Below, piece after piece: positions 1 to 64,000 of a stretch of 64,000 nucleotides of DNA. The position numbers and the translations under genes are program-made. The stretch covers positions 145,716 through 209,715 of the forward strand of contig NZ_AXAE01000012.1 in assembly GCF_000472705.1 (NCBI RefSeq), in the 5' to 3' direction. A model generated the notes under the pieces. It did no database searches. It had not been told where the DNA came from and was given only the letters and a program-made list of their open reading frames with translations. How positions within the stretch are numbered: position 1 is the stretch's first letter; each line of letters opens with the position of its first letter. This DNA is from Mesorhizobium erdmanii USDA 3471. Its GTDB lineage: Bacteria > Pseudomonadota > Alphaproteobacteria > Rhizobiales > Rhizobiaceae.

Positions 1-321
1 CTTTCCCTGCCGTCCGATAGCGCTTGGGCGCGCTGCCGGTGGCGCGCTTGAAGGCGTTGCTGAAGGCGCTTTCGGAGGCGTAGCCGAGCGAGCGGGCAAG
101 CACGGCCACCGGCGTATCCTCCTCGCGAAGCGCGCGCTCGGCCAGATGCATGCGCCATTCAGTCAAATAGGTCAGTGGCGCGACGCCGGCGGTCCGCTTG
201 AAATGGAAGGCGAAACTGGTGCGCGACATGGCGGCGGCCCTGGCGAGGTCCTCCAGATGCCAGTCGCGGCCGGGGTCGCCATGCATCAGCCGCAGCGCCG
301 GCGCCAGGCGCGGGTCGGAAC
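1..321 (-). pseudogene. AraC-family regulator, C-terminal DNA-binding half only
   Basis: Read leftward from about 321, the frame encodes a typical AraC two-helix-turn-helix domain: a segment with SDPRLAPALRLMH, then LEDLARAAAMSRTSFAFHF, TYLTEWRMHLAERAL and the second helix pair SLGYASESAFSNAFKR. The gene runs off the left edge, so its last residues are not visible. The N-terminal sensing domain of about 190 residues expected for the family is missing: homology stops abruptly at about 320, where sense-strand SDR coding sequence begins. A DNA-binding fragment without a start region is unlikely to be expressed properly. The family call is firm; the pseudogene call rests on the missing 5' half. 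Confidence 0.75.
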
Positions 322-866
322 GCGCCGCCTGGGATTTCATCGCGCGAGAAGGGCGCGGCCTCGAACTGTCCGTGGTCAATCCGGTGGCGGTGCTGGGCCC
401 GGTGCTGGCCGCCGACTTCTCGCATTCGATCTGGCTGATCAAGCGGTTGATGGACGGCATGCCCGGCTGCCCGAAGGTCAACTCGGGCTATGTCGACGTG
501 CGCGACCTGGCCGATCTCCATTTGCTGGCAATGACCAGCCCTGTCGCAAAAGGCGAGCGCTTCATCGGCATTTCGGGCCATAGCCTTTGGATGGCCGAAG
601 TCGCCGACGTGCTGCGTCAGCGCATGGGCGCGGCGGCAAGCAAGGTGCCGAAGCGCGAAATCCCCAATTGGGTCATCCGCCTCCTGGCGCTGCGCGGCGA
701 TCCGACGACCAGGATGCTGGCCAGGCATCTCGGCGTGATGATGGACGCCACCAGCGAAAAGGCGACGCGACTGCTCGGCTGGACACCGCGCCCGGCCGAG
801 GAAGCGATCGTCGCGACGGCCGAGAGCCTGCTGCGGCTGGGCTTGGTGGGCGGGTCGAAAGGCTAG
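318..866 (+). pseudogene. NAD-dependent epimerase/dihydroflavonol-reductase-like SDR, N-terminus missing
   Basis: The open frame carries the C-terminal half of an extended SDR. It begins with ERAAWDFIARE, the stretch after the catalytic YxxxK helix, and continues through ELSVVNPVAVLGPVL, VDVRDLADLHLLAM and the C-terminal segment RLLGWTPRPAEEAI. About 150 N-terminal residues are absent, including the GxxGxxG Rossmann motif and the Tyr-Lys catalytic pair. The frame is open further upstream only because it runs antisense through the AraC fragment. The gene probably once diverged from the AraC regulator, a common arrangement for this reductase type. The remaining part cannot bind cofactor normally. 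Confidence 0.75.
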
Positions 867-952
867 GCAAGGGGCGACACCTTGCGACGGTCTTGTCTCG
901 CAGGGTTTTCTTAGCCGGCCTGCGTTCAGGTTTTCTCGGGTGACTGAGATGT

Positions 953-987
953 GGTTCCTCTCCCCCACTCAGTGGGGCGAGGAAACC
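953..987. terminator. Hairpin between SDR remnant and radical SAM gene
   Basis: The arms GGTTCCTCTCCCCCACT and AGTGGGGCGAGGAAACC pair almost perfectly around a single unpaired base, about 90 bases after the SDR stop. No T-run follows, so it could be a transcript-end hairpin or a small extragenic palindrome. Confidence 0.4.
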
Positions 988-1071
988 AAGCGTCCGGCCA
1001 TCTCGCAACTTGTGGCCTTCAGCCCTTCGCCCCAATGCTGTATCCAACGGCCCGAGTGCAAGGAGCCTTGG

Positions 1072-2169
1072 ATGACCGCAACGCTTACAAACGCCGAAGC
1101 CGCCCCCGACTGGCAGGACGATGTCCGCCAAGGGGTGCGCCATGTCCGTGACCTCGACCGCCTGCCGCTGTCGCCCGCCGAGCGCGCCACCGCTCAAGCA
1201 GCCGCCACCCTTCACAAGGTGCGCGCGCCGAAAGCCTATCTCGACCTGATCGACTGGAACGATCCGGCCGATCCGATCCGGGCGCAGGTGATCCCGTCGC
1301 CGGACGAACTGGTGGAAACGGAGGGCGAGCTTGGCGATCCGATCGCCGACCATGAGTTCAGCCCGGTGCCGCGATTGACGCATCGCCATGCCGACCGGGT
1401 GCTGCTGTTCCCGACCTATCAATGCGCGGTCTATTGCCGGTTCTGCTTCCGCAAGGAATCGCTGACCTCGATCGGGCGCGGCTATACGCGCGAGGCGCTG
1501 GAGCCGGCGCTGGCCTATATATCAGATCATGCCGAAATCCGCGAGGTGATCCTGACTGGCGGCGACCCGCTGTCGCTGCCCGACAAGGCGCTGGCCGAAA
1601 TCCGGGCGCGTATCGAGGCCATTTCCCATGTGCGGCTCTTACGCATCCACACCCGCGTGCCGGTGGCGCTGCCGTCGCGCATAACATCAGGGCTTGTGGA
1701 AGCCTTGCAGGGCCGGCTGATGGTCACGGTCGTCACTCATTTCAACCACGCGCGCGAGATCACCGATGCAGCGGAGGCGGCCTGCCGCACCATGCGCCAG
1801 GCGGGCTTCGTGCTGCTCAACCAGAGCGTTCTCCTGAAAGGCATCAACGACAGCGTCGAGGTGCTGGAAGAGCTCTGCCGCGAGCTGATGTACCGGCTGG
1901 GGGTGAAACCCTATTACCTGCACCATGGCGACCTTGCGCGCGGCATGGCGCACCGCCGCACCACGATTGCCGAAGGCCAGGGGCTGGTGGAGGCGTTGCG
2001 GGCGCGCCTGTCGGGCATCTGCAATCCCGTCTATGTGCTCGACCTGCCGGAGGGCGGCGGCAAGGTGCCGATCGGGCCTTGTCATGTCGAGGCACGGGAC
2101 GGGGAGAATTGGCGTATTCGCGGGCTGGATGGGCTGGTGAGGGACTATCGGGAGATCGTCGGCGAATAG
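1072..2169 (+). CDS. Lysine 2,3-aminomutase family radical SAM enzyme (KamA/EpmB-like)
   Basis: This 365-residue protein has the radical SAM cluster motif CAVYCRFC (Cys118, Cys122, Cys125) and the PLP-lysine loop LPEGGGKVPIG (Lys331), both hallmarks of lysine 2,3-aminomutases. The family moves the alpha-amino group of lysine to the beta carbon using a 5'-deoxyadenosyl radical. The short EpmB branch does this before beta-lysine is attached to elongation factor P. The length and the absence of a long C-terminal extension fit the EpmB-like branch better than the catabolic enzyme, but no efp or epmA gene is visible here, so the substrate is uncertain. The ATG at 1072 is chosen because AAGGAG lies eight bases upstream. 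Confidence 0.85.
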   Translation: MTATLTNAEAAPDWQDDVRQGVRHVRDLDRLPLSPAERATAQAAATLHKVRAPKAYLDLIDWNDPADPIRAQVIPSPDELVETEGELGDPIADHEFSPVPRLTHRHADRVLLFPTYQCAVYCRFCFRKESLTSIGRGYTREALEPALAYISDHAEIREVILTGGDPLSLPDKALAEIRARIEAISHVRLLRIHTRVPVALPSRITSGLVEALQGRLMVTVVTHFNHAREITDAAEAACRTMRQAGFVLLNQSVLLKGINDSVEVLEELCRELMYRLGVKPYYLHHGDLARGMAHRRTTIAEGQGLVEALRARLSGICNPVYVLDLPEGGGKVPIGPCHVEARDGENWRIRGLDGLVRDYREIVGE

Positions 2170-2179
2170 GGCAGCTGCG

Positions 2180-2839
2180 CTATTGCCGGACAAACGCCAG
2201 CACGACCACGCGCGGGGCAATGCAGTATGCGAGGCTGACCTTGCGGCCGGTCCTCGTCGTCGCACCGCCCGCGTCGAGGTCCACGGCGATATCCTCATAG
2301 CCCAGCACCTCGCGATCGAGCGGATAGACCGCCTTGTAGACCGCTTCCTTGGCGGCAAAGAGGATGCGGCCGGCAAGAGGCCGGTCGGCCGTCTCCATCC
2401 GGTCGGCCGTGGTTGCAACGAGCGCGAAAATGTCGTCGGGCAGGGGCAGCGCCGGCTCGACGTCGATGCCGAGCGCGCCGATATCGGCAATTCGCGCTAT
2501 CGCCGCCACGGCCATGTCGTCGTCATGAGCGAGCGAGCCGATCATCCCTTCCGGCCAGACCGGCGCTGCGGATGGCGCGCGCGGAATGGCGATGTCGCCG
2601 ATGCCGATATCGGCCAGCAGCCGGTGCGCGATCCAGCGGGCCGCACCGCTGGCACGCCGCGTGGCCGGCTGGCGCGCGGCGATGGAACGCGCTTCCTGCG
2701 GCAGCAGATGAGCCTCGTCGCCTTCGCGTATGAGGCGGCATCCGGCGTATACTCCACCAGGTGCGATAGCGGCCAGGGCCTGCGCCAGAGAGACCTCCTC
2801 GGGCAGGTTGGGTATGGAAGGATCGGCGGGGGGCATCAT
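2180..2839 (-). CDS. 4'-phosphopantetheinyl transferase (Sfp/EntD type)
   Basis: The 219-residue protein shows the family signatures in order: WPEGMIGSLAHDDD (residues 95-108), GIDVEP (124-129, metal-binding Asp/Glu) and FAAKEAVYKAVYP (161-173). It transfers phosphopantetheine from CoA to the carrier-domain serine of peptide or polyketide synthases. It is the last gene of a leftward operon; its start codon overlaps the stop of the GNAT gene, and the NRPS with one carrier domain is the first gene. This strongly suggests that its job is to activate that NRPS. Its stop faces the radical SAM gene ten bases away. Confidence 0.88.
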   Translation of the reverse strand: MMPPADPSIPNLPEEVSLAQALAAIAPGGVYAGCRLIREGDEAHLLPQEARSIAARQPATRRASGAARWIAHRLLADIGIGDIAIPRAPSAAPVWPEGMIGSLAHDDDMAVAAIARIADIGALGIDVEPALPLPDDIFALVATTADRMETADRPLAGRILFAAKEAVYKAVYPLDREVLGYEDIAVDLDAGGATTRTGRKVSLAYCIAPRVVVLAFVRQ

Positions 2840-3318
2840 CGGTTGCCAGCGGCCGCCGGCAGGACGAGGTCGGCGATCATTTCGCCATCCTCGTCGAGCC
2901 CTTCCTCGACGAAACCGGCGGCGCGATAGAGCCGGCGCGCGGCGTCGTTTTCCGGCTCGTAGCAGATGGAAACGTGGCTGATGTGGCCGAGCCCCTGGAT
3001 TTCGTGCAGCACCTGGCGCAACGCGGCCTTGCCGTAGCCTCTACCCTGCCAGGCGCGGTCGATCATGAAGCGATAGATGCGCGCCTCGTCGTCATCGCGT
3101 GGCGCTTCGTACATCAGGAAGCCGACGACGCTATCGCCGGCCATGATTGCGCGCGGCCGCGCGTCCCTGTCGGATTTGGCTTCGCACAGCGAGGCCGCAT
3201 TGCCTGCGACGAAATCCATCTGCTCCGGGGCCAGCCGCAGCGCGGTGACCAAGGCACTGTTGGCAGGGGTCACCGGGGCGATCCGAACGTCCATCGTGTT
3301 TCCGGATCGCTCTGTCAC
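2836..3318 (-). CDS. GNAT-family N-acetyltransferase
   Basis: The protein is about 160 residues long with the acetyl-CoA-binding motif RAWQGRGYGKAAL and the following helix. The C-terminal segment NDAARRLYRAAGFVEEG is typical of GNAT enzymes. The GTG start at 3318 is preferred because GGAGG lies four bases upstream; an internal ATG at 3294 has only a weak site. The gene lies 29 bases after the NRPS stop and overlaps the phosphopantetheinyl transferase start, so all three are probably cotranscribed. It may acetylate the NRPS product (perhaps an amine) or protect the host from it; the sequence does not fix the substrate. Confidence 0.82.
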   Translation of the reverse strand: MTERSGNTMDVRIAPVTPANSALVTALRLAPEQMDFVAGNAASLCEAKSDRDARPRAIMAGDSVVGFLMYEAPRDDDEARIYRFMIDRAWQGRGYGKAALRQVLHEIQGLGHISHVSICYEPENDAARRLYRAAGFVEEGLDEDGEMIADLVLPAAAGNR

Positions 3319-3347
3319 GTGACCTCCAATGCTATCGGGATCCGATG

Positions 3348-6300
3348 TCAGGATGACGCCCTGGAGCCGTCATCCATGATCGGTTCGACGAACCGGTGCA
3401 GCTTGGCAGGGTTGCCGCGCCAGATCGAGTTGGGCTCCAGCACTTCGCCCTTCATCACGAAGGAGTCGGCATCGACCATCGATCCCTTGCCCATCACGAC
3501 GCCGTAATGGACGAAGGCCGAAGGTCCGAGCGTGCAACCGTCACCGATGCGGATGAAGTCCGACTTGAACGCACCTTCTTCCAGCGAATGGGCCTGGAGG
3601 ACGCAACCCTCGTTGAGCGTGACGTCATCGCCGATCTCCACCAGAGAGCGTTCGGTCAGGTTGCTGCCACCGTCATAGACGCGCTTGCCGACCTTGACGC
3701 CCAGCATGCGCAGGATCATCGGCCGGAACGGCGTGCCGGCGAACAGGTTGACAATTGGCGAATCCGCGAGCTTCCAGTGGCGTTCGTGGCGCCAGAAGTC
3801 GACATCGTAGATCGTCGTCATTCGCGGCTTCAGCTTGCCAAAACCAAGGCTTGCGCGTTCGACGAAGATGTAGAACGGAATGGTGATCGCCGACGTCAGG
3901 ATCACGGCGACGAAGAGAGCGACCTCCGCCCATTCGGTATAATAATTCAGCGCGCGGTCCCAGATCGCCAGCGTGGCGAACAGCATGACCCATTGCGTTG
4001 CCATGAACAGAAGGATCGTCACCAGGTTGTGGCGGTTCTTGAACGGGATGCGCTGGCGCCGGTCGGCCTCGTCGACACCGGCGATGAGTTCCTTGTCGCG
4101 ATTGACCATGCGCGGGATTTCAAAGGCAGGCGACCCGAGAAGGCCGACATTCTCGCGCACCGGTCCATCGATGGGGATCATCACCTTGGTGCCGAGCAGG
4201 ACATTGTCGCCCGTGCGTCCATCCGGCGGATAGTAGATGTTGTTGCCGAGATAGTTGCGCTCGCCGATGCGGGTCGGCTCCAGCCGGAACGCGGAGGCGG
4301 ACTTGTGCACATTGATCATGAACAGCCCGTCCGACACCATGGTCTCGGTGCCGATCTCGCACAGAAGCGGGTTTTCATGCTGCTGGTTGGAGCCGAAGTT
4401 GGAACCGGTCTGCACCACCTTGTTGAGGTTCCAGCCGATGGCACGCATGTAATGGACGATGGCCGAGCTGTCGCCGAACAGCAGTCCCAGCACGCGCGAA
4501 TTGCTGGAGAATTCGGAGACGGTCTGCAGCCAATAGCGGAAGCCGTAGAGCGTATAGGTGCGCCCGGGCTTCAGGATCAGGCTGAACAGGCGCGGCACCA
4601 CCGTGGCGGCGAAAAAGGCCACGGCGATATAACCGAACAGCGTGACCGTGGTGCCGATCGCGACGAGACCGATCGTCTCCTGATAGTCGTCGCCGACATA
4701 CTCCCAATAGCTGTGGAACAGGAGCGGCAGCGGGGTGATGACGGCGAACAGGAGCACCAGCTGAACGGCTTCATAGAGGAAGCGCCGGATCTCGTAAGGG
4801 TTCGCGGTGCGTACCTTGCAATAGTCGGCCGTGGTCGGCACGGCCGGCGATCCATGCCAGTGCTCGCCGTCGGGAATGCTTTGCCCGCTCTGCAGCGAGG
4901 ACGAATGGCCGAGCTGGCCGCCGTCGCCGATCGAGGTGTCGATGTCGAGCGTCGAGCCGACGCCGACAAAGGCATCACGGCCGATGCTGAGCGGCCCGGT
5001 GTGGATATAGCCGGCCTGGGCGCGATAGCCGAGGATCATCGATTCCTTGCGAAGGATCGTGTTGGCGCCGATCGAAATCAGGTCCGTGCAGACGGGCACG
5101 GATTTCGATTCGATGACGGCGTTGTGGCCGAGCCTGGTGCCGAGAAGCCTGAGATAGAAGCTATAGAGCGGGCTGCCGCGGAACAGCACGACGGGCGCCG
5201 TGCGGATCAGTGTCTTGACCACCCAGAAGCGATAGTAGCGCCACCCCCAGATGGGAAACGCCTCGGCCTTCCAGCGGCCGACAAGCAGCCATTTCATGGC
5301 AACGGCAAAGCCGGACATGCCGAAGAACACGCCGGCGGACAGCGCCACGCACCTGACATAGAGCTGCAGCGGCTCGTCGAGCGTGTCGTAGACCCAGTCG
5401 AGGCCATTGTCGATCACCCACACCGCAGCGTAGCTGTAGGCGAGGTAGAACGAAAGCTGGCCCGCTCCGCAGGTCCAATAGGCAAGGTTCGAGGCCTGGC
5501 GGGTGAGGACGGGTTCGTTGGTGGCCGTCGTCATCTCTTCGGCCACGCTCAGATGCTTGGCCAGGCGCGCGACCGTCGGATAGAGGTAGATATCGCGCAT
5601 GGACGTCGTCGCCCATTCCTTGCGGGTGCGCACGCGGGCGCAGAAATGCGCCATCAGCAGCGAGTTGGCGCCGAGATCGTCGAAGAAATCGTCCTCGACC
5701 GACACCGCGTCGAATTTCAGCACCGCGGCCAGCGCGTCGGCGAGGAAACGCTCGTCGTCATTGCGGGGCGCAATCATCTCCCCATTGCCGGAGAGCCGCA
5801 CGCTGGTCGGCTTCGGCAGTTGGCGCAGATCGACCTTGTTCGACACCGTCATCGGGATTGCTGGCAGTTCCTCCAGGTAGGAGGGCACCATGTAGTCCGG
5901 CAGGCGCCGCTTCATCGTCTGGGCAAGATCGGCGCGCGAGAGCGCCGGCGCCCCGGCCTTGGGCGCGTAATAGGCGACGAGCTCGACGCGGCCGGGCTCG
6001 ATCTCCCAGGTGGTGACGGCGGCCTGCGCGATGGCGGGCTGGTCCAGCAACACCGCCTCGATCTCGCCGAGCTCGATGCGATAGCCGCGGATCTTCACCT
6101 GGGTGTCGATGCGCCCGGCATATTCGATCTCGCCATCGCCGTTGATCCGGCCAAGATCACCCGTGCGGTAGATACGCTTCGACGGATTGTTCGGCAGGCC
6201 GAGGAAATCGGGGATGAACTTCTGTTCGGTCAGGTCTTGCCTGTTGAGATAGCCGACGGCGAGGCCGATGCCGGCGATGCCTATTTCGCCCAGTTCGCCA

Positions 6301-7490
6301 GGCTCGGCAAGTTCCGGCAGCGAAGGGTCGAGAATGACGATGGAATAGGTGGGCAGCGGCGCGCCGATGGTGACAGGCTTGTCCGGCGTCAGCGCGCCCA
6401 TCGTTGCCGTGACGGTCGCCTCCGTCGGGCCATAGGTGTTGAGGATCTGCCGGCCCGGCTTCGACCAGCGCACCACCAGATTGTGCGGGCAAGCCTCGCC
6501 GCCGACCAGCAGCGTGCGCAGGCTGGGCACATCCGAAGTCATCGACGAGAGAAGCGTCGGGCTGCAGGCGATGCAGGTGATGTCATGATGGCGCAGGAAA
6601 TCCGCCAGTTCCTCGCCGACGAGTGGCAACTGGCCGGGTGCCGGCACCACGGTGGCGCCGGCGACGAACGGCACCCAGATCTCCTCGGAGGAAAAGTCGA
6701 AGGCGATGGTCATGCCCTGGTAGACGCGATCGCCGGGCTTGTAGCCATAGGATGCGGCGGCGACGCGGATGAAGTTGACGAAGCTCTGGTGCCTGATGGC
6801 GACGCCCTTCGGCCTGCCGGTGGTGCCGGAGGTGTAGAGGATGTAGCAGATATCTTCGATCGCCGTGGCGGCCGGCCCGTTGGTCGGCTTCAGCGGCGCG
6901 CTGGACTGTTTGGAGATCTCGGCGGCGGCGCTGTCGATCAGTACATGCGGAACCGGCAACTGGTCAGCCCGCGACGCATAGGTGGCGATGGTGACGACCA
7001 GGCTGACGCTGGCGTCTTCGATGATGAGCGCCATGCGCTCCTGCGGAAAAGCGGTGGCCAGCGGCACGAAGGCGGCGCCCGCCTTCACGACGGCGAGCAA
7101 GGCGACATAGGTTTCCGCCGACCGGTCGAGGATAAGCCCGACCCGGTGGCCCGGGCGCACGCCGCGCTTGACCAGCAGGCGGGCGAACTGGTTGGCCCGG
7201 CTGTCGAGCTCCTGATAGGTCCAGGTGCGTCCTTCGGAGATCACCGCCGGCAGCGTGGCGAATGTCTTGGCGAGCTGTTCGAAGACGGCATCGAGCCGCT
7301 CGCCCGGCTGACCTGCCCGGGCGAAGTCCGCGCCGGTCAGGATCTGGTCGTGCGCCGCCAGGGGCCGCTGAGCGCCCCTGATGAGCGCATCGACGGCAGC
7401 CAGGCCATTTTCGGCCAGCCCGGTTTCGGGCTCTCGATCCAGTCTTGCCGTGCCCCTGTCGAGTGCGGCGATATCGACACCGTGATCCAT
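3348..7490 (-). CDS. Pls/PosA-type nonribosomal peptide synthetase with hexapeptide/membrane C-terminus
   Basis: This 1380-residue protein has one adenylation domain (about 65-565), shown by YTSGTTGRPKG at 219-229, NTYGPTE at 351-357, YRTGDL at 441-446 and NKVDLRQLP at 551-559. One carrier domain follows (about 575-650, LGANS with Ser610). There is no classical condensation or thioesterase domain. The last 700 residues hold several membrane segments alternating with left-handed beta-helix (hexapeptide) stretches, the layout of poly-lysine synthetase-like Pls/PosA enzymes. A homopolymer or an amino-acid conjugate made at the membrane is therefore plausible. The ATG at 7490 gives the family's usual beginning; the frame stays open upstream, but that stretch looks like promoter DNA. 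Confidence 0.85.
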   Translation of the reverse strand: MDHGVDIAALDRGTARLDREPETGLAENGLAAVDALIRGAQRPLAAHDQILTGADFARAGQPGERLDAVFEQLAKTFATLPAVISEGRTWTYQELDSRANQFARLLVKRGVRPGHRVGLILDRSAETYVALLAVVKAGAAFVPLATAFPQERMALIIEDASVSLVVTIATYASRADQLPVPHVLIDSAAAEISKQSSAPLKPTNGPAATAIEDICYILYTSGTTGRPKGVAIRHQSFVNFIRVAAASYGYKPGDRVYQGMTIAFDFSSEEIWVPFVAGATVVPAPGQLPLVGEELADFLRHHDITCIACSPTLLSSMTSDVPSLRTLLVGGEACPHNLVVRWSKPGRQILNTYGPTEATVTATMGALTPDKPVTIGAPLPTYSIVILDPSLPELAEPGELGEIGIAGIGLAVGYLNRQDLTEQKFIPDFLGLPNNPSKRIYRTGDLGRINGDGEIEYAGRIDTQVKIRGYRIELGEIEAVLLDQPAIAQAAVTTWEIEPGRVELVAYYAPKAGAPALSRADLAQTMKRRLPDYMVPSYLEELPAIPMTVSNKVDLRQLPKPTSVRLSGNGEMIAPRNDDERFLADALAAVLKFDAVSVEDDFFDDLGANSLLMAHFCARVRTRKEWATTSMRDIYLYPTVARLAKHLSVAEEMTTATNEPVLTRQASNLAYWTCGAGQLSFYLAYSYAAVWVIDNGLDWVYDTLDEPLQLYVRCVALSAGVFFGMSGFAVAMKWLLVGRWKAEAFPIWGWRYYRFWVVKTLIRTAPVVLFRGSPLYSFYLRLLGTRLGHNAVIESKSVPVCTDLISIGANTILRKESMILGYRAQAGYIHTGPLSIGRDAFVGVGSTLDIDTSIGDGGQLGHSSSLQSGQSIPDGEHWHGSPAVPTTADYCKVRTANPYEIRRFLYEAVQLVLLFAVITPLPLLFHSYWEYVGDDYQETIGLVAIGTTVTLFGYIAVAFFAATVVPRLFSLILKPGRTYTLYGFRYWLQTVSEFSSNSRVLGLLFGDSSAIVHYMRAIGWNLNKVVQTGSNFGSNQQHENPLLCEIGTETMVSDGLFMINVHKSASAFRLEPTRIGERNYLGNNIYYPPDGRTGDNVLLGTKVMIPIDGPVRENVGLLGSPAFEIPRMVNRDKELIAGVDEADRRQRIPFKNRHNLVTILLFMATQWVMLFATLAIWDRALNYYTEWAEVALFVAVILTSAITIPFYIFVERASLGFGKLKPRMTTIYDVDFWRHERHWKLADSPIVNLFAGTPFRPMILRMLGVKVGKRVYDGGSNLTERSLVEIGDDVTLNEGCVLQAHSLEEGAFKSDFIRIGDGCTLGPSAFVHYGVVMGKGSMVDADSFVMKGEVLEPNSIWRGNPAKLHRFVEPIMDDGSRASS

Positions 7491-7828
7491 TTCCAAACTT
7501 TCTCGTCCTGACCCAGCATCGCCGGGTGCGTCACGCCGCCGTGTCGGTGGACATTGCTGGCTGCGCCGCCGTCGCGATTGCGGCGGCCGATTCCCGGCCT
7601 TTGAGGCATGCTTATGCCATCCGATCTTTTCGTCAGTTTTTCCGAACTGTTGAATTTTGTTTCTGAAGTGTGTCTGAGCGCTTTTTCCGCACGGCTGTCG
7701 TCGCCAGTTTCCACCGTCCAAAAAAATCTCGACACCCTGGGAATAAAGCACCGCCCCGCCGGGTCTTCCCTGTAGCGGGGCCATTCACCGGCCCGCGACC
7801 CGAAGAAACGAAACAAGGATTTATCAAG
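7491..7828. other. Divergent intergenic region between NRPS operon and DUF680 gene
   Basis: This 338-base gap should hold the promoters of the leftward NRPS operon and the rightward DUF680 gene. It contains a T-rich patch (7619-7670) and a short hairpin with arms CCCCGC (7754-7759) and GCGGGG (7775-7780). I could not assign a convincing -35/-10 pair. Confidence 0.4.
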
Positions 7829-8077
7829 ATGACCAAGCTCGCCCTCGGCGTGGCTGCGATGCTGCTCGCCTCGAGTGCTGCCTTTGCCGGCAGCGACCAT
7901 TTCGGCGCCGACAATGCCAACCAGCCTGTCGCTTCCGTCGACACCAATGCCACCGCTTCGATCCCCTACGCGGCGCAGCAGAATGGCGCCGACGCGCGGG
8001 TGACGACCGGGCCGAGCCAGGGTTCGGTTCAGGACATCATCGACCAGCACAATCGCGACAGCCTCTGGGGCCGCTAA
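7829..8077 (+). CDS. DUF680 small exported protein (copy 1)
   Basis: The 82-residue protein has a cleavable signal peptide (MTKLALGVAAMLLASSAAFA) followed at once by GSDHFG, the hallmark of DUF680 proteins described from Mesorhizobium. The mature part is small and polar and ends in a WGR tail. AAGGA precedes the ATG at 7829. Two relatives lie at 8118 and 11193; all share the signal peptide, the GSDHFG block and a C-terminal WG. The function is unknown; the protein is probably periplasmic or secreted. Confidence 0.82.
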   Translation: MTKLALGVAAMLLASSAAFAGSDHFGADNANQPVASVDTNATASIPYAAQQNGADARVTTGPSQGSVQDIIDQHNRDSLWGR

Positions 8078-8117
8078 GCGCCCTCAAGCAATCTCTCAAC
8101 AAACAGGAACCATCGAC

Positions 8118-8339
8118 ATGAAAAACATCGCTCTTGCCGCCGCCGCCATTCTCGTGGCCACCACCAGCGCCTTTGCCGGCAGCGACCATTTTGGCGACCG
8201 CACCGTCAACCCGGCGGCCGCGACCATCGACAACACCTACACCGCCTCGATCCGCCGGCCGGACATGGTCCGCAACGGCATGCAGGCGACGATGAAATCT
8301 GATGCGGACGAACCCGGCCAGGGCATCTGGGGTCGCTGA
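8118..8339 (+). CDS. DUF680 small exported protein (copy 2)
   Basis: The 73-residue protein has a signal peptide ending in SAFA, then GSDHFGDRTVNPAAA, and a C-terminal GQGIWGR. It lies 40 bases downstream of copy 1 and shares its layout, so it is a tandem duplicate probably on the same transcript. A strong hairpin follows at 8391. No enzymatic motif is visible; the role is unknown and the location is probably periplasmic. Confidence 0.82.
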   Translation: MKNIALAAAAILVATTSAFAGSDHFGDRTVNPAAATIDNTYTASIRRPDMVRNGMQATMKSDADEPGQGIWGR

Positions 8340-8390
8340 GTTCGCGAGGGGTCCGGACCATCCCCGAGGTCCCGACCCCGACCGCATCGG

Positions 8391-8421
8391 GACGGAGGGC
8401 CATGTGGCGTGGCCCTCCGTC
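8391..8421 (+). terminator. Strong hairpin after DUF680 pair
   Basis: A 12-base perfect stem (GACGGAGGGCCA / TGGCCCTCCGTC) encloses a 7-base loop. It lies 52 bases after copy 2 and ahead of the hydrolase gene. No T-run follows, so the termination strength is uncertain. Confidence 0.5.
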
Positions 8422-8486
8422 ATCCCGCCGCGATTTCTCGTCTTTCGCGATTTGGTTTTCCGTCACGCAACCCACAGGAGACACCC

Positions 8487-9458
8487 ATGTTCAGCATGAC
8501 ACGCCGCACAGTGCTTCAATCCGCCGCCGCCGCTGCCGCCTTCGGCCTTGCCGGCAAGCTCGAGTTCACCCGCCCCGCTTTCGCGCAGACGCCGGTGGAG
8601 CCGACCGTCGGCTTCTACAAATACACGGTCGGCGATATCGAGGTGACCGCCATCTATGACGGCATCTGGAAGAAGCCGCATGACCCGGCCTTCATCAAGG
8701 ATGTTTCCGTCGACGACACCAAGGCGGCACTCGCCAAGGCCGGCCTGACCACCGACTTCATGCCCATTCCGCTCACCGTCGTCGTGCTCAAGATGGGCGG
8801 CAAGCTAATCATGATGGATGCGGGCTCCGGCGTCGGCCAGTGGCAGGCCAATGCCACGCACCTGCCGGCCAACATGGCCGCCGCCGGCATCGACTACAAG
8901 GCGATCGACACCATCATGATCTCGCATTTCCACCCCGACCATGTCTGGGGCCTGATGGAAAAGGGCACCAACACGCCGGTGTTCCCCAATGCCGAGCTGA
9001 TCGTCAACGCCACCGAATACAATTGGTGGACCGACCCGAGCCGGTTGGCCAAGCTGCCCGAGGGCCGCAAGCCGGCGGGCAAGCGCATCGCCGAGAATTT
9101 TCCGAAATGGAAGAACTGGAAGCTGGTCCAGGACGGCGCGGAAGTGGCGCCCGGCATCCAGATCATCGCAGCACCGGGCCATACGCCCGGACATTCGGTG
9201 TACCTCGCCAATTCCGGCAAGGAGCAACTGATGATCTCCGCCGACACCATGTATGTGCCCGCACTTCTGGCGCCGCATCCGGAGTGGCAGGGCAGCTACG
9301 ACCAGGATGGGCCCACCGCCATCACCACGCGCCACAAGATCGTCGACCGGGTGATCGCGGACAACATCCGCATTTCCGGGTCGCACTTCCCGTTCCCGGG
9401 CACCGGCGTCTTCGTCAAGGACGGCAATGCCTATGGCTTCACCCCCGTTCAGATTTGA
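8487..9458 (+). CDS. Tat-exported metallo-beta-lactamase-fold hydrolase
   Basis: The 323-residue protein begins with a twin-arginine signal (MTRRTVLQSAAA, then an Ala-rich stretch to AFAQ). The MBL zinc ligands are present: HFHPDH (His147, His149, Asp151, His152), GHTPGH with His236, and SADT with Asp253. This places it among lactonase/hydrolase-type MBL enzymes exported folded to the periplasm. The substrate cannot be read from the sequence; quorum-signal lactones are one possibility among several. The ATG at 8487 has CAGGAG six bases upstream. Its stop codon overlaps the outer edge of a palindromic element at 9457. Confidence 0.83.
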   Translation: MFSMTRRTVLQSAAAAAAFGLAGKLEFTRPAFAQTPVEPTVGFYKYTVGDIEVTAIYDGIWKKPHDPAFIKDVSVDDTKAALAKAGLTTDFMPIPLTVVVLKMGGKLIMMDAGSGVGQWQANATHLPANMAAAGIDYKAIDTIMISHFHPDHVWGLMEKGTNTPVFPNAELIVNATEYNWWTDPSRLAKLPEGRKPAGKRIAENFPKWKNWKLVQDGAEVAPGIQIIAAPGHTPGHSVYLANSGKEQLMISADTMYVPALLAPHPEWQGSYDQDGPTAITTRHKIVDRVIADNIRISGSHFPFPGTGVFVKDGNAYGFTPVQI

Positions 9459-9627
9459 GACCGTTTGGAAACTCTACTGTGGCGGCCATCTGAAGGCGTT
9501 TTCTGCGCTTCCCCGTTCTACTGCGTCTACGCAGTAGAACTGAGCCCACGGACCCGAACGTCCGCTCCGCTCCGGTTCTCGAAACCACCGTCATATGACT
9601 CGCCAGAGCGAATTTCGAAACGGTCTC
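9457..9627. repeat. About 170-base imperfect palindromic element
   Basis: The ends are inverted repeats: GAGACCGTTTGG from 9457 matches the complement of the segment ending AAACGGTCTC at 9627, 16 of 18 positions overall. Near the middle is a perfect 11-base stem (GTTCTACTGCG / CGCAGTAGAAC, 9515-9540) with a 4-base loop. Intermediate stretches also pair imperfectly, so the whole could fold into one long hairpin. There is no coding sequence. It resembles a MITE or extragenic palindromic repeat. Confidence 0.6.
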
Positions 9628-9661
9628 TCGACGCTAGCACTCAAACCAAGCGAGAAAGACA

Positions 9662-10141
9662 ATGAAACACTCCTATCTGGGCAAACATGCCCTCTACGGC
9701 CTGCTCGGTGCCATTGCCGTGCTGACCGTGGTTCCGGTCGCGACGATCATGCCGGCCTATGCGGTGGACGATATCGAGGGCGCCGATGCGCCCGACCTCA
9801 CCGCCGTCCAGGCCAAGATCGCCGCCAAGGACTACAAGGGCGCGCTGGCCGATCTGCGCGACCTGGCGCAGGACAACCAACAGGCCGACGTCTACAACCT
9901 GCTCGGCTTCACGCTGCGCAAGACCGGCGATTTCACCACCGCGCTGACCTACTACAACAAGGCGCTGGAGCTGAAGCCCGACCACAAGGCGGCCCGCGAA
10001 TATCTGGGCGAGCTCTATGTGGAGACAGGCGACATGGGCAAGGCCAAGGAACAGCTGGCCTCGCTGCAGAAATTGTGTCCCGCCGGCTGCGAGGAGCTCT
10101 CCGATTTGCAGAAAGCCATCGACACCAAGGTGACGCAGTAA
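9662..10141 (+). CDS. Exported TPR-repeat protein
   Basis: The 159-residue protein has an N-terminal hydrophobic segment resembling a signal peptide (ending near MPAYA), then about three tetratricopeptide repeats, clearest in ADVYNLLGFTLRKTGDFTTA and ALTYYNKALELKPDHKAARE. Two cysteines near the C-terminus (LCPAGCEEL) may form a disulfide. TPR proteins act as protein-binding scaffolds; no partner is evident. The gene stands alone between the palindromic element and a strong terminator, with its ATG after a weak GAGAAAG site. Confidence 0.78.
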   Translation: MKHSYLGKHALYGLLGAIAVLTVVPVATIMPAYAVDDIEGADAPDLTAVQAKIAAKDYKGALADLRDLAQDNQQADVYNLLGFTLRKTGDFTTALTYYNKALELKPDHKAAREYLGELYVETGDMGKAKEQLASLQKLCPAGCEELSDLQKAIDTKVTQ

Positions 10142-10244
10142 GGGCAGGGGTGACGCAGTAGGATGGCGGTTGCTTGCCCGCGAAGGGGCCTGGCGCAAAC
10201 CTCTCCACACATCACAATTCGGGCGCTCGTGGCTGGCGCCCGTT

Positions 10245-10286
10245 GCCGGAGCCGGCACTCTCCCTCGAGCCGGCTCCGGCCTTTTC
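10245..10286 (+). terminator. Rho-independent terminator after TPR gene
   Basis: A 12-base perfect GC-rich stem (GCCGGAGCCGGC / GCCGGCTCCGGC) has a 12-base loop and is followed by CTTTTC. It is about 100 bases after the TPR gene stop. Confidence 0.75.
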
Positions 10287-10385
10287 GAACATCACATCCG
10301 GCAGGCGCCGTTTTCGCGCGTCCCACGGCGGGCGGCGCCCGCCTGTTACCAAAATAGGCCTGTGCCCAAAAATTGGAGGCTGACC

Positions 10386-10907
10386 ATGACACCGAACGAC
10401 ATCGCCGCGAGGCTCACTGGCCTCGCCACGAAATACCACATCAGGGACGTGACCCTGCTTGCCGGCCGCCTGCTTATGTCCTTCATCTTCCTGCATGAGG
10501 GCGTGACACTGGCCACGCATTTCGACGGCGCCGCCAAGGCGATGGCCGCGCAAGGCGTCGGCCTGCCGCTGTTCGTCGCTACCATCGCGCTGCAGCTGGG
10601 GGCAGGGCTCTCGGTGGCTTCGGGCCTGCTGACGCGGCTGGGCGGCATCGGGCTCGGACTGTTCTGCCTGGCCACGGCCTTGCTGTTCCACATCAATTTC
10701 GCCAACCAGAACGAGTTGCTGCATTTCGAAAAGGACCTGGCCATATCAGGCGGGATGTTCGTGCTGGCCGCTGTCGGCGCCGGCCGTCTTTCGCTGGACT
10801 GGCTGCTGGCCCGCTACCTGCAAAAGCGCCAGCGTGACAAGGAAATGCTAGCGGCGCTGCTGGCGGTGGAGAACGAGTTCACGCTGGATGTAAGGCTGCC
10901 TGTTTGA
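10386..10907 (+). CDS. DoxX-family membrane protein
   Basis: The 173-residue protein has four predicted membrane segments in the DoxX arrangement. The first contains GRLLMSFIFLHEG, and a polar loop (FDGAAKAMAAQGVGLP) precedes the second. The C-terminal tail is charged (RYLQKRQRDKEM). DoxX proteins are small inner-membrane proteins linked to redox or stress roles, with no firm reaction for this subgroup. The ATG at 10386 has GGAGG six bases upstream. The gene appears monocistronic. Confidence 0.8.
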   Translation: MTPNDIAARLTGLATKYHIRDVTLLAGRLLMSFIFLHEGVTLATHFDGAAKAMAAQGVGLPLFVATIALQLGAGLSVASGLLTRLGGIGLGLFCLATALLFHINFANQNELLHFEKDLAISGGMFVLAAVGAGRLSLDWLLARYLQKRQRDKEMLAALLAVENEFTLDVRLPV

Positions 10908-11192
10908 GCGGTGCGCGGGCGCTTTGTGGCCGCATTCCACGCAAAATTCCACACTTGCGGCGGTTCTTACCACGCTGCCTACCACGCTCGCACAAACACC
11001 AGCCCCTTATCGAAGCCGCCAACAGCGCAACAACGACCCGCGACGGTCGTGCGCTGAAACTTGCCACCGCAACGATCCAGTGAGGGTCGTGGTTGGCCGG
11101 CCTCGCCCGAGACTATGAACAGACAGCCTCACGAAAGCGATGCGGGCGGCGCGTCGAGGTCGATGTCGACTTTTGAAAGATGGAGACTTGAA

Positions 11193-11441
11193 ATGAAGAA
11201 GATCATTCTGACCACTGCCGCGTTCCTGTTCGCCTCCGGCATGGCTTTTGCCGGCAGCGACCACTTCGGCGCGGACTTCGTGCCTGACGCCGGCAGCTTC
11301 CCGACCACCACCCATGCGATGATGTCGGGCGGCGCGCTCGACCAGGGTGTCACCAAGAGCATCACCGACAGCGCGGCCGGGTCCAATGCGACCTCAGGCA
11401 TGCCCGCATCGGGCTATGGCCAGGGCATCTGGGGCCACTGA
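11193..11441 (+). CDS. DUF680 small exported protein (copy 3)
   Basis: The 82-residue protein has a signal peptide (MKKIILTTAAFLFASGMAFA) then GSDHFGADF, and ends GQGIWGH, so it matches copies 1 and 2 at both ends while the middle differs. The ATG at 11193 has GGAGA seven bases upstream. It sits about 3 kb from the tandem pair, separated by unrelated genes. The function is unknown. A strong two-way terminator follows. Confidence 0.82.
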   Translation: MKKIILTTAAFLFASGMAFAGSDHFGADFVPDAGSFPTTTHAMMSGGALDQGVTKSITDSAAGSNATSGMPASGYGQGIWGH

Positions 11442-11467
11442 CCCCATAGCCGGCCAGCACGGCCGAC

Positions 11468-11498
11468 AGCCAGGCGGCGGGCTTGCCGCCGCCTGGCT
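11468..11498. terminator. Bidirectional terminator
   Basis: A 13-base perfect stem (AGCCAGGCGGCGG / CCGCCGCCTGGCT) has a 5-base loop and is followed by CGTTT on the plus strand. It lies between the convergent DUF680 copy 3 and the glycosidase-like gene and can serve both. Confidence 0.72.
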
Positions 11499-11502
11499 CG
11501 TT

Positions 11503-12861
11503 TCAGCCGGGCGAAAGCGCGATGACGATCGGATGGTCGCTGAGCGTAATTTCCAGCGAACGCAAATTGCTCAGTGTTTGGATGGGGTCGACGCCAATTG
11601 TTGGATCGTAGGTTTTTACCGACGCCTGCTTTTCGCCGAAATGGATCGTCAAGCGGTCTTGACCGGTCAAACGTTCGTTCCACACGACAAGTTGGAACGT
11701 GCCGTCGCTGTGCTGCAGGAGCAGGTCGTGAACGGTTTCGGGTTGGTCCGCGATGGTGAAGTCGAGCTGGCCGGGTTTGGCGAGGGCGCCTTTATCCGCC
11801 AAGATCGTCGTAAGGTTGTGCAGGTAGAAGGCGGCCGTGCGGGGTGAATAATCAGCCTTGTAGAAGCCGAAAGATTGGTTGCCGCCTTCGTCGGTACGGT
11901 CCCGCAACAGATAGACCGATGTGTAGGCGTAGCCGCGCGTGAACTGAGCAAGGTACATGCTCATCAAGTTCAAGCCGTGCATTTGCTCCGTGACCGTGCC
12001 TCCGATTGCCACCCCGGTCTCGGTCGTGACCCGCGGCAGCGTATCGAGTTGCTCCTGGGTGTAGCCCAAAAACCCTCTCGCCCAGGTGACGCCGAAGTTG
12101 CCGAACAACCCGTCCACCCTGGATGCGGCGGTTGGATCGGCGGCGCGCCACGTCTTGTTGTCCGCCGGATACGGCGAATGCGAGTGATAGATGTAGTTGT
12201 GCACATTGGCGTAGTCGGCATATTTCGTGCCGTCCGGCATCCGGGTTTGAGCGCCGGGCGGGATCGTCAGGAACTGAAGACCGACATTGTCTCGCTGCGC
12301 GCCGGGTTCCGAGATCGACCAGACAGGATACTTCGCAAGCACAGGATCACTTTTGACAGCCTGGTAAAGATCGCGCTGAAGCTTGGCGACGGCCATCCAC
12401 GAAGGCTCCCTGCCGCCGCCTTTCTCGCCCTGATAGGTGACGCCCCAGTTGTTCGGCTCGTTGTTGCCCTCGAATGCGAGCAGCGCGCCGGCTCCAGCAA
12501 GCACCTTGCCCGTTTCGACCAGTTTCTTCACGTCGGTCCCACCGCTGACCAATCCCCAGTTCAGCAGCACTCCGGTTTCGCGATGCAGATCCAGAAAGGT
12601 CTGGATGGTTGTGGGGCCGTCGTCGCTCAGCCCTTCTATTCCCGCCCTTATCCATCGAAAGCCGCAATAGCGGACCATCTCGATCGTCTTGGCCAATGGC
12701 TGGCCTCGATCGGGGAATGTGGAAACGACGCCGATGCTGTTGAGAAAGTCGTTCGTCGCAACGGCGTTTTGGGGTGCTGCAAGCGCATGGCGAGGCGATA
12801 TGGGTGCCAGCGCCAACCACGCGCCGACGAGGAAGTGAAGCATTTTGGAAGTGGTGATCAT
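11503..12861 (-). CDS. Secreted glycoside-hydrolase-like protein
   Basis: This protein of about 452 residues has a signal peptide ending near HALA-AP. The mature part looks like a TIM-barrel glycosidase: FEGNNEPNNW (a beta-strand ending Asn-Glu, as at the acid/base of clan GH-A enzymes), later VTTETGVAIGG with a second candidate catalytic Glu, and a C-terminal beta-sandwich-like domain. It probably acts on an extracellular polysaccharide, but the family and substrate cannot be fixed by eye. Starts at 12861, 12891 or 12843 are possible; 12861 gives the cleanest signal peptide. It is transcribed alone. Confidence 0.65.
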   Translation of the reverse strand: MITTSKMLHFLVGAWLALAPISPRHALAAPQNAVATNDFLNSIGVVSTFPDRGQPLAKTIEMVRYCGFRWIRAGIEGLSDDGPTTIQTFLDLHRETGVLLNWGLVSGGTDVKKLVETGKVLAGAGALLAFEGNNEPNNWGVTYQGEKGGGREPSWMAVAKLQRDLYQAVKSDPVLAKYPVWSISEPGAQRDNVGLQFLTIPPGAQTRMPDGTKYADYANVHNYIYHSHSPYPADNKTWRAADPTAASRVDGLFGNFGVTWARGFLGYTQEQLDTLPRVTTETGVAIGGTVTEQMHGLNLMSMYLAQFTRGYAYTSVYLLRDRTDEGGNQSFGFYKADYSPRTAAFYLHNLTTILADKGALAKPGQLDFTIADQPETVHDLLLQHSDGTFQLVVWNERLTGQDRLTIHFGEKQASVKTYDPTIGVDPIQTLSNLRSLEITLSDHPIVIALSPG

Positions 12862-13134
12862 CGCCTGGGACTCTAACCCACGTCTTTCCATGGCGCATCG
12901 CCCACCTTTGGTTAGCCCGCCTGCATGATCGCGACGCGCCCGAACGGGCGATCTCCTCGACGGTTCTTGGCGCCGAGGTCGCAGCTGATCCGGCCGAGCA
13001 CGGCGGTGGCCGCGCCCGTGGGGCCCGGTGCCTCGCTGACCTTCTGCGATCCGATTCGTGCCAGCGATCACGGAAAATTCTTGGATCGTTCGCGCAGGCG
13101 CGGCGTTCTTCCCGAACACCAAGGGAGAACGCCG

Positions 13135-13458
13135 ATGACAGACGACCGCAACGACAAGATCCGAGACCGCGCCTACGCCATCTGGCAACGCGAAGGCGGC
13201 GCCCATGGCGACCATGAGCGGCACTGGCACACGGCCGAGGCCGAGATCGACAGGGAAGCCGCCCTGCCGCTGACCGCCGACGATGCGCTGCCGCAAACCC
13301 GCGAGATCGCCAGCACCGACGTGCTGGAAGTCGAGGCACTGGCCATGCGCACCGGCATATCCGGCGACGAGGCACAGGAACTGATCGACCGCCTGGGCAC
13401 CGACCGCGCCGCGACGGAGCAGGCCGCTCGCGAGCTGAAGGCAAGACGCAAGCGCTGA
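13135..13458 (+). CDS. DUF2934-domain protein
   Basis: The 107-residue acidic protein begins with a DUF2934 motif, IRDRAYAIWQREGGAHGDHE, typical of small rhizobial proteins. The C-terminal half (ALAMRTGISGDEAQELIDRL) resembles the DUF3606 helix pair. Such proteins often sit near stress or general-response genes, as this one does with PRC-barrel and Hsp20 genes. GGGAGAA lies upstream of the ATG. The molecular role is unknown. Confidence 0.75.
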   Translation: MTDDRNDKIRDRAYAIWQREGGAHGDHERHWHTAEAEIDREAALPLTADDALPQTREIASTDVLEVEALAMRTGISGDEAQELIDRLGTDRAATEQAARELKARRKR

Positions 13459-13553
13459 AGCGCGGCTTCGCGTTTCAAAACAATGCGCTGGAGTGCGTCG
13501 ATGATGAGATGATTCATCGGCATGTACCGGCGAGACTCTGTCTTCTCTTGCAA

Positions 13554-13618
13554 AGTCTGCGCTCTACGAGGCCCCCTCTGGCCTGCCGGACAGAGGCAGG
13601 CCTCGTAGAGCGCAGACT
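13554..13618. repeat. Long perfect hairpin with repeat-family loop
   Basis: A 20-base perfect inverted repeat (AGTCTGCGCTCTACGAGGCC and its complement) encloses a second 6-base stem (CCTCTG/CAGAGG). The loop region CCCCCTCTGGCCTGCCGGAC is the same sequence as the outer part of the palindromic repeats at 20512 and 42768. It lies 80 bases upstream of the PRC-barrel gene. Confidence 0.7.
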
Positions 13619-13697
13619 CCGGCCACCCAAAGGCGTTTTCCTCGGAACCCTTGCCCGTCTCGCAGGTTCCTCCTGTCCCAACCACAGGAGATGCACC

Positions 13698-13982
13698 ATG
13701 GACCACAGCACCCACATCAGGCTGACCAATGCCGAACTGACCAACGACACGCTCGAGGGCGCCACCATCTACGGCCCCGGCGACGAGAAGATCGGCTCGG
13801 TCGACCATGTGCATGGCAGCCAGGTCGTCATCGACGTCGGCGGCTTCCTCGGCATCGGTGCCAAACCCGTCGCCGTTGCCGCCAGCGAACTCGACTTCAT
13901 GCGCGACGACGATGGCGACATCCACGCCGTGACCAACTGGACCAAGGACCAGCTGAAAAAGATGCCCGAACACCGCGACTGA
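13698..13982 (+). CDS. PRC-barrel domain protein
   Basis: The 94-residue protein consists of one PRC-barrel, with GATIYGPGDEKIGSVDHVH, the strand VVIDVGGFLGIGAKPVAV and the ending ELDFMRDDDGDIHAVTNWT. PRC-barrels bind protein or RNA partners and are common in rhizobial stress-related small proteins. The ATG at 13698 follows an AGGAG. A degraded relative of the C-terminal half lies at 15501. A terminator follows directly. Confidence 0.82.
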   Translation: MDHSTHIRLTNAELTNDTLEGATIYGPGDEKIGSVDHVHGSQVVIDVGGFLGIGAKPVAVAASELDFMRDDDGDIHAVTNWTKDQLKKMPEHRD

Positions 13983-13987
13983 AAGTT

Positions 13988-14016
13988 CGAGGGGCCCGGC
14001 CGGGCTCCTCGTCTTT
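13988..14016 (+). terminator. Rho-independent terminator after PRC gene
   Basis: CGAGGGGCCCGG pairs with CCGGGCTCCTCG (one G-U pair), followed by TCTTT. It starts six bases after the PRC-barrel stop. Confidence 0.7.
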
Positions 14017-14031
14017 CCAAGGGAGAGACCG

Positions 14032-14181
14032 ATGATCCGCAAGCTGAAGGACGGAAAGTTCCGGCTTTACTCGCGCAAGAAGGACGAGAAGACGGGCAAG
14101 CGGCGGAACCTGGGGACGTTCGAGACGCGTGAGGCCGCCGAGAAGCACGAGCGCGAGGTACAGTATTTCAAGCGGCATTGA
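14032..14181 (+). CDS. Small basic protein, 49 residues
   Basis: This short gene encodes a very basic protein beginning MIRKLKDGKFRLYSRKKD and ending EKHEREVQYFKRH. The sequence resembles the small KGKRRNLGTF-type proteins seen across rhizobia, which look like the N-terminal arm-binding domain of a phage-type integrase without the catalytic part. GGGAGA precedes the ATG. The function is unknown; nucleic-acid binding is likely from its charge and pattern. Confidence 0.68.
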   Translation: MIRKLKDGKFRLYSRKKDEKTGKRRNLGTFETREAAEKHEREVQYFKRH

Positions 14182-14402
14182 GGGGCGTTGTCTGCCTTCT
14201 CCGCTAGAAATGATGATGCGCGACACGCTGCGGTCATCGCCTGACACACCGGTGTTGACCTGCGGTGTTGACCTGCCCCGTCCGTGTTGGCTGCAACGTG
14301 CCGCGACACGGCCGTTGTGCCGACGAATGACGGCGCGTGCCTGACGCCTGCCGCCAGGCGAAGCAGTACGCTTTCACCCCCTCAGATTTTTTTCGCCATC
14401 CT
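14182..14402. other. Non-coding stretch upstream of heat-shock gene
   Basis: Together with the following regulatory region this is a gap of about 330 bases. It contains a perfect 13-base tandem duplication (GGTGTTGACCTGC at 14251 and 14264). A small hairpin (ATCCTCT/AGAGGAT, 14399-14415) followed by TTTT overlaps the candidate -35 region. No gene was seen. Confidence 0.4.
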
Positions 14403-14431
14403 CTTGAAGAGGATTTTCACCCCTCCCAAAT
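14403..14431 (+). promoter_or_regulatory. Candidate RpoH (sigma-32) promoter
   Basis: CTTGAA at 14403 and CCCAAAT at 14425, spaced 16 bases, resemble the alphaproteobacterial heat-shock sigma consensus. It would start transcription about 75 bases before the Hsp20 start, just ahead of the ROSE element. Confidence 0.45.
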
Positions 14432-14437
14432 CGTTTT

Positions 14438-14511
14438 TCGTCGAGGCTCCAGGGCTCGACATTCAATATCGTAGACGTTGAAACCCATGTTGCTTTTCGG
14501 AGGATATGGAC
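14438..14511 (+). promoter_or_regulatory. ROSE-type RNA thermometer
   Basis: The leader ends TTGCTTTTCGGAGGATATGG: the TTGCT box opposite the GGAGGAT ribosome-binding site is the conserved last stem of ROSE elements, which hide the start site of rhizobial small heat-shock genes at low temperature. Upstream segments can form the additional stems usual for ROSE. The position directly before an Hsp20 gene supports the call. Confidence 0.72.
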
Positions 14512-14994
14512 ATGAGAAGCTTTGACTACGCACCCCTCTATCGCACGACGGTCGGCTTTGACCGCCTTTTCAACATGCTCGACAGCGGCCCGCGCCCGGA
14601 CTGGCCGCCTTACAACATCGAGAAGATCGGCGAGCACGACTATCGCATCACAATGGCGGTGGCCGGATTCAGCGAACAGGAAATCGAACTGACGCAGCAC
14701 GGCCCCGAACTCATCGTGACCGGCCACAAGAACGCCGAGGATGAAGGGCGCCAGATCCTGCACCGTGGGCTCGCGATCGGCGATTTCAAGCAGGTCTTCC
14801 GGATCGCCGACCACGTCAAGGTCAAGGCGGCGACGCTGCGCGATGGGCTTCTGTCCATCGAGCTGGTCCAGGAAATTCCGGAAGAATTGAAGCCGCGCCG
14901 CATCCCCGTCGGCGGCGGGTCGGTCTCGGCCGAGGCGTCGAACGACACCGCTCGAATTGCCGGCGATGGCCGCGCGGGGCGCAAGGCCGCCTGA
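14512..14994 (+). CDS. Small heat-shock protein, Hsp20/IbpA type
   Basis: The 160-residue chaperone begins MRSFDYAPLYRTTVGFDRLF as in class A rhizobial Hsp20 proteins. The alpha-crystallin domain runs about residues 33-125 (YNIEKIGEHDYRITMAVAGF, ending in ATLRDGLLSIEL), with a short C-terminal tail containing the PRRIPV (I/V-x-I/V-like) anchor. It holds unfolding proteins during heat stress. The second ATG (14512) is preferred over 14506, because GGAGG lies eight bases upstream instead of two. A ROSE thermometer and an RpoH-like promoter precede it. Confidence 0.9.
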   Translation: MRSFDYAPLYRTTVGFDRLFNMLDSGPRPDWPPYNIEKIGEHDYRITMAVAGFSEQEIELTQHGPELIVTGHKNAEDEGRQILHRGLAIGDFKQVFRIADHVKVKAATLRDGLLSIELVQEIPEELKPRRIPVGGGSVSAEASNDTARIAGDGRAGRKAA

Positions 14995-15020
14995 CCCTGA
15001 ATTAGCAGAAGCTGCGGTTC

Positions 15021-15044
15021 GCCTCCCGGCATGGCCCGGGAGGC
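15021..15044 (+). terminator. Hairpin after Hsp20 gene
   Basis: GCCTCCCGG pairs with CCGGGAGGC around a 6-base loop, 26 bases after the Hsp20 stop. Only a weak T content follows. Confidence 0.45.
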
Positions 15045-15064
15045 CGTAATTGCGGAGACAGGAG

Positions 15065-15502
15065 ATGACTAGAGAATTCGACACATCAACCAAGCCGAAC
15101 ACCAACTTTTCGAGCCGCCTCGGCGCCGGCATGCGCTTCCTTGTCCCTGGCGACGTGCTCAGGGACGCGGCGCTCTCGACCGCCGAGAAAAGAGCCATGC
15201 TGTCGTTCTGGGCTTCCGATGCGAACGTCGTTGCCGATGCGCCGTCGCTGCGTCAGCTGGAAGGTGGCATCGCGGTCGGGATCGACGACATCCTCAAAGC
15301 CCTGAAATCCCTCGATACGCCACCCGCGATCGGCACAAGGTGGCCCCGAGCGCTCGACCGCCGACGCAGCGCTGCCCGCCGGTGGTTCCGCCGCCCGGGC
15401 CCGAACGATGACGATGATCCGCCGCCCTCTCCGGCATGTGTGATGTATCCACGGCGCGGGGGTGGCGGAGCCGTCGCGGTTCCAGAACCGGCTTACGCGT
15501 AA
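15065..15502 (+). CDS. Conserved rhizobial hypothetical protein
   Basis: The 145-residue protein starts MTREFDTSTKPNTNFSSRLG. The first 75 residues look conserved in style (PGDVLRDAALSTAEKRAMLS, then a helical segment to DDILKALKSLD). The tail is basic then acidic/proline-rich (DDDDPPPSPACVMYPR) and ends in low-complexity sequence that overlaps a PRC-barrel remnant in another frame. GGAG lies seven bases before the ATG. I do not recognise a function; it may be a small stress-associated cytosolic protein. The unusual C-terminus may result from a fusion with downstream DNA. Confidence 0.6.
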   Translation: MTREFDTSTKPNTNFSSRLGAGMRFLVPGDVLRDAALSTAEKRAMLSFWASDANVVADAPSLRQLEGGIAVGIDDILKALKSLDTPPAIGTRWPRALDRRRSAARRWFRRPGPNDDDDPPPSPACVMYPRRGGGGAVAVPEPAYA

Positions 15503-15662
15503 GGGCGGCGTTCTTGGCATCGGCGCCAAGCTGGTCGCGGCAAAAGAGCTCGACTTTATGCGGGGCGCGGATGGCGAGGTCCACGCAGTGACCAGCTGGA
15601 CGGTGGCGGAGCGCATCCTTCCGGACAGAACTCAGCCACCGAAGCCGGGCCTTCAGGAATAG
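15501..15662 (+). pseudogene. PRC-barrel remnant
   Basis: The frame encodes GGVLGIGAKLVA, then KELDFMRGADGEVHAVTSWT, closely matching the second half of the PRC-barrel protein at 13698 (GGFLGIGAKPVAV, ELDFMRDDDGDIHAVTNWT). The first half of the barrel is missing and no start codon with a ribosome-binding site belongs to it. It overlaps the end of the preceding gene by two bases. Confidence 0.7.
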
Positions 15663-15924
15663 GATGAGCGAACAGCCTCAGTTTTATCAAATATGCAAGC
15701 GTTTCATTTACCAAGTTCTTTGAGAAATTATAAAATACATCAGCAAATTCAATGGTCAAAAACGATAGGAATATATGCGCGTTGACTGATAAAAGAACTT
15801 GTGTACATTAAACACGCCGAAGCAAATCGGTGCACGCAGACTTGCGTTGATCTCAATTCTCATTGTTTAAACATTCTTTTTGCGTGTAAACAACGCATGT
15901 CTGCCTTTTGAGTGAGGGAAGACA
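15663..15924. other. AT-rich leader region of borosin locus
   Basis: This stretch is clearly more AT-rich than its surroundings. Beside the promoter listed at 15782 it holds a second candidate (TTTACC at 15707, TATAAA at 15729, 16-base spacing) and a 10-base palindrome TGTTTAAACA (15864-15873) that could bind a regulator. The base composition suggests imported DNA. Confidence 0.5.
15782..15809 (+). promoter_or_regulatory. Candidate sigma-70 promoter for borosin precursor
   Basis: TTGACT at 15782 and TACATT at 15804, spaced 16 bases, give a leader of about 105 bases before the precursor start. Confidence 0.5.
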
Positions 15925-16152
15925 ATGGCTGGAAAGCTCGCAACTTACTTGACAGATATCGCCAAAGACCACGCTAAAATGACCACCTTCAAGGCGGACC
16001 CTTATAGCGCGATGAACGGTGCTGGCCTGTCAGACAAGGAAATCACTGCTGTTCTGAGCAAGAAACCTGAACTGATCAGCCAGGCGATCGGAGGCCGGGG
16101 CGGCCTTGCCGCGGCGGATGCAGATACCACGGTCGTCGTCGTGGTTCTCTGA
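15925..16152 (+). CDS. Borosin-type RiPP precursor peptide
   Basis: The 75-residue protein has a helical N-terminal domain (about residues 1-55: YLTDIAKDHAKMTTFKADPY, then AGLSDKEITAVLSKKPEL) with the layout of the borosin-binding domain of split borosin precursors such as SonA (short helices, an F-x-x-DP turn, then GLxxxEI). A Gly/Ala-rich linker (GGRGGLAAADAD) leads to a hydrophobic C-terminal tail TTVVVVVL, the probable core whose backbone amides are methylated. It ends without a follower. The methyltransferase lies directly downstream. The ATG at 15925 follows GAGGGAAG. The AT-rich surroundings hint at transfer. The family comparison is from memory, not a search. Confidence 0.78.
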   Translation: MAGKLATYLTDIAKDHAKMTTFKADPYSAMNGAGLSDKEITAVLSKKPELISQAIGGRGGLAAADADTTVVVVVL

Positions 16153-16171
16153 CTGTTTTCGAACGACGACA

Positions 16172-16191
16172 GCTTCCTAGAAGCAGTTTTT
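16172..16191 (+). terminator. Weak hairpin between precursor and methyltransferase
   Basis: GCTTC/GAAGC with a 3-base loop is followed by AGTTTTT. It could partly end transcription after the precursor, so that more peptide than enzyme is made, as in many RiPP operons. The stem is short. Confidence 0.35.
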
Positions 16192-16349
16192 GGCCCGTAC
16201 AAGCCTATCGGAATTGCACTCGAACACTGTGTGCGGGCCAGCTTTCAACCAAAGGTCAGCGCTACCGCCCGTCGAGACCGACTTGGTTGGTTATAGTTTC
16301 TCGCCAGGGTTTTGTACCAACGTGTGCATCCGCACCACAGGAGGTCATT

Positions 16350-17222
16350 GTGAAACAGATCGCTTCCGGCGAATTAATCGTCGTCGGTACCGGCATCGGA
16401 CTGGCGGGGAACATGACGGCCTCGACGGAATCCATCATCATTCAGGCGGAGAAGCTACTGTATGTCGTGGCAGACGTGGCAACCGCCGCCTACCTCGAGC
16501 AGTTGAACAGCACGGCGGAATCCATTTATTCCCTGTATGACGAGAGTCTTGACAGGATCGACACCTATTACAAGATGACCGAATGCATATTAGGCCATGT
16601 CCGGGCCGGGCTAAAAACGTGCGCCGCCTTTTACGGGCACCCCGGCATCTTCGTCTTCCCGGCTCACGAGGCCGTCCTGAGGGCCCGGGCGGAAGGCTAT
16701 CGTGCCGAAATGAAGGCGGCCGTTTCAGCCGAAGATTGCCTTTTTGCCGATCTTGGCATCGATCCTGGGCGCGTCGGCTGCCAGTCATTCGAGGCAACCG
16801 ACTTTCTGGTGTATGATCGCATCTTCGATCCGAACAGCCTGCTCGTCCTGTGGCAGGTCGGGGTTATCGGCCAAATCGGATTTCGCAGGCAGTTCCCTAT
16901 CGGACACAATATCGAAGTGCTCAAAGAAGCGCTTCGTGCGCATTATCCAGCGGATCATCACGTAATTGTCTACGAGGCAAGTGTGCTGCCGGTATGCGAC
17001 CCCATCATTCGCCCGTTCCGCCTTGACAAGCTGGACCCCAGCGCGTTGTCGCCGATCTCGACACTCGTCGTGCCTCCGCTGTCGAGCCGGCGCGGCCCTA
17101 ACATCGATATAGTTCGCAGACTGGATATCCCGGAACGCTATATTCTGAAGCGAGCAGAGGATCCGTCACTATACGATCCGGCAAAGCCGGGCGCGCTCGT
17201 AGACTGGCCGGCAACGGTCTGA
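16350..17222 (+). CDS. Split borosin peptide alpha-N-methyltransferase
   Basis: The 290-residue SAM enzyme has a tetrapyrrole-methylase fold: VVGTGIGLAGNMTASTES (residues 11-28), FYGHPGIFVFPAHEA (94-108) and SAEDCLFADLGIDPGRVG (126-143), then CQSFEATDFLVYDR. These blocks are typical of borosin methyltransferases (OphMA, SonM), which methylate backbone amides of a peptide. Tyr63, Arg69, Tyr73 and Tyr95 have the same spacing as the catalytic Tyr66, Arg72, Tyr76 and Tyr98 that I recall for OphA. The precursor is a separate gene 197 bases upstream, making this a split system. The GTG at 16350 has AGGAGG five bases upstream. Confidence 0.85.
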   Translation: MKQIASGELIVVGTGIGLAGNMTASTESIIIQAEKLLYVVADVATAAYLEQLNSTAESIYSLYDESLDRIDTYYKMTECILGHVRAGLKTCAAFYGHPGIFVFPAHEAVLRARAEGYRAEMKAAVSAEDCLFADLGIDPGRVGCQSFEATDFLVYDRIFDPNSLLVLWQVGVIGQIGFRRQFPIGHNIEVLKEALRAHYPADHHVIVYEASVLPVCDPIIRPFRLDKLDPSALSPISTLVVPPLSSRRGPNIDIVRRLDIPERYILKRAEDPSLYDPAKPGALVDWPATV

Positions 17223-17400
17223 TGGTAGATCGGTTGGGACGATTTCGAAGCCAGTAGTGTCGAAAAGGGACCGCTACCGGACAGGTATGAGTCAAAAAAT
17301 GACAAGACCCGCCGGACAGGTCCACCGGGTTCGGAACCGAACGTCGGCATCGAGCGTCCCCGGATTTCACCGCATCGGGATTGACGCCAGAAGACCAGGA

Positions 17401-17424
17401 GTGGGCCCGGCAACAACGGGCCCG
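17401..17424. terminator. Hairpin between convergent genes
   Basis: GGGCCCG and CGGGCCC (17403-17423) pair around a 7-base loop. It lies 180 bases after the methyltransferase and 45 bases beyond the end of the leftward membrane protein gene, so it may serve both. Confidence 0.5.
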
Positions 17425-17467
17425 CTCCGCTTTCTGGCACTTGCCTCTTCAGCTCTGGGCGTGCGGC

Positions 17468-17965
17468 TCATTCCTTGGCCGGCTCTTCGTAGATGCCGAT
17501 GATCAGCAGCCACGCGCCCGAAATGAGGAAGGCGAACAAAACGATGGTTCCAAGGGCCGCGATGTAAAGCCCTATGCCGCGTCCGAGAACCAGCAGAAAC
17601 GCGCCGATGACTTCGGCGAGGTAGCACACCGTGCCGCCCGCGAGCCGGGGCACGGTCAGCCCGATGGAGCTCATCCCCGACTTGATGGCGACGACATAGC
17701 CTCTGACAAAGATGAAGGTCGCGACGACCCATAGCAAAAGCCATTCGAGGCCGAGTGTTAGAAGATACTGACCGCCCAGAAGCGCTAGGCTGCAGGCCAT
17801 GAAAATCGCACTGAAGCCTGACAGCATATTGATGGCCCGGTTCTTGTGCGTCGTGTTGCGGACTATGCGTTCGGGATTGATCGAGATGGCGACGAAGATC
17901 AACCCGGCCAGCCCCGCCGCGCCGCCGCCCACCATGATGAAGAAATTGGTCCATTGATCCAACAT
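17468..17965 (-). CDS. Small integral membrane protein
   Basis: The 165-residue protein has about five hydrophobic segments: GGGAAGLAGLIFVAISI, an AIFMACSLALLGGQYLLTL stretch, LLLWVVATFIFVRGYV, AEVIGAFLLVLGRGIGLYIA and a final LFAFLISGAWLLIIGIY. Short charged loops lie between them (INPERIVRNTTHKNR). No transporter or enzyme motif is seen. It converges with the borosin methyltransferase, and nothing ties the two functionally. It is likely a conserved rhizobial inner-membrane protein of unknown role. Confidence 0.72.
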   Translation of the reverse strand: MLDQWTNFFIMVGGGAAGLAGLIFVAISINPERIVRNTTHKNRAINMLSGFSAIFMACSLALLGGQYLLTLGLEWLLLWVVATFIFVRGYVVAIKSGMSSIGLTVPRLAGGTVCYLAEVIGAFLLVLGRGIGLYIAALGTIVLFAFLISGAWLLIIGIYEEPAKE

Positions 17966-18291
17966 GACTTGCCCCTCAGGCCCGCGCTTCAGGCGGCTCG
18001 ACGGACGCGCAGGCTAGCATAGCTGCGTTCTCCAACTCCACGGTGCGAGACAGCCAATTGTGAGGTTCCGTAATTTGCCCGACGGGCCCGGGATCTTGCG
18101 GCTTGGCGGTGCCCATCATCGAGCAATCAAAACCTGCCGAAATGGATGGCTGCTTTGGCTGGCGCTTCACCCGAAAACGGACCGACCGCTTCCGGCCCCC
18201 TGCGAGAGGGCCATGCGTAACTCTCTAGCGGTCGCCAATGGCCCTTTTCCGACCTTCCAATTTTTCACGAGATGCCAAGCAGCCACCCGCA
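17966..18291. other. Intergenic region upstream of minC
   Basis: This non-coding gap of about 330 bases lies between the divergent membrane protein and minC. Apart from the CtrA box at its right end I see no gene. A palindromic GC stretch GACGGGCCCGGGATC lies near 18079. Promoters of both flanking genes should lie here. Confidence 0.4.
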
Positions 18292-18306
18292 TTAACCATT
18301 CGTTAA
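18292..18306 (+). promoter_or_regulatory. CtrA binding site before minCDE
   Basis: TTAACCATTCGTTAA is an exact TTAA-N7-TTAA match to the CtrA consensus, 46 bases upstream of the minC start. In Sinorhizobium the min operon is known to be CtrA-controlled, which supports function here. Confidence 0.75.
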
Positions 18307-18351
18307 CCATTCCCTCGCTAGCGTTTACCTCTCAGTAAGGATTCGCCAGCC

Positions 18352-19200
18352 GTGACCTTTGCCGCTCCCCTCGAGGCCAAATCCATTCGCTTTCGCGCCC
18401 GCTCTTTCGTCGCTTTCACGCTGACGCCGGAGGCGCCGATTTCTGACTGGCTGGAGGGGCTGGATCACTGGATCGGCAATTCGCCGGGGTATTTTTCCGG
18501 GCGGCCGGTGGTGCTCGATCTCAACATGCTGAAGCCTGGCGCGGACGAGATCGCTTTGCTGGTCGCTTCGCTCGGTGGGCGCGGTATCAGGGTCTATGCC
18601 ATCGAGCTCGACGGCGCCTCGCTCGGGCCGGAGCTGCCGCCACTGCTTTGCGGCGCCAAGGAGGCGACGACCGACGGCCTGCTGCCGCAGCCGGGCCGCA
18701 AGGGCAAGATCGATGCCGCCGATGAGGCCGGCAAGGCCGAAGCGGTGTTTACGGAACGCGGCAAGGACGGCAAGAAGCTCGATGAGGGCAAGGCGGAGGC
18801 TGGCAAGGCCGAGGTTGGCAAGGGCAAAGCGGTCAAGGCGACGGAGGCTGGTGCGGCGGAAACGGTTCAGGCCGGCACGCTGATGATCAAGTCGCCGATC
18901 CGCTCGGGCCAGTCGGTCTTTCATCCGCATGGCGATGTCATCGTGCTCGGCTCGGTCGCTTCGGGCTCGGAAATCATCGCGGCTGGCTCCATCCATGTCT
19001 ACGGTACGCTGCGCGGCCGCGCCATCGCGGGTTCGCAGGGCGACCGGTCGGCGCGCATCTTCTGCCGCCGCAACGAGGCGGAGATGATCTCGGTCGACGG
19101 CTGGTACACGACGGCGGAAGAGATGGACGGCGTCTCGCGCGGCAAGGCGGTGCAGGCCTTCCTCGAAGGCGACATGCTTGCCGTCGTGCCGCTGAACTAG
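18352..19200 (+). CDS. minC: Septum site-determining protein MinC
   Basis: The 282-residue FtsZ-assembly inhibitor is delivered to the membrane by MinD. The N-terminal domain (about 8-100, SIRFRARSFVAFTLTPEAP) and the C-terminal beta-helix domain (about 173-280, SGQSVFHPHGDVIVLG, AAGSIHVYGTLRGRAIAG, AQ/G-rich turns) are both intact. Between them is an unusually long, lysine/alanine/glycine-rich linker (about 105-172) with degenerate GKAEAGKAEVGKG-type repeats. It starts at a GTG with AAGGA upstream and is first in the minCDE operon behind a CtrA box. Confidence 0.92.
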   Translation: MTFAAPLEAKSIRFRARSFVAFTLTPEAPISDWLEGLDHWIGNSPGYFSGRPVVLDLNMLKPGADEIALLVASLGGRGIRVYAIELDGASLGPELPPLLCGAKEATTDGLLPQPGRKGKIDAADEAGKAEAVFTERGKDGKKLDEGKAEAGKAEVGKGKAVKATEAGAAETVQAGTLMIKSPIRSGQSVFHPHGDVIVLGSVASGSEIIAAGSIHVYGTLRGRAIAGSQGDRSARIFCRRNEAEMISVDGWYTTAEEMDGVSRGKAVQAFLEGDMLAVVPLN

Positions 19201-19346
19201 GGCGGCACGATGGAACCCCCCTTTTTTCCCGCTCCTGCCGCCCCGCAAGGTTCGGACCGGCTTGGCGTGGGATTATCGACAGGTTTTGACGGATACCGGT
19301 GCGCGAGCACGGCACAACAACAACAATCGGCGCAGGAGGCTTTTTC

Positions 19347-20162
19347 ATGGGCAAGGTAGTGGTGGTCACTTCGGGCAAGGGGGGCGTCGGCAAGACCACC
19401 TCGACGGCGGCGCTCGGTGCCGCCGTGGCCAAGACCGGCAAGAAGGTGGCGCTGGTCGATTTCGACGTCGGCCTGCGCAACCTCGACCTGATCATGGGCG
19501 CCGAGCGCCGCGTGGTGTTCGACCTCGTCAACGTCATCCAGGGCACGGCGAAGCTGTCGCAAGCGCTGATCCGCGACAAGCGGGTCGACACGCTGTTCCT
19601 GCTGCCGGCCTCGCAGACGCGCGACAAGGACGCGCTGACGGAAGAGGGCGTCGGCGAGGTCATCGACAAGCTGCGCTCGGTGTTCGACTATGTGTTCTGC
19701 GACAGCCCGGCCGGCATCGAGCGCGGCGCGCAGCTCGCCATGCGCTTTGCCGACGAGGCGGTCATCGTCACCAATCCGGAAGTGTCGTCGGTGCGCGATT
19801 CCGACCGCATCATCGGCCTGCTCGACGCCCGCACCATGCGCGCCGAACAGGGCGAGCAGATCGCCAAGCACGTGCTGGTCACCCGCTACGACGCGGCGCG
19901 GGCCGCGCGGGGTGAAATGCTCAGCATCGACGACGTGCTGGAAATCCTGTCGGTGCCGCTGCTCGGCATCATTCCCGAGAGCCAGGATGTGCTGCGCGCC
20001 TCCAACCTCGGTTCGCCGGTGACGCTGTCGGAACCACTCAACACGGCCGCCAAGGCCTATCTGGAAGCGGCACGAAGGCTGGAAGGCGAAGACCTGCCGG
20101 TCATCGTGCCCTTCGAACGCAAGGGCTTCCTCGACAGGCTGCTCGGAAGGAGGGCCGCATGA
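19347..20162 (+). CDS. minD: Septum site-determining ATPase MinD
   Basis: The 271-residue ParA-type ATPase has the deviant Walker A motif KGGVGKTT (11-18, signature Lys11), [14 protein letters not shown] and the switch region [11 protein letters not shown]. The C-terminal amphipathic helix ([10 protein letters not shown]) is the membrane-targeting sequence. It binds MinC and oscillates with MinE to keep FtsZ rings at midcell. AGGAGG lies seven bases before the ATG, and its stop overlaps minE (ATGA). Confidence 0.95.
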
Positions 20163-20431
20163 GCATTCTCGACCTCTTCAAGCGGCGCACCAGCGCGCCG
20201 GTGGCGCGCGAGCGGCTGCAAGTGCTGCTCGCCTATGAGCGCCGCAGCCGTGGCCAGCCCGATCTCGTCTCCGTCCTGCGCGAGGAGATCCTGGCGGTGA
20301 TCGCCAAGCACGTGCAGATCGACCAGGATTATCTGCAGGTCTCGATGGACCGCGGCGAGACCATGTCGACGCTGGAAATCGACATCCAGATCCCCAACAA
20401 GAGCGCCGTGCCGCTGGCGATGGCGGGCTAG
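20159..20431 (+). CDS. minE: Cell division topological specificity factor MinE
   Basis: The 90-residue protein starts [10 protein letters not shown] (membrane-binding N-terminus), then has the MinD-activating helix [18 protein letters not shown] and the dimer domain ([20 protein letters not shown]). It stimulates MinD ATPase and creates the pole-to-pole pattern. It is translationally coupled to minD. The C-terminus is slightly extended with [13 protein letters not shown]. Confidence 0.94.
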
Positions 20432-20511
20432 CGCCGACGCCTTTCCTCGCCCCTTGGGGGGCTAGGTTCTGCCAGGTTTGCGCGGCGAGGTATTTCAAAT
20501 GCCGAGCCAGG

Positions 20512-20669
20512 CGCCCCCCTCTGTCCTGCCGGACATCTCCCCCACTAGGGGGGAGATTGGCTGTCATCGCGGCCTTCGCTAATCGGCTACGTTGAAAGAC
20601 AAGCGGCGAGATAGAGGCTACTGATCTCCCCCCTAGTGGGGGAGATGGCCGGCAGGCCAGAGGGGGGCG
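20512..20669. repeat. Large inverted-repeat element (family A)
   Basis: Left arm 20512-20557 and right arm 20624-20669 are inverted copies of about 46 bases. Each has a small inner palindrome (CTCCCCCACTAGGGGGGAG) and the outer block CCTGCCGGACATCTCCCCC. The loop is about 66 bases. A related element lies at 42768, and its outer block recurs in the hairpin at 13554. It is typical of rhizobial intergenic palindromic repeats. Confidence 0.78.
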
Positions 20670-21009
20670 TGCCCCGCCGACATTGCCTTTTCACACCGGT
20701 CAAACACCACCGTCTGCGCCAGCCCACCACCCTGGCGGTTCTCCAGCGTCACCGTCCCCCATAGCGCTCGATGATTTCCTTGGCGATGGCCAGACCGGGC
20801 GGCGGTGCGGAGGGGAGGCCGGCGCCGCATCCGGAGAGTGAGCTGATGGGCGCCGGCCAAGGCGGATCGACAGGTCCGCCGCGAAGGCAAGATAGTGCTG
20901 GCGTGCACTGAATGGCATTGGTGCGATCGCGCAGGGTTGCCATGGCCGCGTCCCCGGCCTCTGATTCGGACGGCCGAAGGCCGTACCCGGAATCGCTGCC
21001 CGGACCTCG
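20670..21009. other. Intergenic region with kinase remnant
   Basis: Between the repeat and the ABC exporter stop, only the histidine kinase remnant listed at 20701 is recognisable. The last 215 bases show no homology I can name and no credible gene. Confidence 0.4.
20701..20793 (-). pseudogene. Histidine kinase C-terminal fragment
   Basis: These 93 bases match the 3' end of the kinase gene at 26754 at about nine of ten positions, encoding pieces of LAIAKEIIERYGG and GGGLAQTVVF. A one-base deletion near 20754 breaks the frame, and nothing of the rest of the kinase is present. It lies directly beside the palindromic element. Confidence 0.72.
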
Positions 21010-22794
21010 TCAATCCTGCGGTTCATGCTGGTAAAGCTCGTCCATGGTAAGCGATGCCAGGGCGCCGAAAGGCGCCTGCTTTTTGACCCGGCCGCCGCTC
21101 AGGATCACCACGTCGTCGCAGAACGAGATCGTGCTGTGGTGGTGGCTGATGACGATGGTCGCGCGGCGGCCGGCTCTCGACTTCAGGGTCTCGACAATGG
21201 CCGCTTCCGACAGCCCGTCCACCGCATTTGTGGCTTCGTCCAGGATGAGCAGATCGGGATCGCGCACCAGGGCCCTGGCCAGTGCGATCCGCTGCCTCTG
21301 TCCCGCCGACAGGTTGACACCTCTGTAGCCGACGAGTGTCTTGTAGCCCTCAGGCAGCCGTTCGATGAATTCATGCGCTTCGGCCAGTCTTGCGGCGCGC
21401 TCGGCGTCGCCGCCGGTGGCCGCGTCCTGCCCGTAGGTTATGTTCTCAAAAATGGTGCCATCGACCAGTTCCAGCTCCTGGCTGGCCAGTGCGATGTGCC
21501 GCCGCCATTGGCTGGCGTCGATCCGGTCGAGTGGCGATCCATCGACGAGGATCCTGCCGGTGTCCGGTTCCACGAAGCGGCACAGCAGATTGACGATCGT
21601 CGTTTTGCCGGCGCCAGAGCGACCGATCAGCGCCGTCGAGCGGCCGCCGCGGATTTCGAACGTCGCCGCATGCAGCACAACTTCACGCCGGTCCGTGCTG
21701 GAATAGGTGAACGTCACGTCATCGAACTTGATGCCTTGGCGCAAACCGTGGAACGGCCCGTCGCCTTGCGGCGGCCTGGGCTTGCCTGTGGGATCCAGCA
21801 TCCATGTCACCTCTTCAAGCGATCCGCTGAGGCCCTGCAACTGGCTCCACGAGCCTTGCAAGGCCCGCATGTGCGGCTGCAGTCGGTAAAGCAGGATGAC
21901 GAAGGCGATGATCAGCGGGAAACTCACTTGCGCGTACCAGGCGCCGATCACCACCGCCAGAAACAGCATGGCGTGGAGAACCTCCGTCAGCGGCGGCAAC
22001 GCTCCCTGGCGGACCTGCAGGACGAAGGAGGCGTGGCGAACCGCATCGGATGCCGTGTCGAATATCGCCTTCTCCCGGCTCTCCTGTCCGAAGATGCGGA
22101 TCAGGCGTCCGGCATGCACCAGATGGAGCATCTGCGAGGCGAGGTGGCCGTTGCGCGAAGCGACGCTGCGGCTCGGCTCTTTCAGATTGGCCGAGAGGAC
22201 GGCGTGCGCGAGCTGGACGAGCGCCAGTCCGAGCGTGACCAACAGCGTCATGCGCCACGACAGCAGGAGCAGGAAAGCCAGCAGGATGATGGCGGCCGAT
22301 GCGCTGACGATGGCCGACAGCATGATCTGGATCGCATCCGATGCGCGCCAGGATTCGTTGGAAATGATGTTGAGCAGCCGTCCGGGACTCTGCCGCAGGA
22401 AGAATGGGTAGCCGACCCGCAAGAGCTGCTCCGACAGTGCGCCGCGGATCGAATGACTTGCCTTGCCAGAGATGAAAGTCGTCAGCAGCGTGTTGGCGAA
22501 GGCGAAAACGTTCTTCAGGATGATCGAGCCGAGGATGGCGACCGAAATGGCGGCAAGCCGGTCGCGCTCGCTCAAGCCTGATCCGATTTGCTGGAGGACC
22601 GCGGAGAAACCGGCCATTCCCGCCGCATCCCCGTGTCCCATGATGATGCCCAGCAACGGGATGATCAGGCCGATGCCGAACCCTTCGAGCACGGCGCTCA
22701 CCAGCCCGAGAACCACCACGGCCGGAAGCAGGCGCAGTTGCCGCTTTCCGAACGTGCGGAACAGCATCGGCAGGCTAGGCGGAAGCAATGGCAT
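21010..22794 (-). CDS. ABC exporter, membrane and ATPase domains fused (MsbA-like)
   Basis: The 594-residue half-transporter has six membrane segments in residues 20-305, then a nucleotide-binding domain: Walker A GRSGAGKTT (391-399), Q-loop Gln439, signature LSAGQ (495-499), Walker B LLILDE (515-520) and H-loop His550/551. The family exports lipids, glycans or peptides as a homodimer. It is the last gene of a leftward run behind two glycosyltransferases and an acyltransferase, so it probably exports a glycolipid or polysaccharide intermediate made by them. Confidence 0.86.
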   Translation of the reverse strand: MPLLPPSLPMLFRTFGKRQLRLLPAVVVLGLVSAVLEGFGIGLIIPLLGIIMGHGDAAGMAGFSAVLQQIGSGLSERDRLAAISVAILGSIILKNVFAFANTLLTTFISGKASHSIRGALSEQLLRVGYPFFLRQSPGRLLNIISNESWRASDAIQIMLSAIVSASAAIILLAFLLLLSWRMTLLVTLGLALVQLAHAVLSANLKEPSRSVASRNGHLASQMLHLVHAGRLIRIFGQESREKAIFDTASDAVRHASFVLQVRQGALPPLTEVLHAMLFLAVVIGAWYAQVSFPLIIAFVILLYRLQPHMRALQGSWSQLQGLSGSLEEVTWMLDPTGKPRPPQGDGPFHGLRQGIKFDDVTFTYSSTDRREVVLHAATFEIRGGRSTALIGRSGAGKTTIVNLLCRFVEPDTGRILVDGSPLDRIDASQWRRHIALASQELELVDGTIFENITYGQDAATGGDAERAARLAEAHEFIERLPEGYKTLVGYRGVNLSAGQRQRIALARALVRDPDLLILDEATNAVDGLSEAAIVETLKSRAGRRATIVISHHHSTISFCDDVVILSGGRVKKQAPFGALASLTMDELYQHEPQD

Positions 22795-22803
22795 CAGAGC
22801 GGT

Positions 22804-23829
22804 TCACCTCGTTTGGGCATCTGCTTGTTGATCCTGCCACACCGGCTCGGCCCGCGGACGCCTCGCCAGCTGGAGAACCGCGAATCTGGCCGCGCCGAGC
22901 AAATTCATGGCGACGATCGGCCAGTGCGGCAGATTGAGTTCACGATCGAACGCAGGCCCGCCCGCCAATTCCCGGAAAGCCCCTCTCGCGGCCCAGTAGA
23001 AATGGCGAAGCAGCCAGGGCGCATGGCGACCATGTTTCAGGCAGAGCCCGCCATTGCCCAGGCTGTAGTCACGGTGGAGCTTTTCGATGGCTTTGCGATC
23101 CCGCCGGCCGTGATGATGGAATATCGTCATGTCCGGCACATACTCGACCGCGATGCCGAGCAACGCCGCTCGCACGAGGTAGTCGGTATCCTCCGCCGAC
23201 CGCAATGGCCCGCCCGCGCCGAAGCGTTCGTCGAAATAGCCGATACGGGCCGCGACATCGCGGTGCATCGTCATGTTGCAGCCCAGCACAAAACCGCCGG
23301 GGTGAACATCTGGCGTCAGCCGCTCGCGCACCCGCGACCGCTTGATCGTGAACGGCAAATCCCTGGGGTCGCCCAGCTCGACACGGCCTCCCCGGATAAG
23401 CCACTGTTCCCCGGACGAATAATGTCGCTCCAGATCGCTGAGATAGTCGCAATGCACCGCGCAATCATCATCGACGAAGACCAGCACTCGGCCCCGCGCG
23501 CGCCTCAACCCGGCGTTGCGGGCAGCCGCCAATCCGGGGCGTGGCTCGCAAACGGGCGTCAGTGGAATGTCCGACGTGTCGGCGATGCTGGCCAGGCGTT
23601 CCGCCGTGCGGTCGCTCGAGCCATTGTCGACGACGACCAGCTCGGCCGCGAAGCCGGCATGGGCGCGGCACGCGGCCTGCACCGACTTGATGCAGGCCTC
23701 GAGCACCGTAACGCGGTTGCGCGTGCAGATGATGAAGCTGACTTCCGGCGCCACTCGTTCCGGTCGCGGCACGGCGCCAAGCACCGTCGAACGATCGCGC
23801 CGCGCAGCTTGGTGGGCTTTGACGGTCAT
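22804..23829 (-). CDS. Glycosyltransferase family 2
   Basis: The 341-residue protein has a GT-A domain: VSFIICTRNR, the nucleotide-binding VVVDNGSSDRTAE and the metal-binding VLVFVDDDCAVH, with acceptor-site RSAEDTDYLVRAAL. It adds a sugar from a nucleotide-sugar donor. The C-terminus carries a hydrophobic segment (LLGAARFAVLQLA) that may attach it to the membrane. The start at 23829 follows the upstream glycosyltransferase stop by four bases, so translation is coupled. The ABC exporter begins nine bases after its stop. Confidence 0.84.
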   Translation of the reverse strand: MTVKAHQAARRDRSTVLGAVPRPERVAPEVSFIICTRNRVTVLEACIKSVQAACRAHAGFAAELVVVDNGSSDRTAERLASIADTSDIPLTPVCEPRPGLAAARNAGLRRARGRVLVFVDDDCAVHCDYLSDLERHYSSGEQWLIRGGRVELGDPRDLPFTIKRSRVRERLTPDVHPGGFVLGCNMTMHRDVAARIGYFDERFGAGGPLRSAEDTDYLVRAALLGIAVEYVPDMTIFHHHGRRDRKAIEKLHRDYSLGNGGLCLKHGRHAPWLLRHFYWAARGAFRELAGGPAFDRELNLPHWPIVAMNLLGAARFAVLQLARRPRAEPVWQDQQADAQTR

Positions 23830-23833
23830 CCCT

Positions 23834-24940
23834 CTAACCCACCTGATAAGATGCCAGAACCGCCGCGGCGGGCGCGGATTTGAAGAAGTATTCCACGGCG
23901 TCCGCCTGCTTGCCGGCCGATAGCGAAGCGCGGCTGAGCCAGGGCGCCCAGGCGCCGGGCCGCAGCGCATATTGCTCGCGGCGCCGGATGACGTTCCACT
24001 TCGCGGTCAGCGTCAGCAATTCATGCGTCAGCGGGGGCTGCTTTTCGTCGGCGACGAGCTGGTAAAGGAAATAGAACAGATTGAGCGCGCCGGCCTCGAA
24101 GCTCGGCCGCGTCTCGGCCGGCAGGGAGCAAATCCGCTCCTCCAGCGCGACGATGAAGTTGGCCGCGCGGGTAACCGCGTCGAGGCTGACCGCTTCGCCG
24201 ATGTCGCGCAGGTCCCGCGTGGCTTCCGCGAGGCCCTCGCGCTCGAGGTTCTCGGCCACGATCCGCAAATGCGTCCTGCGCATCTCCTTGCTGTGCCGGC
24301 TGGTCACGCTTGCCTGATGGATGCGGTAGACGACCAGGTTTTCGGGCATCATGGCCGCCGGGTAACGGCCGGCCAGCCGCCTGAAAATATCGAAATCCTC
24401 GGCGTGCCGGTAGGTCTGGTCGTAGTGGAGGACGTCGTCTTCGATGACCTTCCTGTTGTAGACGACCGTCGGGTGCATGAAGATCGTGAAGAACATCGCC
24501 AATATGGGGATGCGGCCGAACTGCAACACCGGATCGGGCTTGCCCCTGGCGATGCGGCCGCGGATCAACATGTCGACGCCGGCACCGCAGAAGCCGAGCT
24601 CGGGCCGTCGCTCGAACAGCGCCACCTGGCGCGACAGGCGCCAGGGATAGGCGATGTCGTCCGCGTCCATGCGCGCGACCAGTTCGCCCCGGGCGATTGC
24701 CAACCCCTCGTTGAGCGTCGCGACGAGGCCACGGTTTTCACGCGAGATGATCGAGACGCGGCTGTCGGCCTCCCGGTATCGCTCGAGGATCTCGAGCGAA
24801 TTGTCGGTCGACCCGTCGTCGATCGCGATGACCTCCAGGCGGCCGTGGTCCTGCCGCAGAATGCTTGCCAGCGCGGCGGCGAGATAGGGTCCGGCATTGT
24901 AGACCGGCAGCAGGACGGAGACGAGCGGAGCGCCAGTCAT
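23834..24940 (-). CDS. Glycosyltransferase family 2
   Basis: The 368-residue GT-A enzyme starts PLVSVLLPVYNAGPYLAAAL, then AIDDGSTDNSLEIL and the DxD-type LVARMDADDIAYP. TYRHAEDFDIFRRLA is the acceptor/base region. The C-terminal 150 residues are helical and variable. Its start overlaps the acyltransferase stop (ATGA, 24937-24940), placing it second in a four-gene surface-glycan operon. The sugar donor and acceptor cannot be read. Confidence 0.86.
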   Translation of the reverse strand: MTGAPLVSVLLPVYNAGPYLAAALASILRQDHGRLEVIAIDDGSTDNSLEILERYREADSRVSIISRENRGLVATLNEGLAIARGELVARMDADDIAYPWRLSRQVALFERRPELGFCGAGVDMLIRGRIARGKPDPVLQFGRIPILAMFFTIFMHPTVVYNRKVIEDDVLHYDQTYRHAEDFDIFRRLAGRYPAAMMPENLVVYRIHQASVTSRHSKEMRRTHLRIVAENLEREGLAEATRDLRDIGEAVSLDAVTRAANFIVALEERICSLPAETRPSFEAGALNLFYFLYQLVADEKQPPLTHELLTLTAKWNVIRRREQYALRPGAWAPWLSRASLSAGKQADAVEYFFKSAPAAAVLASYQVG

Positions 24941-26106
24941 CGTCTCGAATCCGTTCGCTGGAGGTCGAGCGATGGCGTGCGGCCATCGGGCGATCCGACG
25001 GCCGCCCTCGCGAACCAGCCGGCATGGCTGGCCTGCGGGGCATCGGCGCGCGCGACATAGGGGAAGTGGCGCTTGAGCCTGTTGAGCGGCCTTTCGAACA
25101 CCACCCAGGAAATCGAGGCCACGACAATCGTGGCGGTGCTCGCAACCAGGAGCCGCCCTGGCCCTTGCTGCGAGACGTTGAGCGGAATCCAGGGCTGCGA
25201 CTTGACGGCGAGCGACAGCAATATCGGATGATAGAGATAGACGCCGTAGCTGATGCGGCCCAGAGCCAGCAGCGGCGGCAGTTCCGCAAACCCGCCAAGG
25301 GTGCCGCCAAGGCCGCGCGAACAGGCGGCGACGATTGCCATCAGCGGCACCAGGGGCAGGACTTGCAGCAGCAGCCAGTGGGCCCATTCCAGCGTCGGGT
25401 CGGGAGGCGCCGGGACAAACCACTCGATCATCAGGAACGCGGACGCGAAGGCGGGCCAGCCCAATCGCATCCACCGCGGCGGGTCGGCTCCCCTGGACCG
25501 CCAGCAGGCAAGCAGGGCGCCCGACGCGAGCGCATCCATCGATGCCGGTGGCAGCAGGTCGCGCGCCAGCGCCGGGGTGGCGGTGACCGGCCAGTAGAAG
25601 CGATAGGCGAGCGACAGCAGGATGACGCCGATGCAGATCGACTCAAAGCGCCGGCGTGGGGCCAGCAGGACGACCAGTGGCCAGGCAACATAGAACTGCT
25701 CCTCGATGCTCAGGCTCCACAAATGGCACAGCACCCAGGGCGTCCAGTCATTGCGCAGCGCATACCAGAAATTCGACAGATAGAGCGCATGCCAGACCAG
25801 CGATCCCCTGGACTGTTCCAGGTCAAACAGCCAGACGAAGCCCAGGACGGCAAAATAGGGAGGGAATATCCGTAGCGCGCGCCTGATGTAGAAGGACCGC
25901 AGCGCGGGGCGGGGTTCGAACGCGGCGGCCGCGCGCGCCTCCAGAAGCAGGCGCGTGATCAGGAAGCCGCTCAGCACGAAGAACAGCCGCACACCGATGT
26001 GGCCCCAGAAGGAAGATCCTCCAGCCGCGAAGAAATGGGAGTACAGCACCATCGTCACGGCGATGGCCCTCAGTGCATCCAGTTGGATGTCGCGGGCGTT
26101 TCCCAT
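24937..26106 (-). CDS. Acyltransferase 3 family membrane protein (OafA-like)
   Basis: The 389-residue integral membrane protein has about ten membrane segments. It starts with the family motif IQLDALRAIAVTMVLYSHF (catalytic His in SHF) and has FFVLSGFLITRLLLEAR, FYIRRALRIFPPYF and LWSLSIEEQFYVAWP. It transfers acetyl or similar groups to sugars of surface polysaccharides. It is the first gene of the leftward operon and probably modifies the glycan that its downstream neighbours build and export. Confidence 0.88.
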   Translation of the reverse strand: MGNARDIQLDALRAIAVTMVLYSHFFAAGGSSFWGHIGVRLFFVLSGFLITRLLLEARAAAAFEPRPALRSFYIRRALRIFPPYFAVLGFVWLFDLEQSRGSLVWHALYLSNFWYALRNDWTPWVLCHLWSLSIEEQFYVAWPLVVLLAPRRRFESICIGVILLSLAYRFYWPVTATPALARDLLPPASMDALASGALLACWRSRGADPPRWMRLGWPAFASAFLMIEWFVPAPPDPTLEWAHWLLLQVLPLVPLMAIVAACSRGLGGTLGGFAELPPLLALGRISYGVYLYHPILLSLAVKSQPWIPLNVSQQGPGRLLVASTATIVVASISWVVFERPLNRLKRHFPYVARADAPQASHAGWFARAAVGSPDGRTPSLDLQRTDSRR

Positions 26107-26753
26107 CAGTGGCTTGCGCCCGCGCGATGTCCGGTGCCTGCGCGATGTCCGGCCGCTTGGGCCGGCAGGCCAAGACGGACGAGACCTGCCATGACGCTGG
26201 TATCTTCAGATCCGCGCTTTGCGCGTCCGCCCGAACCGGGTTCGAAATCGACGGATGGCCAGCTCAAGCTGATCAACCTGGCGCAATCCTCCACGGCGTA
26301 TGTCCAGTCGCAAAACGAGGCCCCCAGCCGATGGTTCGTTCAAGGCATTGTGCAGCGCAACACAAAAAATTTACCAGGCTGAAATACTTAGGTGAGCAAG
26401 CGCTAAAAATCGACAAACCGCCCCAGCTTTTGCGCCCTCGGCGATTTTCTTCCGCGCTTCCATCTGTCATTCAAGCTGTATCGATTGCCCGTTTTTTGGC
26501 CGATTGCTGCCTTGGGAAATAAAACTCTCGAAGTATTCGTCAAATGATACTTGGAATTGGAGAGTCTATATTTTTACCATATGAACTAGATCGCGTCCGA
26601 GCGGTGAATGAATTGGAAACATTGGGTTTTTGCGGTGCAGCAAAATCGCTGGTTGCCCGCATGGCTTGCTTCCTTGAAAACAGGCATTCCGCCCAACTGG
26701 AAGCCGTAGGCAAGGCCCCTTTACTCGGCAGGAAGCCGCGGCCTGCCAACCCC
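26107..26753. other. Intergenic region, AT-rich, no clear gene
   Basis: This gap of about 650 bases is unusually AT-rich in 26383-26745. Near its left end is a 13-base direct repeat (GCGCGATGTCCGG at 26124 and 26142). A 63-codon open frame at 26191-26382 (plus, beginning MTLVSSDPRFARPPEPG) has only a poor ribosome-binding site and no recognisable family. The AT-rich part may be the wreck of an imported gene. The acyltransferase promoter should lie at the left end. Confidence 0.45.
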
Positions 26754-27995
26754 TCACATCGCCTTGAACACCACCGTCTGCGCCAACCCACCGCCGGCGC
26801 GGTTCTCCAGCGTCACCGTGCCGCCATAGCGCTCGATGATTTCCTTGGCGATGGCCAGGCCCAGCCCGGCGCCGGGGATGAATTGATGGCGGCCGGGGTC
26901 GACGCGGAAGAAGGGCTCGAAGGCCTTGTTGATCAGGTCGGGCGGGATGCCCGGGCCGTTGTCGGAAATGGTCAGCACGGCGCGCCTGTCGGTGGTCGCA
27001 AGGGCAATGGTGCACGCCTTGCCATGGGTGGCGGCGTTGACGATCAGGTTGCGTAGTGCCCGGCGCAGGCCGAGGGCGCCGGCGCGGACCGACACCTTGT
27101 CCAGATGGCCGATGGAAACGTTGTGGCCGAGCGTGGCCATTTCGGCCGCGATGTCGCGCACCATCCTTTCGAGGTCGAGCGGCTCGACGGCGTCCTGGTT
27201 GACCTCCTCGCGCACCAGGCGGATGGCGCTGTCGGCGATGCGGTCGAGTTCGTCGAGGTCGTGCAGCCACTTGTCGCGCTCCTCGTCGAGGAATTCGGCA
27301 CGCAGCCGCATGCGCGTCATCGGCGTGCGCAGATCATGGCCGGCGGCGGCGACCAGGCGCATGCGGCTTTCCATGGCGGTGCGCAGCCGCGACGACAGCT
27401 GGTTCAGCGCATGCGCCGTCGCCTTGACCTCGGCCGAGCCGACTTCCGGCACCGCCGCCAGCACGCCGTCCGAGCCGATCTTGGAGACTGCGGCCTCCAG
27501 CATTTCCAGCGGCCGGATCAGCACCGAGGTGAAATAGACGGAGACGGCGGTGGCGCCGGCGACGATCAGCGAGATCCAGCCGGCCAGCACCAGCCATTCG
27601 CGCCCCGGCGGCTTGAGATGCGGCACGTCCATGATCGCCCAGCGCCTGTCAGGCAGTTGCACCGAGGCAGTCTGGCCGGCTTCGCCAGGCTTCTCGCTGA
27701 TGATCGCCAGCAGATCGAGGCCGCGGCGCTGCAGGATATCGTTGAGCATTTCCGTTTCCGTGCGCGCGACCTTGCCGGCGGCCGGATGGTCCGAGAATTG
27801 CACCCGCAGCACATCGGGGATCGGTCCGGGCAGCAGCCGAACCACCAGCTCCATCTGCTGGGCGATCCAGGGCACGGTCAGCTCCGGCGGCGGCCCGCCG
27901 CCGCGCACGCTGATGACGGCGGCGGTCGCCAGACCGACGACGCCGACGATCGAAATCACCAGCAGCAGGATGAGGCGGCGGCGCAGCGAGTTCAC
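26754..27995 (-). CDS. Sensor histidine kinase (EnvZ-like)
   Basis: The 413-residue kinase has two membrane segments (8-30 and 134-158) around a periplasmic domain of about 100 residues. A HAMP region follows (VLIRPLEMLEAAV), then the phosphoacceptor box AAGHDLRTPMTRMR (His220). The ATPase domain has N-box LRNLIVNAATHG, G1 ISDNGPGIP and G2 GAGLGLAIAKEII. It starts at a GTG overlapping the response regulator stop (GTGA). It likely senses an envelope signal and phosphorylates the regulator encoded before it. Confidence 0.9.
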   Translation of the reverse strand: MNSLRRRLILLLVISIVGVVGLATAAVISVRGGGPPPELTVPWIAQQMELVVRLLPGPIPDVLRVQFSDHPAAGKVARTETEMLNDILQRRGLDLLAIISEKPGEAGQTASVQLPDRRWAIMDVPHLKPPGREWLVLAGWISLIVAGATAVSVYFTSVLIRPLEMLEAAVSKIGSDGVLAAVPEVGSAEVKATAHALNQLSSRLRTAMESRMRLVAAAGHDLRTPMTRMRLRAEFLDEERDKWLHDLDELDRIADSAIRLVREEVNQDAVEPLDLERMVRDIAAEMATLGHNVSIGHLDKVSVRAGALGLRRALRNLIVNAATHGKACTIALATTDRRAVLTISDNGPGIPPDLINKAFEPFFRVDPGRHQFIPGAGLGLAIAKEIIERYGGTVTLENRAGGGLAQTVVFKAM

Positions 27996-28717
27996 GCCTC
28001 GACCTCCACCGCCTCGACACGGGCGGTAAGCTGGTAGCCGCCATTGCGCACGGTCTTGAACAGCGGGCCGTCGCCGGTGCCGGAGAATTTGCGGCGCAGC
28101 CGGCTCATCAGCACGTCGACCGAACGTTCGAGCGGGTCGCGCTCGCGGCCCTGCGTGAGGTCGAGCAGCTGGTCGCGCGACAAGAGCCGACCGGGGCGGT
28201 CGAGGAACACCTGCAAAAGGTCGAACTCGGCGCCGGTGAGGTCGATGAGTTCGCCTCGTCCATCCGTCACCTTGCGGGTGTCGGGCTCCAGCCGGTAGCT
28301 GGCGAAGCGGTAGATGCGGGCGCGGGGAGCCGGCGCCTCCTCGGGTGCGGCGCGCCGCAGCACGGCGCGGATGCGGGCGGTGAGTTCGCGCGGGTTGAAA
28401 GGCTTGCCGAGATAGTCGTCGGCGCCGAGCTCCAGGCCGATGATGCGGTCGACATCTTCCTTCAGCGCGGTCAGCAGGATGACCGGGACGTGCGGCTTGC
28501 GATCGCGCAAGCCGCGGCAGATGTCGAGGCCCGAACCGTCGGGCAGCATGACGTCGAGCACGACGAGGTCGAACTGGCCGGCGCCCAGCTTCTGCTCGCA
28601 TTCGCGCCGGTCGGCCGCCACCGAGACGCGAAAGCCCTGGCCGTCGAGATAGCGGCCGAGCAGCGTGCGGATCTCGCGGTCGTCGTCAACGACGAGGATA
28701 TGGGGTTGTGACTGCAT
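27992..28717 (-). CDS. OmpR-family response regulator
   Basis: The 241-residue regulator has a receiver domain ILVVDDDREIRTLLGRYLDG with phospho-acceptor Asp55 in VLDVMLPDGSG and Lys in GADDYLGKPF, then a winged-helix domain ending in VDVLMSRLRRKF and VRNGGYQL. It is the first gene of the two-component operon and faces away from the Spy-like gene at 28925. The 207-base divergent region is the obvious place for it to act. Confidence 0.92.
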   Translation of the reverse strand: MQSQPHILVVDDDREIRTLLGRYLDGQGFRVSVAADRRECEQKLGAGQFDLVVLDVMLPDGSGLDICRGLRDRKPHVPVILLTALKEDVDRIIGLELGADDYLGKPFNPRELTARIRAVLRRAAPEEAPAPRARIYRFASYRLEPDTRKVTDGRGELIDLTGAEFDLLQVFLDRPGRLLSRDQLLDLTQGRERDPLERSVDVLMSRLRRKFSGTGDGPLFKTVRNGGYQLTARVEAVEVEA

Positions 28718-28924
28718 GATCAGGCCCTTGCTTGCCGTGATTATAGGGGCCGGACGCGCGAGCGGCATGGAAAATTGCAACGCAATGTTTCTGGCCGGCG
28801 GCGGGAAACATTCGGAAACAAATTGCCCCTTTGCGGAAACCTTCGGCAACACGCCGACGCGAAGCGGACAAACAGGCTTCCTATCCTCATGGCTGTCCGA
28901 AGCATGGATGAAAGGAACCCCGTC

Positions 28925-29656
28925 ATGCGAAGCAGACTTCTTGCGCTCGGCCTGTTTTCCCTCGCCGCGATCCACCCCGTGCTGGCGGCCGAGCCCGATG
29001 CCGGCGCGGCGCCCGGCGAGCCGCCGGTCATCGCCCAGGATGGACCGGACCACGGCCCGATGCCCCGGTTTGGCCAGAGCGGTCCGCTCGGACCGATGGG
29101 GCATGGCCCGCAAGGTTGGGGTCCCCAGGGCTTTGGCCTGCATCGCTTTGGACCGCAAGGCTTTGGCCCTCACCGCATGGGACCGCCGCCGGAGTTCATG
29201 CTGGCCGCCCGGCTGGCGGTGTTGGAGACGCGCGTCGGCATTCGCAGCGAGCAGCTCGACGCCTGGCGCGACTACACCAGCGCGTTGCAGGCGGTGCTCG
29301 CGCCGCCGCGGCATGATCGTGGTCCCGGCGGCACCGGCGGCCCGGGTGGTCCCGATGCGCCCGAGGCCAAGGTCCCCGATGCCGGTCCGGGCGGCAAACC
29401 CGATCCCTTCGCCTTCCAGGAGAGGCTGGCCGACGAGGTCACGGCGCGCGCGGCCTCGGCCGCCAAGCTGAAGGACGCGATCGCCGAGCTGCGCACCAAG
29501 CTCTCGCCTGAACAGCTCGAAATCCTCGCTTCGGCGGAACACCCCCACGGACCACCCCCCGGTCCCTGGGGCGGCCCGCCGGAAGATGCAGCCGGACCTG
29601 GAGGTCCGCCCGACCTGGGCGGGCAGCTTCCGCCACCCCAGCCCGGGAATGGCTGA
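28925..29656 (+). CDS. Spy/CpxP-like periplasmic protein, Gly/Pro-rich
   Basis: The 243-residue exported protein has a signal peptide ending near VLAA. A His/Gly/Pro/Met-rich stretch (GPMGHGPQGWGPQGFGLHRF) follows. Two helical blocks resemble Spy/CpxP repeats (LAVLETRVGIRSEQLDAWRD and the LTxxQ-like LSPEQLEILASAE). The tail is again Pro/Gly-rich. Such proteins act as periplasmic chaperones or metal/stress sensors; the His/Met-rich part might bind metal. It diverges from the two-component operon, which probably controls it. The ATG at 28925 is the likely start; one at 28904 is also possible. Confidence 0.7.
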   Translation: MRSRLLALGLFSLAAIHPVLAAEPDAGAAPGEPPVIAQDGPDHGPMPRFGQSGPLGPMGHGPQGWGPQGFGLHRFGPQGFGPHRMGPPPEFMLAARLAVLETRVGIRSEQLDAWRDYTSALQAVLAPPRHDRGPGGTGGPGGPDAPEAKVPDAGPGGKPDPFAFQERLADEVTARAASAAKLKDAIAELRTKLSPEQLEILASAEHPHGPPPGPWGGPPEDAAGPGGPPDLGGQLPPPQPGNG

Positions 29657-29673
29657 TACTCCGACCGGTTGCG

Positions 29674-29713
29674 CCGGCCGGCCCGGTGCCCAACCCGTTC
29701 TCGGGCCGGCCGG
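29674..29713 (+). terminator. Strong hairpin after Spy-like gene
   Basis: CCGGCCGGCCCG and CGGGCCGGCCGG form a 12-base stem with a 16-base loop, 18 bases after the stop. No T-run follows. Confidence 0.5.
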
Positions 29714-29776
29714 TCTCGTGGGATGGCAGGCATGTCTTGTCATCCCACCCTCAATTGCCCAGATGGAAGCACGCCG

Positions 29777-29983
29777 ATGTGGGAAGCCATGATGATGCTG
29801 CGGCTGATCGCGTCGGTGAGCCCGAGGCTCTCGCTCGGCCAGCGCGCCAGTGATGCCGCCATGCCGGCGGCGCTGCCTGCCGACACGTTGCAGGGCGCGG
29901 TGCGGTTGAGCTTCGCCGCCTGGCGCCTGTCGCTGCCGGTTGCACGGCAGCTTCACGATCATCATGACCGCAAGACCGCATAG
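29777..29983 (+). CDS. Small hypothetical protein
   Basis: This is a possible 68-residue basic protein starting MWEAMMMLRLIASVSPRLSL and ending HDHHDRKTA. GGAAG lies seven bases before the ATG. It has one weak hydrophobic stretch and no recognised family. It sits between the Spy-like gene and the RND operon; the next 260 bases show nothing identifiable. It could be chance. Confidence 0.3.
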   Translation: MWEAMMMLRLIASVSPRLSLGQRASDAAMPAALPADTLQGAVRLSFAAWRLSLPVARQLHDHHDRKTA

Positions 29984-30246
29984 GATGCAGGCAAGGCTTG
30001 GCATGCCGCCGCCAATCGGCATAAATGAGCGCGATGGGCATCGCGGCCCGGAACTCGATCGTCGGGTTCGATCCGGCCGCGGAGAAGGAGCGCGACATGA
30101 GCCGCTTCGAGGCATTGCTCGACGCAGCCCTCGCACGGGCGCGGCCCATTTTCACGATATCGATCGTCATCGAGCGTATTTCATCGATCCTGCCGGGCCT
30201 CGCTTCCGGTGCCAGGCCGCCGCAACTCCAGGGAAAGATCCAGGCC

Positions 30247-31521
30247 ATGCCTTTCACGCCTAGCCAATCCGTCTTGTCGGACCATCGACGCCGGCTCGCG
30301 CCCTGGGCGGCAATACTCGCCGCCACGGTTCTTCTGGCGGCCTGTTCGCAGGAGGGGAGCAAGGCTCCCGCCGGAATGGCCGGCGCAAGCAAGCCGGAGG
30401 TCGGCGTCGTCACGCTGCATCCGCAATCGGTGGCGATCACGGCCGAGCTGCCGGGACGCACGTCAGCCTCGCTCACCGCCGATGTGCGTCCGCAGGTCAA
30501 CGGCATCATCCAGGCACGGTTGTTCAAGGAGGGCAGCGAGGTTGTGGTCGGGCAGCCGCTCTACCTCATCGACCCGGCGAGCTACCAGGCAGCCTATGAC
30601 AGCACGCAGGCAGCCCAGCAGAAGGCCGAAGCGGCGGTGCCGACGGCGCAGGCCAAGTTCGACCGCTATGCCGGCTTGTTGAAGCAGAACGTTGTTTCCA
30701 AACAGGATTACGACGATGCCGCCGCAACGCTCGCCCAGGCCAATGCCGACGTGGCGTCGGCCAAGGCCAGTGTCGAAACCGCGCGCATCAATCTCGACTA
30801 TACCAAGATCACCGCGCCAATCGCCGGTCGCATCGACAAGTCATCGCTGACGCCAGGCGCCCTGGTCACCGCCAATCAGGACACCTTGCTCACGACCATC
30901 CGGTCGCTCGATCCGATCAATGTCGACGTCACGCAGTCGAGCACCAATCTGCTCAACCTGCGCCAGGCGATCAATGAGGGCCGGCTGAAGTTCAGCGGCC
31001 CCAATGTCTCGGTCAAGCTGAAGCTTGAGAACGGCACCATCTACAACCAGACCGGCAAGCTGGAATTCGCCGGCGCCAATGTCGACCAGACCACGGGCAC
31101 TTTTGCGCTCAGGGCCGAGTTCCCCAATCCCGACCGCCTGCTTTTGCCGGGCATGTACGTGCGGGCGCTAGTCGAGGAGGGCGTTGCCCAGAACAGCTTC
31201 CTGGTGCCGCAGCGCGGCGTCACCCGCAACACCAAGGGCGAGGCGACCGCGATGGTCATCAATGCGCAGGGCAAGGTCGAAACGCGTGTGCTCACTGTCC
31301 GCAACAGCGTCGGCAACAACTGGCTGGTGGATTCAGGTGTCGGCGACGGCGACCGCGTCATCGTCGAAGGCCTGCAACTGGTGCGCCCCGGCGGCGACGC
31401 GACGGGCGTCGAGGTGACGATCGACGAGACGACCGGCGAGGTGAAGGACAGGGCGCAGACCTCTTCGGCCGCGCCAGCTCCCGCCAAAATGGCCGCCAAC
31501 GGCCAGCAGACCGGGAACTGA
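30247..31521 (+). CDS. RND efflux periplasmic adaptor lipoprotein (MexA/AcrA type)
   Basis: The 424-residue membrane-fusion protein has a signal with lipobox LLAAC-S, anchoring it to the inner membrane. The domains are in order: the first beta-barrel/lipoyl half (TADVRPQVNGIIQARLFKEG), an alpha-hairpin coiled coil (about 100-170), the second lipoyl half (NLDYTKITAPIAGRIDKSSL) and a C-terminal membrane-proximal domain. It links the pump to the outer-membrane channel. The ATG at 30247 gives the proper signal; the frame upstream is open but unlike the family. The pump gene starts three bases after its stop. Confidence 0.92.
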   Translation: MPFTPSQSVLSDHRRRLAPWAAILAATVLLAACSQEGSKAPAGMAGASKPEVGVVTLHPQSVAITAELPGRTSASLTADVRPQVNGIIQARLFKEGSEVVVGQPLYLIDPASYQAAYDSTQAAQQKAEAAVPTAQAKFDRYAGLLKQNVVSKQDYDDAAATLAQANADVASAKASVETARINLDYTKITAPIAGRIDKSSLTPGALVTANQDTLLTTIRSLDPINVDVTQSSTNLLNLRQAINEGRLKFSGPNVSVKLKLENGTIYNQTGKLEFAGANVDQTTGTFALRAEFPNPDRLLLPGMYVRALVEEGVAQNSFLVPQRGVTRNTKGEATAMVINAQGKVETRVLTVRNSVGNNWLVDSGVGDGDRVIVEGLQLVRPGGDATGVEVTIDETTGEVKDRAQTSSAAPAPAKMAANGQQTGN

Positions 31522-31524
31522 GCG

Positions 31525-34500
31525 ATGTCGGCATTCTTCATCAACCGGCCGATCTTCGCCTGGGTGATCGCCATCGTGATCATGCTGGGCGGCCTGCTCG
31601 CGCTGACCACGCTGCCGATCTCGCAATATCCGCAGATCGCGCCGACCACGGTCAACGTCAGCGCCACCTATCCCGGCGCTGACGCCCAGACGGTCGAGAA
31701 TTCGGTGACCAAGGTCATCGAGCAAGGCATGACCGGCATCGACAATCTCGACTACATGACGGCGACCTCGACCTCGACCGGTGCGGCCACGATCACGCTG
31801 ACCTTCACCAGTGCGGCCGATCCCGACACCGCACAGGTGCAGACGCAAAACAAGCTACAGCTGGTGCAGTCGCAGCTGCCGCAGGTGGTGCAGAGCAACG
31901 GCATCACCGTCTCCAAATCCTCGACCGGCTTCCTCATGGTCATCGGCTTCGTCTCCAGCGACGGCAAGATGAACTCGACCGATCTCGCCGACTATGTCGA
32001 CTCGACCATCAACGACACGCTTAAGCGTGTCGAAGGCGTCGGCTCGACGCAGCTCTTCGGCTCCGGCTATGCCATGCGCATCTGGCTCGATCCGGACAAG
32101 CTCGCCAAATATACGCTGATGCCGAGCGACGTGGCCTCGGCGATCGAGGCGCAGAACACGCAGGTCTCAGCCGGCCAGCTCGGCGGCATGCCGCAACGCA
32201 AAGGCCAGCAGCTTAACGCCACGGTGACCGCCAAGAGCCGGCTGCAGACCGCCGAACAGTTCCGCAACATCATCCTGAAGAGCCAGACGGACGGCTCGCT
32301 GGTTCGCCTCAACGACGTCGCCACCGTCGAACTCGGCGCCAAAAGCTACACCACGCAGGCCAGATACAACGGCCAACCGGCGGCCGGCGTCGCAATCAAC
32401 CTCGCGACCGGCGCCAATGCCATCAGCACGGCTGAAGCGGTGCGCACGACGATCAACCGGCTGAGTTCGACCTTCCCGCAAGGGGTCGAGGTCGTTTACC
32501 CCTACGACACCTCGCCCTTCGTGCGGCTGTCGATCGAGGAAGTGGTCAAGACGCTGGCCGAGGCGATCGTGCTGGTGTTCCTGGTAATGTTCATCTTCCT
32601 GCAGAATCTGCGGGCAACGATCATCCCGACCATCGCCGTGCCGGTGGTGCTGCTCGGCACGTTCGGGGTGCTGTCGCTGTTCGGCTATTCCGTCAACACG
32701 CTGACCATGTTCGCCATGGTGCTGGCCATCGGCCTGCTGGTCGACGACGCCATCGTCGTCGTCGAGAATGTCGAGCGCGTCATGCAGGAGGAATATCTGT
32801 CGCCGAAAGAGGCGACGCGAAAATCCATGGGCGAGATCACCGGCGCGCTGGTCGGCATCGCCACCGTTTTGTCGGCGGTGTTCGTGCCGATGGCCTTCTT
32901 CGGCGGCTCGACCGGCATCATCTACCGGCAGTTCTCGGTGACCATCGTCTCAGCCATGGTGCTGTCGGTGCTGGTTGCGCTGGTGCTGACGCCGGCGCTT
33001 TGCGCCACCATCCTGCGGCGGCCCAAGGACCATGCGACGCAGACCGGTCCGTTCGGCTGGTTCAACCGCGTGTTCGACCGGGGCACGACGGCCTATCGCG
33101 ACGGCTCGCACGGCATCATCAACCGGTCCTGGCGCTTCCTCGCCGTCTTCCTCGCCATCGTCATCGGCGTGGGCTGGATGTTTGCCCGGCTGCCGAGCTC
33201 GTTCCTGCCGGAAGAGGACCAGGGCATCCTGATCACCAGCGTGTCGCTGCCGGTCGGCGCGACGCAAGACCGTACCGAGCGTGTGCTGGCCGAGGTGACC
33301 GACCACTATCTCAAGGAGGAGAAGGATGCCGTCCAGGGCGTCTTCACCGCTTCCGGTTTCGGCTTCGGCGGCGCCGGGCAGAATGTCGGCATTGCTTTCG
33401 TGCCGCTGAAGGAATTCAGCCAGCGCTCGTCGCCGGCCCTGGCGGCGCAGGCGGTCGCTGGCCGCGCAATGGGTGCCTTCCGCAAGATCAGGGATGCGCA
33501 GGTCTTCGCGCTTGCCCCTCCGGCCATCCAGGGCTTCGGCAACACCAACGGTTTCGATTTCTACCTGCAGGACGTCAACGGCGCCGGCCATGATGCACTG
33601 ATCCAGACGCGCAACCAGCTTCTGGGGCTTGCCGCGCAGAGCAAACTGCTCGCCAACACGCGCCCCAACGGCCAGGAGGACCAGCCGCAATTCGCAATCG
33701 ACATCGACCAGGAAAAGGCCAGCGCGCTGGGCGTCAGCCTCGCCGACATCAACAACACGCTGTCGAGCGCCTGGGGCAGCGACTACGTCAACGATTTCAT
33801 CGATCGCGGGCGGGTGAAGCCGGTCTATATGCAGTCGGACGCGAACTTCCGCATGCAGCCGGAGGATCTGGACAAATGGCAGGTGCGCAATGCCAGCGGC
33901 GCCATGGTGCCGTTCTCGGCCTTCGCCTCCAGCCACTGGACCTTCGGCTCGCCCCGGCTTGAACGCTACAATGGCTCGGCGGCGGTCGAGATCCTGGGCG
34001 CGGCGGCCACGGGGGTGAGCTCCGGCGCGGCGATGGACGAGATCGACAGGCTGGTAGCGCAACTGCCGGCCGGATACTCGCACGAATGGACCGGGCTATC
34101 GCATCAGGAACGGCTTTCGGGCAACCAGGCGCTGTCGCTCTACGCGATTTCGGCGCTGGTGGTGTTCCTGTGTCTCGCGGCACTCTATGAGAGCTGGTCG
34201 ATCCCGTTCGCGGTCATGCTGTCGGTGCCGATCGGGATCTTCGGCGCGCTGGCGGCGGCAACGCTTTTCGGCCAGACCAACGACGTCTATTTCAAGGTCG
34301 GCCTGCTGACCACGATCGGCCTCGCCGCCAAGAACGCCATCCTGATCGTCGAGTTCGCCATCGAGCGGGAGGCGGCCGGGATGGGGCTGGTCGAGGCGAC
34401 GCTGGAGGCGGCGCGGCAACGCTTGCGGCCAATCCTGATGACGTCGCTGGCCTTCATCCTCGGCGTCACGCCGCTCGCCATCGCCAGCGGCGCCGGCTCC

Positions 34501-34692
34501 GGCGCGCAGAATTCGGTCGGCATCGGCGTGATGGGCGGCATGATCGCGGCGACGGTGATCGGCGTCTTCCTGGTGCCGCTCTTGTTCGTCACGGTGCGGC
34601 GTATCTTCAAGGGCAGGGTGGCGAAGCCCGATATCGGGCCGGATATCGGGCAAGACACGGGCGAGAAACCAGCGACAGCCAACCAGCAATAA
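31525..34692 (+). CDS. RND multidrug efflux permease (HAE1, AcrB/MexB type)
   Basis: The 1055-residue proton-driven pump begins [17 protein letters not shown] and has the twelve-segment, two-loop RND layout. The proton-relay acidic pair lies in membrane segment 4 ([19 protein letters not shown]). Segments 10-12 show [14 protein letters not shown]. The large periplasmic loops form the drug-binding porter domain. Its likely substrates are amphiphilic toxins such as plant phenolics, but this is not readable from sequence. It is the middle gene of an adaptor-pump-channel operon with no local regulator visible. Confidence 0.94.
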
Positions 34693-34703
34693 GGAAATTT
34701 CCA

Positions 34704-36197
34704 ATGACAGGTTTCGAACGTGGCCCGGTGGCCGCGGGGCGGCTCATTGTGCCCATGATCACGGCTGTTCTGCTCGCTGGATGCGTCGTCGGCCCGGACT
34801 ATCGGACGCCCATCATGCCAATGCCGGCATACTGGAGCGGTGAGAATTCGACGAAATCCGTCGAGCCGGCGCAGCTGTCGCAGTGGTGGCAGCGCTTGCG
34901 CGATCCCCAGCTCAATACGCTTGTCGCGGAAGCGGTTGCCGGCAATCTCGATGTCGCCACCGCGAAAGCCAAGGTCCGCGAGGCGCGCGCCAGCTATCGC
35001 CAGAGCGCCGGCGCGTTGCTGCCGTCGGTGGACGGTTCCGGCTCGATCACCCGCAACAAGTCGGCCGAGACCACATCGGGGACCAATTCCATCTACAGCG
35101 AATACCAGTCCGGCTTCGACGCCAGCTGGGAGCTCGACCTGTTCGGCGCCAACCGCAGGGGCGTGGAGGCGGCGCGCTACGGCGTGGAGGCGTCGCAAGA
35201 GGAGTTGCGCTCGACACTCCTGACCCTGGTCGGCGACGTCGCGTCCTATTACACCCAGGCGCGCGGCTACCAGGCCCGCATCGCGCTCGCCCGGCGTTCG
35301 GCCGCGTCGCAACGGCAGACCGCCGAATTAACCCGCACCATGGCTCTGGCGGGATCGGCGACGGCGGCCGATGTCGCCAAGGCGATGGGGCAGGCGGCCA
35401 GCACCGAGGCTACGGTGCCGACGCTGGAGGCAAGCTATGCCGAGGCGGTGCATCGTCTGTCGGTGCTCACCGGCCGGCCGCCGGCGGCACTCAGCGAGCG
35501 CTTGAAACGCGGCAAGCCGATCCCGTCACCGCGCTTGTCGATGCCGACCGGGATTCCCGCCGACATCCTTTTGTCGCGCCCGGACGTCCTCATGGCCGAG
35601 CGGCAATACGCGCAATACACCGCCAAGGTCGGGCAGGCGGAAGCGGCGCGCTATCCCTCGGTCAGCCTGACCGGAAACATCAGCACGGCAGCGCTCAACA
35701 TCGGCGATCTCGGCAAGAATTCGTCGATCGGCTGGTCGTTCGGGCCGACGCTCAGCGTGCCGCTCTTCAATGCCGGGCAGTTGCAGGCGGCGGCCGATGT
35801 CGCCCGCGCGCAGCGCGACCAGTATTTCATCGCTTACCGCGCCTCGGTGCTTACCGCGCTCGAGGATGTCGAGAACGCGCTGGTGCTGATGGCGCAGGAG
35901 CGCATCCGGATCGGCAAGCTTGCCTCGTCGGCGAAATCCTATGGCGAGGCGGCAAGTCTCGAGGGCACACTCTACAAGACCGGCGAGACCAGCCTGCTCG
36001 ACGTGCTCGACGCGCAGCGCTCGCTCTATACGGCTGAAGATTCGCTGCTGCAAAGCCGCGTGCTTCTGGCAACCAACTACATCGCCCTCAACAAGGCGCT
36101 CGGCGGCGGCTGGGACGGCGCGGTCGACAGCACAAAACCCGAAATCGTCGACGTCAAGGCCGGGCCGCGGCTGGCGGTGAAGCTCGCGAAGCAGTGA
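34704..36197 (+). CDS. Outer-membrane efflux lipoprotein (OprM/NodT family)
   Basis: The 497-residue TolC-like channel has a lipoprotein signal (LLAGC, Cys as lipid anchor), the N-terminal motif VGPDYRTP and WWQRLRDPQLNTLVAEA. The two TolC repeats contain FDASWELDLFGANRRGVEA and VGQAEAARYPSVSLTG. It forms the exit duct for the RND pump encoded just upstream (11-base gap). NodT-type channels are common beside rhizobial efflux pumps. Confidence 0.92.
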   Translation: MTGFERGPVAAGRLIVPMITAVLLAGCVVGPDYRTPIMPMPAYWSGENSTKSVEPAQLSQWWQRLRDPQLNTLVAEAVAGNLDVATAKAKVREARASYRQSAGALLPSVDGSGSITRNKSAETTSGTNSIYSEYQSGFDASWELDLFGANRRGVEAARYGVEASQEELRSTLLTLVGDVASYYTQARGYQARIALARRSAASQRQTAELTRTMALAGSATAADVAKAMGQAASTEATVPTLEASYAEAVHRLSVLTGRPPAALSERLKRGKPIPSPRLSMPTGIPADILLSRPDVLMAERQYAQYTAKVGQAEAARYPSVSLTGNISTAALNIGDLGKNSSIGWSFGPTLSVPLFNAGQLQAAADVARAQRDQYFIAYRASVLTALEDVENALVLMAQERIRIGKLASSAKSYGEAASLEGTLYKTGETSLLDVLDAQRSLYTAEDSLLQSRVLLATNYIALNKALGGGWDGAVDSTKPEIVDVKAGPRLAVKLAKQ

Positions 36198-36254
36198 ACA
36201 AAAAGTGCGATCCGCGCCGACGGTGTCGGGTTATAGTCTCCCAGAGGCCATGAG

Positions 36255-36941
36255 ATGTCCCACATCTACGATCTTGCATCCGGTGTGGTCCGGCGCATCT
36301 ATGAAAAGCGCATAGAGGCGCCGGCGATCCTCGATGCCGCGACTGATTTTCCGAACGCGGTGAAATTCACCAAGGCCTGGCAAGGCATCCGCGACGAGGC
36401 GCTTGGCTTGCGTCTCGGCAAGGCTCCCCGTTTCCACGACATCATGCCGGAGCAGGCCGAGATTTCGGCCAATGACGGGTTGGACTGGCGCATGTTCGTG
36501 CTCAAGGCCTACGACGTCACGGTGCCGGAAAACCTCGCACGGATGCCGGTTCTCAGCCGGTTGCTCGCCGAATGCCCGGAGGTCAAATCGGCGGCGGTTT
36601 CGTTCCTGGCGCCGCGCAAGCACATCCCTGCCCATCGCGGACCTTTCCGCGGCATCATGCGGTTCCACCTTGGCCTGGTCATCCCGCGGCAGCCCGATGG
36701 CCGCCCGGCAACCATCATGATGATCAACTATCAGGAGAGGCGCATCGCCGACGGCGAAGGCATGCTGTGGGACGACACCTACCAGCATGAGGTGATGAAC
36801 AATTCCGACGAGGCCCGCATAGCGCTGCTGCTCGATGTCTGGCGCCCTGGAATGCCCTGGGACATGGAAATCCTGTCCAGGCTGATCGTGCGCGGGGTCC
36901 AGTCGGGGATGCGCCGCAGGGGCGTGTCCTTCTCCGGCTGA
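36255..36941 (+). CDS. Aspartyl/asparaginyl beta-hydroxylase family dioxygenase
   Basis: The 228-residue 2-oxoglutarate/Fe(II) enzyme has the core KHIPAHRGPFRGIMRFHLGL with candidate metal His and 2OG-binding Arg. The second-half metal His is in WDDTYQHEVMNNSDEAR, followed by LLLDVWRPG. The family hydroxylates peptide Asp/Asn or, in LpxO-like members, lipid A acyl chains. With no membrane anchor seen, the substrate is open. The gene begins 57 bases after the efflux operon and is followed by a sulfatase remnant. Confidence 0.82.
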   Translation: MSHIYDLASGVVRRIYEKRIEAPAILDAATDFPNAVKFTKAWQGIRDEALGLRLGKAPRFHDIMPEQAEISANDGLDWRMFVLKAYDVTVPENLARMPVLSRLLAECPEVKSAAVSFLAPRKHIPAHRGPFRGIMRFHLGLVIPRQPDGRPATIMMINYQERRIADGEGMLWDDTYQHEVMNNSDEARIALLLDVWRPGMPWDMEILSRLIVRGVQSGMRRRGVSFSG

Positions 36942-36964
36942 AGCCACGGCGGGCGCCGGCGCGC

Positions 36965-37271
36965 CGTACCGTCAGCCTGTTCAATTTGAGCGAGGACCCG
37001 CATGAGCAGCATGATCTTTCCGGTTCGCGGGCTGATATCGTGGATCACGCCAGCAGCCTACTCGAGGACTGGCGCAGTGCCATGGCCGTGCGGAGCGACA
37101 GTGATGTCGACCCGCTGGTGACGGTGATCAGGGAAGGGGGGCCTTTCCAATTGCCTCGGCGAGCTGCCGGCCTATCTCGAAAGGCTGCGCCGGACGGGCC
37201 GCGCGGCGGCAGCGGCAGAGCTCGAGCAGCGCCACCCGGCACCGCCGCCACGGCGAAAAGCGCTGAACTGA
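36965..37271 (+). pseudogene. Sulfatase C-terminal remnant with frameshift
   Basis: The frame reads VSLFNLSEDPHEQHDLSGS and then a helix with SSLLEDWRSAMA, the usual end of bacterial sulfatases. After VIREGGPF the homologous reading shifts to another frame (GELPAYLERLRRTGRAAAAA), which stops at 37269, so a frameshift near the G-run at 37135 is evident. All of the catalytic N-terminal part is missing, and the AspH-type gene lies where it should be. Confidence 0.65.
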
Positions 37272-37375
37272 GCGGCCGGGCACCGAAAACCCGTCCGCGC
37301 CGCCATATCGATCGGCCAGGCAGCCCCTTCCGTCAGGGGCTTCCCATACGCAAGGAGCGGATGTAAAAGGGCATA

Positions 37376-37390
37376 TTAGAACTTCATTAA
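37376..37390 (+). promoter_or_regulatory. Near-consensus CtrA site
   Basis: TTAG-N7-TTAA (one mismatch to TTAA-N7-TTAA) lies 37 bases before the coiled-coil gene start. Confidence 0.4.
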
Positions 37391-37426
37391 GTATGTGAAC
37401 AGCGTTTGCGTAGAAGGTGTTCGGTC

Positions 37427-38833
37427 ATGAATCTCAAGAATCTGATCAAGCGTGCCGATGATGTGGACAGGGCGTTCGAGGAGCTCCAGACGGAATTGGC
37501 GGAAACGATCGAGGCGTGTCTCGACGAAGAGCCGGTTTTGCAGGACGCCAGCGTCGATGTCGGCGAGCCCGACGATGGTGGTCCGTCCGAAGCCGGTGTG
37601 GACGATCCGCAAAGCCTGCCAAGGCTGACCCCGCATACGCAGACCAGGCTCGCCGCGCTCGGAGCCCTCGACGGGCTGTTCCGCGACGCGCAGGGGCATC
37701 TCGACGAGATCGGCGGAAAACTGTCGGAACTCGCGTCCTCGCACCACCTGACGCGCGAGTTCCTCGGCATCCTGCATGGCGACGTCATGCGGGCCAACGA
37801 GATGGAACTCGTCAATGCCGGGCTTGCGACCGAGCACAAGGCGCTCTCGGACCAGTTCGCCGAAGCGGGGAAAAGACAGACCGAGCGCGACGGCGCCTTC
37901 GACACTCTTCGGCAGCGCGAGGCGAGCCTGGTGCAGGAGCGGGAGGCGCTACGCGCCGCACTCGCCGCCGCCAGACTGAAACTGGTGGAGGCCGCCAACG
38001 CGGCCGCCAAGCGCGAAGCTGAGTTCGGCGACATCGCAAACCAGCTTTCGGCAAGGACCATCGATGCCAACCGCAGCGCGAACGAGAGCAAGGTGCTGCG
38101 GGAAAGGCAGGTCAGCCTGTCGGTTGACCTCGATCGGTCACTGCATCGGGAAGCCGAGGCACGGCACAAGCTCGACGAAGTTTCCGCTATCCATTCCACC
38201 GATACGGCACGGATCGCGGATCTGATGGCCGCGCTCGGCAAGAGCGAGAAGGAGGAGGCGCGGCTGCGCAAGTCGCTCGAGAGCGCCCAGGCGAAACTTC
38301 GGGAAATGGCCGAGGCGACCAGCCTCATGGAGGCTGACCGCGACGCCGAGCTTGCCCGCACCCGCCTGGAAATGCAGGGCTTGCGCTCGGAAACCCAGAA
38401 CCTGCAGGCTCGGATGGAGCAAACCATCATCGAGAACGGCGAAGCCGCGGTCGAGATCGCCAGGCTCAAGCTGCAACTGGATGACGCGCTAGCCGAAAGG
38501 CAGATCGCCGATGAGCAGCTGTCGGCATTGAGGAGCGAGAACGAGAGCGGCAAGATGAGCCTGTCGAGTGTCAGCGCCAATCTCTCGCAACTGTCGCTCC
38601 AGCGGGCGTCGGAGCAGATCGAGTTCGATATCCAGAAGCAGGAATGCGAGGACCTGCGCGCGGAGGTCGCGAGCCTCAACGCCCGCATCAAGGGGCTTCT
38701 TCCCTACGAACGCCTGCACAAGGTCACGGCCGCCAGGACCCGCGACAACAATGTAGTCGAGATCCCCGTGGCGGACCCCGTGCGCGCCACGCACAGACGG
38801 CGACTGCGCCGAAACATGCAGGTTACGTCATAG
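37427..38833 (+). CDS. Long coiled-coil protein
   Basis: The 468-residue, Glu/Ala/Arg-rich protein is almost wholly coiled coil from about residue 130 to 440 (heptads such as ERQVSLSVDLDRSLHREAEA), after a short N-terminal domain with an acidic stretch. No ATPase or membrane segment is seen. The pattern recalls filament-like coiled-coil proteins (FilP/Ccrp group) that shape rhizobial cells, but that is a resemblance only. AAGGTG precedes the ATG at 37427, and a near-CtrA box lies just upstream. Confidence 0.7.
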   Translation: MNLKNLIKRADDVDRAFEELQTELAETIEACLDEEPVLQDASVDVGEPDDGGPSEAGVDDPQSLPRLTPHTQTRLAALGALDGLFRDAQGHLDEIGGKLSELASSHHLTREFLGILHGDVMRANEMELVNAGLATEHKALSDQFAEAGKRQTERDGAFDTLRQREASLVQEREALRAALAAARLKLVEAANAAAKREAEFGDIANQLSARTIDANRSANESKVLRERQVSLSVDLDRSLHREAEARHKLDEVSAIHSTDTARIADLMAALGKSEKEEARLRKSLESAQAKLREMAEATSLMEADRDAELARTRLEMQGLRSETQNLQARMEQTIIENGEAAVEIARLKLQLDDALAERQIADEQLSALRSENESGKMSLSSVSANLSQLSLQRASEQIEFDIQKQECEDLRAEVASLNARIKGLLPYERLHKVTAARTRDNNVVEIPVADPVRATHRRRLRRNMQVTS

Positions 38834-38905
38834 TCCACGAGAGCGTGCGGTTGCTTTCCGACCGGACTGACTGTCTGATGCCGGCACCTCGGCGCGAATG
38901 AGGCA

Positions 38906-38929
38906 GGCACAGCCGCGCTTGCCTGTGCC
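38906..38929 (+). terminator. Hairpin after coiled-coil gene
   Basis: GGCACAG/CTGTGCC pair around a 10-base loop, 73 bases after the stop. There is no T-run; weak support. Confidence 0.35.
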
Positions 38930-39021
38930 CTATCAAACGGCCGACGCTGCCTCACGACAGAAGGAGCGATTGCCCGTATCTCCACGCGGTCGCACATTGC
39001 GCGGCATGGAGGAAGAACCAG

Positions 39022-39903
39022 TTGACATCAATGCCGGTTGCCGGCCGCGAAGCAGCGCCCTTGCCCGTGGCGGCGCTGATGGGGGCCATGGTGTCTATCC
39101 AGATCGGCGCCACCTTTGCCAAGACGCTGTTTCCGGTGATCGGCGCGCAAGGCACGACGACGCTCAGGCTGGTCATCGGCGCGCTGATGCTGATCGCGGT
39201 GCTGCGGCCCTGGCAAATGCGGCCGACGCGCGCCACGCTGCCTTGGCTGGTTGCCTATGGCGTGACGCTCTGCGCCCTCAACCTTCTGTTCTACGCGGCC
39301 CTTGCCAGGATCCCGCTCGGCGTCGCGGTGGCGCTCGAATTTTCCGGGCCGCTGCTGGTGGCGACGCTGACCTCGCGGCGCGCCGGCGATTTTGCCTGGA
39401 TCGCGCTTGCGGTCGCCGGCATCATCCTGTTGTCGCCCTTCATCCAGTCGCTGCAGCCGCTCGATCCGACAGGGGTTATGCTGGCGCTGGCGGCCGGTGG
39501 CTTCTGGGCGCTCTACATCGTGCTGGCGCAGAAGGCGGGCGCGGAGCTCGGCACCCGCACCACCGCCTATGGCATGGCGATCGCCGCCGTGCTGGTACTG
39601 CCCTTCGGCATCGCCGAGGCTGGGACCGGCCTGCTCGCGCCGTCGATCCTGGTCAGCGCGCTGCTCGTCGGCCTGTTTTCGAGCGCGCTGCCGTTCTTCC
39701 TCGAAATGGTGGCGCTGACCCGCATGCCGGCCCGCATCTACGGCACGGTGACCTGCCTGGAGCCGGGGCTCGGCGCGCTGGCCGGGTTTTTGTTCCTGCA
39801 TGAAAAACTGACCATGCCGCAGTTGGCTGGCGTCGTTGCCGTTATCGTGGCCGCGGCCGGCACCGCGCTGACCTCGAAGCCGCCGGTGCCGTCGCCGGAG
39901 TAG
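39022..39903 (+). CDS. EamA/RhtA-type exporter
   Basis: The 293-residue inner-membrane protein has ten predicted membrane segments in two EamA repeats (first FAKTLFPVIGAQGTTTLRL, with FSGPLLVATLTSRR; second starting GVMLALAAGGFWALYIVLAQ). RhtA-like members export amino acids such as threonine and homoserine; the closing segment LTRMPARIYGTVTCLEPGLG is typical. A TTG start at 39022 is chosen because GGAGG lies nine bases upstream; an ATG at 39031 would place that site too far away. Confidence 0.84.
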   Translation: MTSMPVAGREAAPLPVAALMGAMVSIQIGATFAKTLFPVIGAQGTTTLRLVIGALMLIAVLRPWQMRPTRATLPWLVAYGVTLCALNLLFYAALARIPLGVAVALEFSGPLLVATLTSRRAGDFAWIALAVAGIILLSPFIQSLQPLDPTGVMLALAAGGFWALYIVLAQKAGAELGTRTTAYGMAIAAVLVLPFGIAEAGTGLLAPSILVSALLVGLFSSALPFFLEMVALTRMPARIYGTVTCLEPGLGALAGFLFLHEKLTMPQLAGVVAVIVAAAGTALTSKPPVPSPE

Positions 39904-39975
39904 GGGGCGCGGATATTTCAATTCAATGTGCCCCGCCGCGGCAGTTCGAAGACGTTGTGACGGCGTGTATGCTTT

Positions 39976-40019
39976 TTGCTTACGCAGTTGTTGACTTCCG
40001 TAAGCAATTTGCTTACATT
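39976..40019 (+). promoter_or_regulatory. HigBA promoter and operator
   Basis: An inverted repeat TTGCTTACG / CGTAAGCAA (39976-39984 and 39999-40007) plus a third half-site TTGCTTAC (40009) overlap a promoter TTGACT (39992) and TACATT (40014), spaced 16 bases. This is a typical autorepressed toxin-antitoxin promoter. Confidence 0.65.
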
Positions 40020-40024
40020 GGAGC

Positions 40025-40303
40025 ATGATAAAGTCGTTCAAATCAAAGGCGCTGGCGGACCTTTTCCAAGCCGGAAGAACCGCCAAGATTGATGCCAAGA
40101 TGCAAAAGCGCATCCTTGTTCGACTTGACCGGCTTGAGGTTTCTGAAAAGCCGGAAGACATGAACCTGCCCGGGTTCGACTTCCATGCTTTGAAGGGCTT
40201 CGATCCGACCCGGTACACGGTGCATGTCAACGGACCGTGGTGCATTACATTCGAGTTCAATGGCAAAGACGCCGCCCGCATCGACTTCGAGCAATATCAT
40301 TGA
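40025..40303 (+). CDS. higB: HigB-type mRNA interferase toxin
   Basis: The 92-residue RelE-superfamily protein begins MIKSFKSKALADLFQAG, with MQKRILVRLDRL and the end segment NGPWCITFEFNGKDAARIDF typical of HigB toxins, which cut mRNA on the ribosome. As usual for HigBA, the toxin gene comes first. Its start lies about ten bases after the likely -10 box, so the transcript has almost no leader. The antitoxin gene follows after 27 bases. Confidence 0.9.
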   Translation: MIKSFKSKALADLFQAGRTAKIDAKMQKRILVRLDRLEVSEKPEDMNLPGFDFHALKGFDPTRYTVHVNGPWCITFEFNGKDAARIDFEQYH

Positions 40304-40330
40304 TGCGGCCAGATTGGAGAAGATCGATTT

Positions 40331-40639
40331 ATGAGCGAGCACGAGCCGACGCGTCCGATTGAGCGCTGCCCGTCCCACCCCGGAGCGCTGCTTGAAGATA
40401 TCATCCCGGCAACCGGAAAGACAAAGGTGGAGATTGCGACCCTGCTTGGGATTTCCCGGCAGCAGCTTTATGACATCATCCGTGAGAAGAAGCCCGTTTC
40501 TCCCGCTGTCGCTGCACGCCTTGGCAAGATGTTCGGCGACGGTGCCGCGATCTGGCTTCGCATGCAGGCCGCATATGATGCATGGCATGCGGAACGAGAA
40601 GTCGATGTCAGCGCGATTCCGACGTTGAGAGCGGCCTGA
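40331..40639 (+). CDS. higA: HigA-type antitoxin, XRE helix-turn-helix
   Basis: The 102-residue protein has the HigA opening HPGALLEDIIPATGKTKVEI and a helix-turn-helix (IATLLGISRQQLYDIIREKK). KMFGDGAAIWLRMQAAYDAW is the conserved C-terminal helix. It binds and blocks HigB and represses the operon through the TTGCTTAC half-sites upstream. The pair forms an intact type II addiction module. Confidence 0.92.
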   Translation: MSEHEPTRPIERCPSHPGALLEDIIPATGKTKVEIATLLGISRQQLYDIIREKKPVSPAVAARLGKMFGDGAAIWLRMQAAYDAWHAEREVDVSAIPTLRAA

Positions 40640-40722
40640 AGGCCGGGTGCTGTCGAAACTGGGCTCGATTCAGACGAGCCCACCATTCCGGCGGGCTCGT
40701 CGAAGTAATGGCGTTGAAGCCT

Positions 40723-41652
40723 TCACCCCCTCCACGGCGGCACCGGCGCGAAGCGCTTGCCGATCCAGTCGGCGAAGGCGCGGGTCTTGGCGGCTTGTCC
40801 CTTGGCCGAGGGCATGACGACATAGACCGCGCCTTCGTCGGCCAGCGTCCATTCCTCCAGCACAGGCACCAGCCGTCCGTCGGCGAGTTCGCGGCCGACC
40901 AGCCAGTCGGTGCTCATCATCAGGCCGACGCCTTGCACGGCGGCCTCGACCAGCACCTCGGCATCGTCGCTGACCAACGGGCCGGAAACCTCGACGCGCG
41001 CGCGCCGGCCCTCGCGGTCGGTCATCTCCCAGGCCGGAAAGGTCTGAAAACCGCTGAAGCCCAGGCAGGAATGTCTAAGCAACGCCTGCGGTGTGTCCGG
41101 CCTGCCTCTTCGGGCGAGATAGGAGGGCGCCGCGCAGAGCAGCCGGCGCCGCGTCGCCACCTTGCGGGCGACCAGGCGTGAATCCTCCAGCGCGCCGAGC
41201 CGCACGGCGATGTCGAAATTCTCGGCGACCAGATCGGCGAAGCGGTTGGAGAATTCGGCCTCGATGCGGACATCGGGAAATTCGGCAAGGAATTGAGGCA
41301 GCAGCGGCCCGATCCACATGCGCCCGAACGTGCCGGGCAGCGCCAGCCTCAGCAGGCCGCGCGGGCCGCCGCCGGCATGCGCCGACGCGGCGGCCTCGGC
41401 CTCGTCGACGGAAGCGAGGATGGCGCGCACGTGCACCAGGAATTCGGTGCCCGCCTCGGTCAGCGACACGCTGCGCGTCGTGCGGGAGAGCAACCTTACC
41501 CCCAGCCGCTCCTCCAGCGATTGCAGGCGCCGCGACAGGATGGTCGCATCGCGCCCGATGCGCGCCGCCGCCCGGGTGAAGGAGCGGGCCTCGGCAATGG
41601 CCGCGAAGGCCGTCATTTCGGCAAGGGCCGCCGGCTCATGGGATTGCTGCAT
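40723..41652 (-). CDS. LysR-family transcriptional regulator
   Basis: The 309-residue regulator has an N-terminal winged helix (MTAFAAIAEARSFTRAAARI, with SRRLQSLEERLGVRLLSRTT) and the two-lobed effector domain (GLLRLALPGTFGRMWIGPLL, FDIAVRLGALEDSRLVARKV). It diverges from the quinone-reductase-like gene with 96 bases between the starts, the classical arrangement in which LysR controls the neighbour. The effector is unknown. The ATG at 41652 is preferred over a TTG nine bases earlier. Confidence 0.9.
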   Translation of the reverse strand: MQQSHEPAALAEMTAFAAIAEARSFTRAAARIGRDATILSRRLQSLEERLGVRLLSRTTRSVSLTEAGTEFLVHVRAILASVDEAEAAASAHAGGGPRGLLRLALPGTFGRMWIGPLLPQFLAEFPDVRIEAEFSNRFADLVAENFDIAVRLGALEDSRLVARKVATRRRLLCAAPSYLARRGRPDTPQALLRHSCLGFSGFQTFPAWEMTDREGRRARVEVSGPLVSDDAEVLVEAAVQGVGLMMSTDWLVGRELADGRLVPVLEEWTLADEGAVYVVMPSAKGQAAKTRAFADWIGKRFAPVPPWRG

Positions 41653-41748
41653 GATTTGCAATACTCAAATGTGGAAGCTCATGATTATCATTAGATAACG
41701 CAGCAACTAGGTTCACTCAACCCATCAATCGTCGCAACAGAGTGAACC

Positions 41749-42759
41749 ATGAAAGCCATCGAACTCAGCCAGGCCAGGCTGGACGCCTTCCGCGCCGCCA
41801 CCGTTGCAACGCCCGAACCGCAGCGCGGCGAAGTGCTGATCCGCCAGCGGGCGGCGAGCCTCAATTTCGTCGATGTCGCGGTGGCGAGCGGCAATTATCC
41901 GGGACCGAGCTTTCCGCTGATCCCCGTCGCCGACGGTGCCGGCGAGATCGTCGCGCTGGGTGAGGACGTCACGAGATTCAGCATCGGCGATCGCGTCGTC
42001 GTCCATGCCAAGCCACGCTGGATCGGCGGCCCGCCGCGACCTTACGAGATGACGCAGATGCGCGGCGTCTCGCTGCCGGGGTCGCTGGCCGAATATGTCG
42101 CGCTGCCGGCCAATTCGCTCGTGCCGGTGCCGGCGCATCTTTCCTTCGAGGCGGCATCGGCGCTGCCGATTGCCGGCACCACCGCATGGAACGCCATCCG
42201 CGCCGCCAATGTCGGGCCGGGCTCGGTCGTCGTGCTGCTTGGCACCGGCGGCGTCTCGATCCTCACCCTGCAGCTTGCCAAGGCCGCCGGCGCCACCGTC
42301 ATCATCACCTCGTCCTCGGACGAGAAACTGGAGCGGGCGAAGGCACTCGGCGCCGACCATCTCATCAACTACCGGGCGACATCGGACTGGGACGGCAAGG
42401 TGCTGGAGTTGACCGATGGGCTCGGAGCCAACCTCGTCGTCGAGACCGGCGGCACCGCCACCTTCACCCGCGCCGTCAACGCTACCGCGCCCGGCGGCAC
42501 GCTGTTCACCATCGGCTTCGTCACGGGCGCCGAGGTCACGGTCAACCTGCTGCCGATCATCATCAAGGCGCTGAAAGTGATCGGCAACAACACCGGGTCG
42601 GTATCCGACCTTCGCGACGCCGCCCGCGCCATCGGCGCAGCGAGGATCGAGCCGGTCGTCGACAAGGTGTTTTCACCTGGTGAGGCGGCCGAAGCCTATG
42701 CCCACATGGCCGCCGGCGGCCTGCATTTCGGCAAGCTGGCGTTCGCATTGGAGTGGTGA
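41749..42759 (+). CDS. MDR-family NAD(P)-dependent alcohol dehydrogenase / quinone reductase
   Basis: The 336-residue enzyme has a GroES-like N-terminal domain (RAASLNFVDVAVASGNYPG, VADGAGEIVALGEDVTRF) and a Rossmann domain with VVVLLGTGGVSILTLQLAKA. The catalytic and structural zinc cysteines of classical alcohol dehydrogenases are absent, so it is a zinc-free quinone-oxidoreductase-type member. It is probably induced by the divergent LysR. A paralog sits at the right edge of the window, and a ruined copy lies near 57.7 kb. Confidence 0.86.
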   Translation: MKAIELSQARLDAFRAATVATPEPQRGEVLIRQRAASLNFVDVAVASGNYPGPSFPLIPVADGAGEIVALGEDVTRFSIGDRVVVHAKPRWIGGPPRPYEMTQMRGVSLPGSLAEYVALPANSLVPVPAHLSFEAASALPIAGTTAWNAIRAANVGPGSVVVLLGTGGVSILTLQLAKAAGATVIITSSSDEKLERAKALGADHLINYRATSDWDGKVLELTDGLGANLVVETGGTATFTRAVNATAPGGTLFTIGFVTGAEVTVNLLPIIIKALKVIGNNTGSVSDLRDAARAIGAARIEPVVDKVFSPGEAAEAYAHMAAGGLHFGKLAFALEW

Positions 42760-42767
42760 GGAAACTG

Positions 42768-42917
42768 ATCTCCCCCCTCGAGGGGGAGATGGCCGGCAGG
42801 CCAGAGGGGGTCGGTTCGACTGGGCGCGGCTTCCTTGCGACGGTCGGAAGTTGGCACTTCACGCGAGACGACCCCATCTGTCGCCTTCGGCGACATCTCC
42901 CCCTCAAGGGGGGAGAT
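42768..42917. repeat. Large inverted-repeat element (family A, second copy)
   Basis: The arms at 42768-42813 and about 42872-42917 are inverted relatives, each with the inner palindrome CTCCCCCCTCGAGGGGGAG or CTCCCCCTCAAGGGGGGAG and a diverged outer block. The element lies between the dehydrogenase stop and the stop of the convergent molybdenum hydroxylase operon and may act as a two-way terminator. It shares sequence with 20512 and 13554. Confidence 0.75.
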
Positions 42918-42923
42918 TCGCGC

Positions 42924-45236
42924 TCAGATCAGCTTCTCCAGTGTGATCGGCAGGTCCCTGATCCGCTTGCCTGTCGCGTGGAACACCGCGTTGGCGATCG
43001 CCGGCGCGATGCCGACGATGGCGAGTTCGCCGACGCCCTTGCCGCCGAGTACCGAGGCGTGCAGGTCGGGTATCCCGACCGAGATCACCTCGATGTCGGG
43101 AATGTCGGCATTGGTCGGCACGAGGTAATCGGCGAGGTTGTCGTTGACGATGCGGCCGTGGCGGCGGTCGACGATGCCTTCTTCCAGCAGCGCCTGGCCG
43201 ATGCCCATGATGATGCCGCCCTTCCACTGGCTCTCGGCGAGTTTGGGGTTGTAGAGCCGGCCGGAATCCAGCGCCGACACCACGCGCGACACACGCACCG
43301 TGCCGAAATCCTCGTCGACGCGCACCTCGATGAAATGCGCGCACCAGGAGTGGCGGGAATAGTCGCCCTCGGTGTGCGGCACCGACATGGCGATGGTGGT
43401 GTAGTTCTTGTAGCGGTCCTCGGCCGTCGAATTGGCCGGCATGGTGTCGCCTTTTGCTTCGATATGGTCGCGGCCGACGCTGTTGAGCAGTTCGGCGATC
43501 GAGACATCGGGGCCGTCGCCGCGCGGCGAAGCGATGCGGCCGTTGGCGACGACCAGCGTATTGGCCTGCAGCGCATGGAAGGGCGAGCGCGGATCGCTGA
43601 TCGCCAGACCCACCAACTGGTCGAGTGCCGATGTCGCGGCCTTGTAGACCGCACCGGTCATGACGCCGGCCAGCCGCGAACCGCCAGTGACGCCGGCGCG
43701 GGGAAAGCGGGAATCGCCGAGTTTCACCACGACATTGTCGGCCGGCACGCCGACCGTCTCGGCGGCGGTCTGCGCCAGGATGGTGTAGGTGCCCTGGCCC
43801 ATGTCGATCGAGGAGCTTTCGACCTCGACGGAGCCGTCAGCAAGGATGCGGACAACCGCCTCGCCATAGGCGCGCCGCACCGGATAGGTGCCGGCGGCCA
43901 CGCCCCAGCCGATCAACTGGTTGCCGTCGCGCATCGAGCGCGGTTCTGGCGAGCGCCTGGCCCAGCCGAAGCGCTCCGCGCCTGCTGCAAAAGCCTCGCG
44001 CAACTGCCGGGTCGACCAGGCTTTTTTGGCGTGCGGATCCTGTTCGGCGTAGTTGCGCAACCGTATCTCCAGCGGATCAATACCGACCTCGTAGGCGAGC
44101 TCGTCGATGGCGCTCTCGATGCCGAAGGCCGAAGGGTTTTCGCCCGGCGCGCGCATGGCGCCCGGCACCACGGAATTGACCCGCACGACATTCTGTTTCG
44201 AGGAGAAATTCGGCGTCGCGTACATGATCGAGGTGACCGAGCCCAGCGGCTCTACCCACATACCGTCCATGGACGTCTCGTTGACGCCGCGATGCACGAT
44301 CGACTGGATCACGCCGTCACGGTCGGCGCCGATGGTGACCGTCTGCCGGGTCGCGGCACGGCCGCCATAGCCGGTAAAGGTCTGCGGCCGCGTCATCACC
44401 AGCTTCACCGGCCGTCTAAGCATTCTGGCGGCACACGCGGCAACCGCGCCATGGCTCAGCGCCAGCGCCTTGGAACCGAAGCCGCCGCCAATATAGGGCG
44501 AGACCAGCCGCACATTCCCGAACGGTATGCCGAACCATTCGGCATAGGTGCGGGCCATGCCGTCCAGCCACTGGCTCGGCTCCCAGACGGTGAGATGGTC
44601 GCCTTCCCAACGCGCGACCAGGCCATGCGGCTCCATCGGCGCCTGGTATTCGCGCGGCGTGTTGTAGGCGGCGCAGATGCGCACCGGCGCCGAGGCGAAG
44701 GCGGTCGAGGCATCGCCCCATTCCTTGGTCATGGCATCGATCGGAATGCCGTCGCCGGCCTTGCCGTCGCTGAGGTCGACGATGGAAGGCGTCTCGTCAT
44801 AGCTGACCTTGACCAGGGCCGCCGCGGCGACCGCCTGCTCGAAGGTCTCGGCCACGACAGCGGCGACATGCTGGCCCGAGAAGGTGATGTCGCGCGCCAG
44901 CGGGCAGTAGGGCTTGTCGGGCGGCGGCGTGCCGAACCAGTCCGCCGCGGTTTTCAGGCTGATGATGGTGTCCGGCGTCAGCACTTGCAGCACGCCGGGC
45001 GCTGCTTCAGCGGCAGCGGCGTCGATGACGCGCACCTTGCCGGATGCGATCGTGCTTTCGACCAGCACGGCATGGACGAGGCCTTCGAGCTGCTGTTCGA
45101 CGGCGTATTTGGCCGCACCGGTGATCTTGGCCGGGCCGTCGACGCGCGACAGCCGGCCGCCGATGGCTTCCGCCAGCGTGCCGTCGGAGGCGTCGCCCCG
45201 TTTTGATTGACCAACTCTGATGTTGTGAACGGTCAT
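42924..45236 (-). CDS. Aldehyde/xanthine dehydrogenase molybdopterin subunit (set 1)
   Basis: The 770-residue large subunit of a three-component molybdenum hydroxylase has its N-terminal region (GGRLSRVDGPAKITGAAKYA, FSGQHVAAVVAETFEQA) and cofactor-binding segments (IGGGFGSKALALSHGAVAA, VPGAMRAPGENPSAFGIESA, SSSIDMGQGTYTILAQ). The catalytic Glu is in GGKGVGELAIVG (about Glu737). Together with the FAD and 2Fe-2S subunits encoded upstream it should oxidise aldehydes or N-heterocycles. Gene order and subunit layout are those of PaoABC, but no Tat signal is seen. Its start overlaps the FAD gene stop (ATGA). Confidence 0.9.
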   Translation of the reverse strand: MTVHNIRVGQSKRGDASDGTLAEAIGGRLSRVDGPAKITGAAKYAVEQQLEGLVHAVLVESTIASGKVRVIDAAAAEAAPGVLQVLTPDTIISLKTAADWFGTPPPDKPYCPLARDITFSGQHVAAVVAETFEQAVAAAALVKVSYDETPSIVDLSDGKAGDGIPIDAMTKEWGDASTAFASAPVRICAAYNTPREYQAPMEPHGLVARWEGDHLTVWEPSQWLDGMARTYAEWFGIPFGNVRLVSPYIGGGFGSKALALSHGAVAACAARMLRRPVKLVMTRPQTFTGYGGRAATRQTVTIGADRDGVIQSIVHRGVNETSMDGMWVEPLGSVTSIMYATPNFSSKQNVVRVNSVVPGAMRAPGENPSAFGIESAIDELAYEVGIDPLEIRLRNYAEQDPHAKKAWSTRQLREAFAAGAERFGWARRSPEPRSMRDGNQLIGWGVAAGTYPVRRAYGEAVVRILADGSVEVESSSIDMGQGTYTILAQTAAETVGVPADNVVVKLGDSRFPRAGVTGGSRLAGVMTGAVYKAATSALDQLVGLAISDPRSPFHALQANTLVVANGRIASPRGDGPDVSIAELLNSVGRDHIEAKGDTMPANSTAEDRYKNYTTIAMSVPHTEGDYSRHSWCAHFIEVRVDEDFGTVRVSRVVSALDSGRLYNPKLAESQWKGGIIMGIGQALLEEGIVDRRHGRIVNDNLADYLVPTNADIPDIEVISVGIPDLHASVLGGKGVGELAIVGIAPAIANAVFHATGKRIRDLPITLEKLI

Positions 45237-46216
45237 GCCGTCTCTCCCAATTTGAGGATGGCCCTGGCGACGACGCGCGGCGCGAGCTCGATCTTGTAGT
45301 GGTTGGCACCGTGGTCGACGGCGCCTTCGACGGAGAGCTGGCTGGCGGCGCGGACGGCTTCCGGCTCCAGCACCTTGCCCTTCAGAGCGTCTTCGACGGC
45401 ACGGGCCCGCCACGGTTTTGTCGCGACGCCGCCGAGCGCGACGCGCAGGTCGCGGATGGTGCGGCCATCGGCTTCCAGTTCCAGCCCGACGGCGGCGCTT
45501 GCGGCGGCGAATTCATAGGATTGCCGATCGCGGATCTTGAGGTAGGTCGAGCGGCGGGCGGCGGCGGATCCGGGGATTTCGATGGCGGTGATCATCTCGC
45601 CGGGTTCGATCGCATGCTCCTTGTCGGGCGTGCTGCCGGGGAGCAGGAAGAAGTCGTCCACCAGAAGCTTGCGCTCACCCAGATGCATCGCCGCGTCGAA
45701 GGCGACGAGTGCCGTGGCGAGGTCTCCGGGATACATGGCGATGCAAGCGTCGCTGGTGCCGAGCACCGCATGGCCCCTGGTGACGCCGCCGATGGCCGAA
45801 CAGCCGGAGCCGGGTTGGCGCTTGTTGCAGGCGGAAAAATTCGCCGGATCGCGGAAATAGGGGCAGCGCGTGCGCTGCATCAGATTGCCGCCGATGGTCG
45901 CCATGTTGCGGATCTGCGCCGAGGCTGCCTGCCATAGCGCCTCGGAGATCGCGGGCAAGCGGCTCTTGATGTCGGCGTGGTCGGCGACATGGCTCATCTT
46001 CGCGAGCGCGCCGATGGTGGCGCCGTGCTCACCGATTTCGATCCGGTCTAGCCCCTTGAGGTGAGTGATGTCGACCAATGTGTCGGGCTGGGCGACGCCG
46101 CATTTGGCAAGGTCGATCAGCGTCGTGCCGCCGGCCAAGAGCATTGCGCCGGGCAGGGCCGCCGCCTGGCGCGCGGTGTCGATCGAGCCGGCGCGTAGGT
46201 ATGAAAAGTCCCTCAT
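45233..46216 (-). CDS. Molybdenum hydroxylase FAD subunit with probable 4Fe-4S site (set 1)
   Basis: The 327-residue medium subunit has FAD-binding motifs MLLAGGTTLIDLAK and IRNMATIGGNLMQRTRCPYF. After the second motif it has four cysteines (RCPYF, SACNKRQPGSGC, DACIA) matching the extra 4Fe-4S cluster of PaoB-type subunits, which ordinary xanthine dehydrogenases lack. It passes electrons from the molybdenum site via FAD. Both ends overlap neighbouring genes by four bases. Confidence 0.88.
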   Translation of the reverse strand: MRDFSYLRAGSIDTARQAAALPGAMLLAGGTTLIDLAKCGVAQPDTLVDITHLKGLDRIEIGEHGATIGALAKMSHVADHADIKSRLPAISEALWQAASAQIRNMATIGGNLMQRTRCPYFRDPANFSACNKRQPGSGCSAIGGVTRGHAVLGTSDACIAMYPGDLATALVAFDAAMHLGERKLLVDDFFLLPGSTPDKEHAIEPGEMITAIEIPGSAAARRSTYLKIRDRQSYEFAAASAAVGLELEADGRTIRDLRVALGGVATKPWRARAVEDALKGKVLEPEAVRAASQLSVEGAVDHGANHYKIELAPRVVARAILKLGETA

Positions 46217-46692
46217 GCTGCGAACTCCTGGGCTGCCTGGCGCACGGCGGCGACGATGTGCGGGTAGGCGCCGCAGCGGCAGAGGTTGCCGGCCATGTAT
46301 TCGCGGATCTCTTCATCCGAGCCGGCATGGCCCTCGCGGATGCAGGCCACCGCCGACATGATCTGGCCTGATGTGCAATAGCCGCACTGGAAGGCGTCCT
46401 GCTCGAGGAAGGCAGCCTGCACGGGATGCAGTTCGCCCTCCCGTGCCAGCCCCTCTATGGTGGTGATGGCGCGGCCCTCGGCTTGTGCCGCCAGCGTCAG
46501 ACAGGCCAGCACGCGCTCGCCGTCGATATGCACGGTGCAGGCGCCGCACTGGCCATGGTCGCAGCCTTTCTTGGTGCCGGTCAGGCCGAGCCGCTCGCGC
46601 AAGGCATCGAGCAGCGTCACGCGCGGCTCGAGCTGCAATTCGTGATGGTGGCCGTTGATGTCGAGATGAACGGGGATTGTTGTTTTCGTCAT
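46213..46692 (-). CDS. Molybdenum hydroxylase 2Fe-2S subunit (set 1)
   Basis: The 159-residue small subunit has the plant-type ferredoxin cluster site KKGCDHGQCGACTVHIDG and the second, helical cluster site FQCGYCTSGQIM with LCRCGAYPHI. It begins MTKTTIPVHLDINGH with no twin-arginine signal, unlike E. coli PaoA, so the complex is probably cytoplasmic. It is the first gene of its operon, 124 bases after the stop of the paralogous set 2 Mo subunit, so read-through from set 2 is possible. Confidence 0.9.
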   Translation of the reverse strand: MTKTTIPVHLDINGHHHELQLEPRVTLLDALRERLGLTGTKKGCDHGQCGACTVHIDGERVLACLTLAAQAEGRAITTIEGLAREGELHPVQAAFLEQDAFQCGYCTSGQIMSAVACIREGHAGSDEEIREYMAGNLCRCGAYPHIVAAVRQAAQEFAA

Positions 46693-46815
46693 GGGCGTCG
46701 GGCTCCAGCTGCTTGACGCTGATGGGATTGATTTCATGTCGGACAGGCGAGGGCCCGCCTGTCCGTCTCGTTGGAAAGCCAGGCGCCCGGCTTTCCGTCT
46801 GTTACGCAGTCTCCC

Positions 46816-49074
46816 TCAGGCCAGCAGGTCCTCGATGCGGATCGGAAAGCGGCGAGGCCGCACGCCGGTTGCATGCCAGACGGCGTTGGCGACCGCGCCG
46901 GCCGTGCCGGTGACGCCGATTTCGCCGACGCCCTTGATGCCGAGCGCGTTGATGTGAGGGTCGTCCTCATGGACCAGAAGCGCCTCCACCGACGGCACGT
47001 CGGCATTTACCGGGACATGGTATTCGGCGAGGTTGGCGTTCTGGATCCGGCCCGAGCGCCGGTCGGTGACGGCTTCCTCATGCAGCGCGAAGGAGACGCC
47101 CCAGATCATGCCGCCATAATACTGGCTCCGAACCAGCCTGGGGTTGATGACCCGGCCGGCGGCGAAGGCGCCGACCATCCTGGTGACGCGGATCTGCCCG
47201 AAATCGGGATCGACCTTCACCTCGGCGAAGACGGCGCCATGCGCGTGCTTGGCATAGGTCTCCTGGGACGCGGGATCCGGAGCGCCCTTGCCACGGCCTT
47301 CGACCTCGGTGAGACCGGCGCGGGTCAGGATCTCGGCATAGCTTTCGCTCCGGTTCTCATCGTCGCGGCGATACAGCCGGCCGCCGCGCGCCACCACGCC
47401 CTCATTGCCGGCGCCGAACAATGGCGAGGCCTTGTTCTCGGTGGCAAGGTCGGCAAGCTTGGCGACGACGGCGGCACCCGCATTGTGGATCGCCATGCCG
47501 GCCGTCGCCGTGTGGCCGGAGCCGCCGGCAATACCCGCATTGGGCAGGTCGGAGCTGCCGGCCCTGAAGTCGACCTGATCGATGTCGAGCCCAAGCCCGT
47601 CGGCGGCGATCTGGGCAAAGGCGGTCCAGGCGCCTTGCCCCATATCCTGGGCGCCGGTCTCCATCAGGCCGCTGCCATCGGCCCTCAGTACAGCACGCGC
47701 TTCGGCCTGGAACATGAGGGCCGGGAATGTCGCCGTGCCCACGCCCCAGCCGGTGAGGAAACCGTCGGCGTCGCGCATCAACCGAGGCTGAAGCGGGCGG
47801 CTCGCCCAGCCGAACGCCTTCGCCGCCTGACTGTAGCACTCGCGCAGCGCCTTGGAGGAAAACGGCTTGCCGGTCATCGGCTCGACCTCGGCATAGTTGC
47901 GCAGCCTGAATTCCAGCGGGTCCATGCCGCAGGCGTGAGCCGCCTCGTCGATGGCGCTTTCCAGCGCGATCGAACCGGTGGCTTCGCCGGGCGCGCGCAT
48001 GAACAGAGGCGTGCCGGTGTCGAGCCGCACCGCCTCGTGCGAGGTGGCGATGGCCGGGCTGGCATAGAGCGTGTGCGAGGCGTCGGCCGCCGGTTCGAAG
48101 AAGTCGTCGAAGGTGCTCGACGCGGTCTTGGCGTGGTGGTCGATGGCGGTCAGCCGCCCCTGGCCATCCATGCCCATGCGCAAGGTCTGGCGCGTCGGCG
48201 CGCGATGACCGACCGGGCCGTACATCTGCTCGCGCCGCAGCACCAGCTTTACTGGGCGACCAACGAGGCGCGCCGCCAGGACGCCCAGCACCTGCGGCCC
48301 CGAAATCATGCCTTTCGAGCCGAAGCCGCCGCCGAGGAAGGGGCTGCGGATGTGGATGTTTTGCGGGGCGATGCCGAACAGGCCGGCTATGCGGCCCTGC
48401 GCCATGGCAAGGCCCTGGCTTGGCGTGTCGATCGACAGTCTGTCGCCATCCCAAGCGGCGACAATGGCATGCGGCTCCATGGCGTTGTGGTACTGGGCCG
48501 GCGTCTCGTAGGTAGCCTCGATCCGTGTCCTTGCCGATTTGAGGCCGGCCTCGACATCGCCCTTGTGCTGCACCGCCGGATTGCCGACGCCGACACCGCG
48601 CGGCACGAAGCTTTCGGCGTCGTCCAATCCGACGCGTGCCGGCAATTCTTCATAGCGCGGCGACAGCAGCACCGCACCCTCGGTCGCCGCTTCCAGCGTT
48701 TCGGCGATCACCACCGCGATGCTCTGGTTGGGGTAGCGAACCTCATCGTTCTGCAACAGATCGAGCCGGAACATGAAGGGATGGTCCTTGGCATCCGGAT
48801 CCATCGCGAGCGCTGGCCGGTTCCTGGGCGTCATCACCTCGACCACGCCCTTGTGCGCCTTGGCTGCCTCGATATCCAGCGAGGCAACGCGGCCGCGCGC
48901 GATGCTGCTGACGGCCAGAACGGCATAGAGCATGCCCGGGGGATGGTTGTCGGCCGCGTAGCGCGCCGCCCCGGTGACCTTGAGAAAGCCATCGCGACGG
49001 GTCAGCGGCTGGCCGATGCTGGAGCCCTGCCTGAGATGGGCGGGTTGCTGGTTGAGGCCGAGTTCAAGCGTCAT
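46816..49074 (-). CDS. Aldehyde/xanthine dehydrogenase molybdopterin subunit (set 2)
   Basis: The 752-residue paralog of the set 1 large subunit has the same blocks: GVTKxTGAARYA-like KVTGAARYAADNHP, FLGGGFGSKGMISGPQVLG, FMRAPGEATGSIALESAIDE and TGAQDMGQGAWTAFAQIA. The catalytic Glu is in GIKGVGEIGVTG (about Glu718). Sequence divergence from set 1 is large, so the two enzymes probably differ in substrate. It is the last gene of the TetR-controlled set and overlaps the FAD gene by 11 bases. Confidence 0.9.
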   Translation of the reverse strand: MTLELGLNQQPAHLRQGSSIGQPLTRRDGFLKVTGAARYAADNHPPGMLYAVLAVSSIARGRVASLDIEAAKAHKGVVEVMTPRNRPALAMDPDAKDHPFMFRLDLLQNDEVRYPNQSIAVVIAETLEAATEGAVLLSPRYEELPARVGLDDAESFVPRGVGVGNPAVQHKGDVEAGLKSARTRIEATYETPAQYHNAMEPHAIVAAWDGDRLSIDTPSQGLAMAQGRIAGLFGIAPQNIHIRSPFLGGGFGSKGMISGPQVLGVLAARLVGRPVKLVLRREQMYGPVGHRAPTRQTLRMGMDGQGRLTAIDHHAKTASSTFDDFFEPAADASHTLYASPAIATSHEAVRLDTGTPLFMRAPGEATGSIALESAIDEAAHACGMDPLEFRLRNYAEVEPMTGKPFSSKALRECYSQAAKAFGWASRPLQPRLMRDADGFLTGWGVGTATFPALMFQAEARAVLRADGSGLMETGAQDMGQGAWTAFAQIAADGLGLDIDQVDFRAGSSDLPNAGIAGGSGHTATAGMAIHNAGAAVVAKLADLATENKASPLFGAGNEGVVARGGRLYRRDDENRSESYAEILTRAGLTEVEGRGKGAPDPASQETYAKHAHGAVFAEVKVDPDFGQIRVTRMVGAFAAGRVINPRLVRSQYYGGMIWGVSFALHEEAVTDRRSGRIQNANLAEYHVPVNADVPSVEALLVHEDDPHINALGIKGVGEIGVTGTAGAVANAVWHATGVRPRRFPIRIEDLLA

Positions 49075-50122
49075 GGCGCGCTCCGGGAATGTTTGAGAAC
49101 GGGGAGGCGGGCAGGGCTGGCAGCCGCTCGGGCGTTCCCGCCTGCGCGGATGTCAGCGCCCTGACCACGATGCGGCGTGCAAGTTCGATCTTGAACGCAT
49201 TGTCGCCGGAAGGGCTGGCGTCGGCCAAAGCGGCATCGGCCGCGCTGGCGAAGGTCGCTTCATTGGCGTCGGCACCAAGCAGCATGGCTTCCGCGGCGCG
49301 CGCCCGCCACGGCTTGGCCGCGACGCCGCCCAGAGCCAGCCTTGCGGCGCGGATCTTGCCGCCATCGACGACAAGTGCCGCGGCGGCCGAGACGAGGGCG
49401 AAAGCGTAGGAGGTGCGTTCGCGGACTTTCAGGTAGCGGGCATTGGCGGCGAAGGAGGCGGCCTCCGCGGGCAGGCGCACGGCGACGATCAGATCGCCGG
49501 GCTCAAGCGCATTCTCCCGCTGCGGCGTTTCGCCGGGAAGCAGGTGGAATTCCGCCAGCGTGACGTGGCGCCGACCCTGCTTGCCCTCGATCTCGACGAC
49601 GGCGTCAAGCGCCACCAGCGGCACGCAGAAGTCCGATGGATGGGTGGCAATGCAGGCATCGCTCCAGCCAAGCACGGCGTGCAAGCGGTTCTCGCCCCCA
49701 AGTGCCGCGCAACCGGCGCCTGATACACGCTTGTTGCAGGCGCTGGCGGTGTCGTAGAAATAGCTGCAGCGCGTGCGCTGCAACAGGTTGCCGCCGACGG
49801 TGGCAGCGTTGCGAAGCTGCGCGGAGGCACCCGACAGCAGCGCTTCCGCCACCATCGGATAGGCCTTGGCGAATGCCGCGTCATGGGCGAGATCGGCGTT
49901 GCGGACCAGCGCGCCAATGCGCAGGCCGCCATCCTCCAGCCTTTCGATGCGGTTGAGTTCCGGCAGCCGTGAGATGTCGACGATGCGCTGGGGGCTGGTG
50001 ACGCCGCCCTTCATCAGGTCGAGCAGATTGGTGCCGCCGGCGAGATAGGCCGAACCGGGCTCGGCCGCCGCCGCGATGGCGTCGGGGATGGAGGCGGGCC
50101 TGATGTAATCGAAGTCTCTCAT
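49064..50122 (-). CDS. Molybdenum hydroxylase FAD subunit with probable 4Fe-4S site (set 2)
   Basis: The 352-residue subunit has SAYLAGGTNLLDLMKGG and RNAATVGGNLLQRTRCSYFY. The cysteine-rich insertion (RCSYF, SACNKRVSGAGC, DACIA) again fits the PaoB-type 4Fe-4S cluster. The C-terminal CO-dehydrogenase flavoprotein-like domain is complete, with a 30-residue extra tail (PERLPALPASPFSNIPG). The start overlaps the 2Fe-2S gene stop (ATGA). Confidence 0.88.
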   Translation of the reverse strand: MRDFDYIRPASIPDAIAAAAEPGSAYLAGGTNLLDLMKGGVTSPQRIVDISRLPELNRIERLEDGGLRIGALVRNADLAHDAAFAKAYPMVAEALLSGASAQLRNAATVGGNLLQRTRCSYFYDTASACNKRVSGAGCAALGGENRLHAVLGWSDACIATHPSDFCVPLVALDAVVEIEGKQGRRHVTLAEFHLLPGETPQRENALEPGDLIVAVRLPAEAASFAANARYLKVRERTSYAFALVSAAAALVVDGGKIRAARLALGGVAAKPWRARAAEAMLLGADANEATFASAADAALADASPSGDNAFKIELARRIVVRALTSAQAGTPERLPALPASPFSNIPGARHDA

Positions 50123-50616
50123 GCCGCGGTCCTCCGATCGGCTTTGGCAAGTTGCTCCTGGGCTTCCAGGACGGCCTCGACGATGCCGCCATAGGCGGCG
50201 CAGCGGCATATGTTGCCGCTCAGCCCCTCGCGGATGCGTTCGGGATCGTCGCCGGCCTGTCCCTCGGCGATCAGGCCGAGGGTGCTCATGATCTGGCCGG
50301 GCGTGCAGAAACCGCATTGGAAGCCGTCATGGGCGATGAAGGCGGCCTGCACCGGATGCAGTTCTTCGCCGTTGGCGACGCCTTCGATGGTCATGACATC
50401 GGCGCCATCATGGCTGACCGCCAGCGCCAGGCAGGAGTTGATGCGTTTGCCGTCGACCAGCACCGTGCAAGCGCCGCACTGGCCGCGGTCGCAGCCCTTC
50501 TTGGTGCCGGTGAGATCAAGCCGCTCGCGCAAGAGGTCCAGCAAGGTGACGCGTGGATCGACCTCCAATTCGTGTCTATGGCCGTTGATGGTGAGCGTGA
50601 TGGGAAGGCTGGTCAT
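50119..50616 (-). CDS. Molybdenum hydroxylase 2Fe-2S subunit (set 2)
   Basis: The 165-residue small subunit has cluster sites KKGCDRGQCGACTVLVDG and FQCGFCTPGQIM with ICRCAAYGGI. It starts MTSLPITLTINGH, with no Tat signal. It is closest in layout to its set 1 counterpart, showing an operon-wide duplication. It is the first annotated gene of the set 2 operon; a short open frame and the TetR operator lie upstream. Confidence 0.9.
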   Translation of the reverse strand: MTSLPITLTINGHRHELEVDPRVTLLDLLRERLDLTGTKKGCDRGQCGACTVLVDGKRINSCLALAVSHDGADVMTIEGVANGEELHPVQAAFIAHDGFQCGFCTPGQIMSTLGLIAEGQAGDDPERIREGLSGNICRCAAYGGIVEAVLEAQEQLAKADRRTAA

Positions 50617-50704
50617 GGGCGTCTGGCTCCAGTTTGCTTGACGCGGATGGGGCGTATGGGAATGAATTGGTGCCTTGCCGGAGAAGGGCAAGGTGACCTT
50701 CTGG

Positions 50705-50797
50705 TCAGGTGTTGGCTGAAGTGGAGGTGACGGCGGATTTCCCGAGAGGCAGGCGGGCAGGGGAGATGTCGGCTTGCAGGTTCGAAAGACGTGACAT
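50705..50797 (-). CDS. Possible 30-residue leader peptide
   Basis: A short frame beginning MSRLSNLQADISPARLPLGK lies between the likely promoter and the 2Fe-2S gene, 88 bases before its start. AAGGGG lies seven bases upstream of the ATG. Its position suits a leader ORF or a missed small protein; it may also be chance. Confidence 0.33.
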   Translation of the reverse strand: MSRLSNLQADISPARLPLGKSAVTSTSANT

Positions 50798-50838
50798 ACC
50801 CGTTCCCCTTCTTATATGATAAAGGCACTCCACTAAAG

Positions 50839-50852
50839 CGGAGGCGCCTCCG
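50839..50852. promoter_or_regulatory. Probable TetR operator
   Basis: CGGAGGCGCCTCCG is a perfect 14-base palindrome with flanking near-symmetry (ACTAAA on one side, TTTATTAGT on the other), placed between the divergent starts of tetR and the molybdenum hydroxylase operon. Confidence 0.68.
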
Positions 50853-50915
50853 TTTATTAGTTGGGAGCTGGCCCGGCCGGGTTCAAGCCCCCATATTTCG
50901 TTCGTGGAGAAAAAA

Positions 50916-51530
50916 TTGGCCGCAGCCGGTATCGCCGCAGAGAACGCCGCAGTGGAAAAGCCGCTGCGCGCCGACGCGCGTCGCAACCGCGACCGGCTGG
51001 TCGAGGTGGCGGCGGCGGTGTTCGCCGAGCGCGGCATAGATGCGTCGCTTGAGGAGATCGCGCGCCGCGCCGGCGTCGGCATCGGCACGCTCTACCGGCA
51101 TTTCCCGACACGCGAACACCTGGTCGAGGTGGTCTACCGCCGCGAGGCGGAGGCGCTGTGCGCCGCCGCCGGCGAACTCGGCAAAAAGCATGCCTCGGAT
51201 GTCGCGCTGGAAGAATGGATGCGGCGCTTCGTCGACTACATCGCCACCAAGCGCGGCCTGGCGACCAGCCTGCGCATCCTCATATCAACCAATTCGACGC
51301 TGTTTTCCGACACGTCGGGCAGGGTGTCGCAGGCGTTGCGGCAACTGGTCGAGGCGGCGGTGGCCGACGGCACCATCCGCGGCGACGTCGACGCCTCCGA
51401 TGTGTTGCACGCGCTGTCCGGCATCTATTCGGCGCCCGACACGCCGGAGTGGCGCGACCGTTCGCGGCGCTTGGTCAAGTTGTTGATGGACGGGTTGCGG
51501 TTCGGAGCAGGGAAATCCGCCAAGGCCTGA
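50916..51530 (+). CDS. TetR-family transcriptional repressor
   Basis: The protein of about 204 residues has an N-terminal TetR helix-turn-helix (LVEVAAAVFAERGIDASLEE, ARRAGVGIGTLYRHFPTREH) and a helical effector domain (the C-terminal WRDRSRRLVKLLMDGLRFG). It diverges from molybdenum hydroxylase set 2 and probably represses it through the palindrome at 50839, responding to an aromatic or aldehyde substrate. The TTG at 50916 has GGAGA five bases upstream; a GTG at 50904 in the same frame lacks a site. Confidence 0.86.
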   Translation: MAAAGIAAENAAVEKPLRADARRNRDRLVEVAAAVFAERGIDASLEEIARRAGVGIGTLYRHFPTREHLVEVVYRREAEALCAAAGELGKKHASDVALEEWMRRFVDYIATKRGLATSLRILISTNSTLFSDTSGRVSQALRQLVEAAVADGTIRGDVDASDVLHALSGIYSAPDTPEWRDRSRRLVKLLMDGLRFGAGKSAKA

Positions 51531-51641
51531 TGATCCCGGCCACGATCGCCAGCCAGGCGAAAACCTTACATAAAGGTGCACCCGCTAGCCATGGCAGGGC
51601 GAGCCCGCACGTCGCGCTTGCAACCTGATTGGGACCGACGC

Positions 51642-52082
51642 CTATCCCGAGACTGCTCGATTGCCGATCGCGACGCCACCCCAGTCCTCGGGCGCGACGT
51701 CGGCGATCGACTGTGAGAACGTCCAGTGGTGGCCGGCGAAGTCGCGACACGAATACTGGCGCTCGCCATAGGGAAAGCTGGCCGGCGGGCTCAGGATCAC
51801 GGCACCGTAGCGGGCGGCTCGTTTGTGATGGGCATCGACATCGTCGACACGCACCATCACCGCGAACGGCGCGCCGGACTGCTCCGGCATCGGTTCGCCG
51901 GGCTTCGATCCGGTGACGACCACCGCTCCGTCGCCGAAGCCGAGTTGGTGGCGGTGGTTGGCGATGATCAGTCGCGGTTCGAACCCGAGCACCTGGCACA
52001 GCCAGCGGCTGGCGGCCTCGACATCGGGGTAGGACAGCACGGGTATGACCGCGCCCGGGGGCATCGAGCGATTGGCGATCAT
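51642..52082 (-). CDS. VOC-superfamily (glyoxalase/bleomycin-resistance-like) protein
   Basis: The 146-residue protein shows a beta-alpha-beta-beta-beta VOC pattern: VIPVLSYPDVEAASRWLCQV, GFEPRLII, VRVDDVDAHHKRAARYGAVI and the closing YGERQYSCRDFAGHHWTFSQ. Such proteins bind metal and act as isomerases, dioxygenases or drug-binding proteins; the YSCRDFAGHHW ending is common in the glyoxalase-like group of unknown substrate. The ATG at 52082 has GGAG six bases upstream; 52094 is the alternative. Confidence 0.8.
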   Translation of the reverse strand: MIANRSMPPGAVIPVLSYPDVEAASRWLCQVLGFEPRLIIANHRHQLGFGDGAVVVTGSKPGEPMPEQSGAPFAVMVRVDDVDAHHKRAARYGAVILSPPASFPYGERQYSCRDFAGHHWTFSQSIADVAPEDWGGVAIGNRAVSG

Positions 52083-52135
52083 CTCATTCTCCATGGTGTT
52101 CCGCGCAGGGGCGATCCAGGACGGATTCTTCCGCC

Positions 52136-52561
52136 TCAACTGTAAGGCGACCAGCACTGCTGGCGAGGCCCGTTATAGGGCTGGTAGCTGTTGTCCCAGG
52201 CACGGTAGGAAACGTAGCGCCCATAGCACCAGCGTACATGCGCCGCTTCCAGACGGAAGGCGGAAGCCGGCGGCAATGGCGCGACGGTTCCGGCCGCGAC
52301 ACCGGCGGCAAAGGCGGCGGCGGGGAACCAGTAACCGTTGTAATACCGGTAGCCTGGCCGCACACCGACGTAGCCGCGATAGCCGTTATAGTAATAGCCG
52401 CCGCCGACGACGTAGAAGCCGCGCCGAAACCAGACGGGCGTCGGCGCGGTGGTGACCGATGCCGGGGCGGAGGCCGGCACGACCGGCAGGGCCTGGGCCG
52501 GCGAGGCCAGCACCGTAGCTCCAACCATCAAACCGCAAAATACCTTGATTGTCCGTTTCAT
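52136..52561 (-). CDS. BA14K-family exported protein
   Basis: The 141-residue protein has a signal peptide (ending near PAQALP), a Tyr/Gly-rich middle (GGGYYYNGYRGYVGV) and the C-terminal BA14K motif HVRWCYGRYVSYRAWDNSYQ with PYNGPRQQCWSPYS. BA14K of Brucella is an immunoreactive, lectin-like envelope protein. This one probably lies in the periplasm or on the surface with one disulfide. It is transcribed alone, 53 bases from the VOC gene. Confidence 0.85.
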   Translation of the reverse strand: MKRTIKVFCGLMVGATVLASPAQALPVVPASAPASVTTAPTPVWFRRGFYVVGGGYYYNGYRGYVGVRPGYRYYNGYWFPAAAFAAGVAAGTVAPLPPASAFRLEAAHVRWCYGRYVSYRAWDNSYQPYNGPRQQCWSPYS

Positions 52562-52599
52562 CTTTTCACTCCTGTGGATGGGGTCGAAGGGTCTGGGGA

Positions 52600-53025
52600 T
52601 TATTGACGGCGGAGCGCCCGCAGTTCGGAGATCGACAGCGCGCCATCGCCGTTCGTGTCCGCCTGCAGCAGCCGGTCGGGAATGAAGGCGGCAAACTCGT
52701 CGCGCGAAATCTTGCCGTCGCCGTTGCGGTCGATGCGGCCGGCCTCGGCCTGGAAACCGGAGAATTGCGCCGCCTGGAAGTCGGGCTTCGCCTTGACCTG
52801 TTCCACGGCCGCGCGCACTTCGTCCGCGTCGAGCAGGCCATTGTGGTTGGCATCCATCCGGTCGAACATGACAGCCCGCGCGGCCCGGATCTCACTGAAT
52901 TCGAGCTTGCGGTCGCCGTTGGTGTCGATGCGCCGGAAGAGTTCCCTGGCGCCGCTGCCTTGCGCCGCACAGGCGCTGCCCGCGCCGAGCAGCAGGCCGG
53001 CAAAGGCGATGACGATCTTGTTCAT
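52600..53025 (-). CDS. Exported EF-hand calcium-binding protein
   Basis: The 141-residue protein has a signal peptide ending SACA and four EF-hand loops: DTNGDRKLEFSE, DANHNGLLDADE, DRNGDGKISRDE and DTNGDGALSISE. All carry the calcium-ligand pattern. It is probably a periplasmic calcium-binding or sensor protein. It diverges from a second EF-hand gene, and a palindrome lies just before its start. Confidence 0.85.
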   Translation of the reverse strand: MNKIVIAFAGLLLGAGSACAAQGSGARELFRRIDTNGDRKLEFSEIRAARAVMFDRMDANHNGLLDADEVRAAVEQVKAKPDFQAAQFSGFQAEAGRIDRNGDGKISRDEFAAFIPDRLLQADTNGDGALSISELRALRRQ

Positions 53026-53045
53026 GCTGGTCTCCGCATTGAATC

Positions 53046-53068
53046 GGATGGTCCGCCGCGGACCGTCC
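53046..53068. promoter_or_regulatory. Palindrome upstream of EF-hand gene
   Basis: GGTCCGCCGCGGACC is a 7-base inverted repeat around one base, with GGA/TCC flanks, 20 bases before the leftward EF-hand start. It may be an operator or a leader hairpin. Confidence 0.35.
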
Positions 53069-53269
53069 TAGCAGAGCCTTCTACGCAGCGCCGTCCGCGC
53101 TCCTACGCGGTGTGCGTCGATTTTTCGTGGCGCCGCCGGCGCTATGGCCGATCCCTGCCGCTGGCGATTCTGATTCGGCAAGAATCTTCCGCGTCGAGCG
53201 TAGGGTCCGGCCTCGTGCTGCGTATCGGTCAGCAGTCGTCCCCGACCTGACCACGAAAGGATCATCATC

Positions 53270-53704
53270 ATGAAACGCTCAGCACTCATTGCGGCTCTGC
53301 TCATGGGGCTTACACCGCTCGGCGCGGCGCAGGCACAGGACATGCCAGGCCAGCGCATCCTGCAACGCATCGACACCAATGGCGACGGTGCCATCTCCAA
53401 GGACGAGATGGCGGCTGCCCGCGAGCGCCTGTTCAAGCGACTCGACCGCAACGGCGACGGCGTCATCGACGAGAAGGAAATCGAAAGTGCCCGTCAGGCG
53501 ATCGAGGACCGTGCCGAGGTAGCACAGGCGCGGCTCGCCAACCGCTGGCGGCGCATGGACGCCAATGGCGACGGCAAGGTGTCAGAACAGGAATTCGCCA
53601 GCAGCATGCCGTTGTTCGACCTCGTTGATCGCAACGGCGATGGCAAGCTTTCGGCGGACGAGATCGCGACCGTCCGCAAGCTGCTAGCCGAGCGTGCCAA
53701 CTGA
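53270..53704 (+). CDS. Exported EF-hand calcium-binding protein
   Basis: The 144-residue protein has a signal peptide ending GAAQAQ and four EF-hand loops: DTNGDGAISKDE, DRNGDGVIDEKE, DANGDGKVSEQE and DRNGDGKLSADE. It resembles the divergent protein at 52600 and is probably an old duplicate. It may share the envelope-stress role of the sigma operon downstream. AAAGGA precedes the ATG. Confidence 0.86.
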   Translation: MKRSALIAALLMGLTPLGAAQAQDMPGQRILQRIDTNGDGAISKDEMAAARERLFKRLDRNGDGVIDEKEIESARQAIEDRAEVAQARLANRWRRMDANGDGKVSEQEFASSMPLFDLVDRNGDGKLSADEIATVRKLLAERAN

Positions 53705-53741
53705 CCCGCAATCATTCCCTTTACAAAACAAGGAGTACGAC

Positions 53742-54125
53742 ATGTTGTCTTCAGTAAAAATCCCGGGTCTGTGCGTCGGCACGATGCTTGCCTGGTGGGC
53801 CGTTTCGCCGGCCTCGGCCGAGGAGTGGCAGCGTCCGACCGTGCATGGCGGCGAGATCAGCCGCAGCGTCGGCAAGGACGGCGATGTCTATACAGGCTCG
53901 ACCATCCGCACCGGTCCGAATGGCGGCACCTACACGTCCAGTTCCAAATGCCTGGGAGGCGTTGTTGACCGCTGTGCCAGAAGCTATTCTGGCACCGGGC
54001 CGAACGGGCAGTCCTTCTCCGGCAAGCGGGTGTCGGCGCGCGGGCCGTTCGGGGGCCGCTCGGCCGGCAGCTTCACCGGCCCGAACGGCAACACGGTCCA
54101 TGGCTTCCGCCGCTGGCGGCGCTGA
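53742..54125 (+). CDS. Exported Gly-rich repeat protein
   Basis: The 127-residue protein has a signal peptide (ending SPASAEE) and a mature part of short repeats around GPNG (TIRTGPNGGTYTSSSKC, YSGTGPNGQSFSG, GSFTGPNGNTVHGF), with a basic end RRWRR. Two cysteines may form a disulfide. No family function is known to me; the repeat style is common in rhizobial envelope proteins. It lies 37 bases after the EF-hand gene and may be cotranscribed. AGGAG precedes the ATG. Confidence 0.72.
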   Translation: MLSSVKIPGLCVGTMLAWWAVSPASAEEWQRPTVHGGEISRSVGKDGDVYTGSTIRTGPNGGTYTSSSKCLGGVVDRCARSYSGTGPNGQSFSGKRVSARGPFGGRSAGSFTGPNGNTVHGFRRWRR

Positions 54126-54209
54126 AATCTGGTGCGATGGATTTGAACCCGAACTTCGTTTCTGTGCCGCCCCGGATCGGATTCGTAACGCCGGCAGTCT
54201 CGCCCTTGG

Positions 54210-54806
54210 GTGCGCGCCGCCGTGTCGATTGACCAGCCCCGAGTCGATGACGACCTTCTGGCGCGCATCGCCGCGGGTAGCCAAAGCGCGCTGTCCGAGC
54301 TCATCGCCCGCCATGGCCGCGGGTTGCGAATGTTCGCGGCGCGTTATCTCGGCAATGCAGGCGATGCCGAGGATGTGGTGCAGGAGGTGTTCGTGACCGT
54401 CTGGAAACAGGCCGCGCGCTTCGATCCTGCCAAGGGGCGGGCTTCGACCTGGCTCTACCGGATCACCGCCAACCGTTGCATCGACCAGCGTCGACGCAGG
54501 GCGCTACGCGGGTTCATCGGGCTGGACGACATAAGGGACGAGGTCGCTTCGCCGGAGGCGGATGCCGAAGCGACGACCGCTGCGCGGCAGGAACTCGCGA
54601 TCGTGCGCGATGGGCTGTCACGTCTGCCGGAGCGGCAACGCATGGCGGTGCTGCTGAGGGCCGTCGGCGACCTCGACATAGCGGCGATCGCCGAGGTGAT
54701 GGGCAGCAGCGTCGGCTCGGCCGAGCAATTGCTTGTCCGCGGACGGCGCGCGCTCAGGGATCATTTGGCAATGGCGGCCGCGGGCCGCGGAAGGGAGTCC
54801 TCATGA
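54210..54806 (+). CDS. ECF-type RNA polymerase sigma factor
   Basis: The 198-residue sigma factor has region 2 (AARYLGNAGDAEDVVQEVFV, then WKQAARFDPAKGRASTWLYR) and region 4 (LPERQRMAVLLRAVGDLDIA, IAEVMGSSVGSAEQLL). It directs RNA polymerase to stress promoters. The next two genes overlap it and each other (ATGA, TTGA), forming a unit with a membrane protein and a periplasmic sensor, which likely hold the sigma factor inactive until induced. GTG 54210 or 54222 are possible starts. Confidence 0.9.
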   Translation: MRAAVSIDQPRVDDDLLARIAAGSQSALSELIARHGRGLRMFAARYLGNAGDAEDVVQEVFVTVWKQAARFDPAKGRASTWLYRITANRCIDQRRRRALRGFIGLDDIRDEVASPEADAEATTAARQELAIVRDGLSRLPERQRMAVLLRAVGDLDIAAIAEVMGSSVGSAEQLLVRGRRALRDHLAMAAAGRGRESS

Positions 54807-55237
54807 CACGGGACGAATTCGAACGATGCAGGCGCCGCTTCGGCGATACCGTCGAGGCGTGGCCGGCGCCTTTCCGCCAGCAGGCGCTGGCCCTGATGGC
54901 GCAGGAGCAGAACGACGATCCGGATGCCGCGCTCGATCGCCTCGTGCTCGAGGCGGCGCAGGCCGACGGGGATGACCACGCACTGGCGCGCAAGGTGCTG
55001 GCTCGTATCGACGCCGGCTCGGCGCGCCCGTTCTTCCTGTGGCGTCCGCTCTTGAGCCCGGCCGGGCTCGCGGCCTGCACCGCCGCGGCCCTCGTGGCGG
55101 CGACGTTGGCGGGCTACCAGGTGGCGCGGCTGCAGGACGATCCGGCCGATACGGAACTGCTGGCGCTGGCGTCCGGTTCATCGCTGGCCGATGCCGGCGG
55201 TGTCGTGGCCGATCCGGAAGGGGAGGGCTCGCTTTGA
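54803..55237 (+). CDS. Membrane protein of ECF operon, probable anti-sigma factor
   Basis: The 144-residue protein has a cytoplasmic N-terminal part (MTRDEFERCRRRFGDTVEAW) and one membrane segment (GLAACTAAALVAATLAGYQV), then a short periplasmic acidic tail. The order (sigma factor, single-pass membrane protein, periplasmic heavy-metal-sensor-like protein) is the usual one for ECF anti-sigma partners. No zinc-binding anti-sigma motif is seen, so the role is inferred from position. Confidence 0.62.
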   Translation: MTRDEFERCRRRFGDTVEAWPAPFRQQALALMAQEQNDDPDAALDRLVLEAAQADGDDHALARKVLARIDAGSARPFFLWRPLLSPAGLAACTAAALVAATLAGYQVARLQDDPADTELLALASGSSLADAGGVVADPEGEGSL

Positions 55238-55635
55238 AGCGTTCCTGGATATTGGCCGCGACGTTGGGCCTGCTTGCCCTTTCGCTGGCCGTCAACTTCT
55301 TCCTGGTCGGTTACGCCATGCATGGCTTGCGGCAAGGCGCGGCGGCGCGTGTGCTGTTGTCGGAGATTGCCAGCAGCTATCCGCCGGAGGTGAGGAAGGA
55401 GTTCCGCGACGTCCTGCGCGGCAACCGCGCGCGTACCTTCCAGGCACTGCGCGACCTGCGCAGCGCGCGCGCCAATCTGGCGGCGGCACAAACAGCCAAA
55501 CCCTTTGACGAAGTGGCGGTGAAGGACGCGATGGGAACCGTGCGCAGCGCAACCACCAACCTTCAGGCGACCATGCAGGACTATCTCCTGACCGCGCTGA
55601 AGAATGTCAACGCCAAGCCCGCCGTGGGAGGTTGA
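55234..55635 (+). CDS. Periplasmic metal/stress sensor (CnrX/ZraP-like)
   Basis: The 133-residue protein has one N-terminal membrane segment (ILAATLGLLALSLAVNFFLV) and a helical periplasmic part (YPPEVRKEFRDVLRGNRART, LRSARANLAAAQTAKPFDEV). This matches the heavy-metal-resistance/periplasmic sensor family that works with ECF sigma systems. The TTG start at 55234 overlaps the previous stop, with GGGAGGG six bases upstream. It probably signals envelope or metal stress to the membrane partner. Confidence 0.72.
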   Translation: MKRSWILAATLGLLALSLAVNFFLVGYAMHGLRQGAAARVLLSEIASSYPPEVRKEFRDVLRGNRARTFQALRDLRSARANLAAAQTAKPFDEVAVKDAMGTVRSATTNLQATMQDYLLTALKNVNAKPAVGG

Positions 55636-55721
55636 GCCGCGACGGCCCTACTGGCGGCACAATCGTCGCCGACCTATGTCGATGTCCGACCTTTGGCGAA
55701 ACCGATCGCGAAGTTGCAGCA

Positions 55722-56882
55722 ATGCGGCACGAAAGGCTTGTTCTGACCCTGCTTTGGCGCGAGCCGTTGGCTGGTTTGCGCTCGATGCGTCGCCGCGACC
55801 TGGCATGGATCGGGCTTGGTGGCAGCGCCCTTTTTGCCTACGCCGTGGCCGACATCGTTGTCGCCTTGCAGGCGGGGGCGGCCACGCTGCGGCACGCGTG
55901 GCCGCTGTGGACCTTTGGCCTGCCGGGAGCGCTTCTTGGCCTTGGCGGCTTGGCTGGCAACTTGCTCGCGAGGCTTTGCCTGTCGCGCGCCTTCGCGCCG
56001 TTCCTGAAGGCATTGCCGCTCTCGCTTGTCCAACGCCGGCGAATGGCGGCGGTGGCGGCATGTGCGCTGGGCATTCCGATTGTCGTCCTAGTCGCGGCGA
56101 CGATAGGCTTTGGCTGTTTCGTCATCGCCAAGCCACTGGCGCCTGTCTGGGGCCTCGGTGCCGCAATCCTGTTTGGCGCCGGCTTCTGCGCGACAGCCGT
56201 GCTGCATCTGCGAAGCGCTCGCGACCCCGTCCGCATCGGCAATTCCGAACTGGCGAGGGATCCAGGCGGGCACCGGCCCTTGCTAGGCCCCTTCGATCGT
56301 GCGGCGCCGGCGTGGCTCTCCAGCTGGGCCTGGGGTCTGCCCGCCGGCCGCGTAACACTCTCATGGCGGCTTGTGGGGGCAGCCATGCTTTTCGGTTTGG
56401 TGGCGGTCGTTGCCGCCTCCATCAGTCTTGTTCGTCATGATGCGGTGCCGGCGGCCATGGTCGCCCTGACCGGCGGCGTTCTGGTCTTCATGCTGAGTGC
56501 GCGCTTCCATCCGCTCGGTTCGCCGGTGCTGCGCACGGCTCCGCTCGGCTTTGCCAGGGCCTGGTTGCGCTTGGCGCGGCTGCCGCTGCAATTGTCGGTC
56601 GCCTACTTTCTCTTGCCGGCGGGTGCTGCCTTGGCGGCGGAGCCATCGGCCTGGGCAATGCCGCTCGCCAGCGGCTTCTGGCTGATGGTGCTGAACGGCG
56701 CCTATGCGGTGTTCGCCGCCTATTTCATGACCGCGCCGTTCGTCGCCGCGCTGAGTTTTCTCGGCGCCATCGCCTACACCAGCTACGAGTCGCTCGAATA
56801 TGGGCGCACGGTGGTGATCGGCTTTGCTGCCCTTGTCCTGTTCTTGTGGTACCGGGCGCAACGGAGATATCGCCATGGATAG
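55722..56882 (+). CDS. Multi-pass membrane protein, probable ABC permease partner
   Basis: The protein of about 386 residues has roughly ten hydrophobic segments (WIGLGGSALFAYAVADIVVA, AAVAACALGIPIVVLVAATI, LFGLVAVVAASISLV, AYTSYESLEYGRTVVIGFAA near the end). No enzyme motif is seen. It overlaps the ABC ATPase gene by eight bases, so it is most likely the membrane part of that transporter. The start is uncertain: ATG 55722 has a weak site, and a TTG at 55632 overlaps the upstream stop. Confidence 0.65.
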   Translation: MRHERLVLTLLWREPLAGLRSMRRRDLAWIGLGGSALFAYAVADIVVALQAGAATLRHAWPLWTFGLPGALLGLGGLAGNLLARLCLSRAFAPFLKALPLSLVQRRRMAAVAACALGIPIVVLVAATIGFGCFVIAKPLAPVWGLGAAILFGAGFCATAVLHLRSARDPVRIGNSELARDPGGHRPLLGPFDRAAPAWLSSWAWGLPAGRVTLSWRLVGAAMLFGLVAVVAASISLVRHDAVPAAMVALTGGVLVFMLSARFHPLGSPVLRTAPLGFARAWLRLARLPLQLSVAYFLLPAGAALAAEPSAWAMPLASGFWLMVLNGAYAVFAAYFMTAPFVAALSFLGAIAYTSYESLEYGRTVVIGFAALVLFLWYRAQRRYRHG

Positions 56883-57633
56883 CAGTGTCCATCCTGCCGA
56901 GATACTCGCGGTTCGTGGGCTCAGCGCCGGCTATGGGGGCCGCGCGGTCGTCAGCGGTATCGATCTGTCGCTCAACCGGGGCGACATCCTTGGCCTGCTC
57001 GGCGCGAACGGTTCAGGCAAGTCCACCTTGCTCAAGGCAATCACGGGCCAGATACCGCCGCTCAGCGGCAGCGTGAACGTCAACGGCGCCGATCTTGCCA
57101 GCGCGGCGGAGCGCGCCAAGTTCGGCTTCGGCCTTGCCATCGATCCATCCGATCTGCCGGTGGCACTGACCGGGCGGCAATATCTGCAACTCGTCGGTTC
57201 GATCCGGGGCTGCGCCGAAGACGACTGGCCTGGCGTGAATGTCGCCGAACGGCTCGGGCTCAAGCCGTGGATCGACCGGGCAATCGCCCACTATTCACTC
57301 GGCACCCGGGCCAAGATCGCGATTGCCGCGGCGCTGCTCGGCGCGCCACCGCTGCTTATCCTCGACGAGTCCTTGAACGGCCTCGATCCGCTTGCCGCCT
57401 TCGAGGTGAAGCGCATCATCCTGGCGCTGGCTTCGAGTGGCCGCCATGCCGTCATCATCTCGACCCATGTCGTGGAATCCGTACCGGGCCTGTGCAATCG
57501 CGCCGTCCTCCTGGCCGATGGCCGCATTGCGCGCGACTGGCAGCCTTGGCACCTGGCCGAGGCGGGCCAGATGCCTGGCGCGTTCGAAGCTGAAGTCATG
57601 CGGGCCCTGACGGTGCAGGCGACCGATGGATGA
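56875..57633 (+). CDS. ABC transporter ATP-binding protein
   Basis: The 252-residue ATPase has Walker A GANGSGKST, a Q-loop region and Walker B LLILDESLNGLDP, with H-loop STHVVES. The signature loop is atypical (YSLGTRAKIAIA in place of LSGGQ). It drives the membrane protein encoded just upstream; the cargo is unknown. The ATG at 56875 has GGAGA seven bases upstream. Behind its stop lies a ruined alcohol dehydrogenase fragment. Confidence 0.85.
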   Translation: MDSSVHPAEILAVRGLSAGYGGRAVVSGIDLSLNRGDILGLLGANGSGKSTLLKAITGQIPPLSGSVNVNGADLASAAERAKFGFGLAIDPSDLPVALTGRQYLQLVGSIRGCAEDDWPGVNVAERLGLKPWIDRAIAHYSLGTRAKIAIAAALLGAPPLLILDESLNGLDPLAAFEVKRIILALASSGRHAVIISTHVVESVPGLCNRAVLLADGRIARDWQPWHLAEAGQMPGAFEAEVMRALTVQATDG

Positions 57634-57684
57634 GCGCACGTTGCGCTTGAACGGTGAAAAGAAGCCGTTTGGCGACGGCCGTCG

Positions 57685-57838
57685 TCACGCTGCCGCGGAT
57701 CTGGTTCGAAAACAGGACCGGGATCGACATCTCAGCCGCAAAAGCCGGTCAGCGCGGTGTGGCCGCCCGTTCCACAAGAGCCCGCCGGCCGACCTCGTCG
57801 ACGCCAGCAACAGCGCCAAGCCGAAGTTCAGTTGAGGT
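57685..57838 (-). pseudogene. MDR alcohol dehydrogenase remnant
   Basis: The minus strand here matches part of the gene at 63220: nucleotide stretches encoding TGGH, then TGFAAEVSIPALFSNQIR are recognisable, as is a degraded VGGPA region. Small deletions and an extra T (in CTTTTGCGG) break the frame. Both ends of the gene are missing. Confidence 0.62.
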
Positions 57839-57892
57839 AGGGTCAAGCGGCATGGGTGCGGGAGAGACCCCGCGCCCATGGGCGGTAATCGA

Positions 57893-58165
57893 CTACGCCT
57901 TGCTCTCCACCAGGATGACCAGCGACTCCGGCACCACGCCATCATGCGACATCGCGTCGGCGGCTTTCTGGCTCTGCATGAGCGCGGCCATCTTATCCAT
58001 GTCCGGCACGTCCATCATCACGGCCACCCGCTTCGGGTTCTGCGGATCGACGAAGGTGCGGATGTTGGTAATTCCCAGCGAGCCGAAAAGCTCCTTGCGC
58101 TTGGGTGAACTCAACCAGTGCTTGGTGTCTTTCGTGATGTTGTGGTGGCCGATTACGGTTGGCAT
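57893..58165 (-). CDS. Conserved hypothetical protein
   Basis: The 90-residue cytosolic protein starts MPTVIGHHNITKDTKHWLSS, with TFVDPQNPKRVAVMMDVPDM and a C-terminal VPESLVILVESKA. The size and beta-rich pattern resemble small dimeric alpha-beta barrel proteins, but I do not recognise the family. A GGGAGG-like site lies before the ATG. It is a single gene divergent from the ATP-grasp cluster. Confidence 0.7.
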   Translation of the reverse strand: MPTVIGHHNITKDTKHWLSSPKRKELFGSLGITNIRTFVDPQNPKRVAVMMDVPDMDKMAALMQSQKAADAMSHDGVVPESLVILVESKA

Positions 58166-58459
58166 GGCATCCTCCCAAGGTGACGCCGGCGGCCGATATC
58201 GCCCGCCTTATGCTGCGATCCACCTGTGCATGCCAGTGAGCGCCGTTTCCGGCGGGCTGTCAATTAGCTGTTGCTGATGGATGGTGGCGGATTGGTTGGC
58301 GCGGCCAAGGTCTTCGGGGTCGCGAAACCCGCGGACCGGCGATCCGAACCGGGCGCCACAAGGCTCGCACAAGCGCCGGGGGCCAGACTCGGATCGTACA
58401 GAGATGCCGGCGTGGAGGCTGAATCGGCCCTAACCACCGCGTGGCAGGAGGGCTCGGGC
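58166..58459. other. Divergent region before ATP-grasp cluster
   Basis: If translation of the next gene starts at 58460, about 290 bases are non-coding and should hold its promoter. If it starts at 58277, the right part is coding (63 extra residues of atypical sequence). No other feature was seen. Confidence 0.4.
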
Positions 58460-60169
58460 TTGAAAAGCGCGGCAGTTCAAATCGAGACGTTTGAAGATCC
58501 GGGCCTCATCATGGGCAAGGCGCCCATTGTGCGAGCCGTTTTCGAAGGGCGGGATATTTCCCCCTTGTGGGATACACTGTTCGGACGCGTTTCGGCCGAC
58601 GTCACCGATGCCTCGGCGTTTCTGGATATATCGATCCTGCTCCATGCGATCGGCGAGGAAGAGAAGGCGGTGCTCAGCCAGAAGGCCGCGCTCGAGATCA
58701 GCCGCAAGTACCGGATCCGCAACGGACGCGGCACAGGACCGAGCGTCCTTGTTTTCGTGACCGCCGGAGACTTCATGGCCAACACGCCGATCGAGTTCCT
58801 GCTCGAGGCATCCGACGCGAACATCCTGCTCCACTATGTCGACGCCGACACCGCTGACCTCGGGGATGTTCCCGAGCACGATGTCGCCTTTGTTGCAGTC
58901 GGCGAGTCGGCAGCAAATCTGGCCGTGCTGGAGAACCTCGACCGATTGCTGCGCGGTTGGCCAGGCCCGATCATGAACAACGCGCCGCGCCGCATCATGG
59001 CCCTGTCCAGGGACGGCGTCGCGGAGGCCCTCAAGGACGAGCCTTCGATGCTTGCCCCGGCCGCTGCCCGCGTTTTGCGAGCCGTGGTCGAGCAAGTGGC
59101 TTCCGGCGAGATTGAGGTCGGCTCGGTGCTCTCGGCGAACTCGTTCCCGGTGATCATCCGCCCGGTCGGGACGCATGCCGGCAAGGGAATGGAGAAAATC
59201 TCCACACGATCGGAACTTTCGACCTATCTGGAGTCTCAAGCCGAAGCCGAATTCTTCATTACGCCATTCATCGACTACAGCGGGACAGACGGCAAATTCC
59301 GCAAGCAGCGCGTCGCGTTCATCAATGGACGGCCCTATGCCAGCCATCTAGCGGTGTCCGAGCATTGGATGGTGCACTACCTGAACGCCGGCATGACCCA
59401 GCACGAAGACAGGCGTGTCGAAGAAGCGTTGTGGATGGCCAATTTCGACCATGACTTCGCGGTGCGTCACACGCGTTCATTCGATGCTCTTCATCGGCGT
59501 CTCGGCCTGGACTACTTCGCCATCGATTGCGCCGAACTCGCCGATGGCCGCCTGCTGGTGTTCGAGGCGGATGTCGCGATGATCGTGCATTCCATGGATC
59601 AGGAACACATCTTCCCCTACAAGAAGGGCGCCATGCGCAAGCTTTTTGCGGGGTTCGAACAAGCGCTGGCTCAGCGCGTCGCGCGGATGATGCCGACGCC
59701 GGCGATCACCTGCGCCCATACCGGAAAGCCCGCTGTCTACCAGCGCACCGAGGACGACTGCCTGGTTTGCGCCCTGGCGATGTTCACCGGCCGAACCTAC
59801 GAGGACATCGAGGCGATCGCGCGGAACTGCGATCCGACATATCCGCTCGGCGGTCCGATGAGCCATTCCATAATGCGAGGCGTTGCCAACAGTTGCGGTT
59901 TCGTCCTCATGAGCAGCATCTACATGCTTTGGGCCAAGCCCGCGATCATAGGCGTGGTTTCGCCGACCATTCCCAACACCGGCCACGCCGTTTTCTGGGA
60001 CGGCGAGAAAATCGTCGATCCGGGTTACTGCGAGCGCGTCGATCGCTCCTATGTCGACCGATGCGGGCTGGAATTCACGCAGCGGGCGAGCGATCTCCAG
60101 CCGCTGATCAGTCATGACGTTCAAATCTCCTACATGGCCGGCGCCGTGGCGACCAATGAACCACTTTGA
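58460..60169 (+). CDS. ATP-grasp ligase-like protein fused to C39-type cysteine peptidase domain
   Basis: This is a 569-residue fusion. The N-terminal 90 residues are helical, TPR-like. An ATP-grasp-like part follows (about 95-400), with FPVIIRPVGTHAGKGMEKIS (229-248) as nucleotide-binding loop and DYFAIDCAELADGRLLVFEA (351-370). The C-terminal part (about 415-540) is a C39-like papain-fold domain with an apparently complete active site: Gln428, Cys434 (EDDCLVCALAMF), His509 and Asp520 (GHAVFWDGEKIVDPG). It may join and trim an amino acid or peptide. The TTG at 58460 has AGGAGG eight bases upstream. It is the first gene of a three-gene cluster. Confidence 0.72.
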   Translation: MKSAAVQIETFEDPGLIMGKAPIVRAVFEGRDISPLWDTLFGRVSADVTDASAFLDISILLHAIGEEEKAVLSQKAALEISRKYRIRNGRGTGPSVLVFVTAGDFMANTPIEFLLEASDANILLHYVDADTADLGDVPEHDVAFVAVGESAANLAVLENLDRLLRGWPGPIMNNAPRRIMALSRDGVAEALKDEPSMLAPAAARVLRAVVEQVASGEIEVGSVLSANSFPVIIRPVGTHAGKGMEKISTRSELSTYLESQAEAEFFITPFIDYSGTDGKFRKQRVAFINGRPYASHLAVSEHWMVHYLNAGMTQHEDRRVEEALWMANFDHDFAVRHTRSFDALHRRLGLDYFAIDCAELADGRLLVFEADVAMIVHSMDQEHIFPYKKGAMRKLFAGFEQALAQRVARMMPTPAITCAHTGKPAVYQRTEDDCLVCALAMFTGRTYEDIEAIARNCDPTYPLGGPMSHSIMRGVANSCGFVLMSSIYMLWAKPAIIGVVSPTIPNTGHAVFWDGEKIVDPGYCERVDRSYVDRCGLEFTQRASDLQPLISHDVQISYMAGAVATNEPL

Positions 60170-60206
60170 TCGTCTCGCCACCGCTGCCCTGACCGAGGAG
60201 ACTGGC

Positions 60207-61736
60207 ATGCCTGCAACTCAGCGCGGGGCCCTGGCGAGAGCGCATCCGGTTCCCCTCGATCATCAATCCCATTCACCGGCCTCGGTTTCGTTCCTGCTTG
60301 GAACAGGCGGCGACAGACGCATCTGGCCGGATGCCATCACCCGGCGCAATCGCTATGGAACGCGCGCGACGCCGGCGGAGGATGAGATTTCATTTTCGTC
60401 GACGACCGCGACCAACGTCTCCGCCGAGGGGTTCCTCGCCGCCGGATTGGAACTCGCACGCCTCGTCGACCTGGCATCGCCTTCTCCTGTCGCATCCGAT
60501 CAATGGTTTGCGGACATCCGGGCCCGGATCGCCCGCGCTCTTGGCTGTGCGGGAGCGCATGTCATTCTGGCTGCGTCCGGAACGGATGCCGAGCTTCTTG
60601 CTCTGTGCATGATCGCCGGCATTTCCGGGCGCCCCTTGACCAATGTGCTTGTCGCGCCTGACGAAACGGGAAATGGCGTTCCCAAGGCAGCCGCTGGGCG
60701 CCACTATTCGGATTTGACCGCGCTTGGCAGCGCCGTCGAGGCCGGTGCGCCGCTTGAGGGCCTGCCGCCGGACCGCATCGAAGTGCGCACGATCGCCATC
60801 CGCAACGAGACGGGGGAGCCGCGGCATCAACATGAAATCGATGCCGATGTCATCGCTGCCGTCGAGACGGATCTTCGGCGGCAGCGCGACGTCCTTGTCC
60901 ACGTGCTCGATACCTCGAAGACAGGTTTGCCGGCTGTAACACGCGAGGCTGCCCGCCATGTTGCCGCCCTTGCTCCCGGACGGGTGCATGTCGTCGTCGA
61001 TGCCTGCCAATTCCGCGGTTCGATTTCCCGGCTGCGGCAGGACCTGGCGGATGGTTTCGTGGTCGCCTTGACCGGATCCAAATTCATCGCCGGGCCGCCT
61101 TTTTCCGGCGCCTTGCTCGTCCCCGCGGCACTGGCCGAGCAGTTCGCCGTGCGGGCCGACATTCCGGCGGGCCTTGCTGACTACAGTGCTGCCCAGGATT
61201 GGCCGGCGATGCTTCGCCAGCGGATGAATTTCGCGTTCAAGTCGGAGTTTAATCTGGGACTTGGTTTGCGGTGGGTCGCGGCGCTGACCAATCTCGACGC
61301 CTATGCCGCCATCGATGAGTCGCAGCACCGCCTCGTCAAGGAACAGTTCGTCGGACGGGTGCGTTCTCGAATTGACGCGGTGAAAGGCGTCTTCCTGCAT
61401 CAGGATGATGACGGCGACCATCTCGGCTCGCGGGCAATGGTCCCGTTGACGATCACGAACGGCGCCGGCTCCTTCGCTTCGTTCGAGGAATGCCAGACTA
61501 TCCAGGTGCTGATGCGCGGTCTCGACGGCGGACCGATCAGCCATGTCGGGCAAGCCGTGCGCCTGGGCTTGCGCTCGGTTCTGCGCGTCGCCGCTTCCGC
61601 TGCCGAAGTGGTCGACGTTTCGGCGAGAATGGCGGCCGGCCAGCCGCTGCATCAGGCGTTCAGGCCGATCGACGCCAGGCTCGACATCTTCTTCCAGAAA
61701 TTGTCGGTGGTCCTTCATCAGTTCCGAGAGGCCTGA
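60207..61736 (+). CDS. PLP-dependent fold-type I enzyme
   Basis: The 509-residue protein has the PLP-fold pattern of aminotransferase/decarboxylase enzymes: ILAASGTDAELLAL (120-133, phosphate-binding loop), HVVVDACQFRGS (261-272, Asp265 to the pyridine nitrogen) and ALTGSKFIAGPPFSG (287-301, Schiff-base Lys292). It is longer than most class V aminotransferases, with an N-terminal extension. The reaction cannot be fixed. The ATG at 60207 has AGGAG six bases upstream. It follows the ATP-grasp gene by 37 bases, and its stop overlaps the next start. Confidence 0.76.
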   Translation: MPATQRGALARAHPVPLDHQSHSPASVSFLLGTGGDRRIWPDAITRRNRYGTRATPAEDEISFSSTTATNVSAEGFLAAGLELARLVDLASPSPVASDQWFADIRARIARALGCAGAHVILAASGTDAELLALCMIAGISGRPLTNVLVAPDETGNGVPKAAAGRHYSDLTALGSAVEAGAPLEGLPPDRIEVRTIAIRNETGEPRHQHEIDADVIAAVETDLRRQRDVLVHVLDTSKTGLPAVTREAARHVAALAPGRVHVVVDACQFRGSISRLRQDLADGFVVALTGSKFIAGPPFSGALLVPAALAEQFAVRADIPAGLADYSAAQDWPAMLRQRMNFAFKSEFNLGLGLRWVAALTNLDAYAAIDESQHRLVKEQFVGRVRSRIDAVKGVFLHQDDDGDHLGSRAMVPLTITNGAGSFASFEECQTIQVLMRGLDGGPISHVGQAVRLGLRSVLRVAASAAEVVDVSARMAAGQPLHQAFRPIDARLDIFFQKLSVVLHQFREA

Positions 61737-63223
61737 TGTCGCCGGCCGTCAAGCGGGGGCATGCGCCGGCAAGCGGTGCGGCGGGGACGTCCGCCAGCCT
61801 TGATCCGGCGAACTGGGAACAGTTTCGCGAGATCGCGCACGGCATTCTGGACGACATGATCGACCACATCGAGACGATCAGGCAGCGACCGGTATGGCAG
61901 CGGCCGACCGATGAAGTGCGCGAACGGTTTACCCGGCCGCTGCCGAACGACCCTCGCGACCTCAGCGATGTCCTGGACGATGTGCGCACGCATATCATGC
62001 CGTTCGCGACCGGCAATTTGCATCCGCTGTTCATGGGATGGGTTCATGGTGCGGGCACGCCGATCGGAATGGTCGCGGAAATCGTTGCCAGCGGGCTGAA
62101 CATGAACTGCGGCGGCCGCGACCATGCCGGCTTGGCGGTTGAGCAGCAAATCGTCCGCTGGATAGGCGAGGCGCTTGGCTACCCAGATGGCGCGAGCGGT
62201 CTGTTTCTGACGGGCTCCTCGATGGCAAACTTCGTGGCCTTGACGATAGCAAGGACCGAGGCGCTGGGCCAATCCGTCCGCGAGACCGGCCTCAGGAACT
62301 GCGACCGCGAGCTTGTCGCCTATGCATCCGCCGAGGCTCATTCCTGCATCGCGCAAGCGATGCAGCTGTCCGGTATCGGGTCGGCAAATCTGCGGGCCAT
62401 CGCGGTCGATGGTGCCGGGAGGATGCTGCCGGGCGCGTTGCAGGCAACGATCGAGGAAGACCGCGCGAAAGGACTTTTGCCGTTCCTGGTTGTCGGGACG
62501 GCGGGCACGGTGAACACCGGGGCTATCGACCCGCTTGCCGAAATCGCTGAAATCGCATTCCGGCAAAATCTCTGGTTTCACGTTGACGGCGCAATCGGCG
62601 CCCTTGCCATGTTGTCCGATTCGATGCGCGGTTTGTTCAAGGGCATCGAAAAGTCCGCATCGGTGGCGCTCGATTTTCACAAATGGGGCCAGGTTCCCTA
62701 TGACGCCGGATTCCTGCTTGTGCGGGACGGCGATGCCCACAAGCGTGCATTCGCGCAGCCGGCGGCCTATCTGCAGCGGGCGGATCGCGGGCTTGCCGCC
62801 GGCGAGACCTGGCCTTGCGATCTCGGCCCCGACCTGTCGCGTGGTTTCCGCGCCCTGAAGACATGGATGACGATCGAGGCGCTCGGGACCGATCGCATCG
62901 GCAACTCGATAGCCCATACATGCATGCTGGCCCGCCATCTTGCCGAACGGCTGGAATGCCATTCGGCATTTGAGGTGAAAGCGCCTGTCGCGCTCAACAT
63001 CGTCTGTTTCGGCATTCGTGGGGCGACTTTCGAATTTGTGCGCAATCTGGTGTTGGATCTCCAGGAATCCGGTTTGGCCGCGCCGTCGTGGACGACCCTC
63101 GATGGCGAGCTGGTGGTGCGCTGCGCAATCGTCAACCATCGCACCACGGTGGCCGACATCGACCGGTTCGTGGACACTCTCGACCGGTATTTGGCCGACA
63201 AGGCGACAGAGAGAGGCGCCTAG
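61736..63223 (+). CDS. Group II PLP-dependent amino-acid decarboxylase
   Basis: The 495-residue protein has the aromatic/glutamate-type decarboxylase blocks: GWVHGAGTPIGMVAE, GLFLTGSSMANFVALTIART, YASAEAHSCIAQA (His202 stacking on PLP), WFHVDGAIGA (Asp284) and ALDFHKWGQVPYD (Lys316 Schiff base). It should convert an amino acid to its amine. It is translationally coupled to the preceding PLP enzyme (TGATG). Its stop codon shares the bases CTAG with the convergent dehydrogenase stop. Confidence 0.88.
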   Translation: MSPAVKRGHAPASGAAGTSASLDPANWEQFREIAHGILDDMIDHIETIRQRPVWQRPTDEVRERFTRPLPNDPRDLSDVLDDVRTHIMPFATGNLHPLFMGWVHGAGTPIGMVAEIVASGLNMNCGGRDHAGLAVEQQIVRWIGEALGYPDGASGLFLTGSSMANFVALTIARTEALGQSVRETGLRNCDRELVAYASAEAHSCIAQAMQLSGIGSANLRAIAVDGAGRMLPGALQATIEEDRAKGLLPFLVVGTAGTVNTGAIDPLAEIAEIAFRQNLWFHVDGAIGALAMLSDSMRGLFKGIEKSASVALDFHKWGQVPYDAGFLLVRDGDAHKRAFAQPAAYLQRADRGLAAGETWPCDLGPDLSRGFRALKTWMTIEALGTDRIGNSIAHTCMLARHLAERLECHSAFEVKAPVALNIVCFGIRGATFEFVRNLVLDLQESGLAAPSWTTLDGELVVRCAIVNHRTTVADIDRFVDTLDRYLADKATERGA

Positions 63224-64000
63224 AGCTCCAGACAAACCTTGCCGAAGTGCTTTTGCGCGCCATAGTGCGTGAAGGCGGCGGCGATGTCGCGCAACGGGAA
63301 GCGGCGGTCGATCACGGGCTTGAGGCTATTAATCTCGATGGCGCGGATCATGTCCTGCTGGTCCGTTCGGCTGCCGATGGAAATGCCGCTGACGCGGATC
63401 TGGTTTGAAAACAGCGCCGGGATCGACACTTCAGCCGCAAAGCCGGTCAGCACGCCGATCAGGGCTATGTGCCCGCCCGTGCGGCAGGCGGTTATGGATT
63501 GCGACAGCGTCGCCGGCCCGCCGACCTCGATCACGTGGTCGACACCGCGTCCGTCCGTCAAGTCCCTGGCCCTGCGGCCCCAGTCCGGCACGGCCTTGTA
63601 GTTGATGGTGGCATCGGCGCCGAGACGCGTCAGCCGCTCCAGTTTCTCCTCGCCGGACGAGGTGGCGATGACCCGGGCGCCGGCCGCCTTGGCGAATTGC
63701 AGCGCGAACAGCGACACGCTGCCGGTGCCGAGGACCAACACGGTGTCGCCGGGCTTGACATTGCCGCGCACGACCAGGCCCCGCCAGGCCGTGACGCCGG
63801 TGCAGGTGAGGGTCGCGGCTTCCATGTGGGTGTAGCCCCGAGGTGCCCTGGTGAAGGCCTGCGCCGGCATGCGGACATATTCGCTGGCCAAGCCGTCGAA
63901 ACTCTCGCCCGGCACATCGCGCCTCGTGGACGGTGTCATGTCGCCCCCCAGCCAGAAGGGGTAGAAGGTGCTGACGACGCTGTCGCCGGGCTTGAACGCG
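63220..64000 (-). CDS. MDR-family alcohol dehydrogenase / quinone reductase, partial
   Basis: About 260 C-terminal residues are visible; the start lies beyond the right edge. FKPGDSVVSTFYPFWLGGD belongs to the GroES-like domain, and GDTVLVLGTGSVSLFALQFA is the NAD(P)-binding motif. GGHIALIGVLTGFAAEVSIP and the end QKHFGKVCLEL are typical of zinc-free MDR enzymes. It is a paralog of the enzyme at 41749 and parent-like to the fragment at 57685. Confidence 0.85.
   Translation of the reverse strand, partial: AFKPGDSVVSTFYPFWLGGDMTPSTRRDVPGESFDGLASEYVRMPAQAFTRAPRGYTHMEAATLTCTGVTAWRGLVVRGNVKPGDTVLVLGTGSVSLFALQFAKAAGARVIATSSGEEKLERLTRLGADATINYKAVPDWGRRARDLTDGRGVDHVIEVGGPATLSQSITACRTGGHIALIGVLTGFAAEVSIPALFSNQIRVSGISIGSRTDQQDMIRAIEINSLKPVIDRRFPLRDIAAAFTHYGAQKHFGKVCLEL

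Follow-up and report, generated by a model that had tools for sequence, protein, structure and literature searches.

A probable type IV split borosin gene pair with a valine-rich precursor tail in Mesorhizobium erdmanii USDA 3471

Two neighbouring genes of Mesorhizobium erdmanii USDA 3471, one encoding a small protein that ends in TTVVVVVL and the other an enzyme related to tetrapyrrole methylases, raise the question whether they form a split borosin locus, in which the backbone of a ribosomal peptide is N-methylated by a separate enzyme, and what would then become of the methylated tail. Both lie within a stretch of 64,000 nucleotides (contig NZ_AXAE01000012.1, positions 145,716 to 209,715), referred to here as the window, the coordinates of which are used throughout (Table 1). 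A split borosin had already been proposed in an initial annotation of this DNA and this was upheld here: the enzyme was placed among borosin N-methyltransferases and the predicted fold of the small protein was that of the SonA domain. The two ORFs follow each other on the same strand, precursor before enzyme, and the pair is highly likely to be a type IV (class 3) split borosin. Type IV split borosins date from 2021, with types V-X described subsequently (PMC11395268, PMC11285071); a figure legend assigns to class 3 those systems in which one protein carries both binding domain and core and the methyltransferase is separate (PMC11395268). The locus was filed under this already established kind because the sequence-level features tested were present, namely a separately encoded alpha-N-methyltransferase of the OphMA/SonM family, the active-site residues needed to bind the core and activate the amide, a separate short precursor with an N-terminal five-helix borosin-binding domain (weak E-values, consistent ranking) and a predicted hydrophobic C-terminal core without follower. 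Its distinguishing mark is the Val-tailed sub-branch to which it belongs.

Table 1. Coordinates of the gene pair, its parts and the surrounding segments in the window.
Feature	Position	Strand	Evidence
Unit common to the window and genome G039	15668..17371	+	92.5% identity over 1720 columns; flanks unmatched
Segment missing from the syntenic site of genome G073	15602..17439	.	G073 carries 245 bp of different DNA instead
AT-rich upstream region, likely promoter	15668..15924	+	37.7% GC; 88% identical in G039
Split-borosin precursor, 75 aa, SonA-like	15925..16152	+	SonA E 0.004, model, structure matches
Borosin-binding domain, five predicted helices, residues 4-56	15934..16092	+	Model; best matches SonA
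AAAD, residues 62-65, clade-specific AA(x)D motif	16108..16119	+	6/6 clade precursors, 0/45 others
Predicted core TTVVVVVL, residues 68-75, C-terminal, no follower	16126..16149	+	Sequence; inside low-confidence tail
Borosin alpha-N-methyltransferase, 290 aa, SonM/OphMA-like, GTG start	16350..17222	+	Sequence, model, residues

Family, fold and active site of the enzyme can be regarded as established. Its mechanical ORF opens at TTG 16287; GTG 16350, with AGGAGG just upstream, is better placed and is the likely start. A phmmer search against all PDB sequences gave 25 distinct sequences at E ≤1, and all 25 were borosin N-methyltransferases (E 2.1e-58 for OphA, 1.8e-56 for SonM and 1.5e-44 for MroMA of Mycena). 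The AlphaFold2 model (22-row alignment) reached a mean pLDDT of 84, and the best 50 of the 945 Foldseek rows obtained with it at E ≤10 were all borosin enzymes, with OphA at E 1.4e-30 and SonM at a TMt of 0.86-0.90. Counted from the GTG, residues Y60, Y63, R69, Y73 and Y95 align without gaps to Y63, Y66, R72, Y76 and Y98 of OphA, the latter being identified from the titles of mutant structures (Y63F, Y66F, R72A, Y76F and Y98A). The initial numbering of Tyr63, Arg69, Tyr73 and Tyr95, given with OphA spacing, agrees with this start and was confirmed by the OphA alignment. The residues named for SonM in PMC8429565 (Y58, R67, Y71, Y93, F99, E146, W166 and Q167) correspond to Y60, R69, Y73, Y95, F101, E148, W168 and Q169, the SonM numbering being inferred from a constant offset of +2 over these eight residues rather than from a printed alignment. 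All nine structure-function residues checked were present. Y63, R69 and Y73 were invariant and Y95 nearly so in ten aligned sequences (the window and nine relatives); in 31 aligned sequences Y73 was invariant and Y63, R69 and Y95 were kept in at least 90% of cases. A fused borosin (types I-III) was considered and rejected: the enzyme matches OphA only to residue 260 of its 290, and the precursor is a separate ORF.

The 75-residue protein ending in TTVVVVVL was found at the expected place, with the C-terminus ADADTTVVVVVL, and the stop codon directly follows VVVVVL, in line with the earlier remark that there is no follower. Ribosome-site-like stretches precede both gene starts, that of the precursor reading GAGGGAAG. 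Of the 500 ORFs in the window with 50 aa or more, the precursor alone carries VVVVV within the final eight residues, and this tail was kept in G039. The precursor model (27-row alignment, mean pLDDT 69.8) displayed helices at residues 4-14, 16-24, 26-32, 37-44 and 48-56, followed by a low-confidence tail from 58 to 75; the borosin-binding domain of SonA is likewise described as a five-helix bundle in PMC8429565. With this model, the top Foldseek rows were SonA chains, the best at E 0.029 with a TMt of 0.86 and 0.9 A, and OphMA clasp regions came next. Borosin chains of the SonA or OphMA type made up 39 of the 44 rows; LigAB, Os1348 and three tubulin entries accounted for the remainder. VIA-align gave a Z of 8.4 against SonA (1.2 A over 54 residues), a re-examination of 45 Foldseek chains and so not an independent search; a Z below about 13 may reflect a common helical-bundle arrangement, just as the Foldseek E-values were 0.029 or worse. 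As such a Z is modest for helical bundles, the argument relies on concordant rank, sequence and gene context, which together with the model bear out the borosin-binding-like helical domain proposed at the outset. The sequence match to SonA was itself weak (E 0.004) and nominally poorer than a sub-cut-off NCBIfam match of residues 8-37 to the IniB N-terminal domain (E 0.0006, 19.7 of 40 bits), which perhaps denotes a shared small helical domain. A Pfam match to mTERF (E 0.17) was at chance level.

The kind is common: a scan of the genomes of 84,980 species with an alignment as query gave at least 595 candidate stretches, at least 585 of them encoding a relative, and of which 79 loci were kept. 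With the single enzyme sequence as query, relatives were confirmed in none of 28 candidate stretches. Relatives spanned cyanobacteria, myxobacteria, actinomycetes, gammaproteobacteria, archaea and others. Among these and further loci, 95 contained a total of 99 enzyme ORFs, with 54 small precursors beside them (220 aa at most, on the same strand and no more than 1.5 kb from the enzyme), leaving 51 precursors in 47 loci after removal of the duplicates L002, L013 and L016. Beside the remaining enzymes no precursor of this sort was detected; several loci carry the binding domain in a larger protein. In a tree of 96 enzyme rows, from which window duplicates, fragments of up to 180 residues and rows rich in X were left out, the enzymes of the window, G039, Rhizobium wuzhouense and Rhodoblastus formed one clade (support 95/94). 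In all six clade precursors AA(x)D precedes a Val-rich end, these ends being TTVVVVVL (window and G039, near-identical), VNVVVVVL, VWTVVVVI, NVTIVVVVAP and EIVLVVVI. Outside the clade, AA(x)D was absent from the last 30 residues of all 45 precursors, a contrast that is descriptive and not a test, the motif having been picked after inspection. A run of at least three Val in the last 25 residues occurred in one of these 45 (L071, from an archaeon), and not at the very end. The conserved Val-rich tail is established for the pair, as are the fold of the binding domain and the adjacency of the two genes; AAAD is a candidate cut or register site. Genome-wide precursor searches in R. wuzhouense and Rhodoblastus gave only one additional weak match (E 7.7e-4, in R. 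wuzhouense). A Gly-Gly leader cut at GGRGG (residues 56-60) is not favoured, the GG pair being found, among the other clade precursors, in G039 and one Rhodoblastus tail and in neither R. wuzhouense tail. No Val-rich core was named in the titles and abstract openings of the borosin literature covered, a scope that excludes Imani 2022 and Cho 2022 (types V-X).

The shared unit of about 1.7 kb, holding just the two genes, is carried by G039 at an unrelated locus, next to a magnesium-chelatase C-terminal-domain fragment and a DDE transposase. Synteny between genome G073 and the window extends to 15601 and resumes at 17440; among the matches listed, G073 alone covers most of 14500-15601 (91%). A 66-bp piece at 15601-15666 recurs in a different setting in genome G092, so that the insertion site appears as a mosaic. 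The enzyme was present in two of the 146 genomes of the genus; broader alignments detected relatives in two of 394 genomes of the family (the second being G1137, an R. wuzhouense genome by its match coordinates), in four of 397 of the order and in four of 385 of the class, M. erdmanii itself being counted each time. The empty site in G073, the different site in G039 and the rarity in the genus support the earlier suggestion of acquisition. The AT-rich surroundings on which it was based were also recovered, with 37.7% GC upstream (15668-15924) and 56-58% in the two genes against 64.8% in the window. The gene pair is apparently mobile and its recent movement is established, as is purifying selection: between the window and G039, dN/dS was 0.093 for the enzyme and 0.167 for the precursor, the latter value resting on just five nonsynonymous and nine synonymous differences. 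Visual inspection of the ends of the unit revealed neither a terminal inverted repeat nor a target duplication, no tRNA was found in the window and no Rfam match in 15400-17700. A phage origin was rejected, as a search of 50,697 phage records at E 1e-5 was negative. Plasmid records contained no near-copy, only short DNA stretches of 69-70% identity in two records, and distant enzyme relatives in 13. Promoter-like sites at 15707-15736 and 15782-15809 are consensus matches only, and no attenuator is proposed, since G039 retains just four of the five pairs in the terminator-like stem at 16172-16184.

Some observations concern the flanks. Two short gene tails (13892-13942 and 15551-15601, 82% alike) flank an HSP20 gene, and the match of the second to G073 ends at 15601, the point at which the borosin segment starts. 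About 0.9 kb downstream of the insert begin the min genes (18352-20431), with minC recognised by Pfam and its neighbours presumably minD and minE.

Were the enzyme an ordinary cobalamin/siroheme tetrapyrrole methylase and the small ORF unrelated, its sole Pfam match, TP_methylase (PF00590, 47.7 bits against a cut-off of 27.8), would be accounted for, as would weak NCBIfam matches to YabN and precorrin-3B. The Pfam match is at superfamily level, however, and the NCBIfam scores are far below cut-off (29.9 of 525 bits and 16.1 of 391 bits, respectively); no pathway-specific cobalamin/siroheme family exceeded its curated cut-off in NCBIfam and no such relative was found in the PDB at E ≤1. With exclusively borosin enzymes among the PDB relatives, borosin active-site residues in place and a predicted borosin-binding-like fold for the precursor, this explanation is exceedingly improbable, and the placement in those clades that the initial annotation had named as a refuting outcome was not seen. 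A decaying, inactive remnant of horizontal transfer would fit the mosaic site, with its gene tail that ceases to match the relative at 15601, and the rarity of the pair in the genus. It is nevertheless very unlikely, given that both frames are intact in two genomes at different sites, that both genes display low dN/dS and that the catalytic residues are kept.

A more substantial alternative, though still an unlikely one, concerns the product rather than the enzyme: the precursor would never be cut and no RiPP natural product made, the N-methylated, protease-resistant Val tail working on the intact protein, where it might, for instance, mask a hydrophobic C-terminal degradation signal or touch membranes. 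The shared unit contains the two genes only, and the earlier statement that no peptidase is encoded nearby held for the ten neighbouring window ORFs, in which Pfam detected neither peptidase nor transporter (five of the ten matched no family); nor was a Pfam peptidase found among the neighbours scanned in R. wuzhouense (four), Rhodoblastus (three) and G039 (three). That statement does not extend to the genome, in which maturation genes can be elsewhere and two prolyl-oligopeptidase (S9) type genes were found on other contigs. These two mean little, as the same family search was positive in five of 14 control genomes. Near the enzyme, a prolyl oligopeptidase was encountered in two of 118 loci (flanks of varied length), both of them plasmid loci outside the clade. 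Transport genes, which also speak against an uncut tail, exist in CbiQ and BioY upstream of the R. wuzhouense pair (probably biotin uptake) and in an ORF at 21010-22794 of the window, beyond the min genes, that may encode an ABC transporter; the AA(x)D between domain and tail would moreover suit a cut site. A further, weak match to prolyl oligopeptidase at 44783-44487 (E 3e-4) was taken as chance, since it overlaps a long minus-strand ORF, presumably xanthine-dehydrogenase-like. That the whole alphaproteobacterial Val-tailed branch is a two-gene, peptidase-free, mobile cassette with the methylated 75-residue protein itself as product is a speculative and doubtful extension. If true, backbone methylation would here be a protein modification giving a protease-proof hydrophobic C-terminus rather than a step in secreted-peptide synthesis.

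Under the preferred reading, a split borosin, the gene pair very probably methylates the backbone of the valine-rich tail. We infer the following course. By analogy with SonM, the methyltransferase would act as a homodimer and bind the five-helix N-terminal domain of the precursor, which would thread the disordered C-terminal tail into the catalytic site. There, several residues of DTTVVVVVL would be methylated on their backbone amides from S-adenosylmethionine, presumably proceeding from the N- toward the C-terminal side. Should the tail be cut off, the cut would probably lie near AA(x)D, with a host protease from another locus responsible; otherwise the small protein with its methylated tail would itself be the product. 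Backbone N-methylation confers protease resistance and membrane permeability on peptides, and consecutive N-methyl-valines are reminiscent of cyclosporin and similar non-ribosomal drugs. The two-gene system, in which the proteins are small and the tail is a simple oligo-Val stretch, is convenient for trying the production of N-methylated peptides, and the absence of a neighbouring protease makes the final product of bacterial split borosins directly testable.

Among known systems, the pair most resembles SonM-SonA of Shewanella oneidensis MR-1 (type IV). As described in PMC8429565, that system likewise consists of a separate methyltransferase and a precursor of ~75 aa, with a five-helix binding domain followed by a C-terminal core, and displays the same active-site residues. 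SonA is methylated on L63 and I65 and SonM has 263 aa (PMC8429565), whereas the window tail is a Val run preceded by AA(x)D, in which it also differs from SonA, and the enzyme is longer at 290 aa, the extra residues being C-terminal. The fungal OphMA (omphalotin, type I fused) shares the methyltransferase fold and residues, and its clasp region was among the structural matches of the precursor; it is fused, however, and according to PMC12235650 cyclised by the peptidase OphP, while the window locus is split and no such neighbour was found.

After G039, the nearest enzymes were those of Rhizobium wuzhouense W44 (L030, 51%) and Rhodoblastus sp. SSC7 (L038, 48%), which belong to the same clade and likewise have Val-rich tails with AA(x)D, but each with two tandem precursors instead of one. 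On plasmid p155_2 of Bradyrhizobium sp. 155 (L007) and a plasmid of Haloarcula sp. CBA1115 (L012), a small precursor directly precedes the enzyme, as in the window; unlike it, they have an adjacent prolyl oligopeptidase, tails devoid of Val runs and enzymes outside the clade. The Bradyrhizobium locus (L007, 1763-6838), on a conjugative plasmid, encodes two borosin methyltransferases, a TauD-type dioxygenase, one precursor with the tail RVIRIRNIRIRFGV and the prolyl oligopeptidase; the haloarchaeal split borosin (L012, 2444-6882) is accompanied by the adjacent prolyl oligopeptidase and an ABC transporter gene. On pSymA of S. meliloti KH35c (L011, 1708-4792), a nitroreductase-family protein is followed by a precursor ending in GVSVNVTITLGISIP and a borosin methyltransferase.

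Other arrangements of the binding domain were also encountered. In L072 (6802-7992) and L082 (6757-7989), methyltransferase proteins carrying it at the C-terminus are encoded directly before the borosin methyltransferase gene, that of L072 with a PRMT_C match and that of L082 alike by eye. In L059 (3389-5191), a 600-aa protein has a borosin-binding domain followed by a short tail at its C-terminus, with a cyclase gene and a borosin enzyme nearby; its GGGVSGCYCAYRL-type motif is presumably an FAD motif. Two myxobacterial proteins (L069, 7072-8001, and L055, 7024-8001), in which the binding domain is followed by many VVYAAG- or MVYGA-type repeats, look like multi-core precursors. Finally, a binding-domain-like stretch is fused N-terminally to the borosin methyltransferase itself in L097 (7782-8786).
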